This document shows positions 1 to 64,000 of a stretch of DNA of 64,000 nt, piece after piece. A program made the translations under genes and the position numbers. The stretch is from Sialis fuliginosa (taxonomy: Eukaryota; Arthropoda; Insecta; Megaloptera; Sialidae): contig OY540810.1 of NCBI GenBank assembly GCA_961205875.1, forward strand, positions 31,000,001 to 31,064,000. The letters are read 5' to 3'. The stretch's first letter is position 1; the number at the start of each line of letters is the position of its first letter. Below the pieces are notes generated by a model, which made no database searches, was not told the DNA's origin, and was given only the letters and a program-made list of their open reading frames with translations.

Positions 1-2
1 TC

Positions 3-212
3 GGAACTCAAGAATATGATACGTTAAATAAACATGATAATTTATTGAACACTCAACAGGCATTTGATTTAGTGAATATAGATAAAAGTAATTTTGAGAC
101 AGGCCAGATAAGTTATAATATACAAAATAATTTGTTGGAAGGTTCGCAAGATGGAAAATCGGATATTATTATTTTTATAAATAAACTTCCGACTGAAGAT
201 AATATACAGTAA
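3..212 (+). CDS. C-terminal end of an unrecognised protein (partial, runs off left edge)
   Basis: A reading frame is open from the left edge of the window (first full codon GGA at 3) for 69 codons and ends with TAA at 210-212. The other two plus frames stop within the first 30 bases. The translation is hydrophilic, rich in Asn, Gln, Asp and Ile, and ends in PTEDNIQ; it has no membrane segment or motif that I recognise. Codon use is AT-biased but amino-acid composition looks protein-like. The following 800 bases are AT-rich without long ORFs and contain a poly(A) signal, as expected of a 3' UTR. The gene would converge with sca on the opposite strand. I cannot name it. It could also be a chance opening in AT-rich DNA, but 69 codons without a stop is uncommon at this composition. 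Confidence 0.5.
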   Translation, partial: GTQEYDTLNKHDNLLNTQQAFDLVNIDKSNFETGQISYNIQNNLLEGSQDGKSDIIIFINKLPTEDNIQ

Positions 213-1055
213 ATTATTAGAGAACTTGGAATGTTTAAATTGTAAACTTTTTTTAACAGTTCTATAAATAAACAGCTAGAGGTCCCTTTGTTTTTAAATA
301 GCACTTTGTGTATTTTTAGTTTGTGTTATTAAGGCAACATTATGCTTTAACACATTCAATGCGAATAAATTATTGAGAACATTCGTGCGTCGCTGACAAA
401 TTTTAAAGAAGTAAAAAAGCTAAAAAAATATACCACAAAATAACTTAAAAATGAAAATATAGAATCAATTTACTAAAGAATATTGGGCATATATACATAT
501 TATACTAACTCATTGAACACGGCTATCATGTTCACCGCTGGCTATAATGTTTGTTTGGACATGGGAGCCGTGTTACCACACACAACGTGTTAAGCAGAAT
601 CAGGGCTACAGCTCCCAGGGTAATAAATAGTCAAAATAAATCTAAATATAATTTATATCCAAATTATGAAGTTTTGGTCAGGGATTGAGAAAAAAATATT
701 TTTATTCTAAATATAGGGAGTGCCAAGAACCTTAAATACCCTTCTGGTTTTAAGTCATAAAATTATACACTTGCGTCATTTGGAGATTACTTTTCTTCAG
801 CAGCGTGCCATTTTTTTTATGCAACTTGACACAGTATGTAATGTATATAGTTCTAATATTGTACATACATATATATGTAATTTTATTATATTGTGCTTAT
901 TTTATTTCTAAGATGTTATTTTTATCTGAAACTTTGTGTGTGAAATTTACTATACTTTATATAAAATTAGTTGATACATTGTATTTTGTAAATAATCTTT
1001 ATTTCCGAAATGTAAAATATTTGATATTTAATAAAATTGAATTACTTTTACTCTG
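213..1055 (+). other. probable 3' UTR of the left-edge gene
   Basis: Sequence between the TAA of the left-edge reading frame and the first strong poly(A) signal. It has no convincing ORF, is T-rich, and is free of the inverted repeats that crowd the rest of the window. Its end is inferred from AATAAA at 1030-1035 followed by a T/G-rich stretch at about 1044-1070. Confidence 0.35.
1030..1035 (+). terminator. candidate poly(A) signal AATAAA of the left-edge gene
   Basis: A canonical AATAAA is followed within about 30 bases by a T- and TG-rich tract (TCTGATTTGGTTTTTC), the usual arrangement around a cleavage site. In DNA this AT-rich the hexamer alone is weak evidence. Confidence 0.35.
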
Positions 1056-1102
1056 ATTTGGTTTTTCATTTCATTACAATTATTTTCTTTCAATGCTTTC
1101 AA

Positions 1103-1534
1103 GCTTGGGCACCCCAGATTACGTATTTTCCCCTTCTCGCGTCGAGTTACAAGGCTATATTTGTTATGTTTGGGCAAGGTTAGTAAATGACAAGGTTGCC
1201 TCATAACTTTTTGACCAATCAGCGGGTGCGTGCGATGACGTCACCCTGAGGAACCTTCAAACGTTGTTTCATATATTAAGTTGTTTTCAAATTATTTCGA
1301 ATTTTTGGATATTTGTATTTAAAAAAAGTAAAAATTATTGTTTATTACAGAAGCACAAATTATTACATATAATATTTCTTCATAAAAATTTAAAAATGAT
1401 GTCAGAAATCAATGCTTAAAGAAAATACATTTGTTGGTTACACATCATTCCCCCTCTCCACATTGAGGCACCAATGATGACGTTTTCCCTCTTGTGTCGA
1501 GCTACTGAGGCTACCTTGTACTTTATATACCTTG
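1103..1534. mobile_element. mosaic MITE, CAAGG family copy A
   Basis: The segment 1175-1534 begins CAAGGTTAGTAAATGACAAG and ends with a related inverted end, TACTTTATATACCTTG. Bases 1175-1445 match the left part of the copy at 58737-59258 almost base for base. The flank at 1103-1174 and the right part at 1446-1534 match the copy at 21284-21512 in reverse. The element is therefore a chimera of two subfamilies. It carries CCAATCA at 1215-1221 and a perfect TGACGTCA at 1236-1243. Confidence 0.75.
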
Positions 1535-3980
1535 TTTATACCATGGTGTCTTGGCCTCACTTATGATTTCATACAATCTTCTCTGTAAGGGACTTTCTGT
1601 CTTCAACGTTTCAGTTATTTAGTTAACTTTTACTGTGACACCCAACCTTTCTCCTTTAATTAAGTTTCTCAATGTCAAAAATATTAAAAATTTTATACTT
1701 GGGAAAAATAAAAAAAATAAAAATTAATACAAAAAGACATTTTATTACTTTTAAAATAGAGGCATATATTTACATTATAAATAAACTTAAGTATTACAAA
1801 CTAATACAATATTATTTCCTATACAAAAATTTCATTTGACTATCAAGTTTAGAGCTAAATTATAATGAAAATAATACTATAATAACAGTAAAATGTAAAA
1901 AACTAATTCTAGTTAAATAACTTAAAATGAAAGGTAAGCATTTACTATATTTACATACATATTAGAAAATTCTCATAACTATGTAATTATAAAAATTAAT
2001 GTAATTCTGAAATTTCAGTAGATACAAAAAATAATTTTGTAATAAAAAATTAAGTAAGAATTAATACAAAAAGTATTTATTATGTTTTAAATAATAATAT
2101 CAGTATTATAGCTAATCTAAAAAATAAATTAAAATAAATAGTATAAATAAAAAATGTGAACGTTTTTTGTTAAAATATTTAACGTTCTATGAAAAAATAC
2201 TACAATATTTAAAAAATAAAAATAAATAAAAAACTAACTTAAATAATAATTAGAGTACAGTTGATATTCAAGTTGATTATTGTTGCAAATGATTTGTAAT
2301 AAATGATAAATAATTGATAAATACATAAGACACTTATGCCTTTTTATGTTTTATAAAAATGATGATGATTATATGTTTATGTATAGGGTATCAAGATTTA
2401 ATATTTCAAATTAATTAATTTTGCAATTAATTAGTTCGAAATTTGTATGTACATTTTCATAAAATATATAATATTAAAAGTTTAATTATTAATAGTAGAT
2501 TTCTATAAATATCAGAACACAAAAAATCAATTAAATTTAGTAAATTAAATATGTATATCATACTAAAATTCTTTTAAAATACATAGAATTCAAACAGCAA
2601 AATTTTCATAATGATATCATTAAGATTTATTTTTTTGAGATAACAATCTAAAATAAAAGATGTTATCATAATGATATAATTGTGAAAATCTTTACTATTT
2701 TGAAATACTAAATCCTTTTATTAGTAAATATTAAACAACAATAATCAGTTATATTTGATTTTAATTATTAACAAATTTATATTTTAATAATAATTTTATT
2801 TATGACAAGTTTTTAAATGTTTATATTTTCACATATATATATTATAATCGTATATATAACTAAAACTATATAAGTTACTTCATAAAGATATAAAAATAAA
2901 TGCTTGATTACTGAAAATCTAATTATTATTAATTAATAACTTATATCTAATGTGAACTAAAATCTAATTGGTAATACGCATATTTGCCAACAATGGTAAT
3001 GCGGCAATTGTTTTAAAAATTGTTTCGATTTTCAGTATTCAAGAGACCTAAAAGACTGGTGATACGATTATGGCATTTTATACATCTCTATTTCGAATAC
3101 AGCTAAACAAATTTACTAACAACAATAACTAGATTATAATCTTTGGCTTGTAAAATAAAAAATTGGTGATGATTTTCTTATAATATAGAGTAATTGATAA
3201 AAAAAATTCGCTTGATAAAATTTTTGGGGATCAAACATTATTTATTTTAACTTAAAAATTAAATAAATCAATTTGATTTGCCGTTATTTTTGAGTGAATT
3301 TAACATTAAAACCAAACCGACTGAAATTTTCATTTTTTTTGAAAATTATACCGCTTATTTAATACAACTAAATATGCAGCAATTTTCTTATTTCAATACC
3401 TACAAAAAATATAATTTATTCACAAATTTAAACAAAAATTTAAAAACGTGTTATCGTTCATTAAATTTAATATTGAGCATAATGAAATAATATAAATTTT
3501 TGATCTTTGCTTCAAATTTTAAATACGAATGTATACATCAGAACCGTAATAAGTTGCGTTGTACCCGGAGAGCATGAATATAAAAAAATACTAGTTATTA
3601 GTATCATATTCCTTTATTACAGCCCTGGCATATATTTCAGGTAGGGAAATATTTTTTCTAGTGAGTGACTATTGAAAATTAAGGTAAGAATTACATTTTA
3701 CGATGTGTAAATTCAAATAATATTTGTAACTCTATTTTATAAGAAAATCACAATGATTTTTTAGATTCGACTTCGCACATTTTTTTAGAAAACAAATAAT
3801 TTTTTTCTATAATATGTATACTTCTTTTATAAATGATTTAGTGGATTAAATGTACCCTTGTTCACCATTTTAGAATTAACAAGTAACCAATCAACATTCT
3901 CACTTTAAATGTTTCTTACATTATTATATAAATACATTATTTGGTTCATCACGCACTAAACTGTTTTATATACTTACAAG
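1535..3980. other. AT-rich intergenic spacer between two convergent genes
   Basis: About 2.4 kb at very low GC, full of runs of A, T and TAAA. I see no splice-flanked coding segment, no inverted repeat with defined ends and no tandem array. The 70-codon opening at 3278-3490 is low complexity and judged spurious. Confidence 0.5.
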
Positions 3981-4264
3981 TAATGGCTGAAACAAAAATA
4001 AAGAATGTTTAATGATATGAAGAGCTTTTATTTCAATTTTATGTTGTTTTTGGAATTTATGAAATATTTTTTTTTATATAAAGTCCCGAAATTTCTTATT
4101 AGTACACTGGTAATGTTTAAAATACTCAGATCCTGAAATCTCCAAGAACAAATTTTGGGTGACAAAAATCGTTTTACCACAAGATTAATTTTGACTTGAG
4201 ATTGAAATTTTCTAAATTCGGCCCTGACTATATAATCAACTCAGATTATTTAAGTTATGACATA

Positions 4265-4270
4265 TTTATT
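4265..4270 (-). terminator. candidate poly(A) signal of sca
   Basis: On the minus strand this reads AATAAA, about 215 bases after the sca stop codon. A second AATAAA lies further on at 4032-4027. Either would give a short 3' UTR. Which is used cannot be seen from sequence. Confidence 0.35.
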
Positions 4271-4483
4271 ATATCTATGTATGTATAAAAATCTGTGATT
4301 ACAAAAAAAGGTTTTTAAAAAATAGGCTCCATCCTAAAGTAGTATTCTTTAACTATTTTAAAATTCTTTTAGATACGTATACATCAGTAATATAATTTTG
4401 ATACCATATCATTAAACTTCAATATTTCCGTTTCCCCCAATCTCCCCATTTCAACAAGACACGCCCGCACAATTCAAAGCATT

Positions 4484-5200
4484 TCAGTGTATTTGGCAAT
4501 CCTCCCTTCGCTTCACTTTCATCTCACTAGTGGCAACTGCAATCCACTCGTTCCTTGCACTATCAAACCACGTCAACCCCAGGTTATACCTCCCGTTAAG
4601 GTTAGCGTGTTGACAATGCGAGAACCACCAGCCTCCCTCGTAGTTACTCGCGCAGTGCGTGTTAGATATATCTCTGTCACTGTCTATCGTCGAGAACTCC
4701 ATCTTATTTTGGTAATCCAATGCATCGCTAGAGTTACCATCGTAACCTGATACAGTTAACCTGTACCCGTTAGAAAGTCCTTCAACGATGAACTCTGAAT
4801 ATTCCGCATGGTAACTCTTACCGTAGATATCTACCATCTCTATTCTCAACATAGAACAGTTTTCTTTTGTTAATCTGTTGAGGACCCTATTACCGATCCA
4901 GAATTCACCCGATGCCGATCCGAATCCGCGGGAGTACTCGTCCCAGTTTCGGTTAAAGTCGACTGTACCGTCGCGGCGACGTTGGATTATGGTCCATCCG
5001 CTGTTGCAGGAAGCCATCACGGGTTCACCGGCTCCAGGGGAGATGAGATACAGACCGCTTGGACCGCTAACTGAACCACAGTCGTGCGGTAGTTTGTTGA
5101 TGATTGAGTGGTATTCGTTCTCTACTTCTTCAAGTTCTTGAACAATGTTTGTGGTGGAGTTTGCATTCGCGAAAGATTCGGGCAGTTGGGAAGATTCGGC
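4484..5200 (-). CDS. sca: scabrous, terminal exon with fibrinogen-related domain
   Basis: Scabrous is a secreted glycoprotein that acts with Notch in spacing neural precursors and eye units in insects (established for Drosophila). This exon starts after a good acceptor (TTTTCTTCATTTCAG, AG at 5202-5201) in phase 0 and runs 238 codons to a stop. Residues 1-36 are an acidic linker. The fibrinogen-related domain covers about 37-230, with family hallmarks GEFWIGN (98-104), a DSDRD calcium-site region (173-177), and THCASNYEGGWW to HCQHANLNGRYN (181-206). Cys 183 and Cys 196 have the 13-residue spacing of the conserved second disulfide; Cys 41 and 65 probably form the first. Sequons occur at N14, N114 and N156. 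The stretch ending WFDSARNEWIAV is much closer to Scabrous than to tachylectin or angiopoietin types. The C-terminus stops soon after the domain. No frameshift is seen. Confidence 0.88.
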   Translation of the reverse strand, partial: AESSQLPESFANANSTTNIVQELEEVENEYHSIINKLPHDCGSVSGPSGLYLISPGAGEPVMASCNSGWTIIQRRRDGTVDFNRNWDEYSRGFGSASGEFWIGNRVLNRLTKENCSMLRIEMVDIYGKSYHAEYSEFIVEGLSNGYRLTVSGYDGNSSDALDYQNKMEFSTIDSDRDISNTHCASNYEGGWWFSHCQHANLNGRYNLGLTWFDSARNEWIAVATSEMKVKRREDCQIH

Positions 5201-6403
5201 CTGAAATGAAGAAAATTCGTTTAGAATTTATAAACAATAATTATAATTAAATCTATTTACACATCATATTGCACTTTTTTTTATCTAGAATCAAAAGCTA
5301 CTCTTTCGAAAACATAAATATAATATTTATAATTATATTTTCAAGTGGATGGGAAAAATAACCAATAATATACAGTGAAACCTCGAACCGATCTCTTCTC
5401 CTACATTAGTTCCAAAATTCTAAGGATAGTCTGATCATTTCCTATATGCTCGTAGACTAAAAGTAGATTGGGGATTACTATCAGTGAAAAAGATTGGACA
5501 CCCACGTCTTACACGATCTTAACTCTTTAGTCGGTTTACCGGCTTGAAATAATAATGTGTATACCCAAATGGCCGGTATACCGGCCTGTTGTTTAGGAGC
5601 TCAGGACCAAGCTGCCAGTAAATCCAGGAGCTTAGGGTTCAAAAGGTCAAAACATTTCCGTTAGAGATCAGGTATAATTAGATCCAGTTATATCTGGTTG
5701 AATATAAACATAACTACGACACTAGACATAAACATAATATAAAAACTATTCAAACCCGCCAAAACATAGTATATAAAAATGTCATAAATAATACTATTAA
5801 AATATTTAATAAGATACCGAAACGTATAACAGATCTTCCACTCTCTAAAATAAAAGTTGTGTTAAGAGAATATCTGATAGAAAAGTGTCATTACAGCTTA
5901 CATGAGTTTTTCGACAATGCATAGATCATTAACACTTAATATATATTACTTATAATTAAACTGTAAAATATTTCTTCTAACTTATTCAATAGATAGACTA
6001 AATTCTAGGCTAAATTCTGGCGATAACCTTTTTAATTATATGTTTTCATAACATTGTTTTTCTCATAACTTCTCAAAAATTTAATAATAATCCTTGGCCA
6101 CAACGCTTGTATATACCGAATTGCCGGTATTCCGACCGATTGTTCAGGAGCTCAGGGTTACTCTGCAAGTAAATCCAGAAGCTCATAATATCACTTTCTT
6201 ATGTGACCGATTTCCTTATTTGTTATAGGTTTGAGAACTTTCACTGTATCTATACTCATTGTTAGATGCATTGATTGTTGCTAAAATCGACCGGAAAATT
6301 ATTAAAAAACACCTCAACTTTCAGCGGCAATTAACATACATACATCAGCAAAAACACACACATACATTTCTATAAAACTCGAATAATATAAATCAAAAAT
6401 TAC

Positions 6404-6668
6404 CGGAAACTTTTGTCGGGGGCATGTGAGGAATCGCCGTCGTGGGGATTAGACATCGCGCACGCAGCGAAACCACCACCACCTCTCTGATAACACTGCC
6501 GTCGACGTCCGACTGTTTAAAATGGCGTTATTTCACCACCCGGTGGCCTCCCCAGAGGCATCGGATGCGGATTTTTTTTTACAAAGAGAGCAGATTCAGG
6601 TCGACTGGAATGCCATCATGTCTGTCTGGTTACATGAGTATGTGTGTGATATTTTAAAACCAACGTAG
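6404..6668. other. unique GC-rich island with coding-like short ORFs on both strands
   Basis: This block stands out from its AT-rich surroundings and matches no repeat in the window. On the plus strand an ATG at 6522 in good context (TTTAAAATGG) opens 48 codons to TAG at 6666-6668, beginning MALFHHPVASPEAS. On the minus strand an ATG at 6456-6454 opens 17 codons (MSNPHDGDSSHAPDKSF) ending at a GTAATT donor at 6403-6402. That donor is phase 2, which does not fit the phase 0 acceptor of the sca terminal exon, so a simple alternative first exon for sca is not supported. It may be a promoter or regulatory island instead. Confidence 0.3.
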
Positions 6669-7293
6669 TAGCTATCATCGCTGAATTTTTATTGCGGGTG
6701 TGCGGATGTAAGGTGAGATGGATTAGTGAACAGTATGGGACGGAATATTTTAAGCACTTGAGAAATTTTGGTAACGTTCTTCGTCTTTAAAAATTGATAA
6801 ATGCAGATGAAAAAAAGAAGATTTTAAAAGTTTGTTTTGAAAGGATTTCAAACTAAATTATTTTTATTAATACATGTTCTAGTTACTAGTGAACTAAAAA
6901 TTATGTGCTTTCACATTTAAAATAATTAAATTATTTACGTATAAGTATTTATATGTATATTAGTCTTTATATGAAAATTGAGAATTTTTTTAGATATTTT
7001 TAAAAAGACTAACTTCAGAGGAGCGACAATGGGGTATATTTATTATAAATCAATGTTTCTTATCCTAAAATGTAGTGTTGATCGGTAAATTAATATACAT
7101 TATTTATTATATTTGTTAGAAACTTCAATTTTATGTACATACATGTATGTATAATTTATAAAATAGAAAATATATTATAAATTATGTATTTTGAACATTT
7201 TATGCGCATCAGTTAAATTTTCTTTCGGCACGGAAATTGAGGAACGCTGGTCTAGTCAACAAAAAAATATGTACACGGAAAAATATATACTGT

Positions 7294-7425
7294 AATGCTG
7301 TGTTTAGACAAAACAAAAACACAGCAACATGCGGTACACTTCGTATTTAAAAATGTAAAGGGTTTGTTGCACTTTTGTTAAAGACACGATGTTGCTGTTT
7401 TGTTTTTTCGGTCTAAACATGGCAT
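7294..7425. mobile_element. short inverted-repeat element (MITE)
   Basis: The left end ATGCTGTGTTTAGAC is matched by the inverted right end GTCTAAACATGGCAT, and the arms continue imperfectly for about 36 bases through a CAACAT/GATGTTG pair. It abuts another inverted repeat that begins at 7425. No coding capacity. Confidence 0.6.
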
Positions 7426-7660
7426 AAGAATTACAGTTTTTCCTATTTATCCCGGATTGTCAGGGAAATCATATAATATTTTACTGTCTGAAATTGCAAT
7501 AATATAATTTTAGACTGTAATGTAATATACTACTCAATATAAACTGATGGATAAACTGCAAACATTACAGCCTAAAATTATATTATTACAGTTTCAGACA
7601 GTAAAATATTATATGTTTTCGTTTACAATCCAGGATAGATAGGAAAAACTGTAATTCTTA
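7425..7660. mobile_element. palindromic MITE, TAAGAATTACAG ends
   Basis: The left arm TAAGAATTACAGTTTTTCCT and the right arm reading AGGAAAAACTGTAATTCTTA are inverted copies. Pairing continues inward through the TAATATTTTACTGTCTGAAA segments, so most of the 236 bases can fold into one hairpin with a loop near 7545. No ORF. Confidence 0.7.
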
Positions 7661-8460
7661 ATTTTTTTTCTTGTAATCAAATATGTTTGATTTAAATCAA
7701 CAACTTCTATTGAAGTTAGGTTATGCGATAACAAAATCAGTTTGTTTATTAAAATTTTACATTAATAATTATATTATTTACCAGTACATATTACATTAGC
7801 TGACATAATGTAAATATTAGTTTTTACATAAATAATATGGTTAGGACGAACAATATTTATACACAGTGGACAAAATGTAGATAATTCAATTATTAGTAAC
7901 AGAATGACAATAAATAACATAAATTACACGTGTATGGCAATGTTTACATGAAATTTATAGTCATCCTCTTTCCCCGTACAATTTACAATACTCATGGGTC
8001 AAGACCCGGGACTATAAAAAAATATTTGACATTTTTGATTTACTCGTCCCATTTTCTCAAACGCTTAAATTACAGAGTTATTTATAATAGTGCTTTAACA
8101 TTTGTCATTTTTATTGTCATATACCCTTTGTATAATATATTATTATGCATCTAGATAATGAACATATACATATTTAATCCAAACATTTGAATATAATCAA
8201 TTAAAGGGCCAGCTAAGCTTAATCTTAACGCAATTTTACAAAAATGATTACATTAAAAATTGCAAGTCAGTCCAATTTTTCATAATTTGAAGCATTGCAT
8301 CACAAGTTATTTTATGAAAATTTTTCAACTGGAAATACTTTTTTGCTCTACACTTTATATATTTCTCGACTTTTTTTAGCTTTTGCAACTGCAGTTTTCA
8401 TTTTTTGAACTGCAGAAACAATCTACAACTACACACTAAAATAACCGATTAAAAAAAAAA

Positions 8461-8600
8461 CAATGTTTAATCAAAACACGAAATTCATTTTTTTCCACAA
8501 TTAAAAAAATAATAAAAGTAGCGTAGCGTCACTTCGAAGGCTGCAACTTGAACAAGAGTATATGAAATTTTGACAGTATTCTAGTTAAGATTGGTACTCT
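8461..8600 (-). mobile_element. fragment of a mariner element (5' leader only)
   Basis: This is the reverse complement of the leader of the mariner relic at 22.1-22.3 kb: shared blocks include AATCAAAACACGAAATTCAT, the GTAGCGTCACTTCGAAGG segment and AAATTTTGACAGTATTCTAG. The transposase part is absent here. Confidence 0.65.
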
Positions 8601-8729
8601 ACACACATTTTTAAACCCGGTTTACAACTGTGTAAACGTACTCAATGAATAATAATAATCAATGGGAATACTACATATATAAATATATCTACATTAAAAA
8701 AGTCAATAAAAAATTTAAAAAAAAGAACG

Positions 8730-9110
8730 AAACTAAGAAGCCAAGAATCGTTTAAGTCTGCATCATAAAAGCGAGCACGACAATCAAAGCGAGCTATGCA
8801 CAGAGATACCGGGCGGTTCATTTAAAATTCTTCACCGGTTTATTGTTTGAACGCATACCGGAGTGGGAAATCGGTGAATATCTAATGAGCAAATCAAGTA
8901 AATTGATTTCGAATCCTGGGAAATGAACTGACGGGACGCGGCTACAAACAAAAACAAAAGAACTGCCGAGCATTTTTGTTTAACGACACACAATTCAAAC
9001 TCGGCACTGATTGGTTGCGAGGCGCCCAATCGCGCGGAACTGATCGAATTTAAATTAAATTGCGAAAAAATATATAAACGGATGTTGTACAAACTGTACA
9101 TTCAATTTCC
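8730..9110. other. unique moderately GC-rich block inside the sca intron
   Basis: Not related to any repeat I can see in the window. It contains GGGCGGTTC, GAGGCGCCCAATCGCGCGG and a TATATAAACGG box at about 9070. The 89-codon minus-strand opening across it has no recognisable protein character. Possible intronic enhancer or cryptic promoter; function is inference. Confidence 0.25.
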
Positions 9111-10330
9111 TTTTTTTTGCAACGAATGCATTTTTGTCTACGTTTGCATTGTTGTGTTACTTTTTTATTCGATACGATTATATTCGAACGTATGTTTATA
9201 GGAGGAATATACGTTTGGTTCTTTTCATGCTCGCAAGGTGGCAGTAATGGAAATACATTGTTGTTTTTAATGTGGTCGACGCTGCAATAATTTTCACTCA
9301 GCTGATGACGGATTTTAATATGTCAAATGTGTTCAGTTTAAAGTATAGTGAAAATTGAAATTATGGTAGAAAATTATCAAATCCATTTATTTTAGTTGTC
9401 AGTCACTAGTTATTACATATTTTTTTATAAAGCAAGTAATTTATTATAAAAATGTCAATTTTGAGTAATAAATGACATATAAAATTAATATTAACTGGAA
9501 TATAATGACACAGAAATGAATTCAGAATGTTAATAATTGTTCCAGCACCTCCACCAGAAAATATATATTTTTATTATATTTGGTATAGACTAAACATTAA
9601 CACTATCAGTGTATGACTAATTACGATAATTAAACCTTTTCGTGTCTATAGAGTTATACAAATATACATATCCCCAAAATATTGTACTTACCTCAACTTT
9701 CTTGAAAATACTACTTTTTGAACACATATATATGTACTATTAGTATTATTGTTAGATAAATAATATCTCAAAACATGGTTTAGCTTTATTGTTACTGTTT
9801 AGATAAAACTATCTCATAACAAAATACTGCAGGGACAATTTAAAGTGTATACGTTAATTTAAATATCAATTAAAACCAATAGTATTAAAAAAAAGCTCAA
9901 TAATAAGCTTAAAGAATTATATTTAAAAAATAAAGTGATGGATATAAGAATGTGGGACCCACTGAGTAAAAATGAATTGTTTTTCAAATACGAGGGGGAC
10001 GAAGTTGAAGTGGACCATGTAACTCCAAAAAAATGGGTGTGACTGTGTCGAGATGCACAGTCGAGAGATTGACGTGAATACGTTTGAAATCCTAGGTCAT
10101 GCCGTTTGTGGCAGTAGGGTTGGATAAAACTCAGACTTATAAAAGGATATAATTTTTGTCCATAATATCTTTTAATTAATACATTAAAATAGATTAATAT
10201 CAATAAAATTGAAAAGCTTGTCTATTAATCTAGGGAATAACGAGTTTACTTTTTGCAATTTGCTCTTTGTGTTCGTTATTTCTTATGATTTTAATGAGCA
10301 TAAAAACAAGTGATATTCACAATTTTTTAA
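9111..10330. other. unannotated intron DNA
   Basis: AT-rich sequence with no repeat ends or coding segment that I can support. The 114-codon minus-strand opening at 10203-9859 reads as low-complexity hydrophobic and Ser-rich sequence and is not accepted as a gene. Confidence 0.4.
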
Positions 10331-10334
10331 AATT

Positions 10335-10610
10335 AAATTTAATTAAAAAATTTAAAATGTTACTGGGTAGAGAATATATGCTAATATGTATAATATACTG
10401 TCATTTTTGTTTAAATTAAATTAATTATTATTTACAAACAAAATCGTGGAAATACGAAATTTACCTTTTTTGTTTTTATTCAATTTAAAAAACTTTAATC
10501 AAAAAATTTAAAACGCTACCACATAGAGATTATATTCTTATATTTTTGTTTCAATTTAATTAATGAATATTTACAAGCAAAATCGTGGAAATGCGAATTT
10601 TAATGTTTGT
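10335..10610. repeat. two-copy tandem duplication, period about 155 bp
   Basis: Two diverged units share AAAAAATTTAAAA, a TAGAGA(A/T)TATAT segment, ATTTTTGTTT, and ACAAAATCGTGGAAATACGA versus GCAAAATCGTGGAAATGCGA. The second unit continues into the dispersed repeat that ends near 10865. Confidence 0.6.
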
Positions 10611-10865
10611 TGTTTTTTTATAATAAGAACATTTTTCACTCATTAGAACATCTGGTTAAATGTTTTGATTTGTACTTGTATCACGTAGATCTAATCGAGA
10701 TCTATAATTTGAGACCAGTAGCTACTCTGAGTATCGAGATATAATGATTGTAAATTTACGCTAGCGCACAAAACTAATCTCTGCGCATTACATCAAGTTT
10801 CTGAAATGCATACTGGTGTAAAACACTAGACGTTATTCACGTCAAAAATCGCTTGACCAACTTTT
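10480..10865 (+). repeat. dispersed repeat, inverted partner of 19378-19745
   Basis: Shares long blocks with the reverse complement of 19378-19745, for example TTTGATTTGTACTTGTATCA, CGTAGATCT and GACGTTATTCACGTCAAAA. Roughly 80 percent identity by eye over about 370 bases. I cannot assign a class; no defined termini were found. Confidence 0.65.
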
Positions 10866-11639
10866 TAATTGATATTGAACAAAAAGATTTTTTGGTTAGT
10901 CCATTGTTAAACTCCCTATATGATTTAATCCGCCTGAAGAAATCCGTTTCGCCGGTCATCGGACACATCCAACAAAGAATAATAATTATGTATGTCAGAT
11001 TGACAGGCCTATAGACGGTCTGATATGGTTTCAGATCTGTTCAAATCAACGATCAGAGTGGATAAAAAAATAACGTCATCTTTAAGGGTTTACATATTTT
11101 GCATGTTTTCGATCAATTTTGTAGAAACACGATAATGAGGTTCATAAAAACAGTTGCTATGTTGCGTAAAAATACACATAACATAAAAAAACAAAACAGT
11201 AACGAAAAAATTGATCACATCCATTTCGGTTATAAATCATTCAGAGCTTCATCCCGAAATGTCAAAAATACACAACAGTGCCATCCCTCATGCCTCGGCT
11301 CCCGTATCTGATTTATATTTTCTCAAATCCCAAATGACAGTATTTCACTGGCGGACTGATAAATGCGCGTATACACATCGGTACGTTAAATGCGAGTGTG
11401 TGCGTATGTTGGTACTATTGGATAGTTCGATTAGATCGTTTCTTGTTTTGTGTCAGTTTCAAGGTATAAACATAAGTCTTTTTTATTTACTACTTACTTA
11501 CGTAAACAAAACCTAAATATTTTAAATTTTCTTTGTAACATAAAAGCAGTCATTGTGGCTTAAATATAAACGTTAGACATATGGTGTCGCTGACTTTATT
11601 GTAGATCTTTTGATTCTACACAATTCTTTAATACATTAT

Positions 11640-11847
11640 TTGTTCAATATTGAATAGTTTAGGCAGCGTATTGCAAAACAGCGCGCCGACGGTAAATTTT
11701 TTTCTGACTTGATTTACTATTATCGTCACTGCTTAGTTGTTATGTTCCCTAACGTAACAAAATATAGCCTATAACCTGGCTAGAGAATGTACCTATGAAT
11801 TAAAAAAGAAACCACGTAAATCCGATAAGTGGTTCTCGAGCGCACTA

Positions 11848-11878
<31 letters not shown>

Positions 11879-11900
11879 TTGAGCTTTATATATATTAAGG
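11640..11900 (+). mobile_element. retroposon-like 3' tail, copy 1
   Basis: Direct copy of 29752-29998. Shared blocks include TTTAGGCAGCGTA, CTTGATTTACTATTATCGTC and the terminal GCGCACTAAC followed by GACA repeats and a TTTATA-rich end. The GACA run then TTTATATATAT is typical of tails of insect non-LTR or SINE-like elements. Class is inference. Confidence 0.55.
11851..11877 (+). repeat. (GACA)n microsatellite
   Basis: Nearly seven uninterrupted GACA units inside the tail of the retroposon-like copy. The sister copy at 29.96 kb carries only a short run of about three, so the array expanded after insertion or shrank in the other copy. Confidence 0.9.
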
Positions 11901-11932
11901 ATGAAAATAGGTATTTATCACTTGGTTTATAG

Positions 11933-12209
11933 CCGGTATTATAAAAGAGCTCGCAAAATTTGGAAGCTTGCAAACACTTTCAAACGAGGTATCAAACTTA
12001 TATGACAGTTCTCTTTGAGTTTTTAACAGATAGTTTTATGCGTAGTAAGTTGATTTTTACTGTTTTTACTCATGATTAGTAAATACACTTTAGTAAATAA
12101 ACTTTACATACCTTTGTTTTTACTTCCTATGTATGAATCTATCTGTCAAATAGTCCAATAGAACTGTCATAAGTTTGATAATCCATTTGAAAGTGCTTGC
12201 AACTACCGG
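11933..12209. mobile_element. palindromic MITE with CCGGTATTATAAA-type ends
   Basis: Left end CCGGTATTATAAAAGAGCTC and right end ending in ACTACCGG. The arms pair through CTTGCAAACACTTTCAAA, TATCAAACTTATATGACAGT and their inverted partners (ACTGTCATAAGTTTGATAAT and others). Related termini occur at 27465, 58645 and 59440. Confidence 0.6.
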
Positions 12210-12239
12210 ACATTAGATATGTTTTTTTATATAATTTTT

Positions 12240-13150
12240 CGACAGTTTAAAAACTATCTTTATGTTACGTATCAATTTGTCCAATCAAATTAGAAGTTTT
12301 CTATATGTGACGAATGGAATTAATATGATATACATATGATGTCTTAAAAAAATATCAAAAACGCAAGGCTTCAAGCCCCTAAGAAATACAAGAAAAAAAC
12401 GAGTGCCGGTTATGCTTAAATCGTTGATGCAGCGATAACAATCTAAGATAGAGAAAAAATAAATAGAACCAATTTTACAGATAAGAAAAGGTACATCCGG
12501 TATATATATTTTTTTAAATGTTGTAAATTTCCTAGATATTATTGGGAAGCCACTCACGATTTCAAAACTTATTTTCACTTTAAATTGTAATTGTAGGGGC
12601 TGTACTGAAAATAATTTATTTTATCATAGATTAAACCGCAGAATAAAACAACAATATTAATTTGAAATATAATTTTATTCTCTACAAATTCAACTTCTTG
12701 ATATTAAATCGCAACTGAAACTGCAGTATGTTCAAATAAAAACAAAATACCACGTATTACTAAAAAATGAAATTCGAATACTTATAATAATTTTCGTTAG
12801 TAACAAAATAACTATTTCTCATAACTTACGGTAATGGTAGTTTGAAAAGAGAAGGGGGAGGATGATAAGGTTAAATAATTAATGAATGTTACGTCACACC
12901 CATATATTCGTTAAAAAATCTACACCGTAATCTAATTTAAAAATCATTACAACTGACACTCCCACCTAACTCAAAAAATATATAAAAATAAAATAAATCA
13001 GTCGTTGATCAACAGTTCGCAGATAGTAAATTAAATATGAACGGCCCTTTGAATGAAAAAAGTTGCACATTACTGGTGTATACCGAAAAAATTAATAAAT
13101 TTAGTAAAATCAGTAAAATTCGTAAATTACGAATCTGCAACAAAAAATAT
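12240..13150. other. unannotated intron DNA
   Basis: AT-rich, with no paired termini or coding segment recognised. The 97-codon minus-strand opening at 12578-12285 lacks splice sites and recognisable motifs. TTACGTCAC at about 12890 resembles a CRE half-palindrome but stands alone. Confidence 0.35.
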
Positions 13151-13159
13151 AGGTTTTGA

Positions 13160-13335
13160 TTTGTAAAAGAAAAGTTGAACCTGAAAACCCATTAAAGGGA
13201 CCTTTCTAAGGTCACCACATATTGTCAATATTTAGCACCCTCGAAACCATGAAACTTTTGTCTGAAACATTTTTTCTGAAAATTCGTTAATTTTGGAAAT
13301 AATCCGCTGGAAAGTCTTTAAAAAAAACACCCGGT
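13160..13335 (+). repeat. half copy (right arm) of the foldback at 14.0-14.4 kb
   Basis: Matches the right arm of 14008-14392: AAAGTTGAACCTGAAAACCC, CCTCGAAACCATGAAACTT, GAAACATTTTTTCTGAAAAT, and the terminal AAAAAAAACACC. There is no left arm, so it is a truncated or solo arm. Confidence 0.7.
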
Positions 13336-14007
13336 ATTATATGTATAATATTATGATTAATTTATTTATGGCCACAGGTATATTTCATATTGACTAAAAA
13401 TACTCTTTAATACAATTTATATAATTTAATAATTTTACTACTAGTATCATTTAATTTTTTTCTGGGATTCAATAAAAACATATCACTGCAGAAAGCAGAT
13501 AGTAAAAGTTAAAATAACCCCAAAACGTGCGTACTAACACTTCACACAACCACGCATACAGACACACACATTTACACAGTGCCTTAATAATAAATACAAC
13601 GAGTCCCCGGGCCGCGGCGTCTCTCGATTCTTTGAAGGCTTCTTCGTTCACTTATCCAAAGTGTCAAAGGCGTCAATCAAATTCACTTCGGATAAAAATT
13701 CATGTCACTCCGTTTCGTGCGACGTATAAACATAAATATGCTTTTTGAGTATTCGCATCGTGAATATATTTACCTGCACACATAAACTTACCCCCTAACC
13801 CCCACTCTACAGACATTTTTCGCACTTACTCACTCACCCACACATAGGCATATACACATCTGTGCTTGTGTGTGTAGAGTGAGGTGGGATCTTTAGGTAG
13901 ACTGTGTGGAGTGGGCATGAGCTGTCAACATACTATAAATGTAAATAGTGGTTTTTCGAAATTTTACATTAAATCATGATACATATATATACTTTATTAT
14001 ACATATA
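13336..14007. other. unique block with short CA/TG microsatellites
   Basis: Contains CACACA-rich DNA at 13540-13580 and 13830-13875 and a small GC-rich spot (CCCCGGGCCGCGGCGTCTC) at 13605-13624. A 60-codon minus-strand opening crosses it but has no splice context. Nothing definite. Confidence 0.3.
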
Positions 14008-14392
14008 CTGGGTGCTTTTTTTATTCCGGCGGATTATTTCCAAAATAAGGAATTTTCAGAAAAAATGTTGTAGATAAAAGTTTCATTGTTTCTAGGGGGT
14101 TAAATATTGATAATATGGGATGGCTTTAGAAAGTTCGATGGGTTTTCAGGTTCAACTTTTTTTTTCAAATCTAACCTATTTTTTTACTTGAATTTTGGAA
14201 AATCCAGAAATTTTTCTTTGGTTTGCTCCTTATCATAAAAAATTACATTTTCAGAAAAAGTTTAGATTTGAAAAAGAAAAGATGAACCTGAAAATCCATC
14301 AAAGTGTCCTCGAAACCATGAAACTTGCCTGAAACATTTTTTCTGAAAATTTGTTATTTTGGAAATAATAAAACAGTCTTTAAAAAAACACC
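14008..14392. mobile_element. foldback MITE, GGGTG ends
   Basis: Left end GGGTGCTTTTTTTATTCCGG and right end ending AAAAAAACACC. The arms hold ATTTCCAAAATAAG/TTATTTTGGAAAT, TTTTCAGAAAAAATGTT/AACATTTTTTCTGAAAA and GTTTCATTGTTTC/GAAACCATGAAAC pairs. Same architecture as the palindromes at 33.1, 41.5, 50.4 and 52.9 kb. Confidence 0.65.
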
Positions 14393-15561
14393 TATATACG
14401 AGTATACTTCCTTAAATAATGGATTACTTTACTTATATTTTATTTTAATTTTAAATCACTATAAAAAAGTTATTTGCATTTAATAATAAAGGGAATGTTT
14501 CGACGATGGACGTTAATTTAGTCAACGTTTCGTCATACTGCAGTGAACATCATAACTATAACCATACTTCCTATACTTAAGTACCTATTTATATATAGTA
14601 TGTAAATAAAAAATTAAAAATATATTAACCATTTCTTACAATAAAAACGTTACTTTATACATATTATTTTTATAAATAATTACTATAAATAAAAACTATT
14701 CCACTCTAAATAAAGTAACCAACCTACAACAAAACATAAATGTTTAATATGAAATAAGTATAAGCAAGAAACAGATAAAATATTAAATAAAAATATGCCG
14801 GTGTACAATTTTTAAAATAAACATTAGGAGACTCAATCATTTTTATAAAGTTTCACTAAACTCAAATACAGCTATGTGAAACACGTATATTTACATATGA
14901 CAATGTAATGCGGTAGCTTGTCGTCCTGTGTTCTCATTGTGGTCAGGTACATCAACAGAGGAGGCTACAGGAGTGGATAATTTGGACCCGGTTCTAATAT
15001 TACGGATTATAAGTATTAAGAATAAAGAAAATTGATATCATTAAATTTTATAATATAAAATTTCACAAATTAAACTCAAATGTTATTAAATGTAGAAATA
15101 AATTATAAGAGTATCTAAAACTAGCTTTGATTCAGTCGCGAAGGATAGGTAGATATGTGTATCAAGCGAAATATCTATTGTTATTTACAAAAAAGAAAAA
15201 AATTATAATATTATATTAAAGAATGCCGAAGTCACGTCAAAGCTTTTTTTTGTGTGAAATTTTTCCGCTGGAATTTTCGTGTATTATGATCATGCATTTT
15301 ATAGATACATGGTGAAAATGTTATTTTGTCTCATTTCGTTAATTTTGATCGAAATTATAAAGCTTTGAACTTTCTCATTTTCGGGAGGGAAAATTTTTTA
15401 TTTCTGAAATTACTTTTCGTTTGTATAGAATATAACACAAATAATTTATTTTCGTTTATTATTATTAACATTAATAATAATATTATATATAAATTTGCAC
15501 TATACTGTAAAACACAAGTAAATTAAAAAACAATAATAACTTACAATATGTCAAATGTTAA

Positions 15562-16188
15562 GGCAGTATTACGATCTGACGCCTACAATTTTAAGTTTAT
15601 TTCAGGATTTTTTTTCCGTAACAAAATAGAATATCATCTTTTCAGTCTTTTTATATGTTTTATTCGCATCTTAAACTATACAAAAAAAAACACTTAGTGG
15701 TTTTTGGGGTCAAAAAAGGAGGTTGGGTGGTGAGAAGCATTGATTTGAAACAAAAAAATCAAATATATTTTTATTTTACAGATTTGTCTCTATCGTATTA
15801 CCTAGAATTATACATTTATATTAATAAATAACAAAATGGCGGACTTGTAAAAAAATTTGGAAAAATCGTGTTTTTTCGTTGAAAATCGAAAAAAAAAGAA
15901 AATATTAATAAAAATTTATTATTTTAGATAACACAATAACTATAAGTGTGTAGAGTAACGTGTTAAAATTATAGCTCGATCGGTTGATTAGAATTTCAGT
16001 TCTGCATCCCACCAACCGAAAAAGGTAGTTTCGTGATAAACGCGTTTAAAACGATTTAGTAACAGATGTTACACTAACATGGCCCATTCTCTTCTATGTG
16101 CTATAACTTCGTAAATACTTTGAACTTCGGTTTACAGTATACTCTCAATATATTTTACTTTCAAAATATGTCACACCACAATACTGCC
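15562..16188. mobile_element. TTAA-flanked DNA transposon, non-autonomous
   Basis: Ends are GGCAGTATTACGATCTGAC and, inverted, GGCAGTATTGTGGTGTGAC (15 of 19 identical). TTAA lies immediately outside both ends (15558-15561 and 16189-16192), as for piggyBac-type insertions; a TAA/TTA target for a PIF-type element is the alternative. 627 bases, no ORF of size. Confidence 0.65.
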
Positions 16189-16652
16189 TTAAACTATTCT
16201 TAATTTTTTTTACGTGATGCGAGAGTTTGCTACTGCTGATTTATAGTCAACTAAATAAAATATGAATGTACATTATTATGGGGCCCATGTGAGACAGTCA
16301 TAGATACGGTTCTGTATGTGTGGTCATGTGTTGAAGCGCGCGTTATTGCTCGTCTTGGTTTATACCATATCATATATGCGGACAGCTACCCTCTAATATG
16401 AGTTTCTTAAATGAGGTTAAACACACACTGCACCGCACAACTTTCAGAATATAAATTTATTTGAAAACGTCGAGGATGTGCTACACACACCTCTTTTCTT
16501 TATAGCAGATAGAATGTTAGAAATGTTGGAACTGTATCAATTGACTTTATATATGAAACGTTACATACTTTGTTTTATTTTAGTTGGTAGATATTCAGTT
16601 GAATGCATATAAAACATTATGTCTACATTTAATACTAGCTACCCTCGACTTA

Positions 16653-16890
16653 CCTTGGGTTGCATAAAGCAAAATTAATCATGATTAGTTAATCAGTTGT
16701 TTTCAAACCATAATTACGTCAATTGTAAAAAAACAATAACGGTTATGATATATTTTATAAGGTAAAAAATTATCATATTTAGTGAATTGTTCATTTACAA
16801 ATTGAGATTAAGTTAAGAATTAACATTAATCATGGTTTGAAAACAACCGATTAACTAATAGTGGTTAATTTTGCTTTATGCAACCCAAGG
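16653..16890. mobile_element. PIF/Harbinger-like palindromic MITE
   Basis: The left arm CCTTGGGTTGCATAAAGCAA is mirrored by the right arm TTGCTTTATGCAACCCAAGG. Pairing continues for about 70 bases through TTGTTTTCAAACCAT. TTA lies outside both ends (16650-16652 and 16891-16893), the three-base target duplication of PIF/Harbinger elements. 238 bases, no coding. Confidence 0.8.
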
Positions 16891-17029
16891 TTAGTCTGCG
16901 TGATAATACATATTTCTGTTTTGATATAGTTGATAAAACAGGTTTTTAGTTTCGCATTTGCACGCTAGATGTTTACGCAAAAAAGGATAACCTTAATTTG
17001 TACGTACAAATATCACAATAATCTAATCT

Positions 17030-17190
17030 TTTTTGGGATATAAAGTAGCTTATGTCCTTCCTCAGGACGTAAGCTATCTCCCTGCAAAATTTCGTCAAGA
17101 TCAGTTCAGTGGTTTAGCCGTGAAATGGTAACAGACAGACATAGTGGATGATACACTTTCGCATTTGTAAAATTAGTATGGATTAAAAAA
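17030..17190 (-). mobile_element. Helitron-like fragment, inverted partner of 54971-55177
   Basis: Reverse complement of the element at 54971-55177: TGTCCTTCCTCAGGA, CTATCTCCCTGCAAAATTTC, GATCAGTTCAGTGGTTTA, GGTAACAGACAGAC, and a terminal CGCATTTGTAAAATTAGTAT block. The CTAGT end is not recognisable here. Confidence 0.6.
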
Positions 17191-17399
17191 TACACATAGA
17201 AATATTAATGCATTTAAAATATGGCGCAATTTTACATTTGTTTTGTTCATGGTGTACCGTTTATCATTATATATTATTATTACCTAATAAAATTCGAGAT
17301 TTCAACGGAATTACACGTTTTGAGGGTGGTGAAGCGAATACGAATATTTTCTCGATGATTAAACCGGAAATACATGTTGAAAATTTTTTCAAATTTTTT

Positions 17400-18475
17400 T
17401 GAAACCGTAATATATGGTGACCATATATAGAAGTTCATTTTTATAGTCTTTGAGAATGCTAAAAACGAAGAAAAATGGCAAGACGATGTTTTTTTTAAAT
17501 AAACTTACAATTTAGGACCTCTAATGAACTGATATTTAATAAAAATAATATTATAAAGTTTGTTTTATTTATACTAAAACATGATCTTACCAGGTTACAT
17601 ATGTTATTAATAGTCAATCAATCAATATTCATATGATTGAATAACTTTACTTAATATTATATGTAACATTAAATATTCATACTAAAAACCAATTAGAAAC
17701 GTGACAAAATATAACATGCAAATTGCCCACTTAATAAAATTTAAGTATGATTAAACATCTCTAAATACTGTGATTGTTTCAGATAAAATAAATAACCCAA
17801 ACCTATTCAACTGTTTGGAACGGTAAGTTTATAATTACCATTTTTTTATTTGGAATCTGTATTTTGAAGTAATTGTATACAATCTGTATTCTTTACAGAA
17901 AAAAAATCATGAAAAGAATTTTAATGAGATGAGAACATTTTCAGTTCTTCCCCTACAATTCTGAGATTTAATCAAATGTAGAATACAAATTAGCAAAAAT
18001 GCATTAAGGCAAATTATTTAATTGCATTGGTCTTAATTTAATACTAAAATAAATAGCGTTAATAATATATTCAAAGATAAAAAATTATAAAAAATAATTA
18101 TGAGAGAATATTAAAGTGCATTAGAGAAAACCTGTTTATTTTTGATTTTGTAATTCCTGTCGTAATATACATAAATTAATGTATTTTATTTTTGTGAAGT
18201 CATATTTAATTTTAAAAAAGTTTAAATTAGTTTCGTTCTAATATGATATTTTAATGACTAAAGATGCAATATACAGAGCGAATGAAATGTAAGAAATATT
18301 GCTACTACATATATCTTATACATACCATTTTTTTAAGTAGCACTTTACTTTTAGCTAGTAATTTTTTATTATCTTTCCATTCATGTAAAATATTATACAA
18401 TTGCAAAGTAAAAATTTCGAGAAAAATCAAGTTGAAAATTTGTTTTTAATATACATGATTATTCTCAAACGCCAC
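17400..18475. other. unannotated AT-rich intron DNA
   Basis: No paired repeat ends or coding segments. A short inverted repeat, TATATGG-TGA-CCATATA, sits at about 17412-17428. Confidence 0.35.
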
Positions 18476-18479
18476 ATTA

Positions 18480-18862
18480 AAATAATTCGGTCAAGGCATA
18501 CACGGGTATATGCCATAAGGCATAATGGTTCCGAAATACGTACTACGTGGACTGTGGCGCCATTTTTGATTTAGAAAAAAATAAGAAAACGGGTACAATT
18601 CCACTGGTTGGTTATACATTTTGACGTGCTACATGCCTTGGTATAATTTTGTTTACATAGCTTTAGCTCCTTAACCCCCGCCCCCTGAAAAATTTTGTTC
18701 AACAAATTTGTACATATTTTACTAGAGGGCATCATTTTACATGTTCAGTAAAAATTTCAAGTTTCTAGCTTATATAGTTTACGAAATATTTTGCTTTGAC
18801 TGAAAAGAACGGACGGACGACAGTGAGATTAATAGGGTTTCTTCGGAACCCTAAAAACTGAA
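18480..18862. mobile_element. retroposon-like relic ending GGAACCCTAAAAA
   Basis: Begins near GCATAATGGTTCCGAAATACG and ends with an ACGGACGGACGACAGTGAG run and TTCGGAACCCTAAAAAC. Ends of this kind (ACGGACGGAC, then GGAACCCTAAAA) are common on dispersed insect retroposon-like repeats. Single copy here; class is inference. Confidence 0.4.
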
Positions 18863-19377
18863 TAGCCGAAATCGTTAATAATTAGACAGTAAATTTTCGT
18901 AGAAAACATTTTTAATTAGCAAAAAGACTTAAAAAAACTAGTAGTACAAATAATAACAATAATATTATTGCACGACAAAATAATCATATTTTGCCATAAA
19001 TCGTAAATTGATTACACTAATACGCCTACTTTGTTTCAATATACAATAGATTACAACAATAAAATTTCCAGTACAAAGGATTAATCCATGTTAGAGTGTT
19101 TTTTTTACTCGCGCAATAATTTGTGCGGATTATGCAACGGTGCACTACGATTCAGTTACAACTGGATAGGCAAAAAGCTCGTAAACAATGCATACGAGTA
19201 TGCATAGTTGTATATACGAAGGTTTGGTAGCTTTTTATAATAACTGTTGTATCGTGTACGTTTGTATCTATAAAAAGTATTAAAAACGTTTTCAGAAATG
19301 TTCAGATACCAAATTTACTGGTTTTATAAAACAGTAAAGTAGAATTAATATTTAACGGATAAATTATTTGGACTTAA

Positions 19378-19745
19378 CATTTTGACGTGAATAACGTCTA
19401 TTGTTTTTCTCCAGATACTTGGTGGGTATTTTAGAAACTTGATGTAACGCGCTGAGATCAGTTTGCGCGCTAGCGAACATTTATAATCAGTGTATTTCGA
19501 CACTCAGAGCAGCTACCACGCGGATTTTGGTCTCAAATTAAAGAACTCGAGTAGATCTACGTGATACAAGTACAAATCAAAACATTTAACCACTTGTTCT
19601 AATGAGTGAAAAACTTCATATTATAAAAAAAAAAATAATTAAATTTTGCTTGTAAATATTCATTAATCGAATTGAAACAAAAAAAAACAGTATATAAGAG
19701 TATATTCTTTAGGCGGTAATATTTTTAATTTTTTGATTGAATTTT
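19378..19745 (-). repeat. dispersed repeat, inverted partner of 10480-10865
   Basis: Starts at TTTTGACGTGAATAACGTCT, which is itself the inverted form of the end at 10848-10865. Continues through AGAAACTTGATGTAACGCGC, GCGCTAGCGAACA, GTAGATCTACGTGATACAAG and TTTTGCTTGTAAATATTCAT. At 8.5 kb apart, inverted copies can support inversion by recombination. Confidence 0.65.
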
Positions 19746-20757
19746 TTAAAAATTTCGTTGACTTTGAGATATAGCGATTTGGTTCGGGTTCAGGTTAATG
19801 AAAAATACGGGTTTTTTCGGGTTTACGGTTCGGGTTCTGGTTCAAGTCCCTGATTATAATTATCTTATTTTTACACTTATTTATTAAAACTCGTGTCTGA
19901 TAAAGATGTATTTTGTAAAATTTTATTTGTTTATTTGTTATCTTAGAAATTACTAAATTTTGATGATGCGTGTTTCTTATGATCTTTCAGGTAACAGAGG
20001 ATATGTAACATCAACTATTTACGTTCACGAAAGTACGAGATATGAATACCCAATTTCACCATTGTGTTTTAACAGGCCTGTAAATTTACAAATGGACCTA
20101 TTAGTGTTTGGAAGCTTGATAAAATAATTGACAAAAAATGTATTTCTCCTTTCGCGACACATTGATTTGGTGACATTCCGACATACACTCAGATAGCTTA
20201 AGAATAAATTGCAGAACTTAAAATTGTCTCGACTATTTTGTGAAATTAGTCGCTTAAATTTTGAACGACTGTATTGGTATAAAAGTCGTATTAATTTGAA
20301 CGTACATACCGCATACATATGGTTTTTGATAAAGTTGATATACTCGTACAGTACCTATCTGGCATATAAAAATAAACAACAGAAATGAACAAAGGTTAAA
20401 AAACGGGCAAAACACTAACGATGTAGTCATATCGATGATATAACATCACCATAACACCGTGTTTCAAAGAGTAGCAACAATATTTATTAGAATAACGATT
20501 ATTACACCACTCATTTTGCGGCAAACATGGAATGCTCGATAAAAAAATCAAAATATGCTTTTAGTCTGAAATAACATAAAGTTTATTGGAATTTATATAG
20601 ATTAAAACAGGGTTTCTAAAAGTCAATGTCGTGTTTTATAAATGTTTTTTTTTGTAAATTCATACTTATGCAAGATTTAAATCTATGTATTGAATTATCA
20701 AAATTATAAGAGGGTATCTTAAAAAAACAATAGCTGTCTTACTTTTTTTGTGCCCAA

Positions 20758-21284
20758 GGTATATAAAGACAAGGTAGTCTCAATAGAGCCTTGACCAATC
20801 AGCGTTGGCGCGGAAATTGACGTCATCCAAGGGATATATTCAAATGTTATAAATATATAATAGAATATTAATTACAAAAAACTCCTATATTTATTCTTGT
20901 TTTAATATTTTTTGATATTTTAACAACACATACAATACAATCAAATAAGTACAAATTCGGCATTGCAAAATCATAAACAAACTATTAGAATCACAGAACG
21001 TATTGCCAACTTAAGAATAGTGAAAATGACGCTTCCCAAATAGACCAAATTGTCTGTGACATCTTTTTTATTATTTTGCAATGTCGAATTTGTACTTATT
21101 TGATTGTATGTTTTGTTAAAATATCAAAAAATACGAAAACAAAATAAATAAAGGAATTTTTTGTAATTGATATTATATTATACATTTACAACATTTGAAT
21201 ATATGTATCCCCTGGGTGACGTCAATTCTCGCGCCAACGCTGATTGATCAAGGAGCTATTGAGACTACCTTGTCTTTATATACC
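20758..21284. mobile_element. foldback element, CAAGG family copy B (arms about 230 bp)
   Basis: The left arm starts GGTATATAAAGACAAGGTAG and the right arm ends with its inverse. Pairing spans AATAGAGCCTTGACCAATCA, GTTGGCGCGGAAATTGACGT, the ATAGAATATTAATTACAAAA region and GTACAAATTCG. Only about 80 bases in the centre are unpaired. TGACGTCA occurs in both arms (20818-20825 and 21217-21224). Confidence 0.85.
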
Positions 21285-21512
21285 AAGGTATGTAAAGTAC
21301 AAGGTAGCCTCAGTAGCTCGGCACGAGGGAGGGAAATACGTCATCTGGGGTGCCAAAATATGGAGAGTGGGAATGATGTGCTCAATCATAACAAATATAG
21401 CCTTGTAACTCGGCGCGAGAAGGGGAAAGTATGTCATCTGGGGTGCCCAAGCGGATTGGTCAAAAGCTACTGAGGCAACCTGTGCATTTACTAACCTTCT
21501 TTGTATACCTTG
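21284..21512. mobile_element. CAAGG family MITE copy C, abutting copy B
   Basis: Begins CAAGGTATGTAAAGTACAAG and ends TTGTATACCTTG, with inner pairs GTAGCCTCAGTAGC and GCTACTGAGGCAAC. The interior holds two TCATCTGGGGTGCC repeats, at about 21342 and 21434, and GTAACTCGGCGCGAG. It joins copy B without a spacer. Confidence 0.75.
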
Positions 21513-21863
21513 TTTTGTAGCTACATATAAAAAAATATATATAATAATATATATGTATCTTAATTACTTTTTTTCTAATAAAAATAAATATAACAAAATC
21601 ATAAATGTATTTTTCTTTACGCGTGTCAAAAACGTCGAGCTTTTTGCGGGTTGATACATTAGTGCAAAACTCAGTTCATTCATATTTATAAAAGTTATAT
21701 AGTTTTTTGTTATCGCATAGGTGCTAAAATTGTAAATAAAATATAGATAATGTTTGAAAAACCCTGCACTAAGGTTAGATAAGAGATATTCTATCCATGC
21801 ATACCACGTATTTGACAGCGGTGGTGCATGTATTGACTCGCTCCAACTCACAGAGCATTATAG

Positions 21864-21900
21864 ACAGTGCCGGATTTAGAATTTCAGGGCTAAAACGTAC
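21864..21900 (+). repeat. solo left terminus of the hAT-like family
   Basis: CAGTGCCGGATTTAGAATTT repeats the first 14-15 bases of the hAT-like element at 59467. No matching right end was seen downstream, so this is a truncated copy. Confidence 0.4.
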
Positions 21901-22093
21901 GTGCTATGGTTACAGAAGAGGGCGTTCTTTTAACATCACCTGACTATCTGTAATGTTGTTACAATCGAACGTATACAGATAAAGTATGTAGAGTTAACCT
22001 TCTACTATCTGAGGATGATGTGCAGGGGCTTTCACGGTTACTCAAAAGTTAGATATATTTAATAATATTTACAATCAATACGTACTTGAATAT

Positions 22094-22515
22094 ATGGCAT
22101 GGGCTAAAAAGTCTTTTGCCTGATACACAGATTGCCACATAAACAAAACATCCTTATGTTTCCCATAGAGTAGCAACCTTAACTAGAATACTGTCAAAAT
22201 TTCATGACATTTCATGTACTCTTGTTCAAGTTATAACCTTCGAAGTGACGCTACTTTTGTTATTTTTTTAATCATGAAAAAAAGTAAATTTCGTGTTTTG
22301 ATTAAATATTTTAAAGTTTTTTGATGGGGAAAAATACTCTCCAAACAAAGAAATGGCTTGATAAGTGTAACGCACATCTGTCCAAACTAATGCAACCGTA
22401 AAATATTGGTTTTCTGAGTTTCGTCGTAACCAGACGAGCACAAATTTCAAATGATGCACCACGTTCAGGAAGGCCAAGTGAGGCAGTTACTCTAGAAAAC
22501 ATTCGAAAAAGTAGT
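22094..22515 (+). mobile_element. degenerate mariner element, truncated
   Basis: A terminal-repeat-like start (TGGGCTAAAAAGTCTTTTGC at about 22100) is followed by a leader shared with 8461-8600 and then by the N-terminal transposase segment. The copy breaks off at about 22515, before the catalytic domain. Confidence 0.65.
22351..22515 (+). pseudogene. mariner transposase, N-terminal DNA-binding segment, broken
   Basis: Reading from 22351 gives KWLDKCNAHLSKLMQP, an in-frame TAA at 22399-22401, then a stretch ending in DAPRSGRPSEAVTLENIRK. The SGRP motif followed by T-x-ENI is diagnostic of the helix-turn-helix linker of mariner-family transposases, which bind the terminal repeats and cut and paste at TA. 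The catalytic DDD domain is absent and the frame is interrupted, so the fragment is inactive. Confidence 0.8.
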
Positions 22516-23080
22516 ACATACTATTATATCGTGTATTAATAACACAGTCCCACAAATAAAGTCTTTCTCTTTATCGGATTATGTTTTTTTTGCGTATTCT
22601 GGGTACTAAAAACGAATTTGACAAAGAAGGTCGCTGACTCCCTAAGAATTTGTTATTGTTAAAAAATTATAAAAAAGAAAAGTATATCAATTTTGAGACC
22701 CTCATGATATTTTTTTTGAATCAAATCAAAGAAATGGTTTTTGTAGATCAGATTTTTCTCTTCAATTTGCATTTTTTGTATTGCTGTACGACCCTTTCTG
22801 ACTAAGTTATTTGCGATCAAAACAAAAACCATGCTTTTAACTTTGAATGCTTATAACTAGGGAACAAAAGATCGTAAAATATCCTATAAGTATAAGGGGC
22901 AGATTTGGAAAGCTTAGCGAGCTTTTTTATTGTTAAATTCGTTTTCAACATCCAAATCCAAAATAATGTCTAATTAATATTTGGGTCTTTCATAAGCGAA
23001 AGTGATTATAGCTCCATTCTTATATTGTTACTATAGCAGTACCTACTCTTAGAAATTAATTTAATTTTTAATACCACATT

Positions 23081-23271
23081 TAAGCCTTCGCATTTTATAG
23101 AAACGGTGTTCCTCAGCGCTTCGACATCGCAAATCTATTATATGCGATTCAATAAAAAAAGGCCGCTGCGTTTCGACGCAGCTAAAATGCCACTTGTATT
23201 GAATCACTAATAATAGATTTGCAAGGTCGAAGCGTTGACGGTCACCGTTTCTGTAAAGTGCCAAGGCTTTA
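23081..23271. mobile_element. hairpin MITE, AAACGG/CTTCGAC family copy 1
   Basis: Arms: ATAGAAACGGTG, CGCTTCGACATCGCAAATCT and the inverted AGATTTGCAAGGTCGAAGCG, CACCGTTTCTGTAAAG. The centre CTGCGTTTCGACGCAG is itself a hairpin. The whole 190 bases folds into one stem. Second copy at 36687-36868. Confidence 0.75.
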
Positions 23272-23962
23272 ATTTTTAAAATTTTTATTATTCGTTCTGT
23301 ATATTAATATAATTTTAAGTAACAATGAAAAAATATATACAAAATATATAAAACTATTGAATTAAAAGGAAAACACACTCATACGACTTGACGACAAAGC
23401 CAGACGAATGTTTTTACAGACAGATAAGGCGTTACAAATGGTTTAATAGAGCTCGTGAAGTTGCATGTTATACATACACAATGATGTAATGCGAAAACTT
23501 AACTGCGATGAAGACAGCAGCAGATAAAAATCTTTACGACACTCAATTAGTTTTTAAAACAATGTTTTACGATTATTTAAATAGTTAATAGAATAAAAAT
23601 ATAACGGAGAAAAATATTAGTCAAAGTTTTGGTGAAATTAAAACTCTTTTAATTTTAATTTAGTGTACCCTTTCATATTATTTATGAATCGTGTACTGTT
23701 TATTATTTCAACACTTTCAAAATTTATATACGCAGAGCTCGAGAGCCGTGGATCATATTTTGAGAATTACTACTAAACTGTCACTGTTAAAATATGTATA
23801 TGTCATATTTTATTTATAAAGCTTTACAGATTTATATGAATTTTTTTAAAATAATTAAATCGTACTTTTGCCATATTATTTATCATTAAATATTGCATTC
23901 GTGTATGTATAATACATTGGCGCCTACAGAGAATAGTGAAACCACTAAAAAATCATTTATAT

Positions 23963-24344
23963 GTATTCCTTGACATACGACGGTTCGCACTTACGACCAA
24001 AATTTTCTTCAGAACTTCTTAAAACCTTCATTAAATTTATTGTACAATAATCCTCAAACACAAATCACAAAATAAATCAAATTCAACAATTGAATCAAAT
24101 AACAACAATCAACAATTATTTGTCAACAATAGAACTTTTTGAAAAAAATATACGCGGACATGTAAATATATTATGTAAATAACATAATATGTATAAATAT
24201 TTTTAATATAATTTTGAATAAAGATTGAACTATGAATTTGAATTTTGTATCTAATAATCTTTTTTTGTTCTTTGTTTTTTTTTATGAAACTCGGCTTACA
24301 ACTGATATCTAGGAACCTATCTTGGTCGTAAGTCGAGGAATACC
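23963..24344. mobile_element. terminal-inverted-repeat element, GTATTCC ends
   Basis: Left GTATTCCTTGACATACGACG, then CACTTACGACC, and right GGTCGTAAGTCGAGGAATAC in inverted orientation. The interior is AT- and CAA-rich with no ORF. Confidence 0.5.
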
Positions 24345-24349
24345 TACCT

Positions 24350-25430
24350 ATATTCTATTAGCAAGGATAGATCCAAAAATTACAATTTAGAATGGGAGAG
24401 TGATATTTTTTCGACGAAACTGACCTTCGGAGGATGGACGGTTATTTATTTACTACATTTTTGACAGAAAAATATTTTAAGGTTATTCCAAACCGCTTCT
24501 CTGTTTTCTCCCTCTCTCTATGTAATCTTCTGCGGACGCCAATGTATATATGGGCGCCTATTCATCTCTGTTGTAAATAGATAATTCATTGATATATCAG
24601 TAACAAAAACGTGGTCCACTCACCGGAAAAAACAGCTATAATAATTTTGTAATTCTGTTAAAGTCGCCGGTTGGAAGGAAGGGGTAATTGAAGTGCTGGA
24701 GAGATAATAAAATTTACAGCTTGCTGGGTTTTTATAACCGTCACAGTACGGGGGTGTAGGTAGCTAAAGCTTGCAGTGATACCAACACATGTAAATTTTA
24801 TTATGATCGGTTTCAAACGGTTTTATAGAAAATTAAACGTGATTATTTTACAAGATATACATTGATCTCATAATGCACATAAATATGAATTGTTCTTTTT
24901 TATGTTAGATAGAAGATTTTAAAGAGCTATTTCTTAAGGGTTTTTTTTTAAAAGAAATAATAACGTGTAACCGTGTTCAATTGTTCAAATGCAATGAAAT
25001 TTTATAAGGAAATTTTTATTTTATTTTCACGGTTGGCAAAAAACAACTAATCACACGAAAAAAAATGTAGTCTATTATAACAATAATAATCATGTCACAT
25101 AAATGACAGTTTTTGTTTCTCATTCAGTTAGTATAGAACGTTCAATGTAAAAGGTAATTTTCAATTCAGCACAATTCAATTTTTTCAATATTTTTTTAAC
25201 ATAAAAAACTAAAATTAACAGTTTTATAATGGAAAAATTGACGTGTTATAAAAATAAAAGTTTAATTTTTTGGCACTTTTTAAGGGAGGCGAATAGATAA
25301 TCGAATTTTTTTGTACAATTTCGGTGAATGTGGCATCAAATAATTCAAAAAAGTAATCATTTTGGATTTATTAAGATCTTCGTTTAACAAATTTTCAAAA
25401 AGTTCATAAAAATACTTGCGTTCATTAGAT
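24350..25430. other. unannotated intron DNA
   Basis: No paired termini or coding segments recognised. GGCGCC with flanking TATA-rich DNA occurs near 24550 and GGCGCCT near 23930, possibly remnants of an older element around the one at 23963-24344. Confidence 0.3.
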
Positions 25431-25439
25431 ACAGAGTGT

Positions 25440-26535
25440 TTACAAAATCCTTGTAAAACAAAACTTGTAAAGCAAACCTTGCTAAGGGGTTTTCAGGAAA
25501 TATACATTTGGGCATTAATAGTAGTAAAAATCTTAAAAAAAATCAAAATTGTTATGAAAAATACATATAGTACATTTTGAACCATCTGTTTTCTAATAGA
25601 CGAACTCTTAAATATAATAAGTGGTTCTTAAATTTTCTATATAAAATTAAATTGAATTAACGTAATCGAATAAATTGAAAAAAAAAAACAAAAACTATTC
25701 GATATGGAACACTAGTACGCGAGGCTCGATTCGCATTTGACAATTTTTTTATTTTGAATACAAAAAATTACGTTGGATATTAAAGAAAACGTATTAAAAA
25801 AGTGTACATAAATACGATGAATGGATAAACTAATATTACAAGTAATAGCTATTCTTGACATGTGGTTAGAATTTTGAAAAAATCTACTTTTTTACATTTT
25901 TTCAAAGTAAAATATTTCAAGAGTATTCTCTGAAAATTTCAGACAAATGTCCTGTCCATAGACGATTCAGTGTAAGTTCCAAAATAATTTTTTTATCTGC
26001 AAGCAAATCGTATTCAAAACTTTAAACGCGTTTTTCTCGAAGTCGGTGATTTGTAACATGAGAACGACTTTGGCGATCGGTTTGAAATTTTTATCACTTA
26101 TTCTATACATATTTGTCCTCCGGATGGACGAAGATTTTTTTTGGACGATTACTTTTTTTTATAGCCGAAAATGCGAGTGAAATTTTAGTCGAATAAAGAA
26201 TTTTGACTTTCAACATCCGCCGTTTTGTGAAAATTAAAAATTTTTCAAATCCCTTCGTTCATCCGGAGCATTATGTCATTAGCTAATGATTCCTTTTTTT
26301 ATTTTTTTTATTTCAGATTATCTAGTGACGAGCAGCAGTGATTACAGCAAAACACTTTTTTTTGTATCCCATTTATTTTTTAATATTTTGCCATAAAAAA
26401 ATTACAATATTTTCTGTAAATACATATCTTTCATGTGGAAAAACATTTGTTATTAATTATTTTAATGCGTGGGCAAAAAAAATCCTAAAAAAGAGCTTTT
26501 TTTGGAAGGCCCAACTGGGTCTGCCCCCTTAATAT
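25440..26535. mobile_element. probable transposon-derived segment ending GGCCCAACTGGGTCTGCCCC
   Basis: Contains a CTCCGGATGGACGAAG and TTCGTTCATCCGGAG inverted pair (26117-26265) and an AACGCGTTTTTCTCGAAGTC phrase of a kind common in insect dispersed repeats. The abrupt GC-rich end at 26505-26530 looks like an element terminus, but I did not find the other end. Confidence 0.35.
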
Positions 26536-26639
26536 AATTAAAATTGAGTTTCAAACAGCAATATTCTGTATTCTATTTAACATCTCATATCAACATGAAA
26601 ACCCTATGTTGACTCAAAACTTAAGAACCCAGCTAAACT

Positions 26640-26950
26640 AAACTGCAAACGATTGTTCCAGCTTGAACCAAACAAGACGCCGAATAAGAATGATCCGGCA
26701 CACACATAATAGCGCAGCCTCATTTGTTGCTAACCCTTGGGTTAATTACGGCGGTAGTGTGTAGCATGTGTATGTTTGCACCGCTTAATTATATAGGACG
26801 TTCCACTCAAACGGTTGTTTGTATTGCGGAACGATCGGGCGGGTTCCGCTAGTGGGTGGAAGAGCGCTCGCGTAGGCCACGGTTACACGGAGGTATATAT
26901 GGTTTATTGGAGCAAGTCAACTTACTCCGTTTATTGTTCACGTCTTAGAT
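26640..26950. other. unique GC-rich block in the sca intron
   Basis: A sharply bounded block of balanced GC content. It contains TAACCCTTGGGTTAATTACGG, GCGGAACGATCGGGCGGGTT, GGAAGAGCGCTCGCGTAGG and a TATATAT at about 26897. No ORF crosses it, and it matches no other part of the window. A candidate intronic enhancer or internal promoter (inference). Confidence 0.3.
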
Positions 26951-27170
26951 AAGATTTGGCGAAAATTTTTCTTAAACTATTTATTTTTTAATATTTTATT
27001 ATAAAGATTGTTTTCTATAATTCATTATTTCTGTCTTAAAAAAATTTCACTGATGAATGCAAGAAAAAATAATTCTCTGATCAGAATGTTAATTAAAACC
27101 ACTATGAGTTATAAATAAAATTTTTAATTAAAAAAAAGATTAAATTTTCATATTAAACATTTATTAAGTT

Positions 27171-27465
27171 TGCTTGCAAGCACTCTCAAATTGGGTATTA
27201 ATTCTATACTAGTATCTATGGATTAGCTATGGAATTTAGAGCAGTGATACTTCAATTAATTCTAACACAGTTGGCATCTTTCACCGTACAAAATAATTTT
27301 CATAATATCATCACTGTTTTAATACCGTTGGTGTTTACATACCACGCGTGCGCGAAAATTGTCAAACATTTCATAAAACTTAAAGAGAACTGTCAGATAT
27401 GTTTGAAACCTCATTTGGAAATGCTTGCAAGCTAGCAAATTTTGCTAACTCGTTTATTATACCGG
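27171..27465. mobile_element. MITE related to 11933-12209
   Basis: Inverted arms GCTTGCAAGCACTCTCAAAT (left) and ATTTGGAAATGCTTGCAAGC (right), then a right end TTTATTATACCGG matching the CCGGTATTATAAA termini. The middle (27265-27435) recurs at 50915-51060. The 68-codon opening across it is a by-product. Confidence 0.55.
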
Positions 27466-27479
27466 ACATTAATATACAT

Positions 27480-27981
27480 ATGAAAATGTTGGTGCGTATA
27501 TAATATGTGTTCTCATCAAGCCTAAACTACTGGATGTATCGAAGTCATATTCACACCATATGTTCGTTTGATGCTCTGATAAGTTTATATATTTTTCGGA
27601 CCCGGTAAGTGGCGCTAGGGTCGAGATATTTAGATTTTTTTTATTTTTTCCATATAAAAAAATATATCAAAACATTGGTTTTCTGTATGTGATCTCATCA
27701 GGTCTAAACTACTGGACGTATCAGAAGGATGACTTTAAATAAGTTATGTTATACGGTAAAATATTATTTTTTGTTTTCAATAATTGACATTTAAATTTAA
27801 ACAGAACAAAAATTATTTGTACTTTTTGCTCTGATTCGGTTTTGTTGGTAATTTAAGTGTTGTTAAATTTTTATTACAATAATAATGAATCGTGTTTGTA
27901 CTTAATTCAACTATATTTTTCAAAAATCCTAAACAATAATTCCGTAGTCCAAGCGAGCAAAACCTCGCGGGCCCAGCTAGT
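27480..27981 (+). mobile_element. Helitron-like element, CTAGT 3' end
   Basis: The right end reads CAAAACCTCGCGGGCCCAGCTAGT, with CTAGT at 27977-27981 after a short CGCGGGC hairpin region, the usual 3' signature of Helitrons. The interior has two related blocks (TCTCATCAAGCCTAAACTAC and TCTCATCAGGTCTAAACTAC), 200 bases apart. The left end is not certain. Confidence 0.5.
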
Positions 27982-28494
27982 ATAAAAACTCTTTACATTG
28001 AACTCATTATTTTACAATTTACCGATAAAACTGTTTCAGTGTAAACAAGGCTTGTTGGGACCATCTTCAGTCGCAAGGGTCGCAAGTGTCAAGTTGTGTT
28101 GTATCGCGATCAAGGTCTATGAGTATCTAGTAACGCCATCTGTTGCCAAACCGGGTAACAGGTGTAGTACTGCTTCTGTATTTAATTCAGATAAAACTGG
28201 TCATTGATATACACAGGCGCGGAGCTCTCGGTTAAATTAAGATTGAAAAGGGTTGATGATGATTTATAGACTCATACAACTGTTGAATAATGAATTTTGG
28301 TATATAAGACGAGATGTTTCAAGATTACAAAGAAATGGTAATTTATTATAATTATAATTAATATTTATGTTCAGTTGCTCAGAAATCAAAATAAATGACT
28401 CGAGAATTTTTTGAATATCTAATAAATTGATTGGAAAACTGATAAATGCTCTGTTTCACAACGATATAAGGCTCACATACACGGGATATGAAAC

Positions 28495-28920
28495 TTATAT
28501 GACAGTTCTATGACATTAATTAATGTTTCAGCGCATATGCACGGTAAGTAATTGTGGTTTTAGTAAATTGAAGTACAACTCTTTAATTTAAAAACAAGTC
28601 CATAGAGAATATCACAGAATTAATACGAACTGTATTCATTTTTGCTACCTCGCCATATCGAAGATATGAAAAGCTTTGTGATAATTTTAAAATGGGGAAA
28701 AAAATGTTCTCCAATTTCATAATTTTAACTTGATCTTTCGTTTCAAATCAAGGCAAACACTTTTGGTTCCGTGTCTGTCTATCTGTATGTGTGTCTGTTC
28801 TCTGAATCCTTGTCACACCATGAACCACTGAACCGATATTAATATAACTTGGTTGGTTTGTTGGGTCTGTCTTGAGGACGGTCTCATTTCAAAAACGTAT
28901 TTAAGGAGAAGGGGTGACAT
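28495..28920. repeat. fragments of dispersed repeats
   Basis: ATGAAACTTATATGACAGTT at 28489-28508 matches the arm of the palindromic MITE at 11933-12209. AACCACTGAACCGATATTAA at about 28820 belongs to the CACTGAACCGAT family. Neither has a full copy here. Confidence 0.4.
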
Positions 28921-29751
28921 CTTAAAATATTTATTTTTTCAAGATATCTCAAGAACGACAAATGTAACGTGAAAATTGTATAGAAACTTTTTTGTAGAGC
29001 ATTACATTTCCTATAATATAGGTCACCAAAACTTTTTATTAATTGGTGAATTTAGCATGAGTTAGTGATAAATCGTAGGTTTGATCGAGCTTTTAACTGA
29101 CACTTTAATATATTTTCATAAGAGGAAAATAATGGCTTTATTAAGGGTGCAGGTCTAGAAAATTAAACTTTTACAAAATTCTTATTATTACAGTATAGCA
29201 TAAAGGGTTGATAATAAAAATACCAAAAGAAATACCTTCATAAAGGAGTTACCGAACAAAATAATTCCATTTCTTGAATCAGTCGTACAAAATCTGAATA
29301 TTAAAACAAACCGTTTCGCAATATCCTTCCTCTAAATTTACCCATTCCTTTCTCTCCCCCCAGTGCACACAAAACGAGCCCGTTAAATATCACCGACGAG
29401 ACTATCCCTGCTTTTCCCTACTTTGTACATTCTTATACTCAAACAAACTGCAGGTGCGGTGTTATTCACTTTTTTTTGTGTTTGTATAATATTGAAATGA
29501 GATATCAACTTAAATTTTTCTATATTTACAGTGGAATGAATACTTTTTCGAATGCAAAATCGCTTCTGTTTGTTTAATTGTAAGAGTCGTTCATATGTCA
29601 AAAATAATTATAATTGTCATTATTTAATATATTATGTTCTAGCTGTGCCAGCGGCAATGCTCGCGAGGACTACGGAATTATTTTTAAGGATTTTTGAAAC
29701 ACATAGTCGAATTATTTTTTTATTCTACACAGTTTTTTACAACATTATATT

Positions 29752-29998
29752 GTTCAATATTTGAGGGTTTAGGCAGCGTAATGCAAAAAGCGTGCTGACG
29801 GCAAACTTTTTTCCGACTTGATTTACTATTATCGTCACAGCTTATTCCTTATGTTACTAACGTTACAAAATATATACTAAAATCTGGGCAAAGAACATAT
29901 CTATGAATTAAAAAAACACGTAAAACCGATTTGTAGTTCTCGAGTGATAAGCGCACTAACAGACAGACAGACGCTGCGTTTTATAATAAATATAGATA
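29752..29998 (+). mobile_element. retroposon-like 3' tail, copy 2
   Basis: Direct copy of 11640-11900 (TTCAATATTTGAGGGTTTAG, CTTGATTTACTATTATCGTC, GCGCACTAACAGACAGACAG), ending TTTATAATAAATATAGATAT. The 5' limit of both copies is the same TTCAATATT, which may be a shared truncation point or true end. Confidence 0.55.
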
Positions 29999-30156
29999 TG
30001 TATATAGATATAGAAAGTTAATTCTTATCGATGGTTTTAGACCAAGGAGATGAAACATCAATACGATGTTCTATTTTTGCTAATGGGTTCAGATTTTATC
30101 AGTAACGATTAAAAAAAGAGTAGTATTTCCTATGGTCGAAATTCGACCAATATTTT

Positions 30157-30370
30157 ATTTGCCTTAACGGCAACATACACACATGATTTTTTTTGTGCAC
30201 ATCTATAGCACAGTACCTAACCTAACAATCTGCTTTCACAACAAAAATTTCCAAATAAAAACACTGCGATTGAACAGCGAGAGGAGAAATCATATGTTAA
30301 CTTTATTTTACCTGCCTTAACAGCAACATACACACATGATTTTTTTGTACACATTTATGTTACAATACCT
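30157..30370. repeat. two-copy tandem duplication, period about 142 bp
   Basis: GCCTTAACGGCAACATACAC and GCCTTAACAGCAACATACAC, each followed by ACATGATTTTTTTTG and a CACAT(C/T)TAT segment then ACAGTACCT or ACAATACCT. The CCTTAACGG core recalls other element ends but no inverted pair was found. Confidence 0.6.
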
Positions 30371-30719
30371 TCCGAATGATATAAGTTTCATTCACCTTCT
30401 TTTATAATAAATACTAAAAAAACGTACGACAATTTTCGATGTTCAGGTATTAATATATAGATTATATTGATACGAACTAAATTTGATTTACGAATAACAC
30501 AAAAAATAAAATCGGCAGCTGTGATCCCTCATATTCATTTAATATTTATTAAAATCCAAAATTGATAAAATATACATAAACGTACTCATCAAATGACATA
30601 AACTCCTTACAAACATAAATAATTCGACAACACTAAAATGAGGCACACAATTCAAGGAATCAAGCGCATTAAAATAACAAATAATAAATAACATATTTTC
30701 AGTACGGAAGCAGCAACAC

Positions 30720-30930
30720 ACAGAGGTAGCGGATGTGTGGAGTGCAGACACACACCCACCGGATATTACAGTTGAACTTTGTCCTCTCATCCCCGCAAGC
30801 AACTGGTACAACGGAACCAAGAACAACGCACCTGCACTTTGTGTACCACCGTTGCCCCCCCCCCCCTCTCCACCCGCCGCGGGGGGGAGGGGTGAGTTGT
30901 TGATATACACTGTGGCGATGTTATAAAGGG
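30720..30930. other. GC-rich unique block with poly-C tract and GC hairpin
   Basis: Contains a 13-14 base C run near 30857 followed by CCGCCGCGGGGGGGAGGGG. The strands can form a C-rich/G-rich hairpin or a G-quadruplex on the minus strand. Openings on both strands (134 codons minus, 63 codons plus) cross it because the composition lacks stops; I do not accept either as a gene. Confidence 0.45.
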
Positions 30931-30999
30931 GTATTTTAGACAAGAGCGTGTATGACGCAGCGTGAGTTAAACTTTTGTTTTTAAAAGAATATTAACCGA

Positions 31000-33100
31000 G
31001 TTTTCTTGATTCGTGATTCGCATTTTTTGTTTTAACCTTTACTTTTAAAGGTCTTAAAAATAAACTTGATGACATCTAACCTTAGTTAGTTCTTGGGTTT
31101 TAGGCTTTTAAACAGTGAAAGTCCCATCAAAATCGATAGAATAGGAAATTTTCAAGTATACTCAACATAAATAGATACAAAATAAGTTGTGCGGTGCGAT
31201 CCTTGAAGTCCACCCAACTAACTTCTCAGCATAATGCCAATATTTACCATTAAACGTTCAATTCGGTGTATAAAGTATTGACAATACATAGTGACTGTCT
31301 TTTAGGCTCTTTACAATAAGACATTTTTCTTTCATAATATAAATATAAATATATAAATCTTTTAACACTTTCAAATTGTGAAAATAACGTACGGCAAAAA
31401 CTCAGCACGAGCGTACACACAAAAAGCAAAGTTTTTTTTAAAGCGATCTCATATTTCGTCAGACATTATAAAAAATGTTCAGCTCGTATAGCAGTGTGCA
31501 CATATTCAGGTAAAATGACAAAAACTAAAGATGAAATATGTCGACGCATTTAAAAAAAATACAAGCGCGAGGAAAACGCTTTTTTTTAAATTGGAAAATA
31601 TGTTTTCACATTATGCGAATTCGTTTCAAATAAAATATCAGTTTTGGTTTCCGTAATACTGTTTTCCTTTTACAGATATGACGTTGACTAAATGTGGATA
31701 TTAGAAATCTGGTTTGCCCCGATTTATAATAAACGTTTTTGTGCATGTAGAACGTACGTCCATTATTTCAGTTTATTTTCGTTTTAGTTTTGTTCCTGGT
31801 TATAAATGGGAACAAGAAAAAGTTTTATAAATAAAATGATATATGCGAAACGTAATAGGTATTTCCTTTTTTTTAATAGTGACATTCCGGAGCTTGTTTT
31901 GCAAAATTAATATTAAAGACCAAAAACGGAAGGATATGAAGTAAATACATATAAATTATATGCACCTACAAATAAAATATGATGTGGAAAATACATTATG
32001 ATTAAGTCAGAAGTAAAATAATAACTTTGAATCTTGGGTTCTGAATGTAGCTTATATCACGCCGGTTTAATGTTTTATATGAAGTATTTAAAATGTGTCT
32101 CACTCATTGTCAGTTACAAACATATGTAGTTAAATCCATTTTTGTCGTTTTGCTAATTTTGTGTGTAGGTACGCATGGCATATGTACACATCTATTAGGT
32201 ACATAAATATGCGTTGTTATATTAATGAAATTAGTGGGTTTGCCCCTAGGCGCGTCGCTCCCAAACCACAGTTATAATTTTCAAAAATTTCAATAATGAA
32301 TTATTTCTGTTTTACTCATGTCACAATATGACAAATACTATACATCAAAACAAAAAATCACAGCTTCGAAATTATTCATGATTAAGATATTAAATTTGTA
32401 CAATTATTTACAAATTGGCGAAAATATCATGAGAATAAAAATTGGTAGAAATGAAATCAATATACAATTGAGTAAACATAGTATGAAAAAACATTACCTG
32501 TATTGTCATTTAGAAAAAGTTTTTATGGCATCATAATTTATAAGTATGTTGTCATGAAGAAGAAAAAATAAAACGTTGACTCAAAATGCACTTTTTTAAA
32601 TTGAACTCTTAATAATATTTATTTTTTATTATAATCTCAATTTTAACTACGTCTTTATATGTATATTATTTAATTAATACTACCAACTGAAATTGGTGCT
32701 ACAAACTGTCAATGCTGAGGTATCAGATAACTAATAATAATAACATTAAAAAAGATTTCTAAAAAATAACAATTGATTAATGTCCCTATCAAAATATAAC
32801 TGTAAAGTCAACGTGTGTTTATGTGGTGGCAATAATCCGGGCACAAAACATCAATTATAAAAGTTATAACTTCAATTTCTGTGGTGTCTAACTTTGAAAG
32901 GGTCAGGAGTTATTGGATTAAATGCGATAGAAAATTGTTTTAGCCAAAGGTCGCGACCCTCTATGTACATTATACATTTTTTATGTTATGTATGTATATT
33001 CCTTTAGATGTTACGCGAATTAAACTTGTATTAAATGTATTTGCATGTTTAGTTAGATATAATTTTGGTTCAGAATATTTTCGTGAGCAACGTTTCGTTA
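31000..33100. other. unannotated intron DNA
   Basis: No paired termini. AGTGAAAGTCCCATCAAAAT at about 31118 matches the retroposon-like tail at 57945, so a small relic is present. The plus 72-codon opening at 32318-32536 is Lys/Ile/Asn-rich AT noise. Confidence 0.35.
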
Positions 33101-33114
33101 CTACAGTGGTATTA

Positions 33115-33715
33115 GGGTTTTTTTTAATTTTATTTTTTTTCGGTTCCATTGGCCTATGTTTTAGCTTTGAATTAAAAGTTAATTGTCCCAAAATTTCAGA
33201 CTCCTAGATCAAACCTATGGACGGCGCAAACCGAGTCTATTTCCTATTTGATTAACATGGGGAAAATTTCATGTTTACTTATACGTGAATATCTCGTTGA
33301 TAATTTTTTTTATTTTAATTTCTCACAGCAGCATATCATAGAGAATTAAATTTCTTACAAAAAAGATGCCAAGTGCTCAATTCGTAGATCGAGTATTTTT
33401 AAAGATATGTTCGTTTAAACATTATCATAAAAAGTAAAATCCAATTTTTATGATAATTTTTAAACAAATATTTCTTAAAATTTATTGGATTTCTAAATTT
33501 AGTACTCTATTCTCTACAAAATATTAAAAAAAAAAAAAAAAATTACGAGATATTCACGCGTAAGTAATTTTCCCCATGTTAATTAAATGGGAAAAAGACT
33601 CGGTTTGCGCCGTCCATGAGTTTGAAATTTTGGGACAATTAATTTTTTATCCAAAGCTAAAACATAGGCCAATGGGACCGAAGAAATAAAAATAAAATAA
33701 ATAAATAAAACACCC
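33115..33715. mobile_element. palindromic element, TA-flanked, GGGT ends
   Basis: The left arm begins GGGTTTTTTTTAATTTTATT and the right arm ends AATAAATAAAACACCC; TA lies outside both ends (33113-33114, 33716-33717). The arms pair through CGGTTCCATTGGCCTATGTT, AAAATTTCAGACTCC and GACGGCGCAAACCGAGTC, and almost to the centre (AATATCTCG). A long A run lies at 33526-33541. Confidence 0.8.
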
Positions 33716-33999
33716 TAATATTTATATACGTGGCTGAAAAAATATATATATTTTTTGATATATATAATCAAAAATTAAATTTTAATTACGATAATAATAG
33801 TTCTTTGAGAATTGAGCTGTTCAAAATTCTGAAGCCAAATAGACTAAATATTAATCTGCTAGTTTTATTATTTTGGTACCTCAATAATTGAGTATTTTTG
33901 ACTTTTAACTTTTCTGGGTAAAATGAAAATAAATATAACAATTCTAAATAAATGAGCTCATGTAAAAAATTTCTTAACCGTGGTTTTTAACAGTCTTTT

Positions 34000-36370
34000 T
34001 ATATGTATGTTTTAAATGAGGTAATTTTAAACAAAATAATCTAGATTACATTAAACAGGTTTTTAGGGGTTTTCATTTTTGACCGGCTTACTCTATTGAA
34101 AAACCATGCTTTTGATTTTGTTAGTGTTCTAGAAACCAGCAAAAATGGTGTTAGATTTTAATTCTTTGTCGACATATAAGCACACATGACAGATATATTT
34201 ATTTGGATTTAATTTACGTCAATAACAGAAAACAGTAGACAATTTCCACACGAGTGCAACAAAAATAAATAAATTACAATTGTACGTTGCAACGATTTTA
34301 ATTAAATTACTATATCGCCGCTAACTAATTGAAACACGTGTTATTTAATTAGAGCGTTTTACTGTTCTTACACGAGTAGGTACTCACAATAGTAATGAGT
34401 TATATTGAATGTGGTGGACTACAAAAGACAAAGCACGATCAAAGGTACTGTGTCCACTTCAGATTCCATTATAAAATATATTTGACACGGTTCTTTTTTA
34501 CAGGAATATACTCGGAATAAAAAGTAGCAGATAATGTTAAATAAAGATTTTAAAGATTTTTTTTTATATTGTAATTTATGTATTAAAATATTAATTTTTA
34601 GTGTTCCGTAACGAATATCGGAAAAACAATTATGGAATCAATATTTAATTAGATTTTCATGCCTTTACTATTTTTTATGAGTAGACTCCATGCAAATTTG
34701 GCATCGTCATATATAATAGGCATGATGCCTAATTTTTAAAAACTATTTTATGAAGATTTTACGTGTCTCCTATTTTCAAAAAAATACTTATTTCTGCAGA
34801 AAATAAAAATTTAATCACAAAAATTGACTCTTTTAAATGAATTTGACGCCAAAACGCTCGCAAGAGTCATGGCGCATTTTTGACATCACTCATATGTAAA
34901 AACTTCTTGTCAACAATAATAAATCCTTGTTCCATCGCTAACGTTTCTCGGTTTTAGTTTTGGTAACACAAAACTGAGCAAATTGATAATTTAAAACCAC
35001 AAAATAATTTATAAACAGTGCAGATATTAATAAAACAAAAATTATGTTTACTTAGCCGTGACGTCATCCACTCTGACTGGTGTTTTATCTTACATGGTGG
35101 ATTGCTGTATTTTGTGTTTTTATTTTAACAAAAATCATATTAATCTCGGTTTAAATATAAAAATAAATTCTTTTTTAGAATCTTTTTAACCTATTTCATT
35201 ATTTAAAATCATAATTTCAGTGATACTTTGTTACTGGCATTATACCTATTGCTGCTTGAATCAGTATTGAAAAAAGTAGGTAGATATCTATTAATATCAG
35301 AAAAAGAGTTAAGAAACTATATAATATTTATGTATGATTGATATCCATCAAAATCCAACCAACTTTTCTCGATCGATCTTATTCACACTTCAGTAAAACT
35401 GTTATGTCAGAAGGCTTTTAGTAGACCGATTGGGCGGAACACAAAGTGTTTGAAGCAACATCTTAAGTAAAAATCGCATCTACTCATATCCAATCAATTT
35501 TGTCACCGACTATATGTCGCACGGATGAACTTCATAGGTTGACAGCAATTTCGTTTGGTGCAAAAAGCTTGTCGTGTACAACAGGGCGATTTAACGTTAA
35601 CAAAAGAGTGGAATGCACTTGACAACACTGCCAAGACAAGAGTCTCGTATACATACTCGCAAACGCACTCACACATACATTCATACATACACAATGGTGG
35701 CAAATGTGTAGGGGTGTGGAAGTAATAAATTATGAGTTTTGATAAATTTATTTGAGTCAGTGAACTTCAAACTTCTAATTTCCGTGAACTAGAAATACAA
35801 ATAATACAGAGTAAAGCAGTGTTTACAAAAGTTAAAATCCCTATGTACCCTTTTTGAGAGTTAAATGTTATCGGCGTAATCTTAGAGTCAGGTTGGAGGA
35901 AGGGGGGGAGGGTGATTTTTGAAAAAAATGTATTATAATTTATCCCGACCCCAAAATTTTAAATTTTAAAAAAGGTACTTTTCAAACGCTCCAACTTGCT
36001 TGACGGCATAATCCAGTTTTGAAATGTCAGTCAGTGCTGAAATATACAAGTATAGTGTCAACAATAAACATGGAAAACGCACAAAAAATAATAAGTTATA
36101 AATATTGTATCGTACCTTGTAATAATTCAACTCACAAAAATCCTGTATAAAGATTTATAACTGTGTCAGAAGAAAACTAAGGAAAAAGTTAAAAGTAAGG
36201 TTATTCTTTATAGTTGCAATATGTACAATAATAATGTACTCGAGAAATTACGGCTTTCTAAGGGCAACAATCCCAAATTTGAGGATTTCGGCTCATTATT
36301 ATTATTTTTCTAGCTTTTATAACTGACGCGTTGAAACTTTGTATATAAATAATAAATAACATTGACAGCT
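34000..36370. other. unannotated intron DNA
   Basis: AT-rich with isolated unique segments. CCGTGACGTCATCCACTCTG at about 35056 contains a TGACGTCA site without the rest of the CAAGG element. The 66-codon minus-strand opening at 35703-35503 includes a CA-rich microsatellite and is not credible. Confidence 0.35.
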
Positions 36371-36384
36371 GAACAAAACATGAA

Positions 36385-36425
36385 TTATGACGTCACAAAC
36401 GCTTCAACCAATCACGTCGCGTTTC
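36385..36425. promoter_or_regulatory. TGACGTCA plus CCAATCA motif pair, not in a recognised MITE
   Basis: TGACGTCAC at 36388-36396 and CCAATCACGTCGCG at 36408-36421 recreate, in the opposite order, the CCAAT/CRE pair of the CAAGG MITE family. Whether this is an old relic or an independent site is unclear. Confidence 0.3.
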
Positions 36426-36686
36426 AAATGCGAGCTGATTTTTACGACTGAAATTAGCAGATCTCTTTTAAATAAAACTAAAAAATGTATTACATACATT
36501 TTTATAGCAGTTTGTTAGTGAAGTAATTTTCAGAAAATAAAAAATCGTACAATATAAGTAATTATTCATTGTAGATATTTCGATTTAAATGGATACAAAC
36601 ATTTTGGCGTTTGAACTGCTTTATGACAGTTAAATATCGTAAACCTTAATTGTATGGTTCTACTTGGTTATATTAAAATTTAGATT

Positions 36687-36868
36687 AAACCTTGGCACAG
36701 AAACGGTCTCCGTCACCGCTTCGACCTTGCAAATCTATTACATGTTAGCTACGTCAAAACGCAACGCCGTTTTGACGCAGCTAACATGTCACTTGTATTG
36801 AATCGCATATAACAGATTTGCAAGGTCGAAGCGGTGATGGAGACCGTTTCTGTAAAGTTCCAAGGTTT
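36687..36868. mobile_element. hairpin MITE, AAACGG/CTTCGAC family copy 2
   Basis: Left end AAACCTTGGCACAGAAACGG, right end CCGTTTCTGTAAAGTTCCAAGGTTT. The arms are nearly perfect (CACCGCTTCGACCTTGCAAA against TTTGCAAGGTCGAAGCGGTG), with a central AAAACGCAACGCCGTTTTGAC hairpin. Flanked by TTA or TTTA-like sequence. Better preserved than the copy at 23081-23271. Confidence 0.85.
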
Positions 36869-36959
36869 TAGTAATGACTCGATGAATTATGTAAATTTAT
36901 AAGAACCATCAAAACTAAAATATTTCTATTAAAGACAATTAATTATAATTACTTAAAAC

Positions 36960-37250
36960 AATAATCTACACTACCCAAATACTCATATTTGATACGGCAC
37001 TGCCTTTACAAGCACACACACATTCGCGAACATAGGGAAATGTTCTACATGACTGTCAACTCGCGTCGCTAAATTCAAGGAATTAAAATCTAAATGAATA
37101 CCTCTTCAGCCGCCCTTGTTGTGTTTATGTGTATTACTTCACTTCAAACTTTTTATACGTACGTTGTCTTCAACGAGTAAAAGTGACGTGAAATTCTCTC
37201 TTATATAATTTTATTGTTTCATCTTTTGTATAGTCCTACACAGGGTGATT
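36960..37250. other. unique block in the sca intron
   Basis: A stretch of mixed composition without repeats (CACACACATTCGCGAACATA, CTCGCGTCGCTAAATTC, CAGCCGCCCTTGTTG). No splice-flanked ORF found. Possibly regulatory; nothing firmer can be said. Confidence 0.25.
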
Positions 37251-37269
37251 GATATATATGTATGTATTT

Positions 37270-37818
37270 AAGGTACTGGCACCAGTTATGGCCGTTATAA
37301 GAGCAATGTTTACTGTTTCTGTAATTCTCGCGAACTCATGTTACTAATAAAACAAGTAACTCTTTATATAATCACTTTAATTACTAAAGTCCGCAAATAA
37401 AGTTTGTTTTTTAAATTATAGCCTTTTATTTTGTTTATGTTTTTTTTTCCAGTAATGGATAAAGTAAAACAAGTAAAGAGCACGCAGTGATGGACACTTG
37501 TTAATGATTACAAAATGATAAGTACTACGACACAAAAGATATAAAAGAAAGAATCGTTAAATTTGAAACAATGAAAAGTAGTTTCTATGATAATATAATA
37601 ATTAATAAATAAACTATACCAATAATTAGTTTAAATGTCCACCATTTTGACATCTATTGGCAGATTGTCATCAAATCACGCTGTAAGACAGTTAAATGTA
37701 TATAGATTAATATTCAGAAATGGTAATAATCAAATATCAACAAATATTTTTAATTCAGTACATTTAATTAAAAAATAACCATTAGTGGGGTCTTACCCAA
37801 AACTGGTACCAGTACCTT
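37270..37818. mobile_element. terminal-inverted-repeat element, AGGTACTGG ends
   Basis: Left AAGGTACTGGCACCAGTTAT and right AAACTGGTACCAGTACCTT are inverted. About 550 bases, no ORF. A partial inverted copy lies at 61500-61967. Confidence 0.65.
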
Positions 37819-37941
37819 ATATTGAAATAAAAAACAGACATTTACCGTTAAAAATTAAGTTTTTATTATTATTATTAAATAAATAATACAATAAATAATA
37901 AAAAAGATAACAAAACTACAGCTACAATTTGACAAATCTAC

Positions 37942-40900
37942 TTAGTCCGGACGTTAAGAGCGATATTTCGACTAATCTCTGCACTTTTTGATAGAAGCAT
38001 GAAAATTGGTATAGTTGTACATTAAACCTTCCTCTACAAAACTAGAAATGGCGACATTTCAAAAACCTGTGTGGTCCCCTTTTTAGGGGCAAAAATATCT
38101 CCGCGGATTTAGTTTTTCTTATTTATCTTGCAAATGGTTATCCGGACGACACAAATAGAAGACACCCAAAATAATGTTTATTAGATTCTAAACAAAAGTT
38201 GTTATTATAAATTTTACGATAAGAGTCACCGTTGCCGTATAAATGGGGGTTAAAATTATGAGAAAATTTGCGCGCACGGTGAAACTTGCGTTCATGCTCA
38301 AATATCTCGTAAACGGGATTTCTCACGAGAAAAATTAATAGGGCAAATATTAAAGAGCAGACAATTCTCTATCAGATGTATAAATCTGTCATCCTGTAAA
38401 ATTATTTTTTAATGAATTTTGGTCACTACAAGTAGAATGACATATATGACAATTTAAGAAAAGTAACGGTTCTCGTCTAATTTTGTTTTCGTTATGTATA
38501 ATTAAGCACTTGTATAGTTAAGTTATGGTTCTTTTATAATAATTTATGAATATAAAGAGAACGAAAGATAAAAAAATTGTGTTAAATTGACCTGCATTTA
38601 TCAATAAATCAAAAAATAACTATACGAACAAAAAAAAATTGTTTATTATTATAAAGTACACCCTGTATAATATATTATATGTACTTATGTTATAAATATG
38701 ACAAAACATTAAAATTATAAATATTTATAGGCTATATACATGTTTTTTATTCTCTTTAGCTGGAAAAACTTCTATTAACACTAGTGCAGAATCTCTTGAT
38801 AGCTCCTATTTGTTATACAAACCTTCAAACGCCCAAAACTTTAGGATGAATATATTCGTCATAAAGTTTAGAATAATAAACAATTAATTATTTTTTACTT
38901 AACATTGTACATTTTGAGTAATTTGAAGTTGAAATTGATGACTATTAGACGATAACAGTAAGAGTTGTGTCGGATATATTCTTTTTTGTTTCAAATCTCG
39001 TGAACGGTCAATTGGATGTAAAAAATGTACTGAAACTGAATTGTCGGCAATGAAATTTTGAATAACATTTCGTTATGTTTCACATGTCAAATATTAAAGT
39101 TTCCTAGTAAATAAAGGTCAAAGTTACAAATTAATTGATATATTACATGAACGGTGTAAAGCAGGGCATATTTGTCACACAATATTTTATGACCAGTTTT
39201 TTACAATTCAAAAAATTATAGAAAATATAATAGAGTGGACTTATATCTACCATACATACATTTTACTTTTACAAAAAATATGATAGTTTTATTGTTAAAC
39301 ATGATTTCTCAGCATTGTTATTTAGTATGATATTTTTAGTATGTACGGTAATTATTATTTTTTTATTCCGGCCGATCTTTAGGAATTCAACCCTGCGATT
39401 CATGATGGAAATATAAAATTTTATACAGTTGTACATCAAACCCACCTCTACAAACCTAGATATGACTCTACCCTCAAATCTTGTGCGGTCCCCCATTCAG
39501 AGGTTAACATAATATCTCCACAAGTTTTTTTATTTAAATTTTGTAAATAATATTATAAATAAAATATAAAAAGCGTATTACACAATTCAAATATTACATT
39601 TTAATAGAGAGATGAGTAAAATGCACATATGAATATGTAAATGTATGTATATATTTATCGTATCATTTTCAAAAATTTAAATTAAAAAATTTAAATAAAG
39701 AAAACTTGTGGAGATACTATGTTAACCTCTGAATGGGGGACCGCACAAGATTTGAGGGTAGAGTCATATCTAGGTTTGTAGAGGTGGGTTTGATGTACAA
39801 CTGTATAAAATTTTATATTTCCATCATGAATCGCAAGGTTGAATTCCTAAAGATCGGCCGGAAAAAAAAATTAGAATTTCCATACATACTAAAAATATCA
39901 TACTAAATAACAATGCTGAGAAATCATGTTTAACAATAAAACTATCATATTTTTTGTAAAAGTAAAATTTATGTATGGTAGATATAAGTCTACTCTATAA
40001 TATTTTCTATAATTTTTTGAATTGTAAAAAACTGGTCATAAAATATTGTGTGACAAATATGCCCTGCTTTACACCGTTCATGTAATATATCAATTAATTT
40101 ATAACTTTGACCTTTATTTACTAGGAAACTTTAATATTTGACATGTGAAACATAACGAAATGTTATTCAAAATTTCATTGCCGACAATTCAGTTTCAGTA
40201 CATTTTTTACATCCAATTGACCGTTCACGAGATTTGAAACAAAAAAGAATATATCCGACACAATTCTTACTGTTATCGTCTAATAGTCATCAATTTCAAC
40301 TTCAAATTACTCAAAATGTACAATGTTAAGTAAAAAATAATTAATTGTTTATTATTCTAAACTTTATGACGAATATATTCATCCTAAAGTTTTGGGCGTT
40401 TGAAGGTTTGTATAACAAATAGGAGCTATCAAGAGATTCTGCACTAGTGTTAATAGAAGTTTTTCCAGCTAAAGAGAATAAAAAACATGTCTATAGCCTA
40501 TAAATATTTATAATTTTAATGTTTTGTCATATTTATAACATAAGTACATATAATATATTATACAGGGTGTACTCTATAATTAAAAAAAAATTTTTTTGTT
40601 CGTATAGTTATTTTTTGATTTATTGATAAATGCAGGTCAATTTAACACAATTTTTTTATCTTTCTTTCTCTTTATATTCATAAATTATTATAAAAGAACC
40701 ATAACTTAACTATACAAGTGCTTAATTATACATAACGAAAACAAAATTGGACGAGAACCGTTACTTTTCTTAAATTGTCATATATGTCATTCTACTTGTA
40801 GTGACCAAAATTCATTAAAAAATAATTTTACAGGATGACAGATTCATACATCTGATAGAGAATTGTCTGCTCTTTAATATTTGCCCTATTAATTTTTCTC

Positions 40901-41275
40901 GTGAGAAATCCCGTTTACGAGATATTTGAGCATGAACGCAAGTTTCACCGTGCGCGCAAATTTTCTCATAATTTTAACCCCCATTTATACGGCAACGGTG
41001 ACTCTTATCGTAAAATTTATAATAACAACTTTTGTTTAGAATCTAATAAACATTATTTTGGGTGTCTTCTATTTGTGTCGTCCGGATAACCATTTGCGAG
41101 ATAAATAAGAAAAACTAAATCCGCGGAGATATTTTTGCCCCTAAAAGGGGGACCACACAGGTTTTTGAAATGTCGCCATTTCTAGTTTTGTAGAGGAAGG
41201 TTTAATGTACAACTATACCAATTTTCATGCTTCTATCAAAAAGTGCAGATGAAAAGTTCTTAACGTCCGGACTAA
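37942..41275. mobile_element. giant foldback element, 3.33 kb with two arms of about 1.59 kb
   Basis: The left end TTAGTCCGGACGTTAAGA is mirrored at the right end by TCTTAACGTCCGGACTAA. The arms, about 37942-39540 and 39686-41275, are inverted copies with only scattered mismatches by eye; an identical 62-codon opening appears in both (38326-38138 minus, 40901-41089 plus). About 145 bases of unpaired AT-rich loop separate them. Inside each arm the inner 280 bases are a diverged direct copy of the outer 180-200 bases. I see no transposase. Lies wholly in the sca intron. Confidence 0.9.
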
Positions 41276-41474
41276 CTGACAAAAAATTAAAAATAAATAA
41301 TAGGTAGGTACTTGTTATATTTAATCAATGGCAAAAATGTGATTTTTGGATTCAAAAAGTTTGCACCCAGAAATCAAGAACAATAAAACTTATTAAAATC
41401 TAATTAAATACTAGTACTAAAATTATTCTAATTATTAATTATTGTCTCGAACGTGATTTAAAATTTTGGTAACT

Positions 41475-42050
41475 TAATTATTATGGTTTTATGACATACA
41501 TGTAACGGGGTGTCAAAAAAATATTTTGCTCTCATTACGAAATACGTCAGTTTTTGACCTAAAATAAATTCTCGCAGAAGGATTACCCTATAGTTCAATT
41601 TTAAGAAGAGGTACCGAAAGAGGGGGTCCCGTTTCCCATTTAAATAACATAAGAAAATTATTCTTTAGTATTAAAGTTGGTATTATTGATTCATGACAAT
41701 TGATGAAAAAATTTTAAGGACATCATTTTGTAAAAGATAAAATTATCTACAAAAGTGTCTTGAAAGTCATGTCTCTCAATTCAACGTATCAAAAGTTACA
41801 GGCATTCAAAGTGATTTATTTGTTAAATTGTACGTCAAAAAGGCTTTCACGGCTAAACTATTGTTTCTATAAAAATAGTTTCGATATTATTTAAATGGGA
41901 AACAAGACCCCCTCTTGTGGCACTTCTTAAAATTGAACAACAGGGTAATCTTGGGTCATAAACTATCATATTTCGTAACGAGCGTGAAAAAAATATCGAT
42001 ATTTTTTGACACACCCTAATTATTATGGTTTCATGATATACATATATGTA
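41475..42050. mobile_element. palindromic element with flanking direct repeats
   Basis: A foldback of about 510 bases (41508-42016): GGGTGTCAAAAAAATATT on the left, AATATCGATATTTTTTGACA on the right, with inner pairs AGGATTACCCTATAGTTCAA and AGAGGGGGTCCCGTTTCCCA. It is flanked by imperfect direct repeats of about 30 bases starting TTAATTATTATGGTTT (41475-41504 and 42016-42050). It ends only about 50 bases beyond the sca donor at 42096. Confidence 0.75.
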
Positions 42051-42096
42051 TCATTTCACGTTTACACACAAACAACATTCAAAGCTTATGACCTAC

Positions 42097-42945
42097 CTTC
42101 AAAATATGATCATGTATCTTCCGATTCTGCAAACTATCGGATTCTTGCAACAACGTAAGCGTGATATTGACTTGCTCTAGCGTTTCATGATCCATATCCA
42201 CTTTGTCCTTCAGATTCGACACACCTGCCCCTATCGCCTTCACGCTACGTATAGCATTACTTTGATCTTCTTTCATTAACGCCACTTCAGACATCGTCTG
42301 CGCCATGTCGAACTCCAGCTTTGATATCTCTTTCCTAAAGTCCGGTACTGTCTTGTCAACTTTATTTTCAATACTCTCTACCTTCTCTAACAACTCTAAT
42401 ATTGATCTATGCAGTTTATCGAAGTTGTTAACTTGTCGACTCATATTAAACATTGAGAGATCTGCAACTTTTTGAGCCTTCTCCAAACCTTCCACGCGAT
42501 TGGACAGATTGACTTCGGTCGGTGAGATTACTTCGTTTCTAATAACACTTTGATCGCTTTGATAATCGTTATCCGCACCACTGTTGACACTCTTCTCTAC
42601 TTTGTCCATCCGGTTTTCAATAAGTCTTAACCGGTTATCGACGTTTCTGTCAACATAACCTCTTTTTGCTGGTTTGAAATGTTGGTTCGTGTCTTGTACT
42701 CCATTCAAAACGTCTTCCATCGAGTGAATCTTCTCATTGAGGAGTTTCTGTGATGCGAATAGTTCTCTATTTGTGCGTTCTAATTCGACAATACGTTTCT
42801 TAAGCAAGCGCTGGTGTCGAGATTTCCTGCTGCTATCATCTTCTTGGTTTCCACCATCAGAGACGAGTAACTTTCTCTCGTCGTTTGTCGTTGAAGACAT
42901 CAATGTGTTCCATTTGTAGCTCCATTCACGTTCAGCGGATTTCAG
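42097..42945 (-). CDS. sca: scabrous, coiled-coil exon
   Basis: An internal exon bounded by the acceptor TTATTATTTCCAG (AG at 42947-42946) and the donor AAG/GTAGGT (GT at 42096-42095). It is 849 bases, exactly 283 codons, phase 0 at both ends, so it joins in frame to the fibrinogen exon at 5200. The protein starts LKSAEREWSYKWN. It has a basic segment near 40-55 (RKSRHQRLLKKR) and then heptad-patterned stretches (VELERTNRELFASQKLL, LIENRMDKVEKSV, LLEKVESIENKVDK) as expected for the oligomerising N-terminal part of Scabrous. Sequons NLS, NMS and NIT suggest a secreted glycoprotein. No signal peptide is present, so at least one upstream exon is missing. Assignment to sca rests mainly on the partner exon, strand, order and phase. 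Confidence 0.78.
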
Positions 42946-42949
42946 CTGG

Positions 42950-45800
42950 AAATAATAAGGTATTGTTAGTTAATTTAATCAAGCTGTATTTAAATATTTT
43001 ACGATAATCTGAATGCGGATTTCATGTTCAGATTTATTCTTTACATTTTCATAATAATAGAAAGTAAAATTTCTATTTAAATTTCATATTAATTAAGTTG
43101 AATATAATTTATTAAAATATATGAAAACAAAAAATACATTTTCAGGATGATATAGCCAAAAGAATTGAATATATACAAAAATAAATCTTTTTTTGACTAT
43201 ACATAGTATAGCCTTTCCCATTTGGATGTTAGGGTATATTAGTTAATATTAGGGAATACTATATAAATTCGGGTATATAATAGATATTTATAATAAGTAT
43301 ATTTAACATTTTGTTATTCTTGAATATTGACAATGTTATAAGCGAATTAATTTTCGGTAAATGAAAGCAAATTATAAATCTTTGTTGTCTTTCTTATTTA
43401 AGTTTTTTTTTCTTATTTAGGATTAGTCTTTTATGATTCTTAACGGAACATTTACTAGGATAATTATTAAAATTATATTTCATTTTTTTTTATCAAAAGC
43501 TTTGAAGATAATTACTATTTAAAATTCGTTGAGAAAATATTAAAAAATAAAAATAATAAAAACATCAGTAATACGAGTATAGTTTTAATCGTATTATTGT
43601 AGGAAGTATGTGTATTATTGTGTATATATCGGTAAACTATTGGCCTGTTTTTAAAGTGAATTAAAACAAAATAATTAATATTCAGTAGTGTACATTGTTT
43701 ATCGACAATTGAAACTCGCTAACGGAATAATTTATGAGTTTTGTTTCGAGCTAGCCAGCACAAATAAACGTTAAATTCATTATCGAATTATTTTCTACCA
43801 CATCGTTTGTTTTTATTTATTTTTATTTGAACTCGTGATACCTGATCATTTATTTTGATTTTAACAGATATTGCTTAGTGGAAATGTATGCTAATTTCTT
43901 TATTATTTTTAACTCTTGAGTGTATTTTTAAATTATGTAAATAGTTTTTTTGTTTGTTATTCGTGAATAAATTTAGATTTTATATAATGGTGTATATAAT
44001 AATTTTAATTTTTTCAGTTTTTTGCATGTAGGTATGTAGGAATTCCTTGTTTTGGGTTGAGATTAATTTTTCTTGTCAAACATTCGGAGTAAGTACTTTT
44101 CAGATAGTTTTTGAATATTTTACACAACTAGAAAAAATATAATTTTTATATTATCTCGTATTCTGTTGGAATAAATTTACAAATTCTAAACATTGATATC
44201 ATTAATTGCTATGAAAAAGCATTACATGTTTCATACTTTTTAATTCAAATGATATAGATAAGCCCACCCCTGTTTATACCTCGTTAGCATTGTAATTTTT
44301 GCAGTCTGGTAATTTTTCGTAATCGATTATTGATTCCAGAAAATAATTGGCCATGAAAGTAGAAAAAAAGTGCGAATGGAACGAGCTAAAAAAGTCATTA
44401 AAATTATCGTAGATTAACCGATTATCTCTTATCCTATACTCGATGTTTGAACATGAATATTAATAGATTTTTTACAGTGGAAATTAAACTAAATTACATG
44501 TTCTTTTGACGAATAATTTAAATTTAAAACAAATTTAATTTCATTACAAATTTTTTTGTTGACAGTTTCTGATTCGTGCTAATCGATGAAAAAATTTAAT
44601 TAAATAATTTGAAAAGGGATAGTTATTAAATGAACATGTAACTGTAAATAAATAAAATAAAAAATAAATAATTGTTATAAAAACCTATATTTTGCATATT
44701 TCCAATTAATTATTTGCTACTGATAATAAACCAAAAATAATGAGGTTAATTGCAAATTTTAACATCAAATAAACCTATACTTATTATGCACCAATAATTC
44801 CACATTAAAATTAATAACTGAAAAAAAGAACATAAAAGAACCCCAGTGAAATATGAACGGCCTTTGAAAACACGCGAATCGAAAATTAAATCATTTGTCA
44901 TTCGTGGATGTACTAATTAGAAAACAAACCGAAAGAGCAAATTAATAAAAAAAAAAACTGTATTCAAAATGAATTCATTAATTATTCGATAATCAAGGAT
45001 TAGGAGCGCAGCCAACGGTTGAGCGATCTGAAGTGTGTGAAGCTATATTTCGATCATCCTTGGAATAATAATCAATCAAGTTCACCCGCTCATAATTAAC
45101 AATTACAACTGAATTCGCATTAACACCGTCTTTGTAAGATAATGATCGCAGTATTGTAATGCTGTGCACCATTTATAGCGAGCGGCAATTATATTTTTAG
45201 TATTACTAGAATTGTAATATTTTTTAACAGGTTTAACCTGCAGTTTCATCTGTTCGCGTAACCACCTGTTTTAAACACGTAGACACATTCATAGACGCTT
45301 ACCTTTATTTAGCACTAGTGCATTGGTCCCGATGTTACCCAGGGATATTAATTCAAAAATTATACACCTAAACATTACTTATCCATTAGTGAAAACCGGA
45401 ATAAAATCCATTCAGTAGTTATTGAGAAAATTGTGTAAAATAACATATATTTTTAAAATCCCAGGAAACACCAGGTCTAAGAATTTGTATGAAAATCAAA
45501 AATAAGCAACAATCATAGTAATTAATTTCGATATTTTACCTTTTTTGGAAGTGAAATGTTTCTTTATATTTTAATTTTCAATCAATATATTTCAAAATAT
45601 TTAATTGTTAACATGTGTCAAAAATCATCTATTTGTTCGACAAAATATTTGAAAAATACGTGATCATAGTGAGTTAAATTAATAAAATACTGAAACCATA
45701 AATTATCGAATTCTGTATTCCATGGCTAGGTACTATGTTTTTATATACCTAAATGAGAGTTGTATGCTTTGACATCATGGAAATAAAACACGACTTGATA
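42950..45800. other. DNA upstream of the sca coiled-coil exon, no exon recognised
   Basis: Mostly AT-rich. The segment 44850-45200 is more complex and unique (GATTAGGAGCGCAGCCAACG, several ATTA homeodomain-like cores), and may be regulatory. I searched by eye for a short signal-peptide exon in phase 0 and found none convincing. Confidence 0.3.
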
Positions 45801-45815
45801 AAGATTTTTTTAATC

Positions 45816-46013
45816 TTTTGATGTTAAACCTTAGATTTTCATAAAATATTAATAGCAACGATACTGAAAAAAAATTATCTAACTATTGGTGAAAACCGCA
45901 TTGATATCGGTTCAATGATTCCCGAGTCTATAAAGTATAAGCCTTATACAAACGAATATTCATTTTTATATATAGAGATATGTAACAATGAAAATCTATA
46001 GAAGATCGGTTCA
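45816..46013 (-). mobile_element. Helitron/LINE-like fragment, inverted partner of 47872-48060
   Basis: Shares ATTTTCATAAAATATTAATA, TTATCTAACTATTGGTGAAA, ATCGGTTCAATGATTCCCGA and the end GAAGATCGGTTCAGT with the reverse complement of 47872-48060. Confidence 0.65.
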
Positions 46014-46019
46014 GTATGT

Positions 46020-47870
46020 GTTTAATTTTCAAGTTTGATTAAGCCTAAATCAATTCTAGGATCTTAGGCTTTATGAACTGTCCGACTAAAATCGTGGTAG
46101 AGTTAACTTGGAACAAACATACAAAAATTATAAAAATTATCTTTCCGTGCAATCGAAGTGATAATTACACCCTAAATCCACCTCTGTTCATTTTCATGAA
46201 TTGTTCTATTTCCAACATGGAGAATGATGCTTGCATATTTTAATTAAGATAAACATACTGAAATATTAATTATATTAGTGAATATTAATTAACCAGATTG
46301 CTAAATTTAATCGCATCTAATCGCTAACGTTTTGGCCTGGAAATGATGAAATTAAGGAATTATTATTTGTAAGATAATTTCACGATAATAATTATATCAA
46401 TTAATTGTTAATTACCATTGTGTAGGTAAAATCACTTATTAAAATTATGTTTTGTACGTCTAGATTAAATTTAAAATACATTTAATCGTCTTATTCCTTT
46501 TTAGTAATACGTCTTAAGGAAGAACATATGTAGTTATGGGAAATATCGAAAATACCTGCTGTCAATTGTACCAGAGATGCTTCGTAGAAAGAATGTAATT
46601 TGATTTTGCTTGGGAGAAATTTCTTTATAATACCAAGCATTAATTGTTTTATTCCATTTTACACTGATAAAACGTCTGATAAGATTTAAAAATATTATAT
46701 GATTAAACGACGAAGGAATGATTTAGAGTAGTCAAGGTACCAGGAGTTAATTAAATTCTAATATTAAGTTAAGTTCTTGTTTAAAAAAACGCCGCACTAT
46801 TTACATAATGTTAAGAACATTGTCTTTAGGTACGTTCGTGAAAAAAGACAATTCAAAATGTATAAAGCAAAAAAGTAAAATAAACTACGATTATCTTTAA
46901 TAAGTTTAAAATTAATTTTTTTCTAAACCAACATTTATACACAGAGTTGAATTATATAAATTGTCTGTTGAAACATTTATTTTGTATTTTTAAATATTGT
47001 ACTGTAGCTTAACATATCTTTTATAAAAGATTATATACTATATATTTAGATTTAAGAAGAAATTAAGATAATCTCATAATGTTTTTACATCAAGCTGAAG
47101 AACATGACCAAAAACATATTTCCTTCTAACGTAAGATGTATTTTTGTTGATGAATGAAAAACCTTTCCTAATTATGAAAAGAAAAGATCACGAATAAGAG
47201 ATTAAGAAAACAATCGTGTTTGTGCGTGCGCCATATTGTTCAGGGATGTACTTAATTAATTTTAAATGAAAAAAAATCAGTTTTTTTTTGTTTCAAATCA
47301 GATTTTTTGCACAACAAATAAATATAGATCTTTTCTTTGCAATAAAAAATGGAAACATTTTTTTCTTATTAAAACCATTATCAATATAGCAATCACTGTG
47401 ATTCTATTTTAAATAAATGCAATTGTTTAGAGTAGATTTTCTTTATAAAAATTATTTTTTTCCATGAATGCTTAATTTTTGCACCTCGCTGTACATTCAC
47501 GTGAACTGTTGACTAGACGCCTGTAATTAATTACAGTATCTAGTGTCGTCATTATCATTAATTATTACATCCACACGCGTTGTTGTTTACATATCAATTA
47601 ATACCTAAAGCGGTAATTTGTACACGCATCTGCGTCGTATTCGATTTCATACATATATATTATTATTTTGTAATTCTATATTTACTTATATGTATGCATA
47701 CACATAAAACACACATAATATACATATACATATTGTGGTTAGTGTATTTAGTGAACATTTGTAAATGGATTTTGTATGGTTTGACATTTTAGTCTATTAA
47801 TTTAGGTGAAGACAGATTGACGAAAAGTAGTCTAGACAATTACTAAAAAAAATAAAAAAAGTAGGTACTG
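46020..47870. other. unannotated AT-rich DNA
   Basis: No repeat termini or coding segments accepted. The 70-codon plus-strand opening at 47580-47792 is Ile/Tyr/His-rich AT noise. Confidence 0.35.
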
Positions 47871-47871
47871 A

Positions 47872-48060
47872 ACCGATCTTCGAAAGATTTTCATTGTTAC
47901 ATATCTTTATATAAAAAAATGAATGTTTGTTTGTATGAGGCTCATAGACTTGGGAATCACTGAACCGATTTCAATGCGATTTTCACCAATAGTTAGATAA
48001 TTTTTCTGTGCAGTATCGCGGCTATTAATATTTTATGAAAATGTAAGATTTAACATTTGT
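47872..48060 (+). mobile_element. Helitron/LINE-like fragment, plus orientation
   Basis: ACTGAACCGATCTTCGAAAG, then GAATGTTTGTTTGTATGAGG, AATCACTGAACCGATTTCAA and TTTTCACCAATAGTTAGATA. GTTTGTTTG followed by CACTGAACCGATTT is a recurrent arrangement in insect non-autonomous elements. In addition 47768-47840 and 48062-48137 are direct repeats (ATGGTTTGACA, TTAGTCTATTA, GACGAAAAGTAGTCTAGACA) flanking this copy. Confidence 0.6.
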
Positions 48061-48149
48061 TAATGGATTTGGTATGGTTTGACAATTTAGTCTATTAGTT
48101 TAGGTGAAAGATAGATTGACGAAAAGTAGTCTAGACAATTCAATTAAAA

Positions 48150-49940
48150 TTTTCATGAAAATGTATCAGGTGAAATATTAAAATAAACTTTTTTGAATTG
48201 GATTATAGTGTATAAAAAGTAAAAAGTAACTAACAGCTACTTAAGATTATGATAAAAATATCAATCAAAAGAGAAAAAAATATTTGAGAAGTTCACTGTC
48301 TAGTAAACATTTTCATCATAAAATAAATATACAGTGTATCTCCGGATCAACACACGAATAAGTGTAAAAGAGAAATATAAAGTTTTGAATAACTATTATT
48401 TATGAGTTGTTCAGAAGTCAATAAGAGTAACTACAAAATTAAAAAGAAATAAATTATCGAGATATAAAATAATCTAGATTTTATAAATCCTTTCAACGTT
48501 TAAATTATGAAAACACAATATAACATAATTATCATATATTTTTAACAGTTCAAACATAATTGATAAAGATACAATAGAGTTATTAAAGCTTCAAAAAAGT
48601 AATACATGTACGTTATATAAAAATGTTAATTAAAATATACAAGACAGCGTCTTTTGTAGACAAGTTAATTAATTATTTAATATTAAAAAGTGTATAATAC
48701 TTATATGGGTCAAGGGTTTCAATACAGTTATGTTACATAATGCGTTATGTAATTAAAAAATCTTCCTTTCGGGATTAGCTTCCGCTGTAATGATGCAATG
48801 TACAACAAAAAAAGATTAGTATGTTTATTTAAAATAAAAGTATAACACGTAGCGTAGTATCTCGAATCTTACCGTGTATAATATGTCGGGTAGATCGTTT
48901 TGTATGAGAAGTTCAGAAGTTAAAGTAATTAACTAACTAGGATTTTGTTGATTTTCTACTTTTGTTATACCCATAATATTTGCATGATTTTTGTTTTGAT
49001 TTTATTTATTAAGGTTATTGGCCTAGCACCCATTTAGTTGTGAACTATCCGTATTTTTTTCAATAAAAAAAATATTTGATTTCGAAAAATTTAGTTTTTG
49101 ATTTATATTCAAAACACATAAAAGTAAAAAATTAAATATAATTAGATTGTGTAACAGCGAATGGAAATATGTATATACATATATGTATATATTCCCAACT
49201 CACAGTACATATAAACTATATCTTTAATATATATACTATGGCCTCGCCGACTGAAGTTGTTGCACTTGTACACGTTGTTTGCTTGTAAGTTGCACTCTAT
49301 TACTTTTAAGGATGATATTTTCACACGCTTTTACAAGCATGCTGCCATGACAGTGTTGTATTTCTAGTTTTTCATTACTTTGAATACACCTGGTTTTGAA
49401 ACTACACGTGAATGTGTGTATTTTATAATTTTTATAGTATTTAAAAGAGTTGAAGTTTCGAATAATCAGTTTTTAAAACGTATCTGTATAGAATTTCAAT
49501 AAATAGATCACTTCTCATTTACCGTGTAATAAAATCTCTATTTTTAATATCCAATTACTCAAAAACCATGTCCAATATTATTTTTAAAAATTAGTAAAAT
49601 ATATGAGCTATCCATAAATAACATATTGAAATTTTAGAATTTTATATATATTTTATATCTCATTAGATATATATTGATAAAATTCTAAAATTTGATCATT
49701 ATCAAATTACCTTAAATATTTTTTTCATCCAGTTCTTTAAAAATATTTATTTTTTAAAAACTATTTTTATTATAAAAATAAATCTAGCTATCATCACTGT
49801 AGAAGTGTCAAATTGTACAATAATAACGATATACTATATCTCCACATATTGAAAATATCAACAATCGCCTCATATTATATTAGAAATTAAGAACGAAGCA
49901 TAATGTAAAGGTTAGTTGAGGTGTCAAGTGATGACAAAAA
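48150..49940. other. unannotated AT-rich DNA
   Basis: No repeat termini or coding segments accepted. A near-palindromic ATATGTATATACATATATGT lies at about 49167-49187. Confidence 0.35.
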
Positions 49941-49948
49941 ATTGAAAA

Positions 49949-50308
49949 ATGTCTTGGAATTATTCCAACCAGTTTAACATGATATCCTTTAGAAAAGGAC
50001 GCATGCATTTGTGCATATGTAACACTATAAACCTGTTTCTTTCCATGAGCTGTTTACGTTTACTGTTCACGGCTATAAATCCACACCATCTATCTTTGAA
50101 TTTAGCGAAATACGACATAAAAGACTTATCCAGAGTAAAATCGGTCGGTAGGCGGGATAAATTGTCCTCTTATCCAGTGAAATATGGACGCATTCTGCGT
50201 GGTCGATACACATACGGACATTACGTGAAGGGTATCAAGGATATAGTTTATTTCATATACAGGCGTCGTGAGATTTGTGCTCAAAAGCGGTTCGGTTGTT
50301 TAAAATAA
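49949..50308 (+). CDS. hypothetical 119-residue ORF
   Basis: An ATG with fair context (GAAAAATGTC) opens 119 codons to TAA. Residues about 20-45 are hydrophobic with several Cys and Leu; residues 55-119 are basic and Tyr-rich (GRILRGRYTYGHYV, FIYRRREICAQKRFG). Composition is more even than in the surrounding AT-rich noise, and the ORF does not overlap any repeat seen here. I recognise no family. It could be a single-exon gene, an exon, or a decayed transposon fragment. There is no clear promoter; AATAAA overlaps its stop region (AAAATAAAAATAG). Confidence 0.25.
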   Translation: MSWNYSNQFNMISFRKGRMHLCICNTINLFLSMSCLRLLFTAINPHHLSLNLAKYDIKDLSRVKSVGRRDKLSSYPVKYGRILRGRYTYGHYVKGIKDIVYFIYRRREICAQKRFGCLK

Positions 50309-50392
50309 AAATAGCAAATATTCGATCTAATGGAATTATGTTCAATATTTTTATAATTTAACAGACGAAACGATTTTAATTTATATGCATTA

Positions 50393-50847
50393 GGGTGGGC
50401 CAATTTTCCAACCGACCTCGGTTACCCCTTACGTGAAAGTGCTCCCAATTTTAAGAAAAAACGCCCATGGAACTACACCTTTACATTCAACTTTAATTCG
50501 GCGCATTTTTGATTGAAAATTTTAAGTTTGTTTCCAAAACTGGCGCCAGGTGGCGCTCAAGAAAAAAATGGATGTCAAATTCGGAATCCTCGTACCCAAA
50601 AACCCTTGGGTTGGTGTTTTGCTTAAAAAATCAATGTAAATTGTAAATTTTCATGTATATTAATATACATACATACATATTGAATTCAAGGGACTCAAAC
50701 TTAAAATTTGCAATCAAAAATACGACGAACTAAAGTTGAATGTAGAGGTATAGTTCCATGGGCGTTTTTTCTTAGAATTGAGAGTACTTTCACGTAGGGG
50801 GGGTAGTCGAGGTCGGTAAAATTCCTTCCATATAATTTGGCTCACCC
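50393..50847. mobile_element. palindromic MITE, TA-flanked, GGGTGGGCCAA ends
   Basis: Left GGGTGGGCCAATTTTCC and right inverted end AATTTGGCTCACCC, with TA outside both (50391-50392, 50848-50849). Arms pair through GACCTCGGTTACCCC, ACGTGAAAGTGCTC, AACGCCCATGGAACTA and TTCAACTTTAATTCG. Loop near 50630. No ORF. Confidence 0.8.
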
Positions 50848-50914
50848 TAATGTACATGTATATTTAATGATTTTTTTTACTTTGTTAATAATTAAAAGTT
50901 TCAACTTATTATAA

Positions 50915-51060
50915 CACATTTGGTGATTCTGACCGTAAAAAATAAATTTCATATCACCATTGTTTTAATAGCATTGGTGTTTACTTACCACAAGTGCGTC
51001 AAACTTGCCAAATACTTAATGAAACTTCAAAGAATCTATCAGATAGATTTGGTTAGCTCA
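50915..51060. repeat. fragment related to the interior of 27171-27465
   Basis: Shares TTCATATCACCATTGTTTTA, ATTGGTGTTTACTTACCAC and a TTAATGAAACTTCAAAGA-like segment with 27295-27400. No termini here. Confidence 0.55.
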
Positions 51061-51461
51061 TTTATAATTTATATAATAATAAATAAGTTCTAATACGTCT
51101 ACATTCTACACATACTTAATTGCACCACGATCGTGTTTGTATGTTCTAGTTGTATGGTGCATGTCATAACAAACTTTTTCTTCCTTGAGTAAACAAGTCC
51201 CAGTGTTCATAATTACTGCGAACTAGATATTATAACATTATAACTACAATAAAACCCAAGGAGGTGACAAAATGATGAATTTACAGTGTAGAGCTAATCG
51301 TTTAAATAATTATAAATAATTAATATGGTAGATGTTGCTGCATACATAAATAATACATAAAGTGCATAGTTTAAGGTTTTCATATTTTTATATCAATTTT
51401 ATTTTTTATAAATAAAAACAAAATATTAAAGCTGTATATGCCCTCCATAAATTCACACAGG

Positions 51462-51717
51462 TACCCATGTAGGATATGCCAGCCTTGACGATGGGCCCAA
51501 GTTTAGTCCAATATTGGATTCCCAGTGCTGCTTTTTCGATATTGGTTCCAGTCGAGCTTCGGTTACCTATTCTTTACCCAATATTGGACCAGCCTTGGTA
51601 CGATAAGCCTTGGCCGAGTCTTGAACGAAGTTATCATTTGTATCTTGGCCCAGTGTTGACTAGTATTGGTGCAAGCCTGGGCCAACCTTGGCACTTTTGT
51701 AATTTCCTACATGGGTA
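51462..51717. mobile_element. element made of degenerate CCAATATTGG / GCCTTGG repeats
   Basis: Inverted ends TACCCATGTAGGATAT and, on the right, TTTCCTACATGGGTA. The interior is a run of related 15-17 base units (CAGCCTTG, GGGCCCAAG, CCAATATTGG, CCCAGTG, TGGGCCAACCTTGG). The 159-codon plus-strand opening across it is a by-product of the repeats. Confidence 0.6.
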
Positions 51718-51723
51718 CCCGAT

Positions 51724-51975
51724 AGAGATCAGATCGGGCCTTAAAAAAGTAGCCCGATCCGGTCCGAAACTTTTTTTTTCTGCCCGGTCCAATCCAGTCC
51801 GATTTATACGATTTATATTAAGGTCAGGACCCAGCTCGGTCTGGTTTATACTAAGGTCGGATCCGACCCGGTCCAAACATTACAAACAAAAATTAAGCCC
51901 GGTCCGATCCGATCCGAGATTCGGACCGGGCGAAATTCGGATCGGATCGGGCTAGCCCGGCCCGAACTGATCTCT
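51724..51975. mobile_element. CCGATCC/GGTCCGA-rich repeat element
   Basis: Ends AGAGATCAGATCGGGCC and GGCCCGAACTGATCTCT are inverted, and both flanks carry TACCCG (51716-51721, 51978-51983). The interior is a degenerate array of GGTCCGATCC-like units. GC content is far above the surroundings. Confidence 0.55.
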
Positions 51976-51986
51976 AGTACCCGGCA

Positions 51987-52512
51987 GCATATTTCCAAAA
52001 GCCCGTCCAGTACAGAGCAACGGATGAAAATTGTGCTCTGTAAAGCACTGGAGTTTGGAAATCGTTTCATTGATATTTGCACTCCAAACCCCAGTCGAGT
52101 ACAGAGCATACTCAGACTGAGGCTAATAATATATTAATATATATGTATATATGTTACGGCTAAAACCCGAAGTGCGACTAGAACTAGGTGTGGAATCTCG
52201 ATGTGGGGTTTATAAACTATAGTTTAAAAAATATGCGTTACTTATTATTATATCAAATTAAAACATTTTCGCGTCAGCGAAAATGTAGTATTCTTATATG
52301 CTATTTTATTATGTAATAAATTTTATGGTTGATACGGAGAATAGGGGTACAAGCTTTCACTACTGTCTAACATTAGCCTCAGTCTGAGTATGCTCTGTAC
52401 TCGACTGGGGTTTGGAGTGCAAATATCAATGAAACGATTTCCAAACTCCAGTGCTTTACAGAGCACAATTTTCGTCCGTTGCTCTGTACTGGACGGGCTT
52501 TTGGAAATATGC
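51987..52512. mobile_element. DNA transposon with about 140-bp inverted ends and 9-bp target duplication
   Basis: The left end GCATATTTCCAAAAGCCCGT is mirrored by ACGGGCTTTTGGAAATATGC. The arms pair almost without mismatch to AGCATACTCAGACTGAGGCT. TACCCGGCA is duplicated exactly outside both ends (51978-51986, 52513-52521). Nine-base duplications with long inverted ends fit Mutator-like (MULE) elements. The centre holds a small CATTTTCGCGTCAGCGAAAATG hairpin. No transposase ORF. Confidence 0.85.
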
Positions 52513-52887
52513 TACCCGGCATCTATTACCGTTACTAGAGGGTTTTAAAATTTCGGATATCATTTTCACGTTTAAATAAATGATCTAAAAAATATTATTT
52601 ATAGAATGTTTATAGATGTCGTGAAGATCCAGACTTCAGTAACTTTAAAGACAGTACAATTTGAAAACGCAAAAGGTACCCGAGTACCTTCCCAGTCACA
52701 TAAAGGTTAAATTATTATATCCAAGGACTTATGCATAACCTGTATATAGGATATACTATAGCATCAAAGTTATTTTGATAGCATAACAAAACGAACCGTT
52801 CACATCTACGCCTCGCAGATTTTTATTCTATGTACATGTATATGTATATATGTATGTATATTGTATATAGACATATAATATACATTA

Positions 52888-54002
52888 GGGTGTTTCGTTT
52901 GAAACGAATATTTTTTTTTTTCCTCCGACACTGTGAAATATTGTTCTCAACACTGAAAAAAAAATTCCCTGAAAATTTGAGCCCTTAATTTTAATTTAAA
53001 GTACTTCCTTTTTTATTTTGAATTTTTCCCATTTAAAATACATGTATTTTAAACCACGTTTTTTTTAAATTTCTATATCTTGGCTGGATTTTAAACTATT
53101 ATGTTGATAAGCATTGATATTTGTAGTATATTTAACGCTCTTTTGAAGACCTTAGGACAATTTCAACCCAACTTATTTCATATTATTTTTATTAGCCCTG
53201 TTAGTCATTTTTTTAATTTTTTTCACATATTTTTGAAAATATTGAGAAAATGGCTTGTCTGGCTGAAAAAATGTAGAGACAAAAATTGTAGGAAATCAAA
53301 TTTTCTACAAAAATGATGTCTATAAATATGTCGCTCGAATGCATAGTTTCGGAAATATGAACAGTTGAATATTTGAAAATCAAAAAAATATTAATTTTTT
53401 TCTTTCCTATTATTGTTAAAATTTTTCTCTTATAATTTTCTCACGACATTTCTCTACAGGCCTAAAGTGAATTTAAGACAGTAAAACTCAAAAAAATTAA
53501 TATTTTTTTGATTTTCAAATATTCAACTGTTCATATTTCCGAAACTATGCATTCGAGCGACATATTTATAGACATCATTTTTGTAGAAAATTTGATTTCC
53601 TACAATTTTTGTCTCTACATTTTTTCAGCCAGACAAGCCATTTTCTCAATATTTTCAAAAATATGTGAAAAAAATTAAAAAAATGACTAACAGGGCTAAT
53701 AAAAATAATATGAAATAAGTTGGGTTGAAATTGTCCTAAGGTCTTCAAAAGAGCGTTAAATATACTACAAATATCAATGCTTATCAACATAATAGTTTAA
53801 AATCCAGCCAAGATATAGAAATTTAAAAAAAACGTGGTTTAAAATACATGTATTTTAAATGGGAAAAATTCAAAATAAAAAAGGAAGTACTTTAAATTAA
53901 AATTAAGGGCTCAAATTTTCAGGGAATTTTATTTCAGTGTTGAGAACAATATTTCACAGTGTCGGAGGAAAAAAAAAAATATTCGTTTCAAACGAAACAC
54001 CC
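52888..54002. mobile_element. 1.1-kb near-perfect palindrome, TA-flanked, GGGTGTTTCG ends
   Basis: Left GGGTGTTTCGTTTGAAACGA and right TCGTTTCAAACGAAACACCC; TA outside both ends (52886-52887, 54003-54004). The arms are inverted copies almost to the centre near 53445; an identical 71-codon opening occurs in each arm on opposite strands. Sequence is AT-rich and does not look coding. Confidence 0.88.
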
Positions 54003-54004
54003 TA

Positions 54005-54970
54005 ATATACATATATCGTAAATTTCACCCTCACCGGAACTTTTGATATTTGTTTGATGTTGGTAACGATGGTAAATAAAAGTCAATAACTACACGGACG
54101 GGCGAAATTTAGTTGTAACTTTTTTTGTAAATATTAATAACTCTGATTGTGTATTCCATCCACCACGTCCGGTATTTTTAATGAGTTGTTAAAAAATTAC
54201 ACAGGGTTTTTTCTGTTTTTTTTTTTTTTTCTGTAGAATAACGTTAGTTTTATTTTTATTTTAATAAATTATTTGTTGTTTTTCTGAATACTTTTTTCCC
54301 TTTTTTAGATGTTTTGATGAACGTTAAAAAATGGTAATTTTTCAAAAATTAACTTGAATCTTGAATATAGAATTAATTATTTTATTTGTTGATTACTGAT
54401 ATCATTTAAGTATTCTTATTTTAACCAGCAAGAATGTTAAAGCTAAAATCATCTGGTATTAGAAATCATTGGTAAATAAATGACATATCACATTTCTGAT
54501 TTTATTTATTTTTGCCTTACTTCGCAAAGAAAATTTCCAGTACCAACATAAACATCTAAAAAACATAAAAGCTGATTTTTGAATGTGTGTACTATGTTCT
54601 ATGTATCTATACTAATATTTTAATAACTTTGATAAGGAAAGATATAGGACTCATAATTTGTTACCATATCGCTTAACACAAGTCATTGGTGTATCATTCG
54701 GATTTTAAAATAAATATCAATTGTTTAAAATTACACAATTAATTAATAATAAATGTTTTATTCATTAATAGAAAAAAAGTTTGTTTGCAACTATCGTCTC
54801 TCTTACAGAACAAATTCAATTGTATTTAAAGCATATTTGCATATTATAAATTTTTGACTGACGCCTCTGATATATTTTCACGGAAATGACATATGATACA
54901 AGATGGCCGCCATAAATTTTGGTAATAGTTTCGTATACGACCAGTATTGGTTGTTATGTATTCATAGTCT
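54005..54970. other. unannotated DNA
   Basis: A T run at about 54216-54230 and AT-rich sequence. No termini or coding segments accepted. Confidence 0.35.
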
Positions 54971-55177
54971 TTCCTAATCTAAGAATATTATAAATGCGAT
55001 AGTAACTTTGTCTATCTGACTGTCTGTTACCTTTTCAACGTTAAATCACTGAACCGATCTTGATGAAATTTTGCAGGGACATAGCTTGCATCCTGAGGAA
55101 GGACATTTGTATTCAGAAAAATAATTAGATAAAAGAATAAAAATTCTATGGGGACAAAGTCGCGGGTAGCAGCTAGT
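54971..55177 (+). mobile_element. short Helitron-like non-autonomous element
   Basis: Starts TCCTAATCTAAGAATATTAT (TC start), continues AAATGCGATAGTAACTTTGT and CACTGAACCGATCTTGATGA, and ends GTCGCGGGTAGCAGCTAGT with CTAGT at 55173-55177, followed by G. The TC start, CTAGT end and absence of inverted ends or target duplication match non-autonomous insect Helitrons. Inverted partner at 17030-17190. Confidence 0.65.
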
Positions 55178-55998
55178 GATGTGCAATAATTTATTAATAT
55201 AAATAAATACATTTGAATATAGGTAATATACATCTATACACCCCTTGTTAGAGTTCAAAATCATATTGTAGTTTTGAACATCGCAACCATATTACTTGTT
55301 CCAGTTATTTTATTACTGGGCTTGTTACATACACAGTTGTATACTCTGGTGACCACTCGTAGATTTACTTACAGAGCGTTAACTCTTGACAATTTTGATA
55401 TCGTTTGTGGTCTGTTTGGTTTCGCTTCGAGTATGTTTGAGTTACGTCGCACAAAAATGAACTTTATGTATCTTTTTCATTTAAAAGAGATAGCCATTCT
55501 TTTGAATTTACTTTCAGTGAGGGATGTCGTTGTGTACGTATGAAGAGAAGAATCCCATAATGCGCTCGGTCTATGAAGTCAGTGGTGTGTTATTTGAATT
55601 TTTATTGAAATTTATTATTTTTATTATATTCTATCTATAATGAATAAAATGTGTGATTTGATATTTTCAGATTATTGATATTTAAGCAAAAAACAACAAA
55701 TAAATCGGAGTTTATAGGTGTAAGTACCCATTATATTTAAATTTATTGTATATCATATTTAATTTCTATAATAGTTTGTCAATAAAATAATTTATTTGAA
55801 TTTGGCTGGGTTTACTCATTTTTATCAAGAATTCATAGAAAGAATACATCTCATCATTATATTCTTAAAATCGTCTACTACCTATCAATATTTATCATAT
55901 CCAACATTATCCAATTTTTTTTACTATTATAGGAACATTTGAGAAACTTCTAAACAAGTAAGAAACCATAAAAACGACGTGTAAAAATAACACAGCTA

Positions 55999-56394
55999 CA
56001 CAAAAAAAGTGCGAAGCCAAAAAAACGACCTATATAGTATTGTAATATATGTCGAGTATAGTCGAAATCCAAAGTTTTGGAATTTTCTGCTTACCATTTT
56101 TTTTATTTGAGCTTGATTTTTGAGTTTGAAGTTGACATTTTCCAAAAAAAATGGGCAAAGCCAAAAAAGCGACCTATTTTTTAATTTTCTGCTTACCAGT
56201 TTTTTTTTTATACATATGAGCTTGAATTTTGAGTTTAGGTAGAATTTTTCCAAGTTGGCTAAAACCAAAATTAAAGTTCAAATAAAAAAAAAACAGGTAA
56301 GCAGAAAATATAAAAAAATTGGATTTCAACTATGCTCGACCAATAGTACAATGCTATATAGGTCGCTTTTTTGGCTCCGCATTTTTGTGTGTGT
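55999..56394. mobile_element. inverted-repeat element with internal duplication
   Basis: Left TACACAAAAAAAGTGCGAAG, then CCAAAAAAACGACCTATATA, mirrored by TATATAGGTCGCTTTTTTGG and CTCCGCATTTTTGTGTGTGTA. The left half holds two copies of GCCAAAAAA(A/G)CGACCTAT followed by TTTTCTGCTTACCA, 140 bases apart. The 90- and 60-codon openings are by-products. Confidence 0.7.
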
Positions 56395-56399
56395 AATGG

Positions 56400-57625
56400 T
56401 TCTTTCCAATATCGGTAATGCTTACAGTAAAGTTTAGAAAGATAGATCCGAAACTACTAATCACTGATCGTGTGATTTTTTAAAATTCAAAAATATCTTT
56501 ATATTTGTAGATGAAATCACTAATAAATTATTATAAAAGCAGTTATTATTATAAATTGCAAATTGAGTAAGAACGTGTGCAGTAATATTTATGATATAAA
56601 TGCAACAATACACACTTGCAATAGCAAATAATAAAAACGTGTATTTATTATTATTATTTCTTTATGCACGCCTCTGCCGATCGTACAAAGTAAATCTACC
56701 TCCGTACATAACAAACTAACGATGCTGTTTTCTTATTTCCCCAGACGAGATTGTAAAGGAGAGAGAACTTATACAGCGTGAATGCAAAATTAACGTGTGG
56801 ATACAGAAATACTGTTTTGTCTTTGTGAAAATCTCTAAACTTTGTTAATTCCAAACAGATTGTTCCGTTTGTAGGAAAAATTAAACGAATAGTTTCTTTT
56901 GATTCTCGTAAACAGAATTTCCATTGTGTAATAGTAACATTGGAGATTGAAATTGGTTTTCAAATTGGATTAAATATATTTGATGTGTTTGTTTATTTAA
57001 ATTGTTTTATGTTCTTGGCTTCATTTTTATTACAATAGATTTATTTAAATTAATATTTAATAATTTAAACTAAGAGACTACATAGATTCTGAATTAATGC
57101 AGAGTAGTATTAGAAACATTGTTTATTCTTCCGTCTGTATATGTTTTGTACATTTGAGTAAATTCATGAGTCGAAATTTACTCAATAACACTTTAAAAAA
57201 TATAAACTAAATATGTACTAATAGTTCTAGAGTCTAGAACTATTATATACATAGGTTCCTGATGAGGACTTTATGCGAAATCGAAACACGTATCGAGTAA
57301 CATTATTTTATTGAAATCACTATTTTATTTTGTATCAAAAAATACTATCAGTTTTAACATGTACTGTCAATTTAGCAACTTTTACAATTTCCATTGTAAT
57401 TTTTATAATACGCAACTTTTTAAGTTGAGTTATTTGTTTAGTGCTAAAAAATTATAATATTTCAATTGTTAGTACATTTTCCTATCCGATATTAAAATTT
57501 TTATTAAATGACAATACAATAAATACAACAATTGTGAAGAATTCAAATTATTAATAAATAAATTAAATTATACCAATAATTTAGATTTCGATCTTGCACT
57601 CAAAAATTACTATTCATATTGTAAT
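56400..57625. other. mostly unannotated, with one possible small exon
   Basis: At 56733-56744 CTTATTTCCCCAG is a good plus-strand acceptor. After it a frame starting at 56747 runs 33 codons to TAA at 56846 and begins EIVKERELIQRECKINVW. It is too short to judge. A perfect 13-base inverted repeat with one-base spacer lies at 57219-57245. Confidence 0.25.
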
Positions 57626-57630
57626 TTTAT

Positions 57631-57818
57631 GGCATCTATCCACCACCCAATTTGACATCCGATCTGCAGGATCCCTGCAGATTGGATAGTGTATAGGCAA
57701 GTCTGGGCGATTATATATAAAATATAATTTTTATATATAAAACTATAGCAGTACCCGATTTATCCCCACTCTACTTCTTTACAAATCGGCCCTGCAGATT
57801 GGGTGGTGTATAGAGACC
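57631..57818. mobile_element. MITE with CTATCCACCACCCAA ends
   Basis: Left GGCATCTATCCACCACCCAA and right TTGGGTGGTGTATAGAGACC are inverted. An inner CTGCAGGATCCCTGCAG palindrome and a second CCCTGCAGATTGGG follow. About 190 bases, non-coding. Confidence 0.65.
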
Positions 57819-57944
57819 TTAAGTAACACGTGTCCTAGCAACCAACATGTTTATTGTATAGAAATCAACGCAAGTTAACTCTCGTCAGTACTGTGTTTTC
57901 AGTTTGCTTTTATAAGTAGAAGATTTTTTTTTAAATTTCTAAAA

Positions 57945-58020
57945 ATGAAAGTCCCATTAAAATCGGTTTGGTAGTTTTCGAGATTACTCGGAACAAACAA
58001 ATGAAAGATAGACAACAAGG
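57945..58020 (+). repeat. retroposon tail-like relic
   Basis: AATGAAAGTCCCATTAAAAT, then CGGTTTGGTAGTTTTCGAGA and GGAACAAACAAATGAAAGAT: the arrangement of 3' tails of insect RTE-type or SINE-like repeats. A shorter match is at 31118. Confidence 0.4.
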
Positions 58021-58099
58021 TTAAACTATTTATTTATTTAAAGTGAGTAGTACTGTTTATTTGATAAAAACTATATATTACAAAAGAAGTCGAAACCAT

Positions 58100-58500
58100 T
58101 AAAATAACAATTGACTATTGAATTTACTTCCAACTGAGCTGCTAAAAATACGAACACTCGCTTAAATAAATAGGTCAAACAATTCACACACGCAAGTGAA
58201 GAAAAATGTTCGACACATCCATTCGTATACGTGTTTACTAAAGACATATTTCTGCATCGACGTAATCTATATTATCAAAGAATTGAAATCTGCACACGCA
58301 GTGGAAAAAATCCCATACATGGAGTGTCTATAGCGTAGGTTATTCCTTAAAAAGACACTCGTAGAAATTCACTCAGAATTCAAATCAGAGATACGAATAC
58401 ACGTATGTGTCGGAGCGTCAGAAGTGATCCCTTTTTCTAGACACGTTCACATCTTCTCGCGCTTCAATCTTACGCACATAGAATAGGTGTGGATTCAGGG
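58100..58500. other. unique block of mixed composition
   Basis: Not repeated elsewhere in the window. No ORF or splice signal convincing on either strand. Could hold a promoter or 5' exon of sca, but nothing supports this directly. Confidence 0.2.
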
Positions 58501-58638
58501 ACATTTTCATTTCAATTATTTTTTCATACAATCAAATACACAAAGTGTTAATGAATTTTCAAGGCCAAGTAATACTGATTCAAATTACTAAAAAGGTCTA
58601 TTAGATATGAGTCCGCAAAATAATCCTTCTATAAATGA

Positions 58639-59449
58639 TTTATGCCCGGTATTATAAAGAATTTGCTTGAGTGCAAATTCAAATTAGCTCCTAGGTAACG
58701 CTAACTGCTAGGTATTAAATATAAATGACAATTACTCAAGGTTAGTATATATGTATAAGTTGCCTCATTACTTTTTGACCAATCAGCGGCTGCGTGGGAC
58801 GACGTCACCCTGAGGAACCTTTCAAACGTTGTTTCATATATTAAGTTGTTTTCAAATTATTTCGAATTTTTGGATATTTGTATTTAAAAAAAGTAAATAA
58901 TATTGTTTATTACAGAAGCACAAATTATTACATATAATATTTCTTCATAAAAATTTAAAAATGATGTCAGAAATCAATGCTTAAAGAAAATACATTTGTT
59001 GGTTACACATAAAAAAACACTTGTTTAAAACTATAATTTATAATAATAAAAATTTAGATTTAAAACTCAGTACACTATCAATATCAAATGAAAATATTTA
59101 AAAACAACTTACAATAAATCAGCTTAACTAAAATAAAGAGTAAGTATAGTTTGACAGCCATTTATAATGTCAAAGAGTTCCTCACGATGACGCAATCTCC
59201 CGTCTCATGCCACTCCCCGCACAGAGTTATGAGGCAACTTTGTACTTTACTTACCTTGACAATCACTTACAGATGTAGCCAATGAAATCATACATAGTAT
59301 ACCTCATAAAATGCATAGCATTTACATTACTATACATTTATTACCACTGCTTTAAAATATCGAACAATTTCACAACAATTTGACTCCCAGTAGATAGCGT
59401 TAGCTGGAAGTAAATTTTCGTGTAAATTCTTTATAATACTGGGCATAAA
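58639..59449. mobile_element. outer MITE with TTTATGCCCGGTATTATAAA ends, interrupted by another
   Basis: TTTATGCCCGGTATTATAAA at the left and TTTATAATACTGGGCATAAA at the right are inverted with one mismatch. The CAAGG element at 58737-59258 sits inside, leaving about 100 bases of the outer element on the left and 190 on the right. The terminus resembles that of 11933-12209. Confidence 0.65.
58737..59258. mobile_element. CAAGG family MITE copy D, nested
   Basis: Begins CAAGGTTAGTATATATGTAT and ends TGTACTTTACTTACCTTG. Inner inverted pairs include AAGTTGCCTCATTACT and AGTTATGAGGCAACTT. Flanks ACAATTACT (58728-58736) and ACAATCACT (59259-59267) agree at 8 of 9 bases, suggesting an 8-9 base target duplication. 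It carries CCAATCA at 58779-58785 and CGACGTCA at 58800-58807. The first 270 bases match 1175-1445. Confidence 0.8.
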
Positions 59450-59466
59450 AGTCTTACAATTAGGTG

Positions 59467-59926
59467 CAGTGCCGGATTTAGGGTGGGTTGGGGGGACGAA
59501 CCAGGGCGACCGACCGGGGCGCCAGGTCAGGTGGGGCAGCACACAATGGGGCATAAGTGATTTTTTTGGTTAAAATCAGTATACTGGCTATAATTTTTGA
59601 GAAAACTTTTTTGGAGTCTGTAGGATCGCGCCAAGCGATTCAACTTATTTGTTAATTTATCAATTTTAATTTGTTAATAATAGAGGAAGGAGATCTCGAC
59701 GGTCTTAGTGCATTTGATAGTCTTAAAGTTAATGGTGTAAGATATATTTAAAAAAAAGTTGAAGTCAGTAGGATCGCGCCAAGCTGAGATATTAATTATT
59801 CAACTTATTTGTTAATTTATCAATTCTAATTGACATTTTTTGTGATTTTTGAACAATTTTTTAGGAGGAGAGAGAGCGGAAAAATAAATCTCGCCCAGGG
59901 CGCTAGACTTGCTAAGGCCGACTCTG
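59467..59926. mobile_element. hAT-like non-autonomous element with perfect 8-bp target duplication
   Basis: Left CAGTGCCGGATTTAGGG and right, inverted, CAGAGTCGGCCTTAG. ATTAGGTG is duplicated exactly outside both ends (59459-59466, 59927-59934), the 8-base duplication of hAT elements. The interior contains a duplicated block (AGGATCGCGCCAAGC then CAACTTATTTGTTAATTTAT) at about 59621 and 59770. The 74-codon minus-strand opening is a by-product. Confidence 0.88.
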
Positions 59927-59987
59927 ATTAGGTGATTAAAATAGTTTATGAATTTCACAGCTTACTTGATAAAAAGGTGAACAAATA

Positions 59988-60835
59988 GGGAAGATACGCA
60001 TTAAAACGGACAATGTCTGTTCCATCGAAACTATCCGAACGAATGAATTCAAATTTTGTTGTTAGTATCACTAACAATAAGCTCTATAAACTACACAATA
60101 AGGATGACATTTGCCTAGTGCCATGTGTTATGTTTGTATTTACAATATAAGTTTTCGTCGTAAAAAATAAATAGTTTTTTGAAAAAGATTCCAAGGTGAG
60201 ATATTACAATTTTTTAATTTTTGATGATTTGTGTAATATTGCATATATTTGAGTCAAACATTAATGGTAAGTTACTTTTCATATCTTATTTCTGTGTAGA
60301 TGAAGTTTGTCAAATAATTTTAAAGGTTACTTACGCATTGAACCGGGCAGATGTTGATGTTTTGAAATAGTAATAATTAATATTGATTGTAAAAATTAAA
60401 TAGTAATGTTGAATGGCTAAAATGTCTTACATGCAATAAATATGCTCATGTTAAAGAACTGCGAAACTTATTTTGTAATAATTGTAATTAAATAAACAAA
60501 TAGATTTGGTAAAACAAAATTTTAGAATTAAGTACTTAAATTACTTGGATATCAAAATATATCTAAATAAAATGTTATTTAGTTAGAATTAAATTATGTT
60601 TGATTATGTACCACTTATCACTGTCCGTTTCATCACACCTAATGTCCTTTTCAATGCAAATGACTTTTAAAAAACATGTTATTTAATTTTTTTATTATAT
60701 TTGTGGTAAAAAGAGATTAAGTTTAAGAAACTTAATTAATTAGAGATGTATATAACGTAGTTATTTTTTTCTAATATTTGCTGTTTCAATAAAAAACTTC
60801 TTCAATCTTAAGTGTCCGTTTCATTGCGTATCTCC
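59988..60835. mobile_element. inverted-repeat element with GATACGCA...ACGGACA ends
   Basis: Left GAAGATACGCATTAAAACGG then ACA, and right TGTCCGTTTCATTGCGTATCTCC, are inverted (about 20 of 24). Additional CACTGTCCGTTTCATC and AATGTCCTTTTCAATGC near the right end look like subterminal repeats. AT-rich interior, no ORF. Confidence 0.6.
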
Positions 60836-60839
60836 TCAA

Positions 60840-61490
60840 TATACCTATAACTAATCAAGTAACGTTGTAGGGTTGTTAGGAAAATTACATATCGGTTACG
60901 GATAAGCATATTTTTTCTTTGGTTTCGGTTTTTTATATTTTTACAAATCATTATAGCCAGGCCTGGGATATTTAATTTGGTCAGTATTTAAAATGGCATA
61001 TGCATACACGCATGATGTAAAAAAGACCTGAAAGATTTGAGTGAGGATACCGGAAGTTGATTACGGTACTGCCGTCTTTTGAGCAGTTTTAACGGAAAGA
61101 CACACACACACACGTACGACATGACCGACCTAACATCGACAGTCCAAATACCCTCTCTGTAAATTGAAAGCATCTAACGGAAATGCTGTAAAGAAAAGGT
61201 TTTCTTAAAAATTGAAAATAACAGAGGCCATACAAATAAGAGAAGATGGAAATATTGTTTGGCCCGAGGCAGAATATTTTGTGTCTTTGTCACGTAGATG
61301 ACATATTCATTGATGTGTGCAAGAACAAAAGATAATAGTTTATTCGCAAAAAGTATTTTCTAATGTGAAAAGTGAATGAACTATTGGATTATTCTAGAAA
61401 TAATACTAAACTTATTTTTTTATTAATTATGACGCGTTAATTTAAGAATTAAGGCGTCATAATTTTGTTTTTTGTTTTGTTTTAAAGTTT
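60840..61490. other. unannotated DNA with short CA microsatellite
   Basis: ACACACACACACGTACG at 61100-61116. GACGCGTTAATTTAAGAATTAAGGCGTC at 61431-61458 is a near-perfect inverted repeat. No gene. Confidence 0.35.
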
Positions 61491-61499
61491 TCTAATGTA

Positions 61500-61967
61500 C
61501 ATTAGAAATATTTGTTGATATTTGATTACTGCCACTACTGAATCATAATCTTAACTATAAAACAGCTTAATTTGATGACAATCGGTCAATAGGTGTCAAA
61601 ATGGTAGACATTTAAACTAATTATTAGTGTAATCTATTTATTAATTATTATTACATTATCATAGCATCTGCTTTGCATTGTTTCAAAATTTACGATTCTT
61701 TATTTTATTTAACTTTTGTGTCGTAGTACTTATCATTTTGTAATGGTTTTACTTTACCATTACTGGAGAAAAAAACATAAACCAAATAAAAGGCTCAACT
61801 ATATTTGCGGATTTTGGTTATTAAATTGATTTAATACAGAGGTATTTAAATTGTTTTATTAGTAATATTAACACGTATTCATGAGAATTACAAAAAAAGC
61901 CCATCAATCCTAAAAAACAGTATAACTTACTCTTAAAAAGGCTAAGACTGGTGCCAATACCTCATAT
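61500..61967 (-). mobile_element. partial copy of the AGGTACTGG element at 37270-37818
   Basis: In reverse orientation: AATTATTAGTGTAATCTATT, ATTTTGTAATGGTTTTACTT, CAAATAAAAGGCTCAACTAT and the end AGACTGGTGCCAATACCTCA. One terminus is degraded and the other missing. Confidence 0.55.
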
Positions 61968-61969
61968 TC

Positions 61970-62640
61970 TATAGTTTTTAATTGACTGGACTATAATTTT
62001 GTAGTTTAGTCGAAAATATTAAATCAATATTTAGTGCGAAATATTAAATACAGATATAATAAAATAATAACTAAGAAGAATTAACAATAAGATATTATAC
62101 TTGACGGCAAAATGTGAAATTAACCACTTTGACATTTGAACTGTTAAATAGTGAGTTACCTACATTAATGCATCACTTACTTCAAATATTAGCAATTGAA
62201 ATACCATAGTTTTAGTATAATTTCATTAATCTTTAAATGACAACAGAAACAATTGATATTGAATTAGGATTACGTTATGAATTAATTATATGCATCAAAT
62301 ATTATGATTGAGTTTTGTTAAAAGTAAATGCTTTTGCGGTGTTTAAATTATTTTAATTAATTGTTGGATAATTACTTGATATAATATTTGCGGGTTGTGC
62401 GTAATTATTTAAATAATAATATAAATAAAATTCATTCTGAATTCACTGTGTAAATAGAATTATAAATTATATGGAATTTAATATTACAATACATTATTCA
62501 TATATTTACTATAATGTAATAATTTAGCAGTATAACTATTAAATTGATACGCCTCTGAAAAAAAAAAAATATATTATTTTGTAAAGAATGCATTTTTGTA
62601 CACAAACAAACCACATAGTAAACAGTCAATAGAGATGCGG
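61970..62640. other. unannotated AT-rich DNA
   Basis: Very low GC, with poly-A at about 62558. No termini or coding segments recognised. Ends abruptly at a GC-rich block. Confidence 0.35.
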
Positions 62641-63735
62641 TCAAGAAGCAATAAGCGACCCTTTGCTAGGAGTATTTAGCAAAGGTTTTATGACATGCAC
62701 ACGTTATCTACGGTCAGGGCACGAACACTTATACAGCGTCTGCAGTAACACACACCTACCCCCGCTGCACACCGCACCCTTAAAAATATTCGAGTATTGC
62801 AGACCAATTCCTAGAACGAGACGTGACGTCACAGGCACGAGCCTGCCATTCTAACTCCGCACTGCGCGCGCCCCTGAGTTACCCAGCGAAATTAGTATAA
62901 AACTGGACGTAAAATGAAGACAAATCAGTCTCCTTCGGGAGGACTCACACGATGATATAGGAGACTCACTCCAAGTCTCACTGACCAGCTCAGCCATTTT
63001 GATAGACTACTGACTGGTTCAATTTCGATAGACAAAAAGGGGATTGTTACACGGCTGCAGGCCCGCGACCATTGTTGCGCCTCTGCAGTCAACAATCACC
63101 CACCGTTGATATTCTCGGGGATTGTTACACGGCTGCAGGCCCGCGACCATTGTTGCGCCTCTGCAGTCAACAATCACCCACCGTTGATATTCTCGGGGAT
63201 TGTTACACGGCTGCAGGCCCGCGACCATTGTTGCGCCTCTGCAGTCAACAATCACCCACCGTTGATATTCTCGGGGATTGTTATACGGCTGCAGGCCCGC
63301 GACCATTGTTGCGCCTCTGCAGTCAACAATCCCCACCTGCGATATTCTCGGGGATTGTTACACGGCTGCAGGCCCGCGACCATTGTTGCGCCTCTGCAGT
63401 CAACAATCCCTATTGATAGACCTAAAGCCTCCCTGGTGGGCCCCAACACCAGAGCTCGTTACTCGCCACGATCCATCCACCGACGCCCGTACCGCCGCTC
63501 TTGGACGCCATCTCCAGGTCCGCCCTCGGACGTTGCCCCCAGGCCCGCACACGTACGCTCAACACATCGACGCCTCCGCCGTCGCCATCTAGGACGCCGA
63601 CGCCGTCCACCACGTCAGTCTACATCCCCCCCAAACTCAAGATGCAGACAACCCTTTAATTACGACACTACTATAATATACAATATAACATAACAAATAT
63701 TATTGTATATTCACATTGTTATTGTTTTAAATAAA
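62640..63735 (+). mobile_element. GC-rich block resembling an LTR-type retroelement regulatory region
   Basis: A compact GC-rich segment set in AT-rich DNA. It has TGACGTCAC at 62825-62833, a TATA-like AGTATAAAACTGG at about 62895, about 140 bases that could be a leader, a 78-base tandem array, a very GC-rich stretch (63425-63640) and an AATAAAAATAAAC poly(A)-type end at about 63731. Promoter, repeats and poly(A) signal in order suggest an LTR, but no LTR ends, partner LTR, primer site or target duplication could be found. It could instead be a gene promoter. Confidence 0.3.
63039..63412 (+). repeat. 78-bp tandem repeat, five units
   Basis: Units start with GGGGATTGTT at 63039, 63117, 63195, 63273 and 63350 (periods 78, 78, 78, 77); the last ends at CAACAATCCC. 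Inside each unit GATTGTT and CTGCAG are mirrored by CTGCAG and AACAATC, so each unit folds into a hairpin. Since 78 is 26 codons, several frames on both strands stay open, giving openings up to 195 codons that repeat a 26-residue unit. GATAGAC flanks the array (63027-63033 and 63415-63421). Confidence 0.95.
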
Positions 63736-63754
63736 AATAAACAATAAAAACACA

Positions 63755-63795
63755 TCTCTCTGTCTCTCTCTCACTCACACACATACACACACACG
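63755..63795 (+). repeat. TC/CA compound microsatellite
   Basis: TCTCTCTGTCTCTCTCTC followed by ACTCACACACATACACACAC. Confidence 0.9.
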
Positions 63796-64000
63796 CCTTT
63801 TCGTATCAAAATATATGATATTTAATAATTTAATATATATATAAGAAGTTCACAAGCCAAAACGATGAACTCTTAATAATAAACAAACATGTTTAATTTT
63901 TTTTGTCAATTATGTAGATGACATAAATCAATAAAAAGAAAACTAAATTTCTGTTGAAATCTTAAAAAGGTATTTTTGGCGATTATTATACTAATATATT

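Follow-up and report, generated by a model that had tools for sequence, protein, structure and literature searches.

A 3.3-kb palindrome in Sialis fuliginosa is one copy of a dispersed fold-back transposon family with co-evolving arms and mixed tips

Tc4 of Caenorhabditis elegans is an almost perfect palindrome around a short loop, and its 3-bp target duplication has the sequence TNA. The paper on it has 'unusual fold-back structure' in its title. Galileo, an element of the P superfamily in Drosophila, makes a target duplication of 7 bp. As far as the portions of PMC3573991 used here go, the terminal inverted repeats (TIRs) of one Galileo copy are 98-100% identical while the mean between copies is lower (92-97% in subfamilies C-X), and the authors proposed exchange and conversion for these TIRs. 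For Tetris and Foldback, duplications of 8-10 bp are given and homogenisation of the TIR repeats is suggested (PMC4079207, in part). Mutator-like elements with several long TIRs per element also exist, judging by the title of PMC3310237. Zator makes 3-bp duplications and IS3EU has TA..TA termini with usually a 6-bp target duplication, both according to a portion of PMC10045372, and the termini of EnSpm/CACTA are CAC..GTG (a portion of PMC12730594). The co-evolution of arms is an idea already known, from Galileo and Tetris.

The palindrome studied here shares with Galileo long, internally repetitive TIRs and the similarity of the TIRs within a copy, but Galileo has coding copies, and the present element differs by its 3-bp duplication, near-complete palindrome and mixed tips. 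It is like Tc4 in being a near-perfect palindrome with a 3-bp duplication, although the 3 bp are not so restricted as TNA. Like Tetris it is a fold-back, apparently non-autonomous element with no partner found, whereas Tetris has a repeat array in its TIRs and the 8-10 bp duplications. The Mutator-like elements with multiple long TIRs are comparable, by title, to the inner module described below, but theirs is a plant Mutator-like family.

The palindrome and its copies in the genome

The window is the whole stretch of DNA analysed, 64,000 nucleotides of contig OY540810.1 (positions 31000001-31064000), and the genome searched has 392 Mb in 20 contigs. The segment 37942-41275 of the window (3,334 bases) is 95.7% identical to its own reverse complement over the full length. 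Its arms, 37978-39520 and 39708-41240, are equal at 1511 of 1531 aligned bases (98.7%), with 14 further gap positions, which leaves 20 differences outside the tips and the centre. The near-perfect palindrome of the preliminary description was thus confirmed; its arms are almost identical over most of their length but unlike in the ~36 bp at the outer end and the ~130 bp at the centre. The element itself, a fold-back transposon without a recognised gene, occupies 37943-41274 (3332 bp, no strand assigned) and reads TAGTCCGGAC...GTCCGGACTA, its ends being the points at which copy changes to flank in 25 near-full-length copies. These TAG...CTA ends lie one base inside those proposed earlier, and once they are used the target duplication said to be missing appears as ACT on both sides (37940-37942 and 41275-41277, forward strand). 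The left tip is of L type (GTTAAGAGCGATATTTCGACTAATC, 37943-37978, forward strand) and the right tip of S type (GTTAAGAACTTTTCATC, 41249-41274, reverse strand). The part of the left arm that is homogenised with the right arm runs from 38002 to 39422 (forward strand, arm positions 60-1480), and its counterpart lies at 39797-41225 on the reverse strand, with approximate bounds. An inner module follows on each side (39367-39548, forward strand, and its mirror copy at 39674-39862, reverse strand), and the centre is an asymmetric spacer at 39549-39680 (no strand assigned). The window element has no stop-to-stop frame of at least 110 aa and, as had been noted before, no visible transposase.

A search with the outer 459 bp gave 344 candidates, and the 40 best of them, those that were scored, are all 97-100% identical. 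The 17-bp tip TAGTCCGGACGTTAAGA has 168 exact occurrences in the genome and its backward-read control has none. The proposed search with the outer end did find dispersed copies, but no autonomous relative. Loci were drawn from the best matches of the 459-bp search and the first 100 of the 168 tip places, and the 25 near-full-length copies are the window copy and those with a match of more than 3000 bases among 40 fetched loci; broken copies were left out. The set consists mostly of the best matches to the window copy and is not a random one. Equal 3-bp flanks were found in 24 of the 25, that is in 23 of the 24 copies elsewhere in the genome, and chance and assembly error are therefore very unlikely. 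When 14 hand-picked and mostly internally deleted or interrupted copies are added, the flanks are equal in 37 of 39 (the exceptions being L011 with AAA/CAT and L089 with GTA/GCA), and they are equal in all three of L017, L042 and L019, which were added later. Since the equal flanks stand just outside TAG...CTA in most copies, the whole palindrome is the transposing unit. Long inverted repeats that make up most of the element, a fixed 3-bp duplication and dispersed multiple copies with constant ends are the marks of fold-back or long-TIR elements, and the window palindrome is one insertion of such a dispersed, apparently non-coding DNA transposon.

The duplicated 3 bp vary in sequence (AGG, CTC, CAC, GCG, CTG and others). 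They are 76-86% A+T in the 25 copies, and G+C makes up 42-44% of the three bases that adjoin them on either side but 14-28% farther away, in counts taken in both orientations and hence symmetric by construction; no stricter consensus was seen in these copies. The copies nearest to that of the window (L009, L011 and L012) are 99.3-99.8% identical to it over the whole element, L009 and L011 being at 99.5-99.8%, which indicates that the family moved recently. There is no need for the palindrome to have formed recently, as was suggested earlier, because its structure came down through the family; the window copy itself is a recent insertion.

Some loci have features of their own. L082 and L089 are miniature forms of ~105 and ~119 bp with one S and one L end only. 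L036 and L037 are two 2993-bp copies in opposite orientations from which the same core segment is apparently missing, and they probably represent a deletion subfamily that has moved. L045 has TAACCTAA on both flanks, which we take to resemble the insect telomere repeat TTAGG. The reverse-strand tip at 41 in L067 is a 27-bp remnant of an S tip beside other, unrelated sequence. The copy in L029 contains a 2.5-kb palindromic insert at ~2360-4829 with ends CACTGCTTGTCACAATTAGTGGGAC, apparently at TA and presumably Tc1-like, and L030 contains an insert at ~2741-4384 with ends CACTATGG...CCATAGTG and a 5-bp duplication CGTTC, presumably Transib-like.

Arms, spacer and tips compared among copies

The arms of one copy co-evolve, with the exception of the tips and the innermost ~120 bp. 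We labelled each arm S or L by its own tip and took the arm statistics from the 25 copies; the counts of site patterns and private variants exclude columns that contain over 5 or 6 gaps, and the AT-rich stretch 680-745 was left out of the tree, private-variant, spacer-change and F analyses. Over six bins of alignment columns 60-1480, the arms of one copy diverge by 0.0064-0.0152 and those of different copies by 0.019-0.047, i.e. 2.4 to ~4-fold less within copies. Four of the six bins lie at 0.64-0.72% within copies and the remaining two at 1.5%, against 1.9-4.7% between copies, and in the four low bins different copies give nearly the same values whether arms of the same side or of opposite sides are compared. 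The contrast is smaller over the whole 1.6-kb arm with tips and innermost part included (1.6% within against 2.9-3.45% between copies), and it is gone in columns 1480-1732, where the arms within a copy differ by 0.041 and the L arms of different copies by 0.033. An inbreeding-like F over arm positions 60-1480 is 0.80 (93 sites), while the maximum under shuffled pairing is 0.25 in 300 trials. Along the arm F is -0.90 at 18-36, 0.75-0.94 in the bins that cover 60-1400 (+0.75 at 60-250), 0.65 at 1400-1480 and 0.08 at 1480-1600. Bending of the duplex is a possible bar to pairing of the innermost ~120 bp.

At the variable sites of arm positions 30-1480 the minor allele is always in both arms at 132, varies from copy to copy between both arms and one arm at 68, and is in single arms only at 33. 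Substitutions private to one copy are in both arms in 101 cases and in one arm in 132, and private deletions of at least 3 bases are in both arms twice (10 bp in L010 and 4 bp in L039) and in one arm nine times. Private variants that occur in both arms imply that the homogenisation takes place within single lineages. A tract is visible in a young group of six copies, where the S arm of L011 has the L-arm letters of its close relatives at 1022-1451 and S-arm letters beyond. The arm differences of this group are shared through several insertions, an identical S/L difference is common to 4-6 of the 25 separately inserted copies at several positions, and the two arms are sisters in the arm tree in only 15 of the 25 copies. 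Homogenisation is therefore sporadic and tract-wise and not obligatory at each jump. The gene conversion between arms that had been proposed is strongly supported by F, the private variants, the tract and the divergence statistics.

The central spacer is found in both orientations relative to the tips, 13 one way and 11 the other among the 24 near-full-length copies with mixed tips. A script scored it in 20 of the 25 copies (19 with mixed tips and L027), with orientation scores far apart, and in L009, L013, L022, L038 and L043 it was read from the sequence and the orientation of the whole element. The minimum number of orientation changes on the arm tree is 5, an approximate figure as the tree is built from recombining arms and has some weak nodes (e.g. 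0.1, 0.37, 0.54); shuffled labels give a mean of 8.2, and 1.45% of the shuffles are as low. With fewer changes than under shuffled labels, the orientation of the spacer is inherited, yet has changed repeatedly. Crossover between the arms would explain the flips simply.

The outermost ~36 bp have two forms, S and L, and 41 of the 42 copies examined carry one of each. In the set of 39 this holds for 38, counting the S tip of L024, which has one substitution, was left untyped by the script and was read as S by eye; L017, L042 and L019 are mixed too, the S tip of L019 being interrupted by an insertion. Genome-wide there are 48 inward-facing pairs of exact tips within 9 kb, namely 45 S/L, one S/S, one L/L and one L/other, in a count that took in 155 of the 168 tips (13 were left out that fit neither the exact S nor the exact L pattern, nor the pattern of the variant position 19). 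The S/S pair comes from a tip of L034 that is duplicated inside the element, between outer tips of L and S type, and in the L/other pair (L098) the L tip is accompanied by a variant of S, so 47 of the 48 are mixed after inspection. Short deletion derivatives of 316, 552, 611, 706 and 804 bp also hold one S and one L. The exception is L027, with the same L variant at both ends; the genome holds no further exact match to this variant, so that no offspring was detected for this single case, and its L/L state is most simply explained by conversion that reached the tip in place. The mix of tips may be due to shielding by heterology, or to selection if transposition needs two different ends, or to both. 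In the literature searched, as far as the cited portions of the sources go, we met neither mixed tips under homogenised arms nor repeated spacer inversion in one family, and both might conceivably be new.

A third kind of tip in L019 was considered and rejected, as the S tip of that copy has been invaded by another fold-back element. This 1.6-kb element (2273-3894 of the locus, ends TAGTGCGAGAGC...GCTCTCGCACTA) interrupts the tip after 13 bases; its inverted repeats are 573 bp long and 98% identical, and its 3-bp duplication is GTT. The tips of this second fold-back family are TAGTGCGAGAG. The inserted element and the palindrome family have TAG...CTA ends, a 3-bp duplication and the fold-back form in common, which in this one copy suggests that both families were moved by a common kind of transposase in the genome.

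Transposase search, class and surroundings

No coding partner was recognised among 49 unpaired exact 17-bp tips, which we read ~470-730 bp inward and compared with the element, untranslated. They come from 20 loci and from a second set of 31 loci, of which 29 were used and two are short pairs. The pair count left 59 tips unpaired, and 12 of these were not read again because they lie in loci already fetched or in matches of the outer 459 bp. A tip pattern that excludes the usual base at position 19 occurs at 6 places, with no autonomous partner among them, and no second copy was found of the end in L068. The interiors followed up are other repeats or single-copy: that of L097 is another repeat (35 matches from 26 candidates) and that of L075 a repeat with 1201 first-look candidates.

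The 3-bp target duplication of Zator is matched by that of the family, but the profile PF07592 (ISAzo13-related transposase, related to Zator) has 0 matches here and also 0 in 14 control genomes, i.e. the search had no positive control. Mutator, Foldback and Tetris would be expected to show 8-10 bp of target duplication against 3 bp here, and EnSpm/CACTA would be expected to end in CAC..GTG against TAG...CTA here. The TA..TA termini of IS3EU fit TAG...CTA, but its usual duplication is 6 bp. Canonical PIF/Harbinger elements duplicate TWA and a Tc4-like element TNA, against the more varied 3 bp of the present family (AGG, CTC, CAC, GCG, CTG and others).

Elsewhere in the window there is a second, perfect palindrome at 52957-53934, with 445-nt arms that are 100% complementary and 88 nt between them. 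A fibrinogen C-terminal domain (PF00147, E 3.6e-48) is encoded at 4484-5227 on the reverse strand, and that strand also has an open frame of 296 aa at 42079-42969, with no family match over the cut-off. The two could be exons of one gene, which would place the palindrome in its intron; we take this gene to be possibly Scabrous-like. An open frame of tandem ~26-aa units is present at 62956-63693.

Origin of the layout and competing explanations

The preliminary description saw the inner end of each arm as a diverged direct copy of the outer end, and this copy is real, both in the alignment and in BLAST comparisons of the outer regions of other copies with the inner module of the window (62 bp at ~80% and 109 bp at ~72%). 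The alignment of the inner module starts 3 bases inside the S tip (TCCGG) with a score of 25.0, and ~19 bases inside the L tip with 23.5; as it starts so near the S tip, the module may extend to the tip itself. A better fit of the L tip to the inner module would have marked the S tip as derived, but we dropped this idea, since S fits slightly better. The module repeats the tip region in direct orientation, which is unfit for the second end of an element. Since the ends of one TIR element face each other, the earlier view of an arm as a self-contained unit with two ends does not hold. The central ~500 bp are themselves palindromic with a terminal-like module at each end. Two loci hint, as a hypothesis, at how such a layout could arise, with the caution that each is a single locus and that perfect inverted copies can be assembly artefacts. 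L034 is one insertion (CAC/CAC) in which the S arm and 148 bp of right flank are duplicated in inverted order and joined near the centre; the flank copies are equal at 148 of 148 aligned bases (8 gap positions) and the compared arm copies at 492 of 494 (5 gap positions). This duplication sets a second tip inside the element, direct to the outer tip, which is the topology of the inner module. The core of L100, 509 bp long, is flanked by perfect 539-bp inverted copies of non-element DNA that partly belongs to another repeat; a full copy whose core is identical stands 1.4 kb away, and L039 has this core too.

We consider it likely, with a probability of about 0.8, that these are non-autonomous, cut-and-paste-like DNA transposons, 3.3-kb near-perfect palindromes whose arms convert each other, whose spacer flips and whose tips stay mixed. 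A transposase encoded elsewhere would presumably move the family in trans, although no partner was found. After insertion the arms of one copy may pair by homologous recombination, in which case events without crossover would convert tracts of one arm to the other and crossovers would flip the spacer. What keeps the tips mixed may be that conversion seldom gets across their heterology, that the transposase prefers a pair of one L and one S end, or both.

That two ordinary elements were joined head to head at this locus, as first proposed, fits the resemblance of the inner module to the tip region, but the 25 near-full-length copies have the same closed structure, one tip pair and, in 24 of 25, one target duplication, and the inner module is direct and not inverted relative to the outer tip, so that we regard this origin as highly improbable. 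The chance that the palindrome is an artefact of assembly or of a fold-back read is practically negligible: palindromes are error-prone and L100 has its perfect 539-bp inverted flanks, but the arms differ at constant places (tips and spacer) and at scattered sites, the copies stand in many places with target duplications, and 41 of 42 copies have unlike tips. Another possibility is that the 500-bp core is a separate, related element inserted in the centre of an older palindrome, as its own palindromic form with the terminal-like modules and the start of the inner module 3 bases from the S tip with TCCGG might indicate. This seems doubtful to us, as the core matches looked at (40 of 74 candidates scored) revealed no core standing alone with a target duplication of its own, and the core of L100, which does lie in foreign arms, is yet part of a perfect inverted duplication. 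More speculatively still, the palindromic core may mark a U-turn of DNA synthesis that makes inverted duplications of adjacent DNA and was the source of the 1.4-kb arms, the two different tips then being kept by selection if only an S and an L end transpose together; we think this unlikely.

Instead of recombination in place, the copying of a strand folded on itself into a hairpin might equalise the arms at each transposition. It would likewise put private variants in both arms, but arm differences survive transposition (the same S/L difference is in 4-6 of 25 separately inserted copies), and the tips and the innermost ~120 bp, the part that would pair best in a hairpin, are not homogenised (F of -0.90 and 0.08); hairpin copying is accordingly improbable. 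The choice is much closer for the tips themselves. They might stay mixed solely because their heterology stops conversion, with no role in transposition, and we give this only slightly less than an even chance. The shift of F from -0.90 at 18-36 to +0.75 at 60-250 is what a barrier would give, and the single L/L copy L027 shows how rarely conversion passes the barrier. What might speak against it is indirect: the short S/L deletion derivatives are expected under either view, and for the lack of detected offspring of L027 n is 1.

Under the favoured reading, with arms that convert each other and tips that stay mixed, one genome shows conversion tracts, spacer inversion and protected ends in many separately inserted palindromes of near-equal length. 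Were mixed tips required for movement, end asymmetry could be tested directly against gene conversion in this family. If inverted duplications are indeed seeded by the core, new palindromes would arise from it locally in the host genome. Should both the U-turn and the selection for one S and one L end be true, the family would be a natural system in which conversion equalises everything but the ends that must differ.
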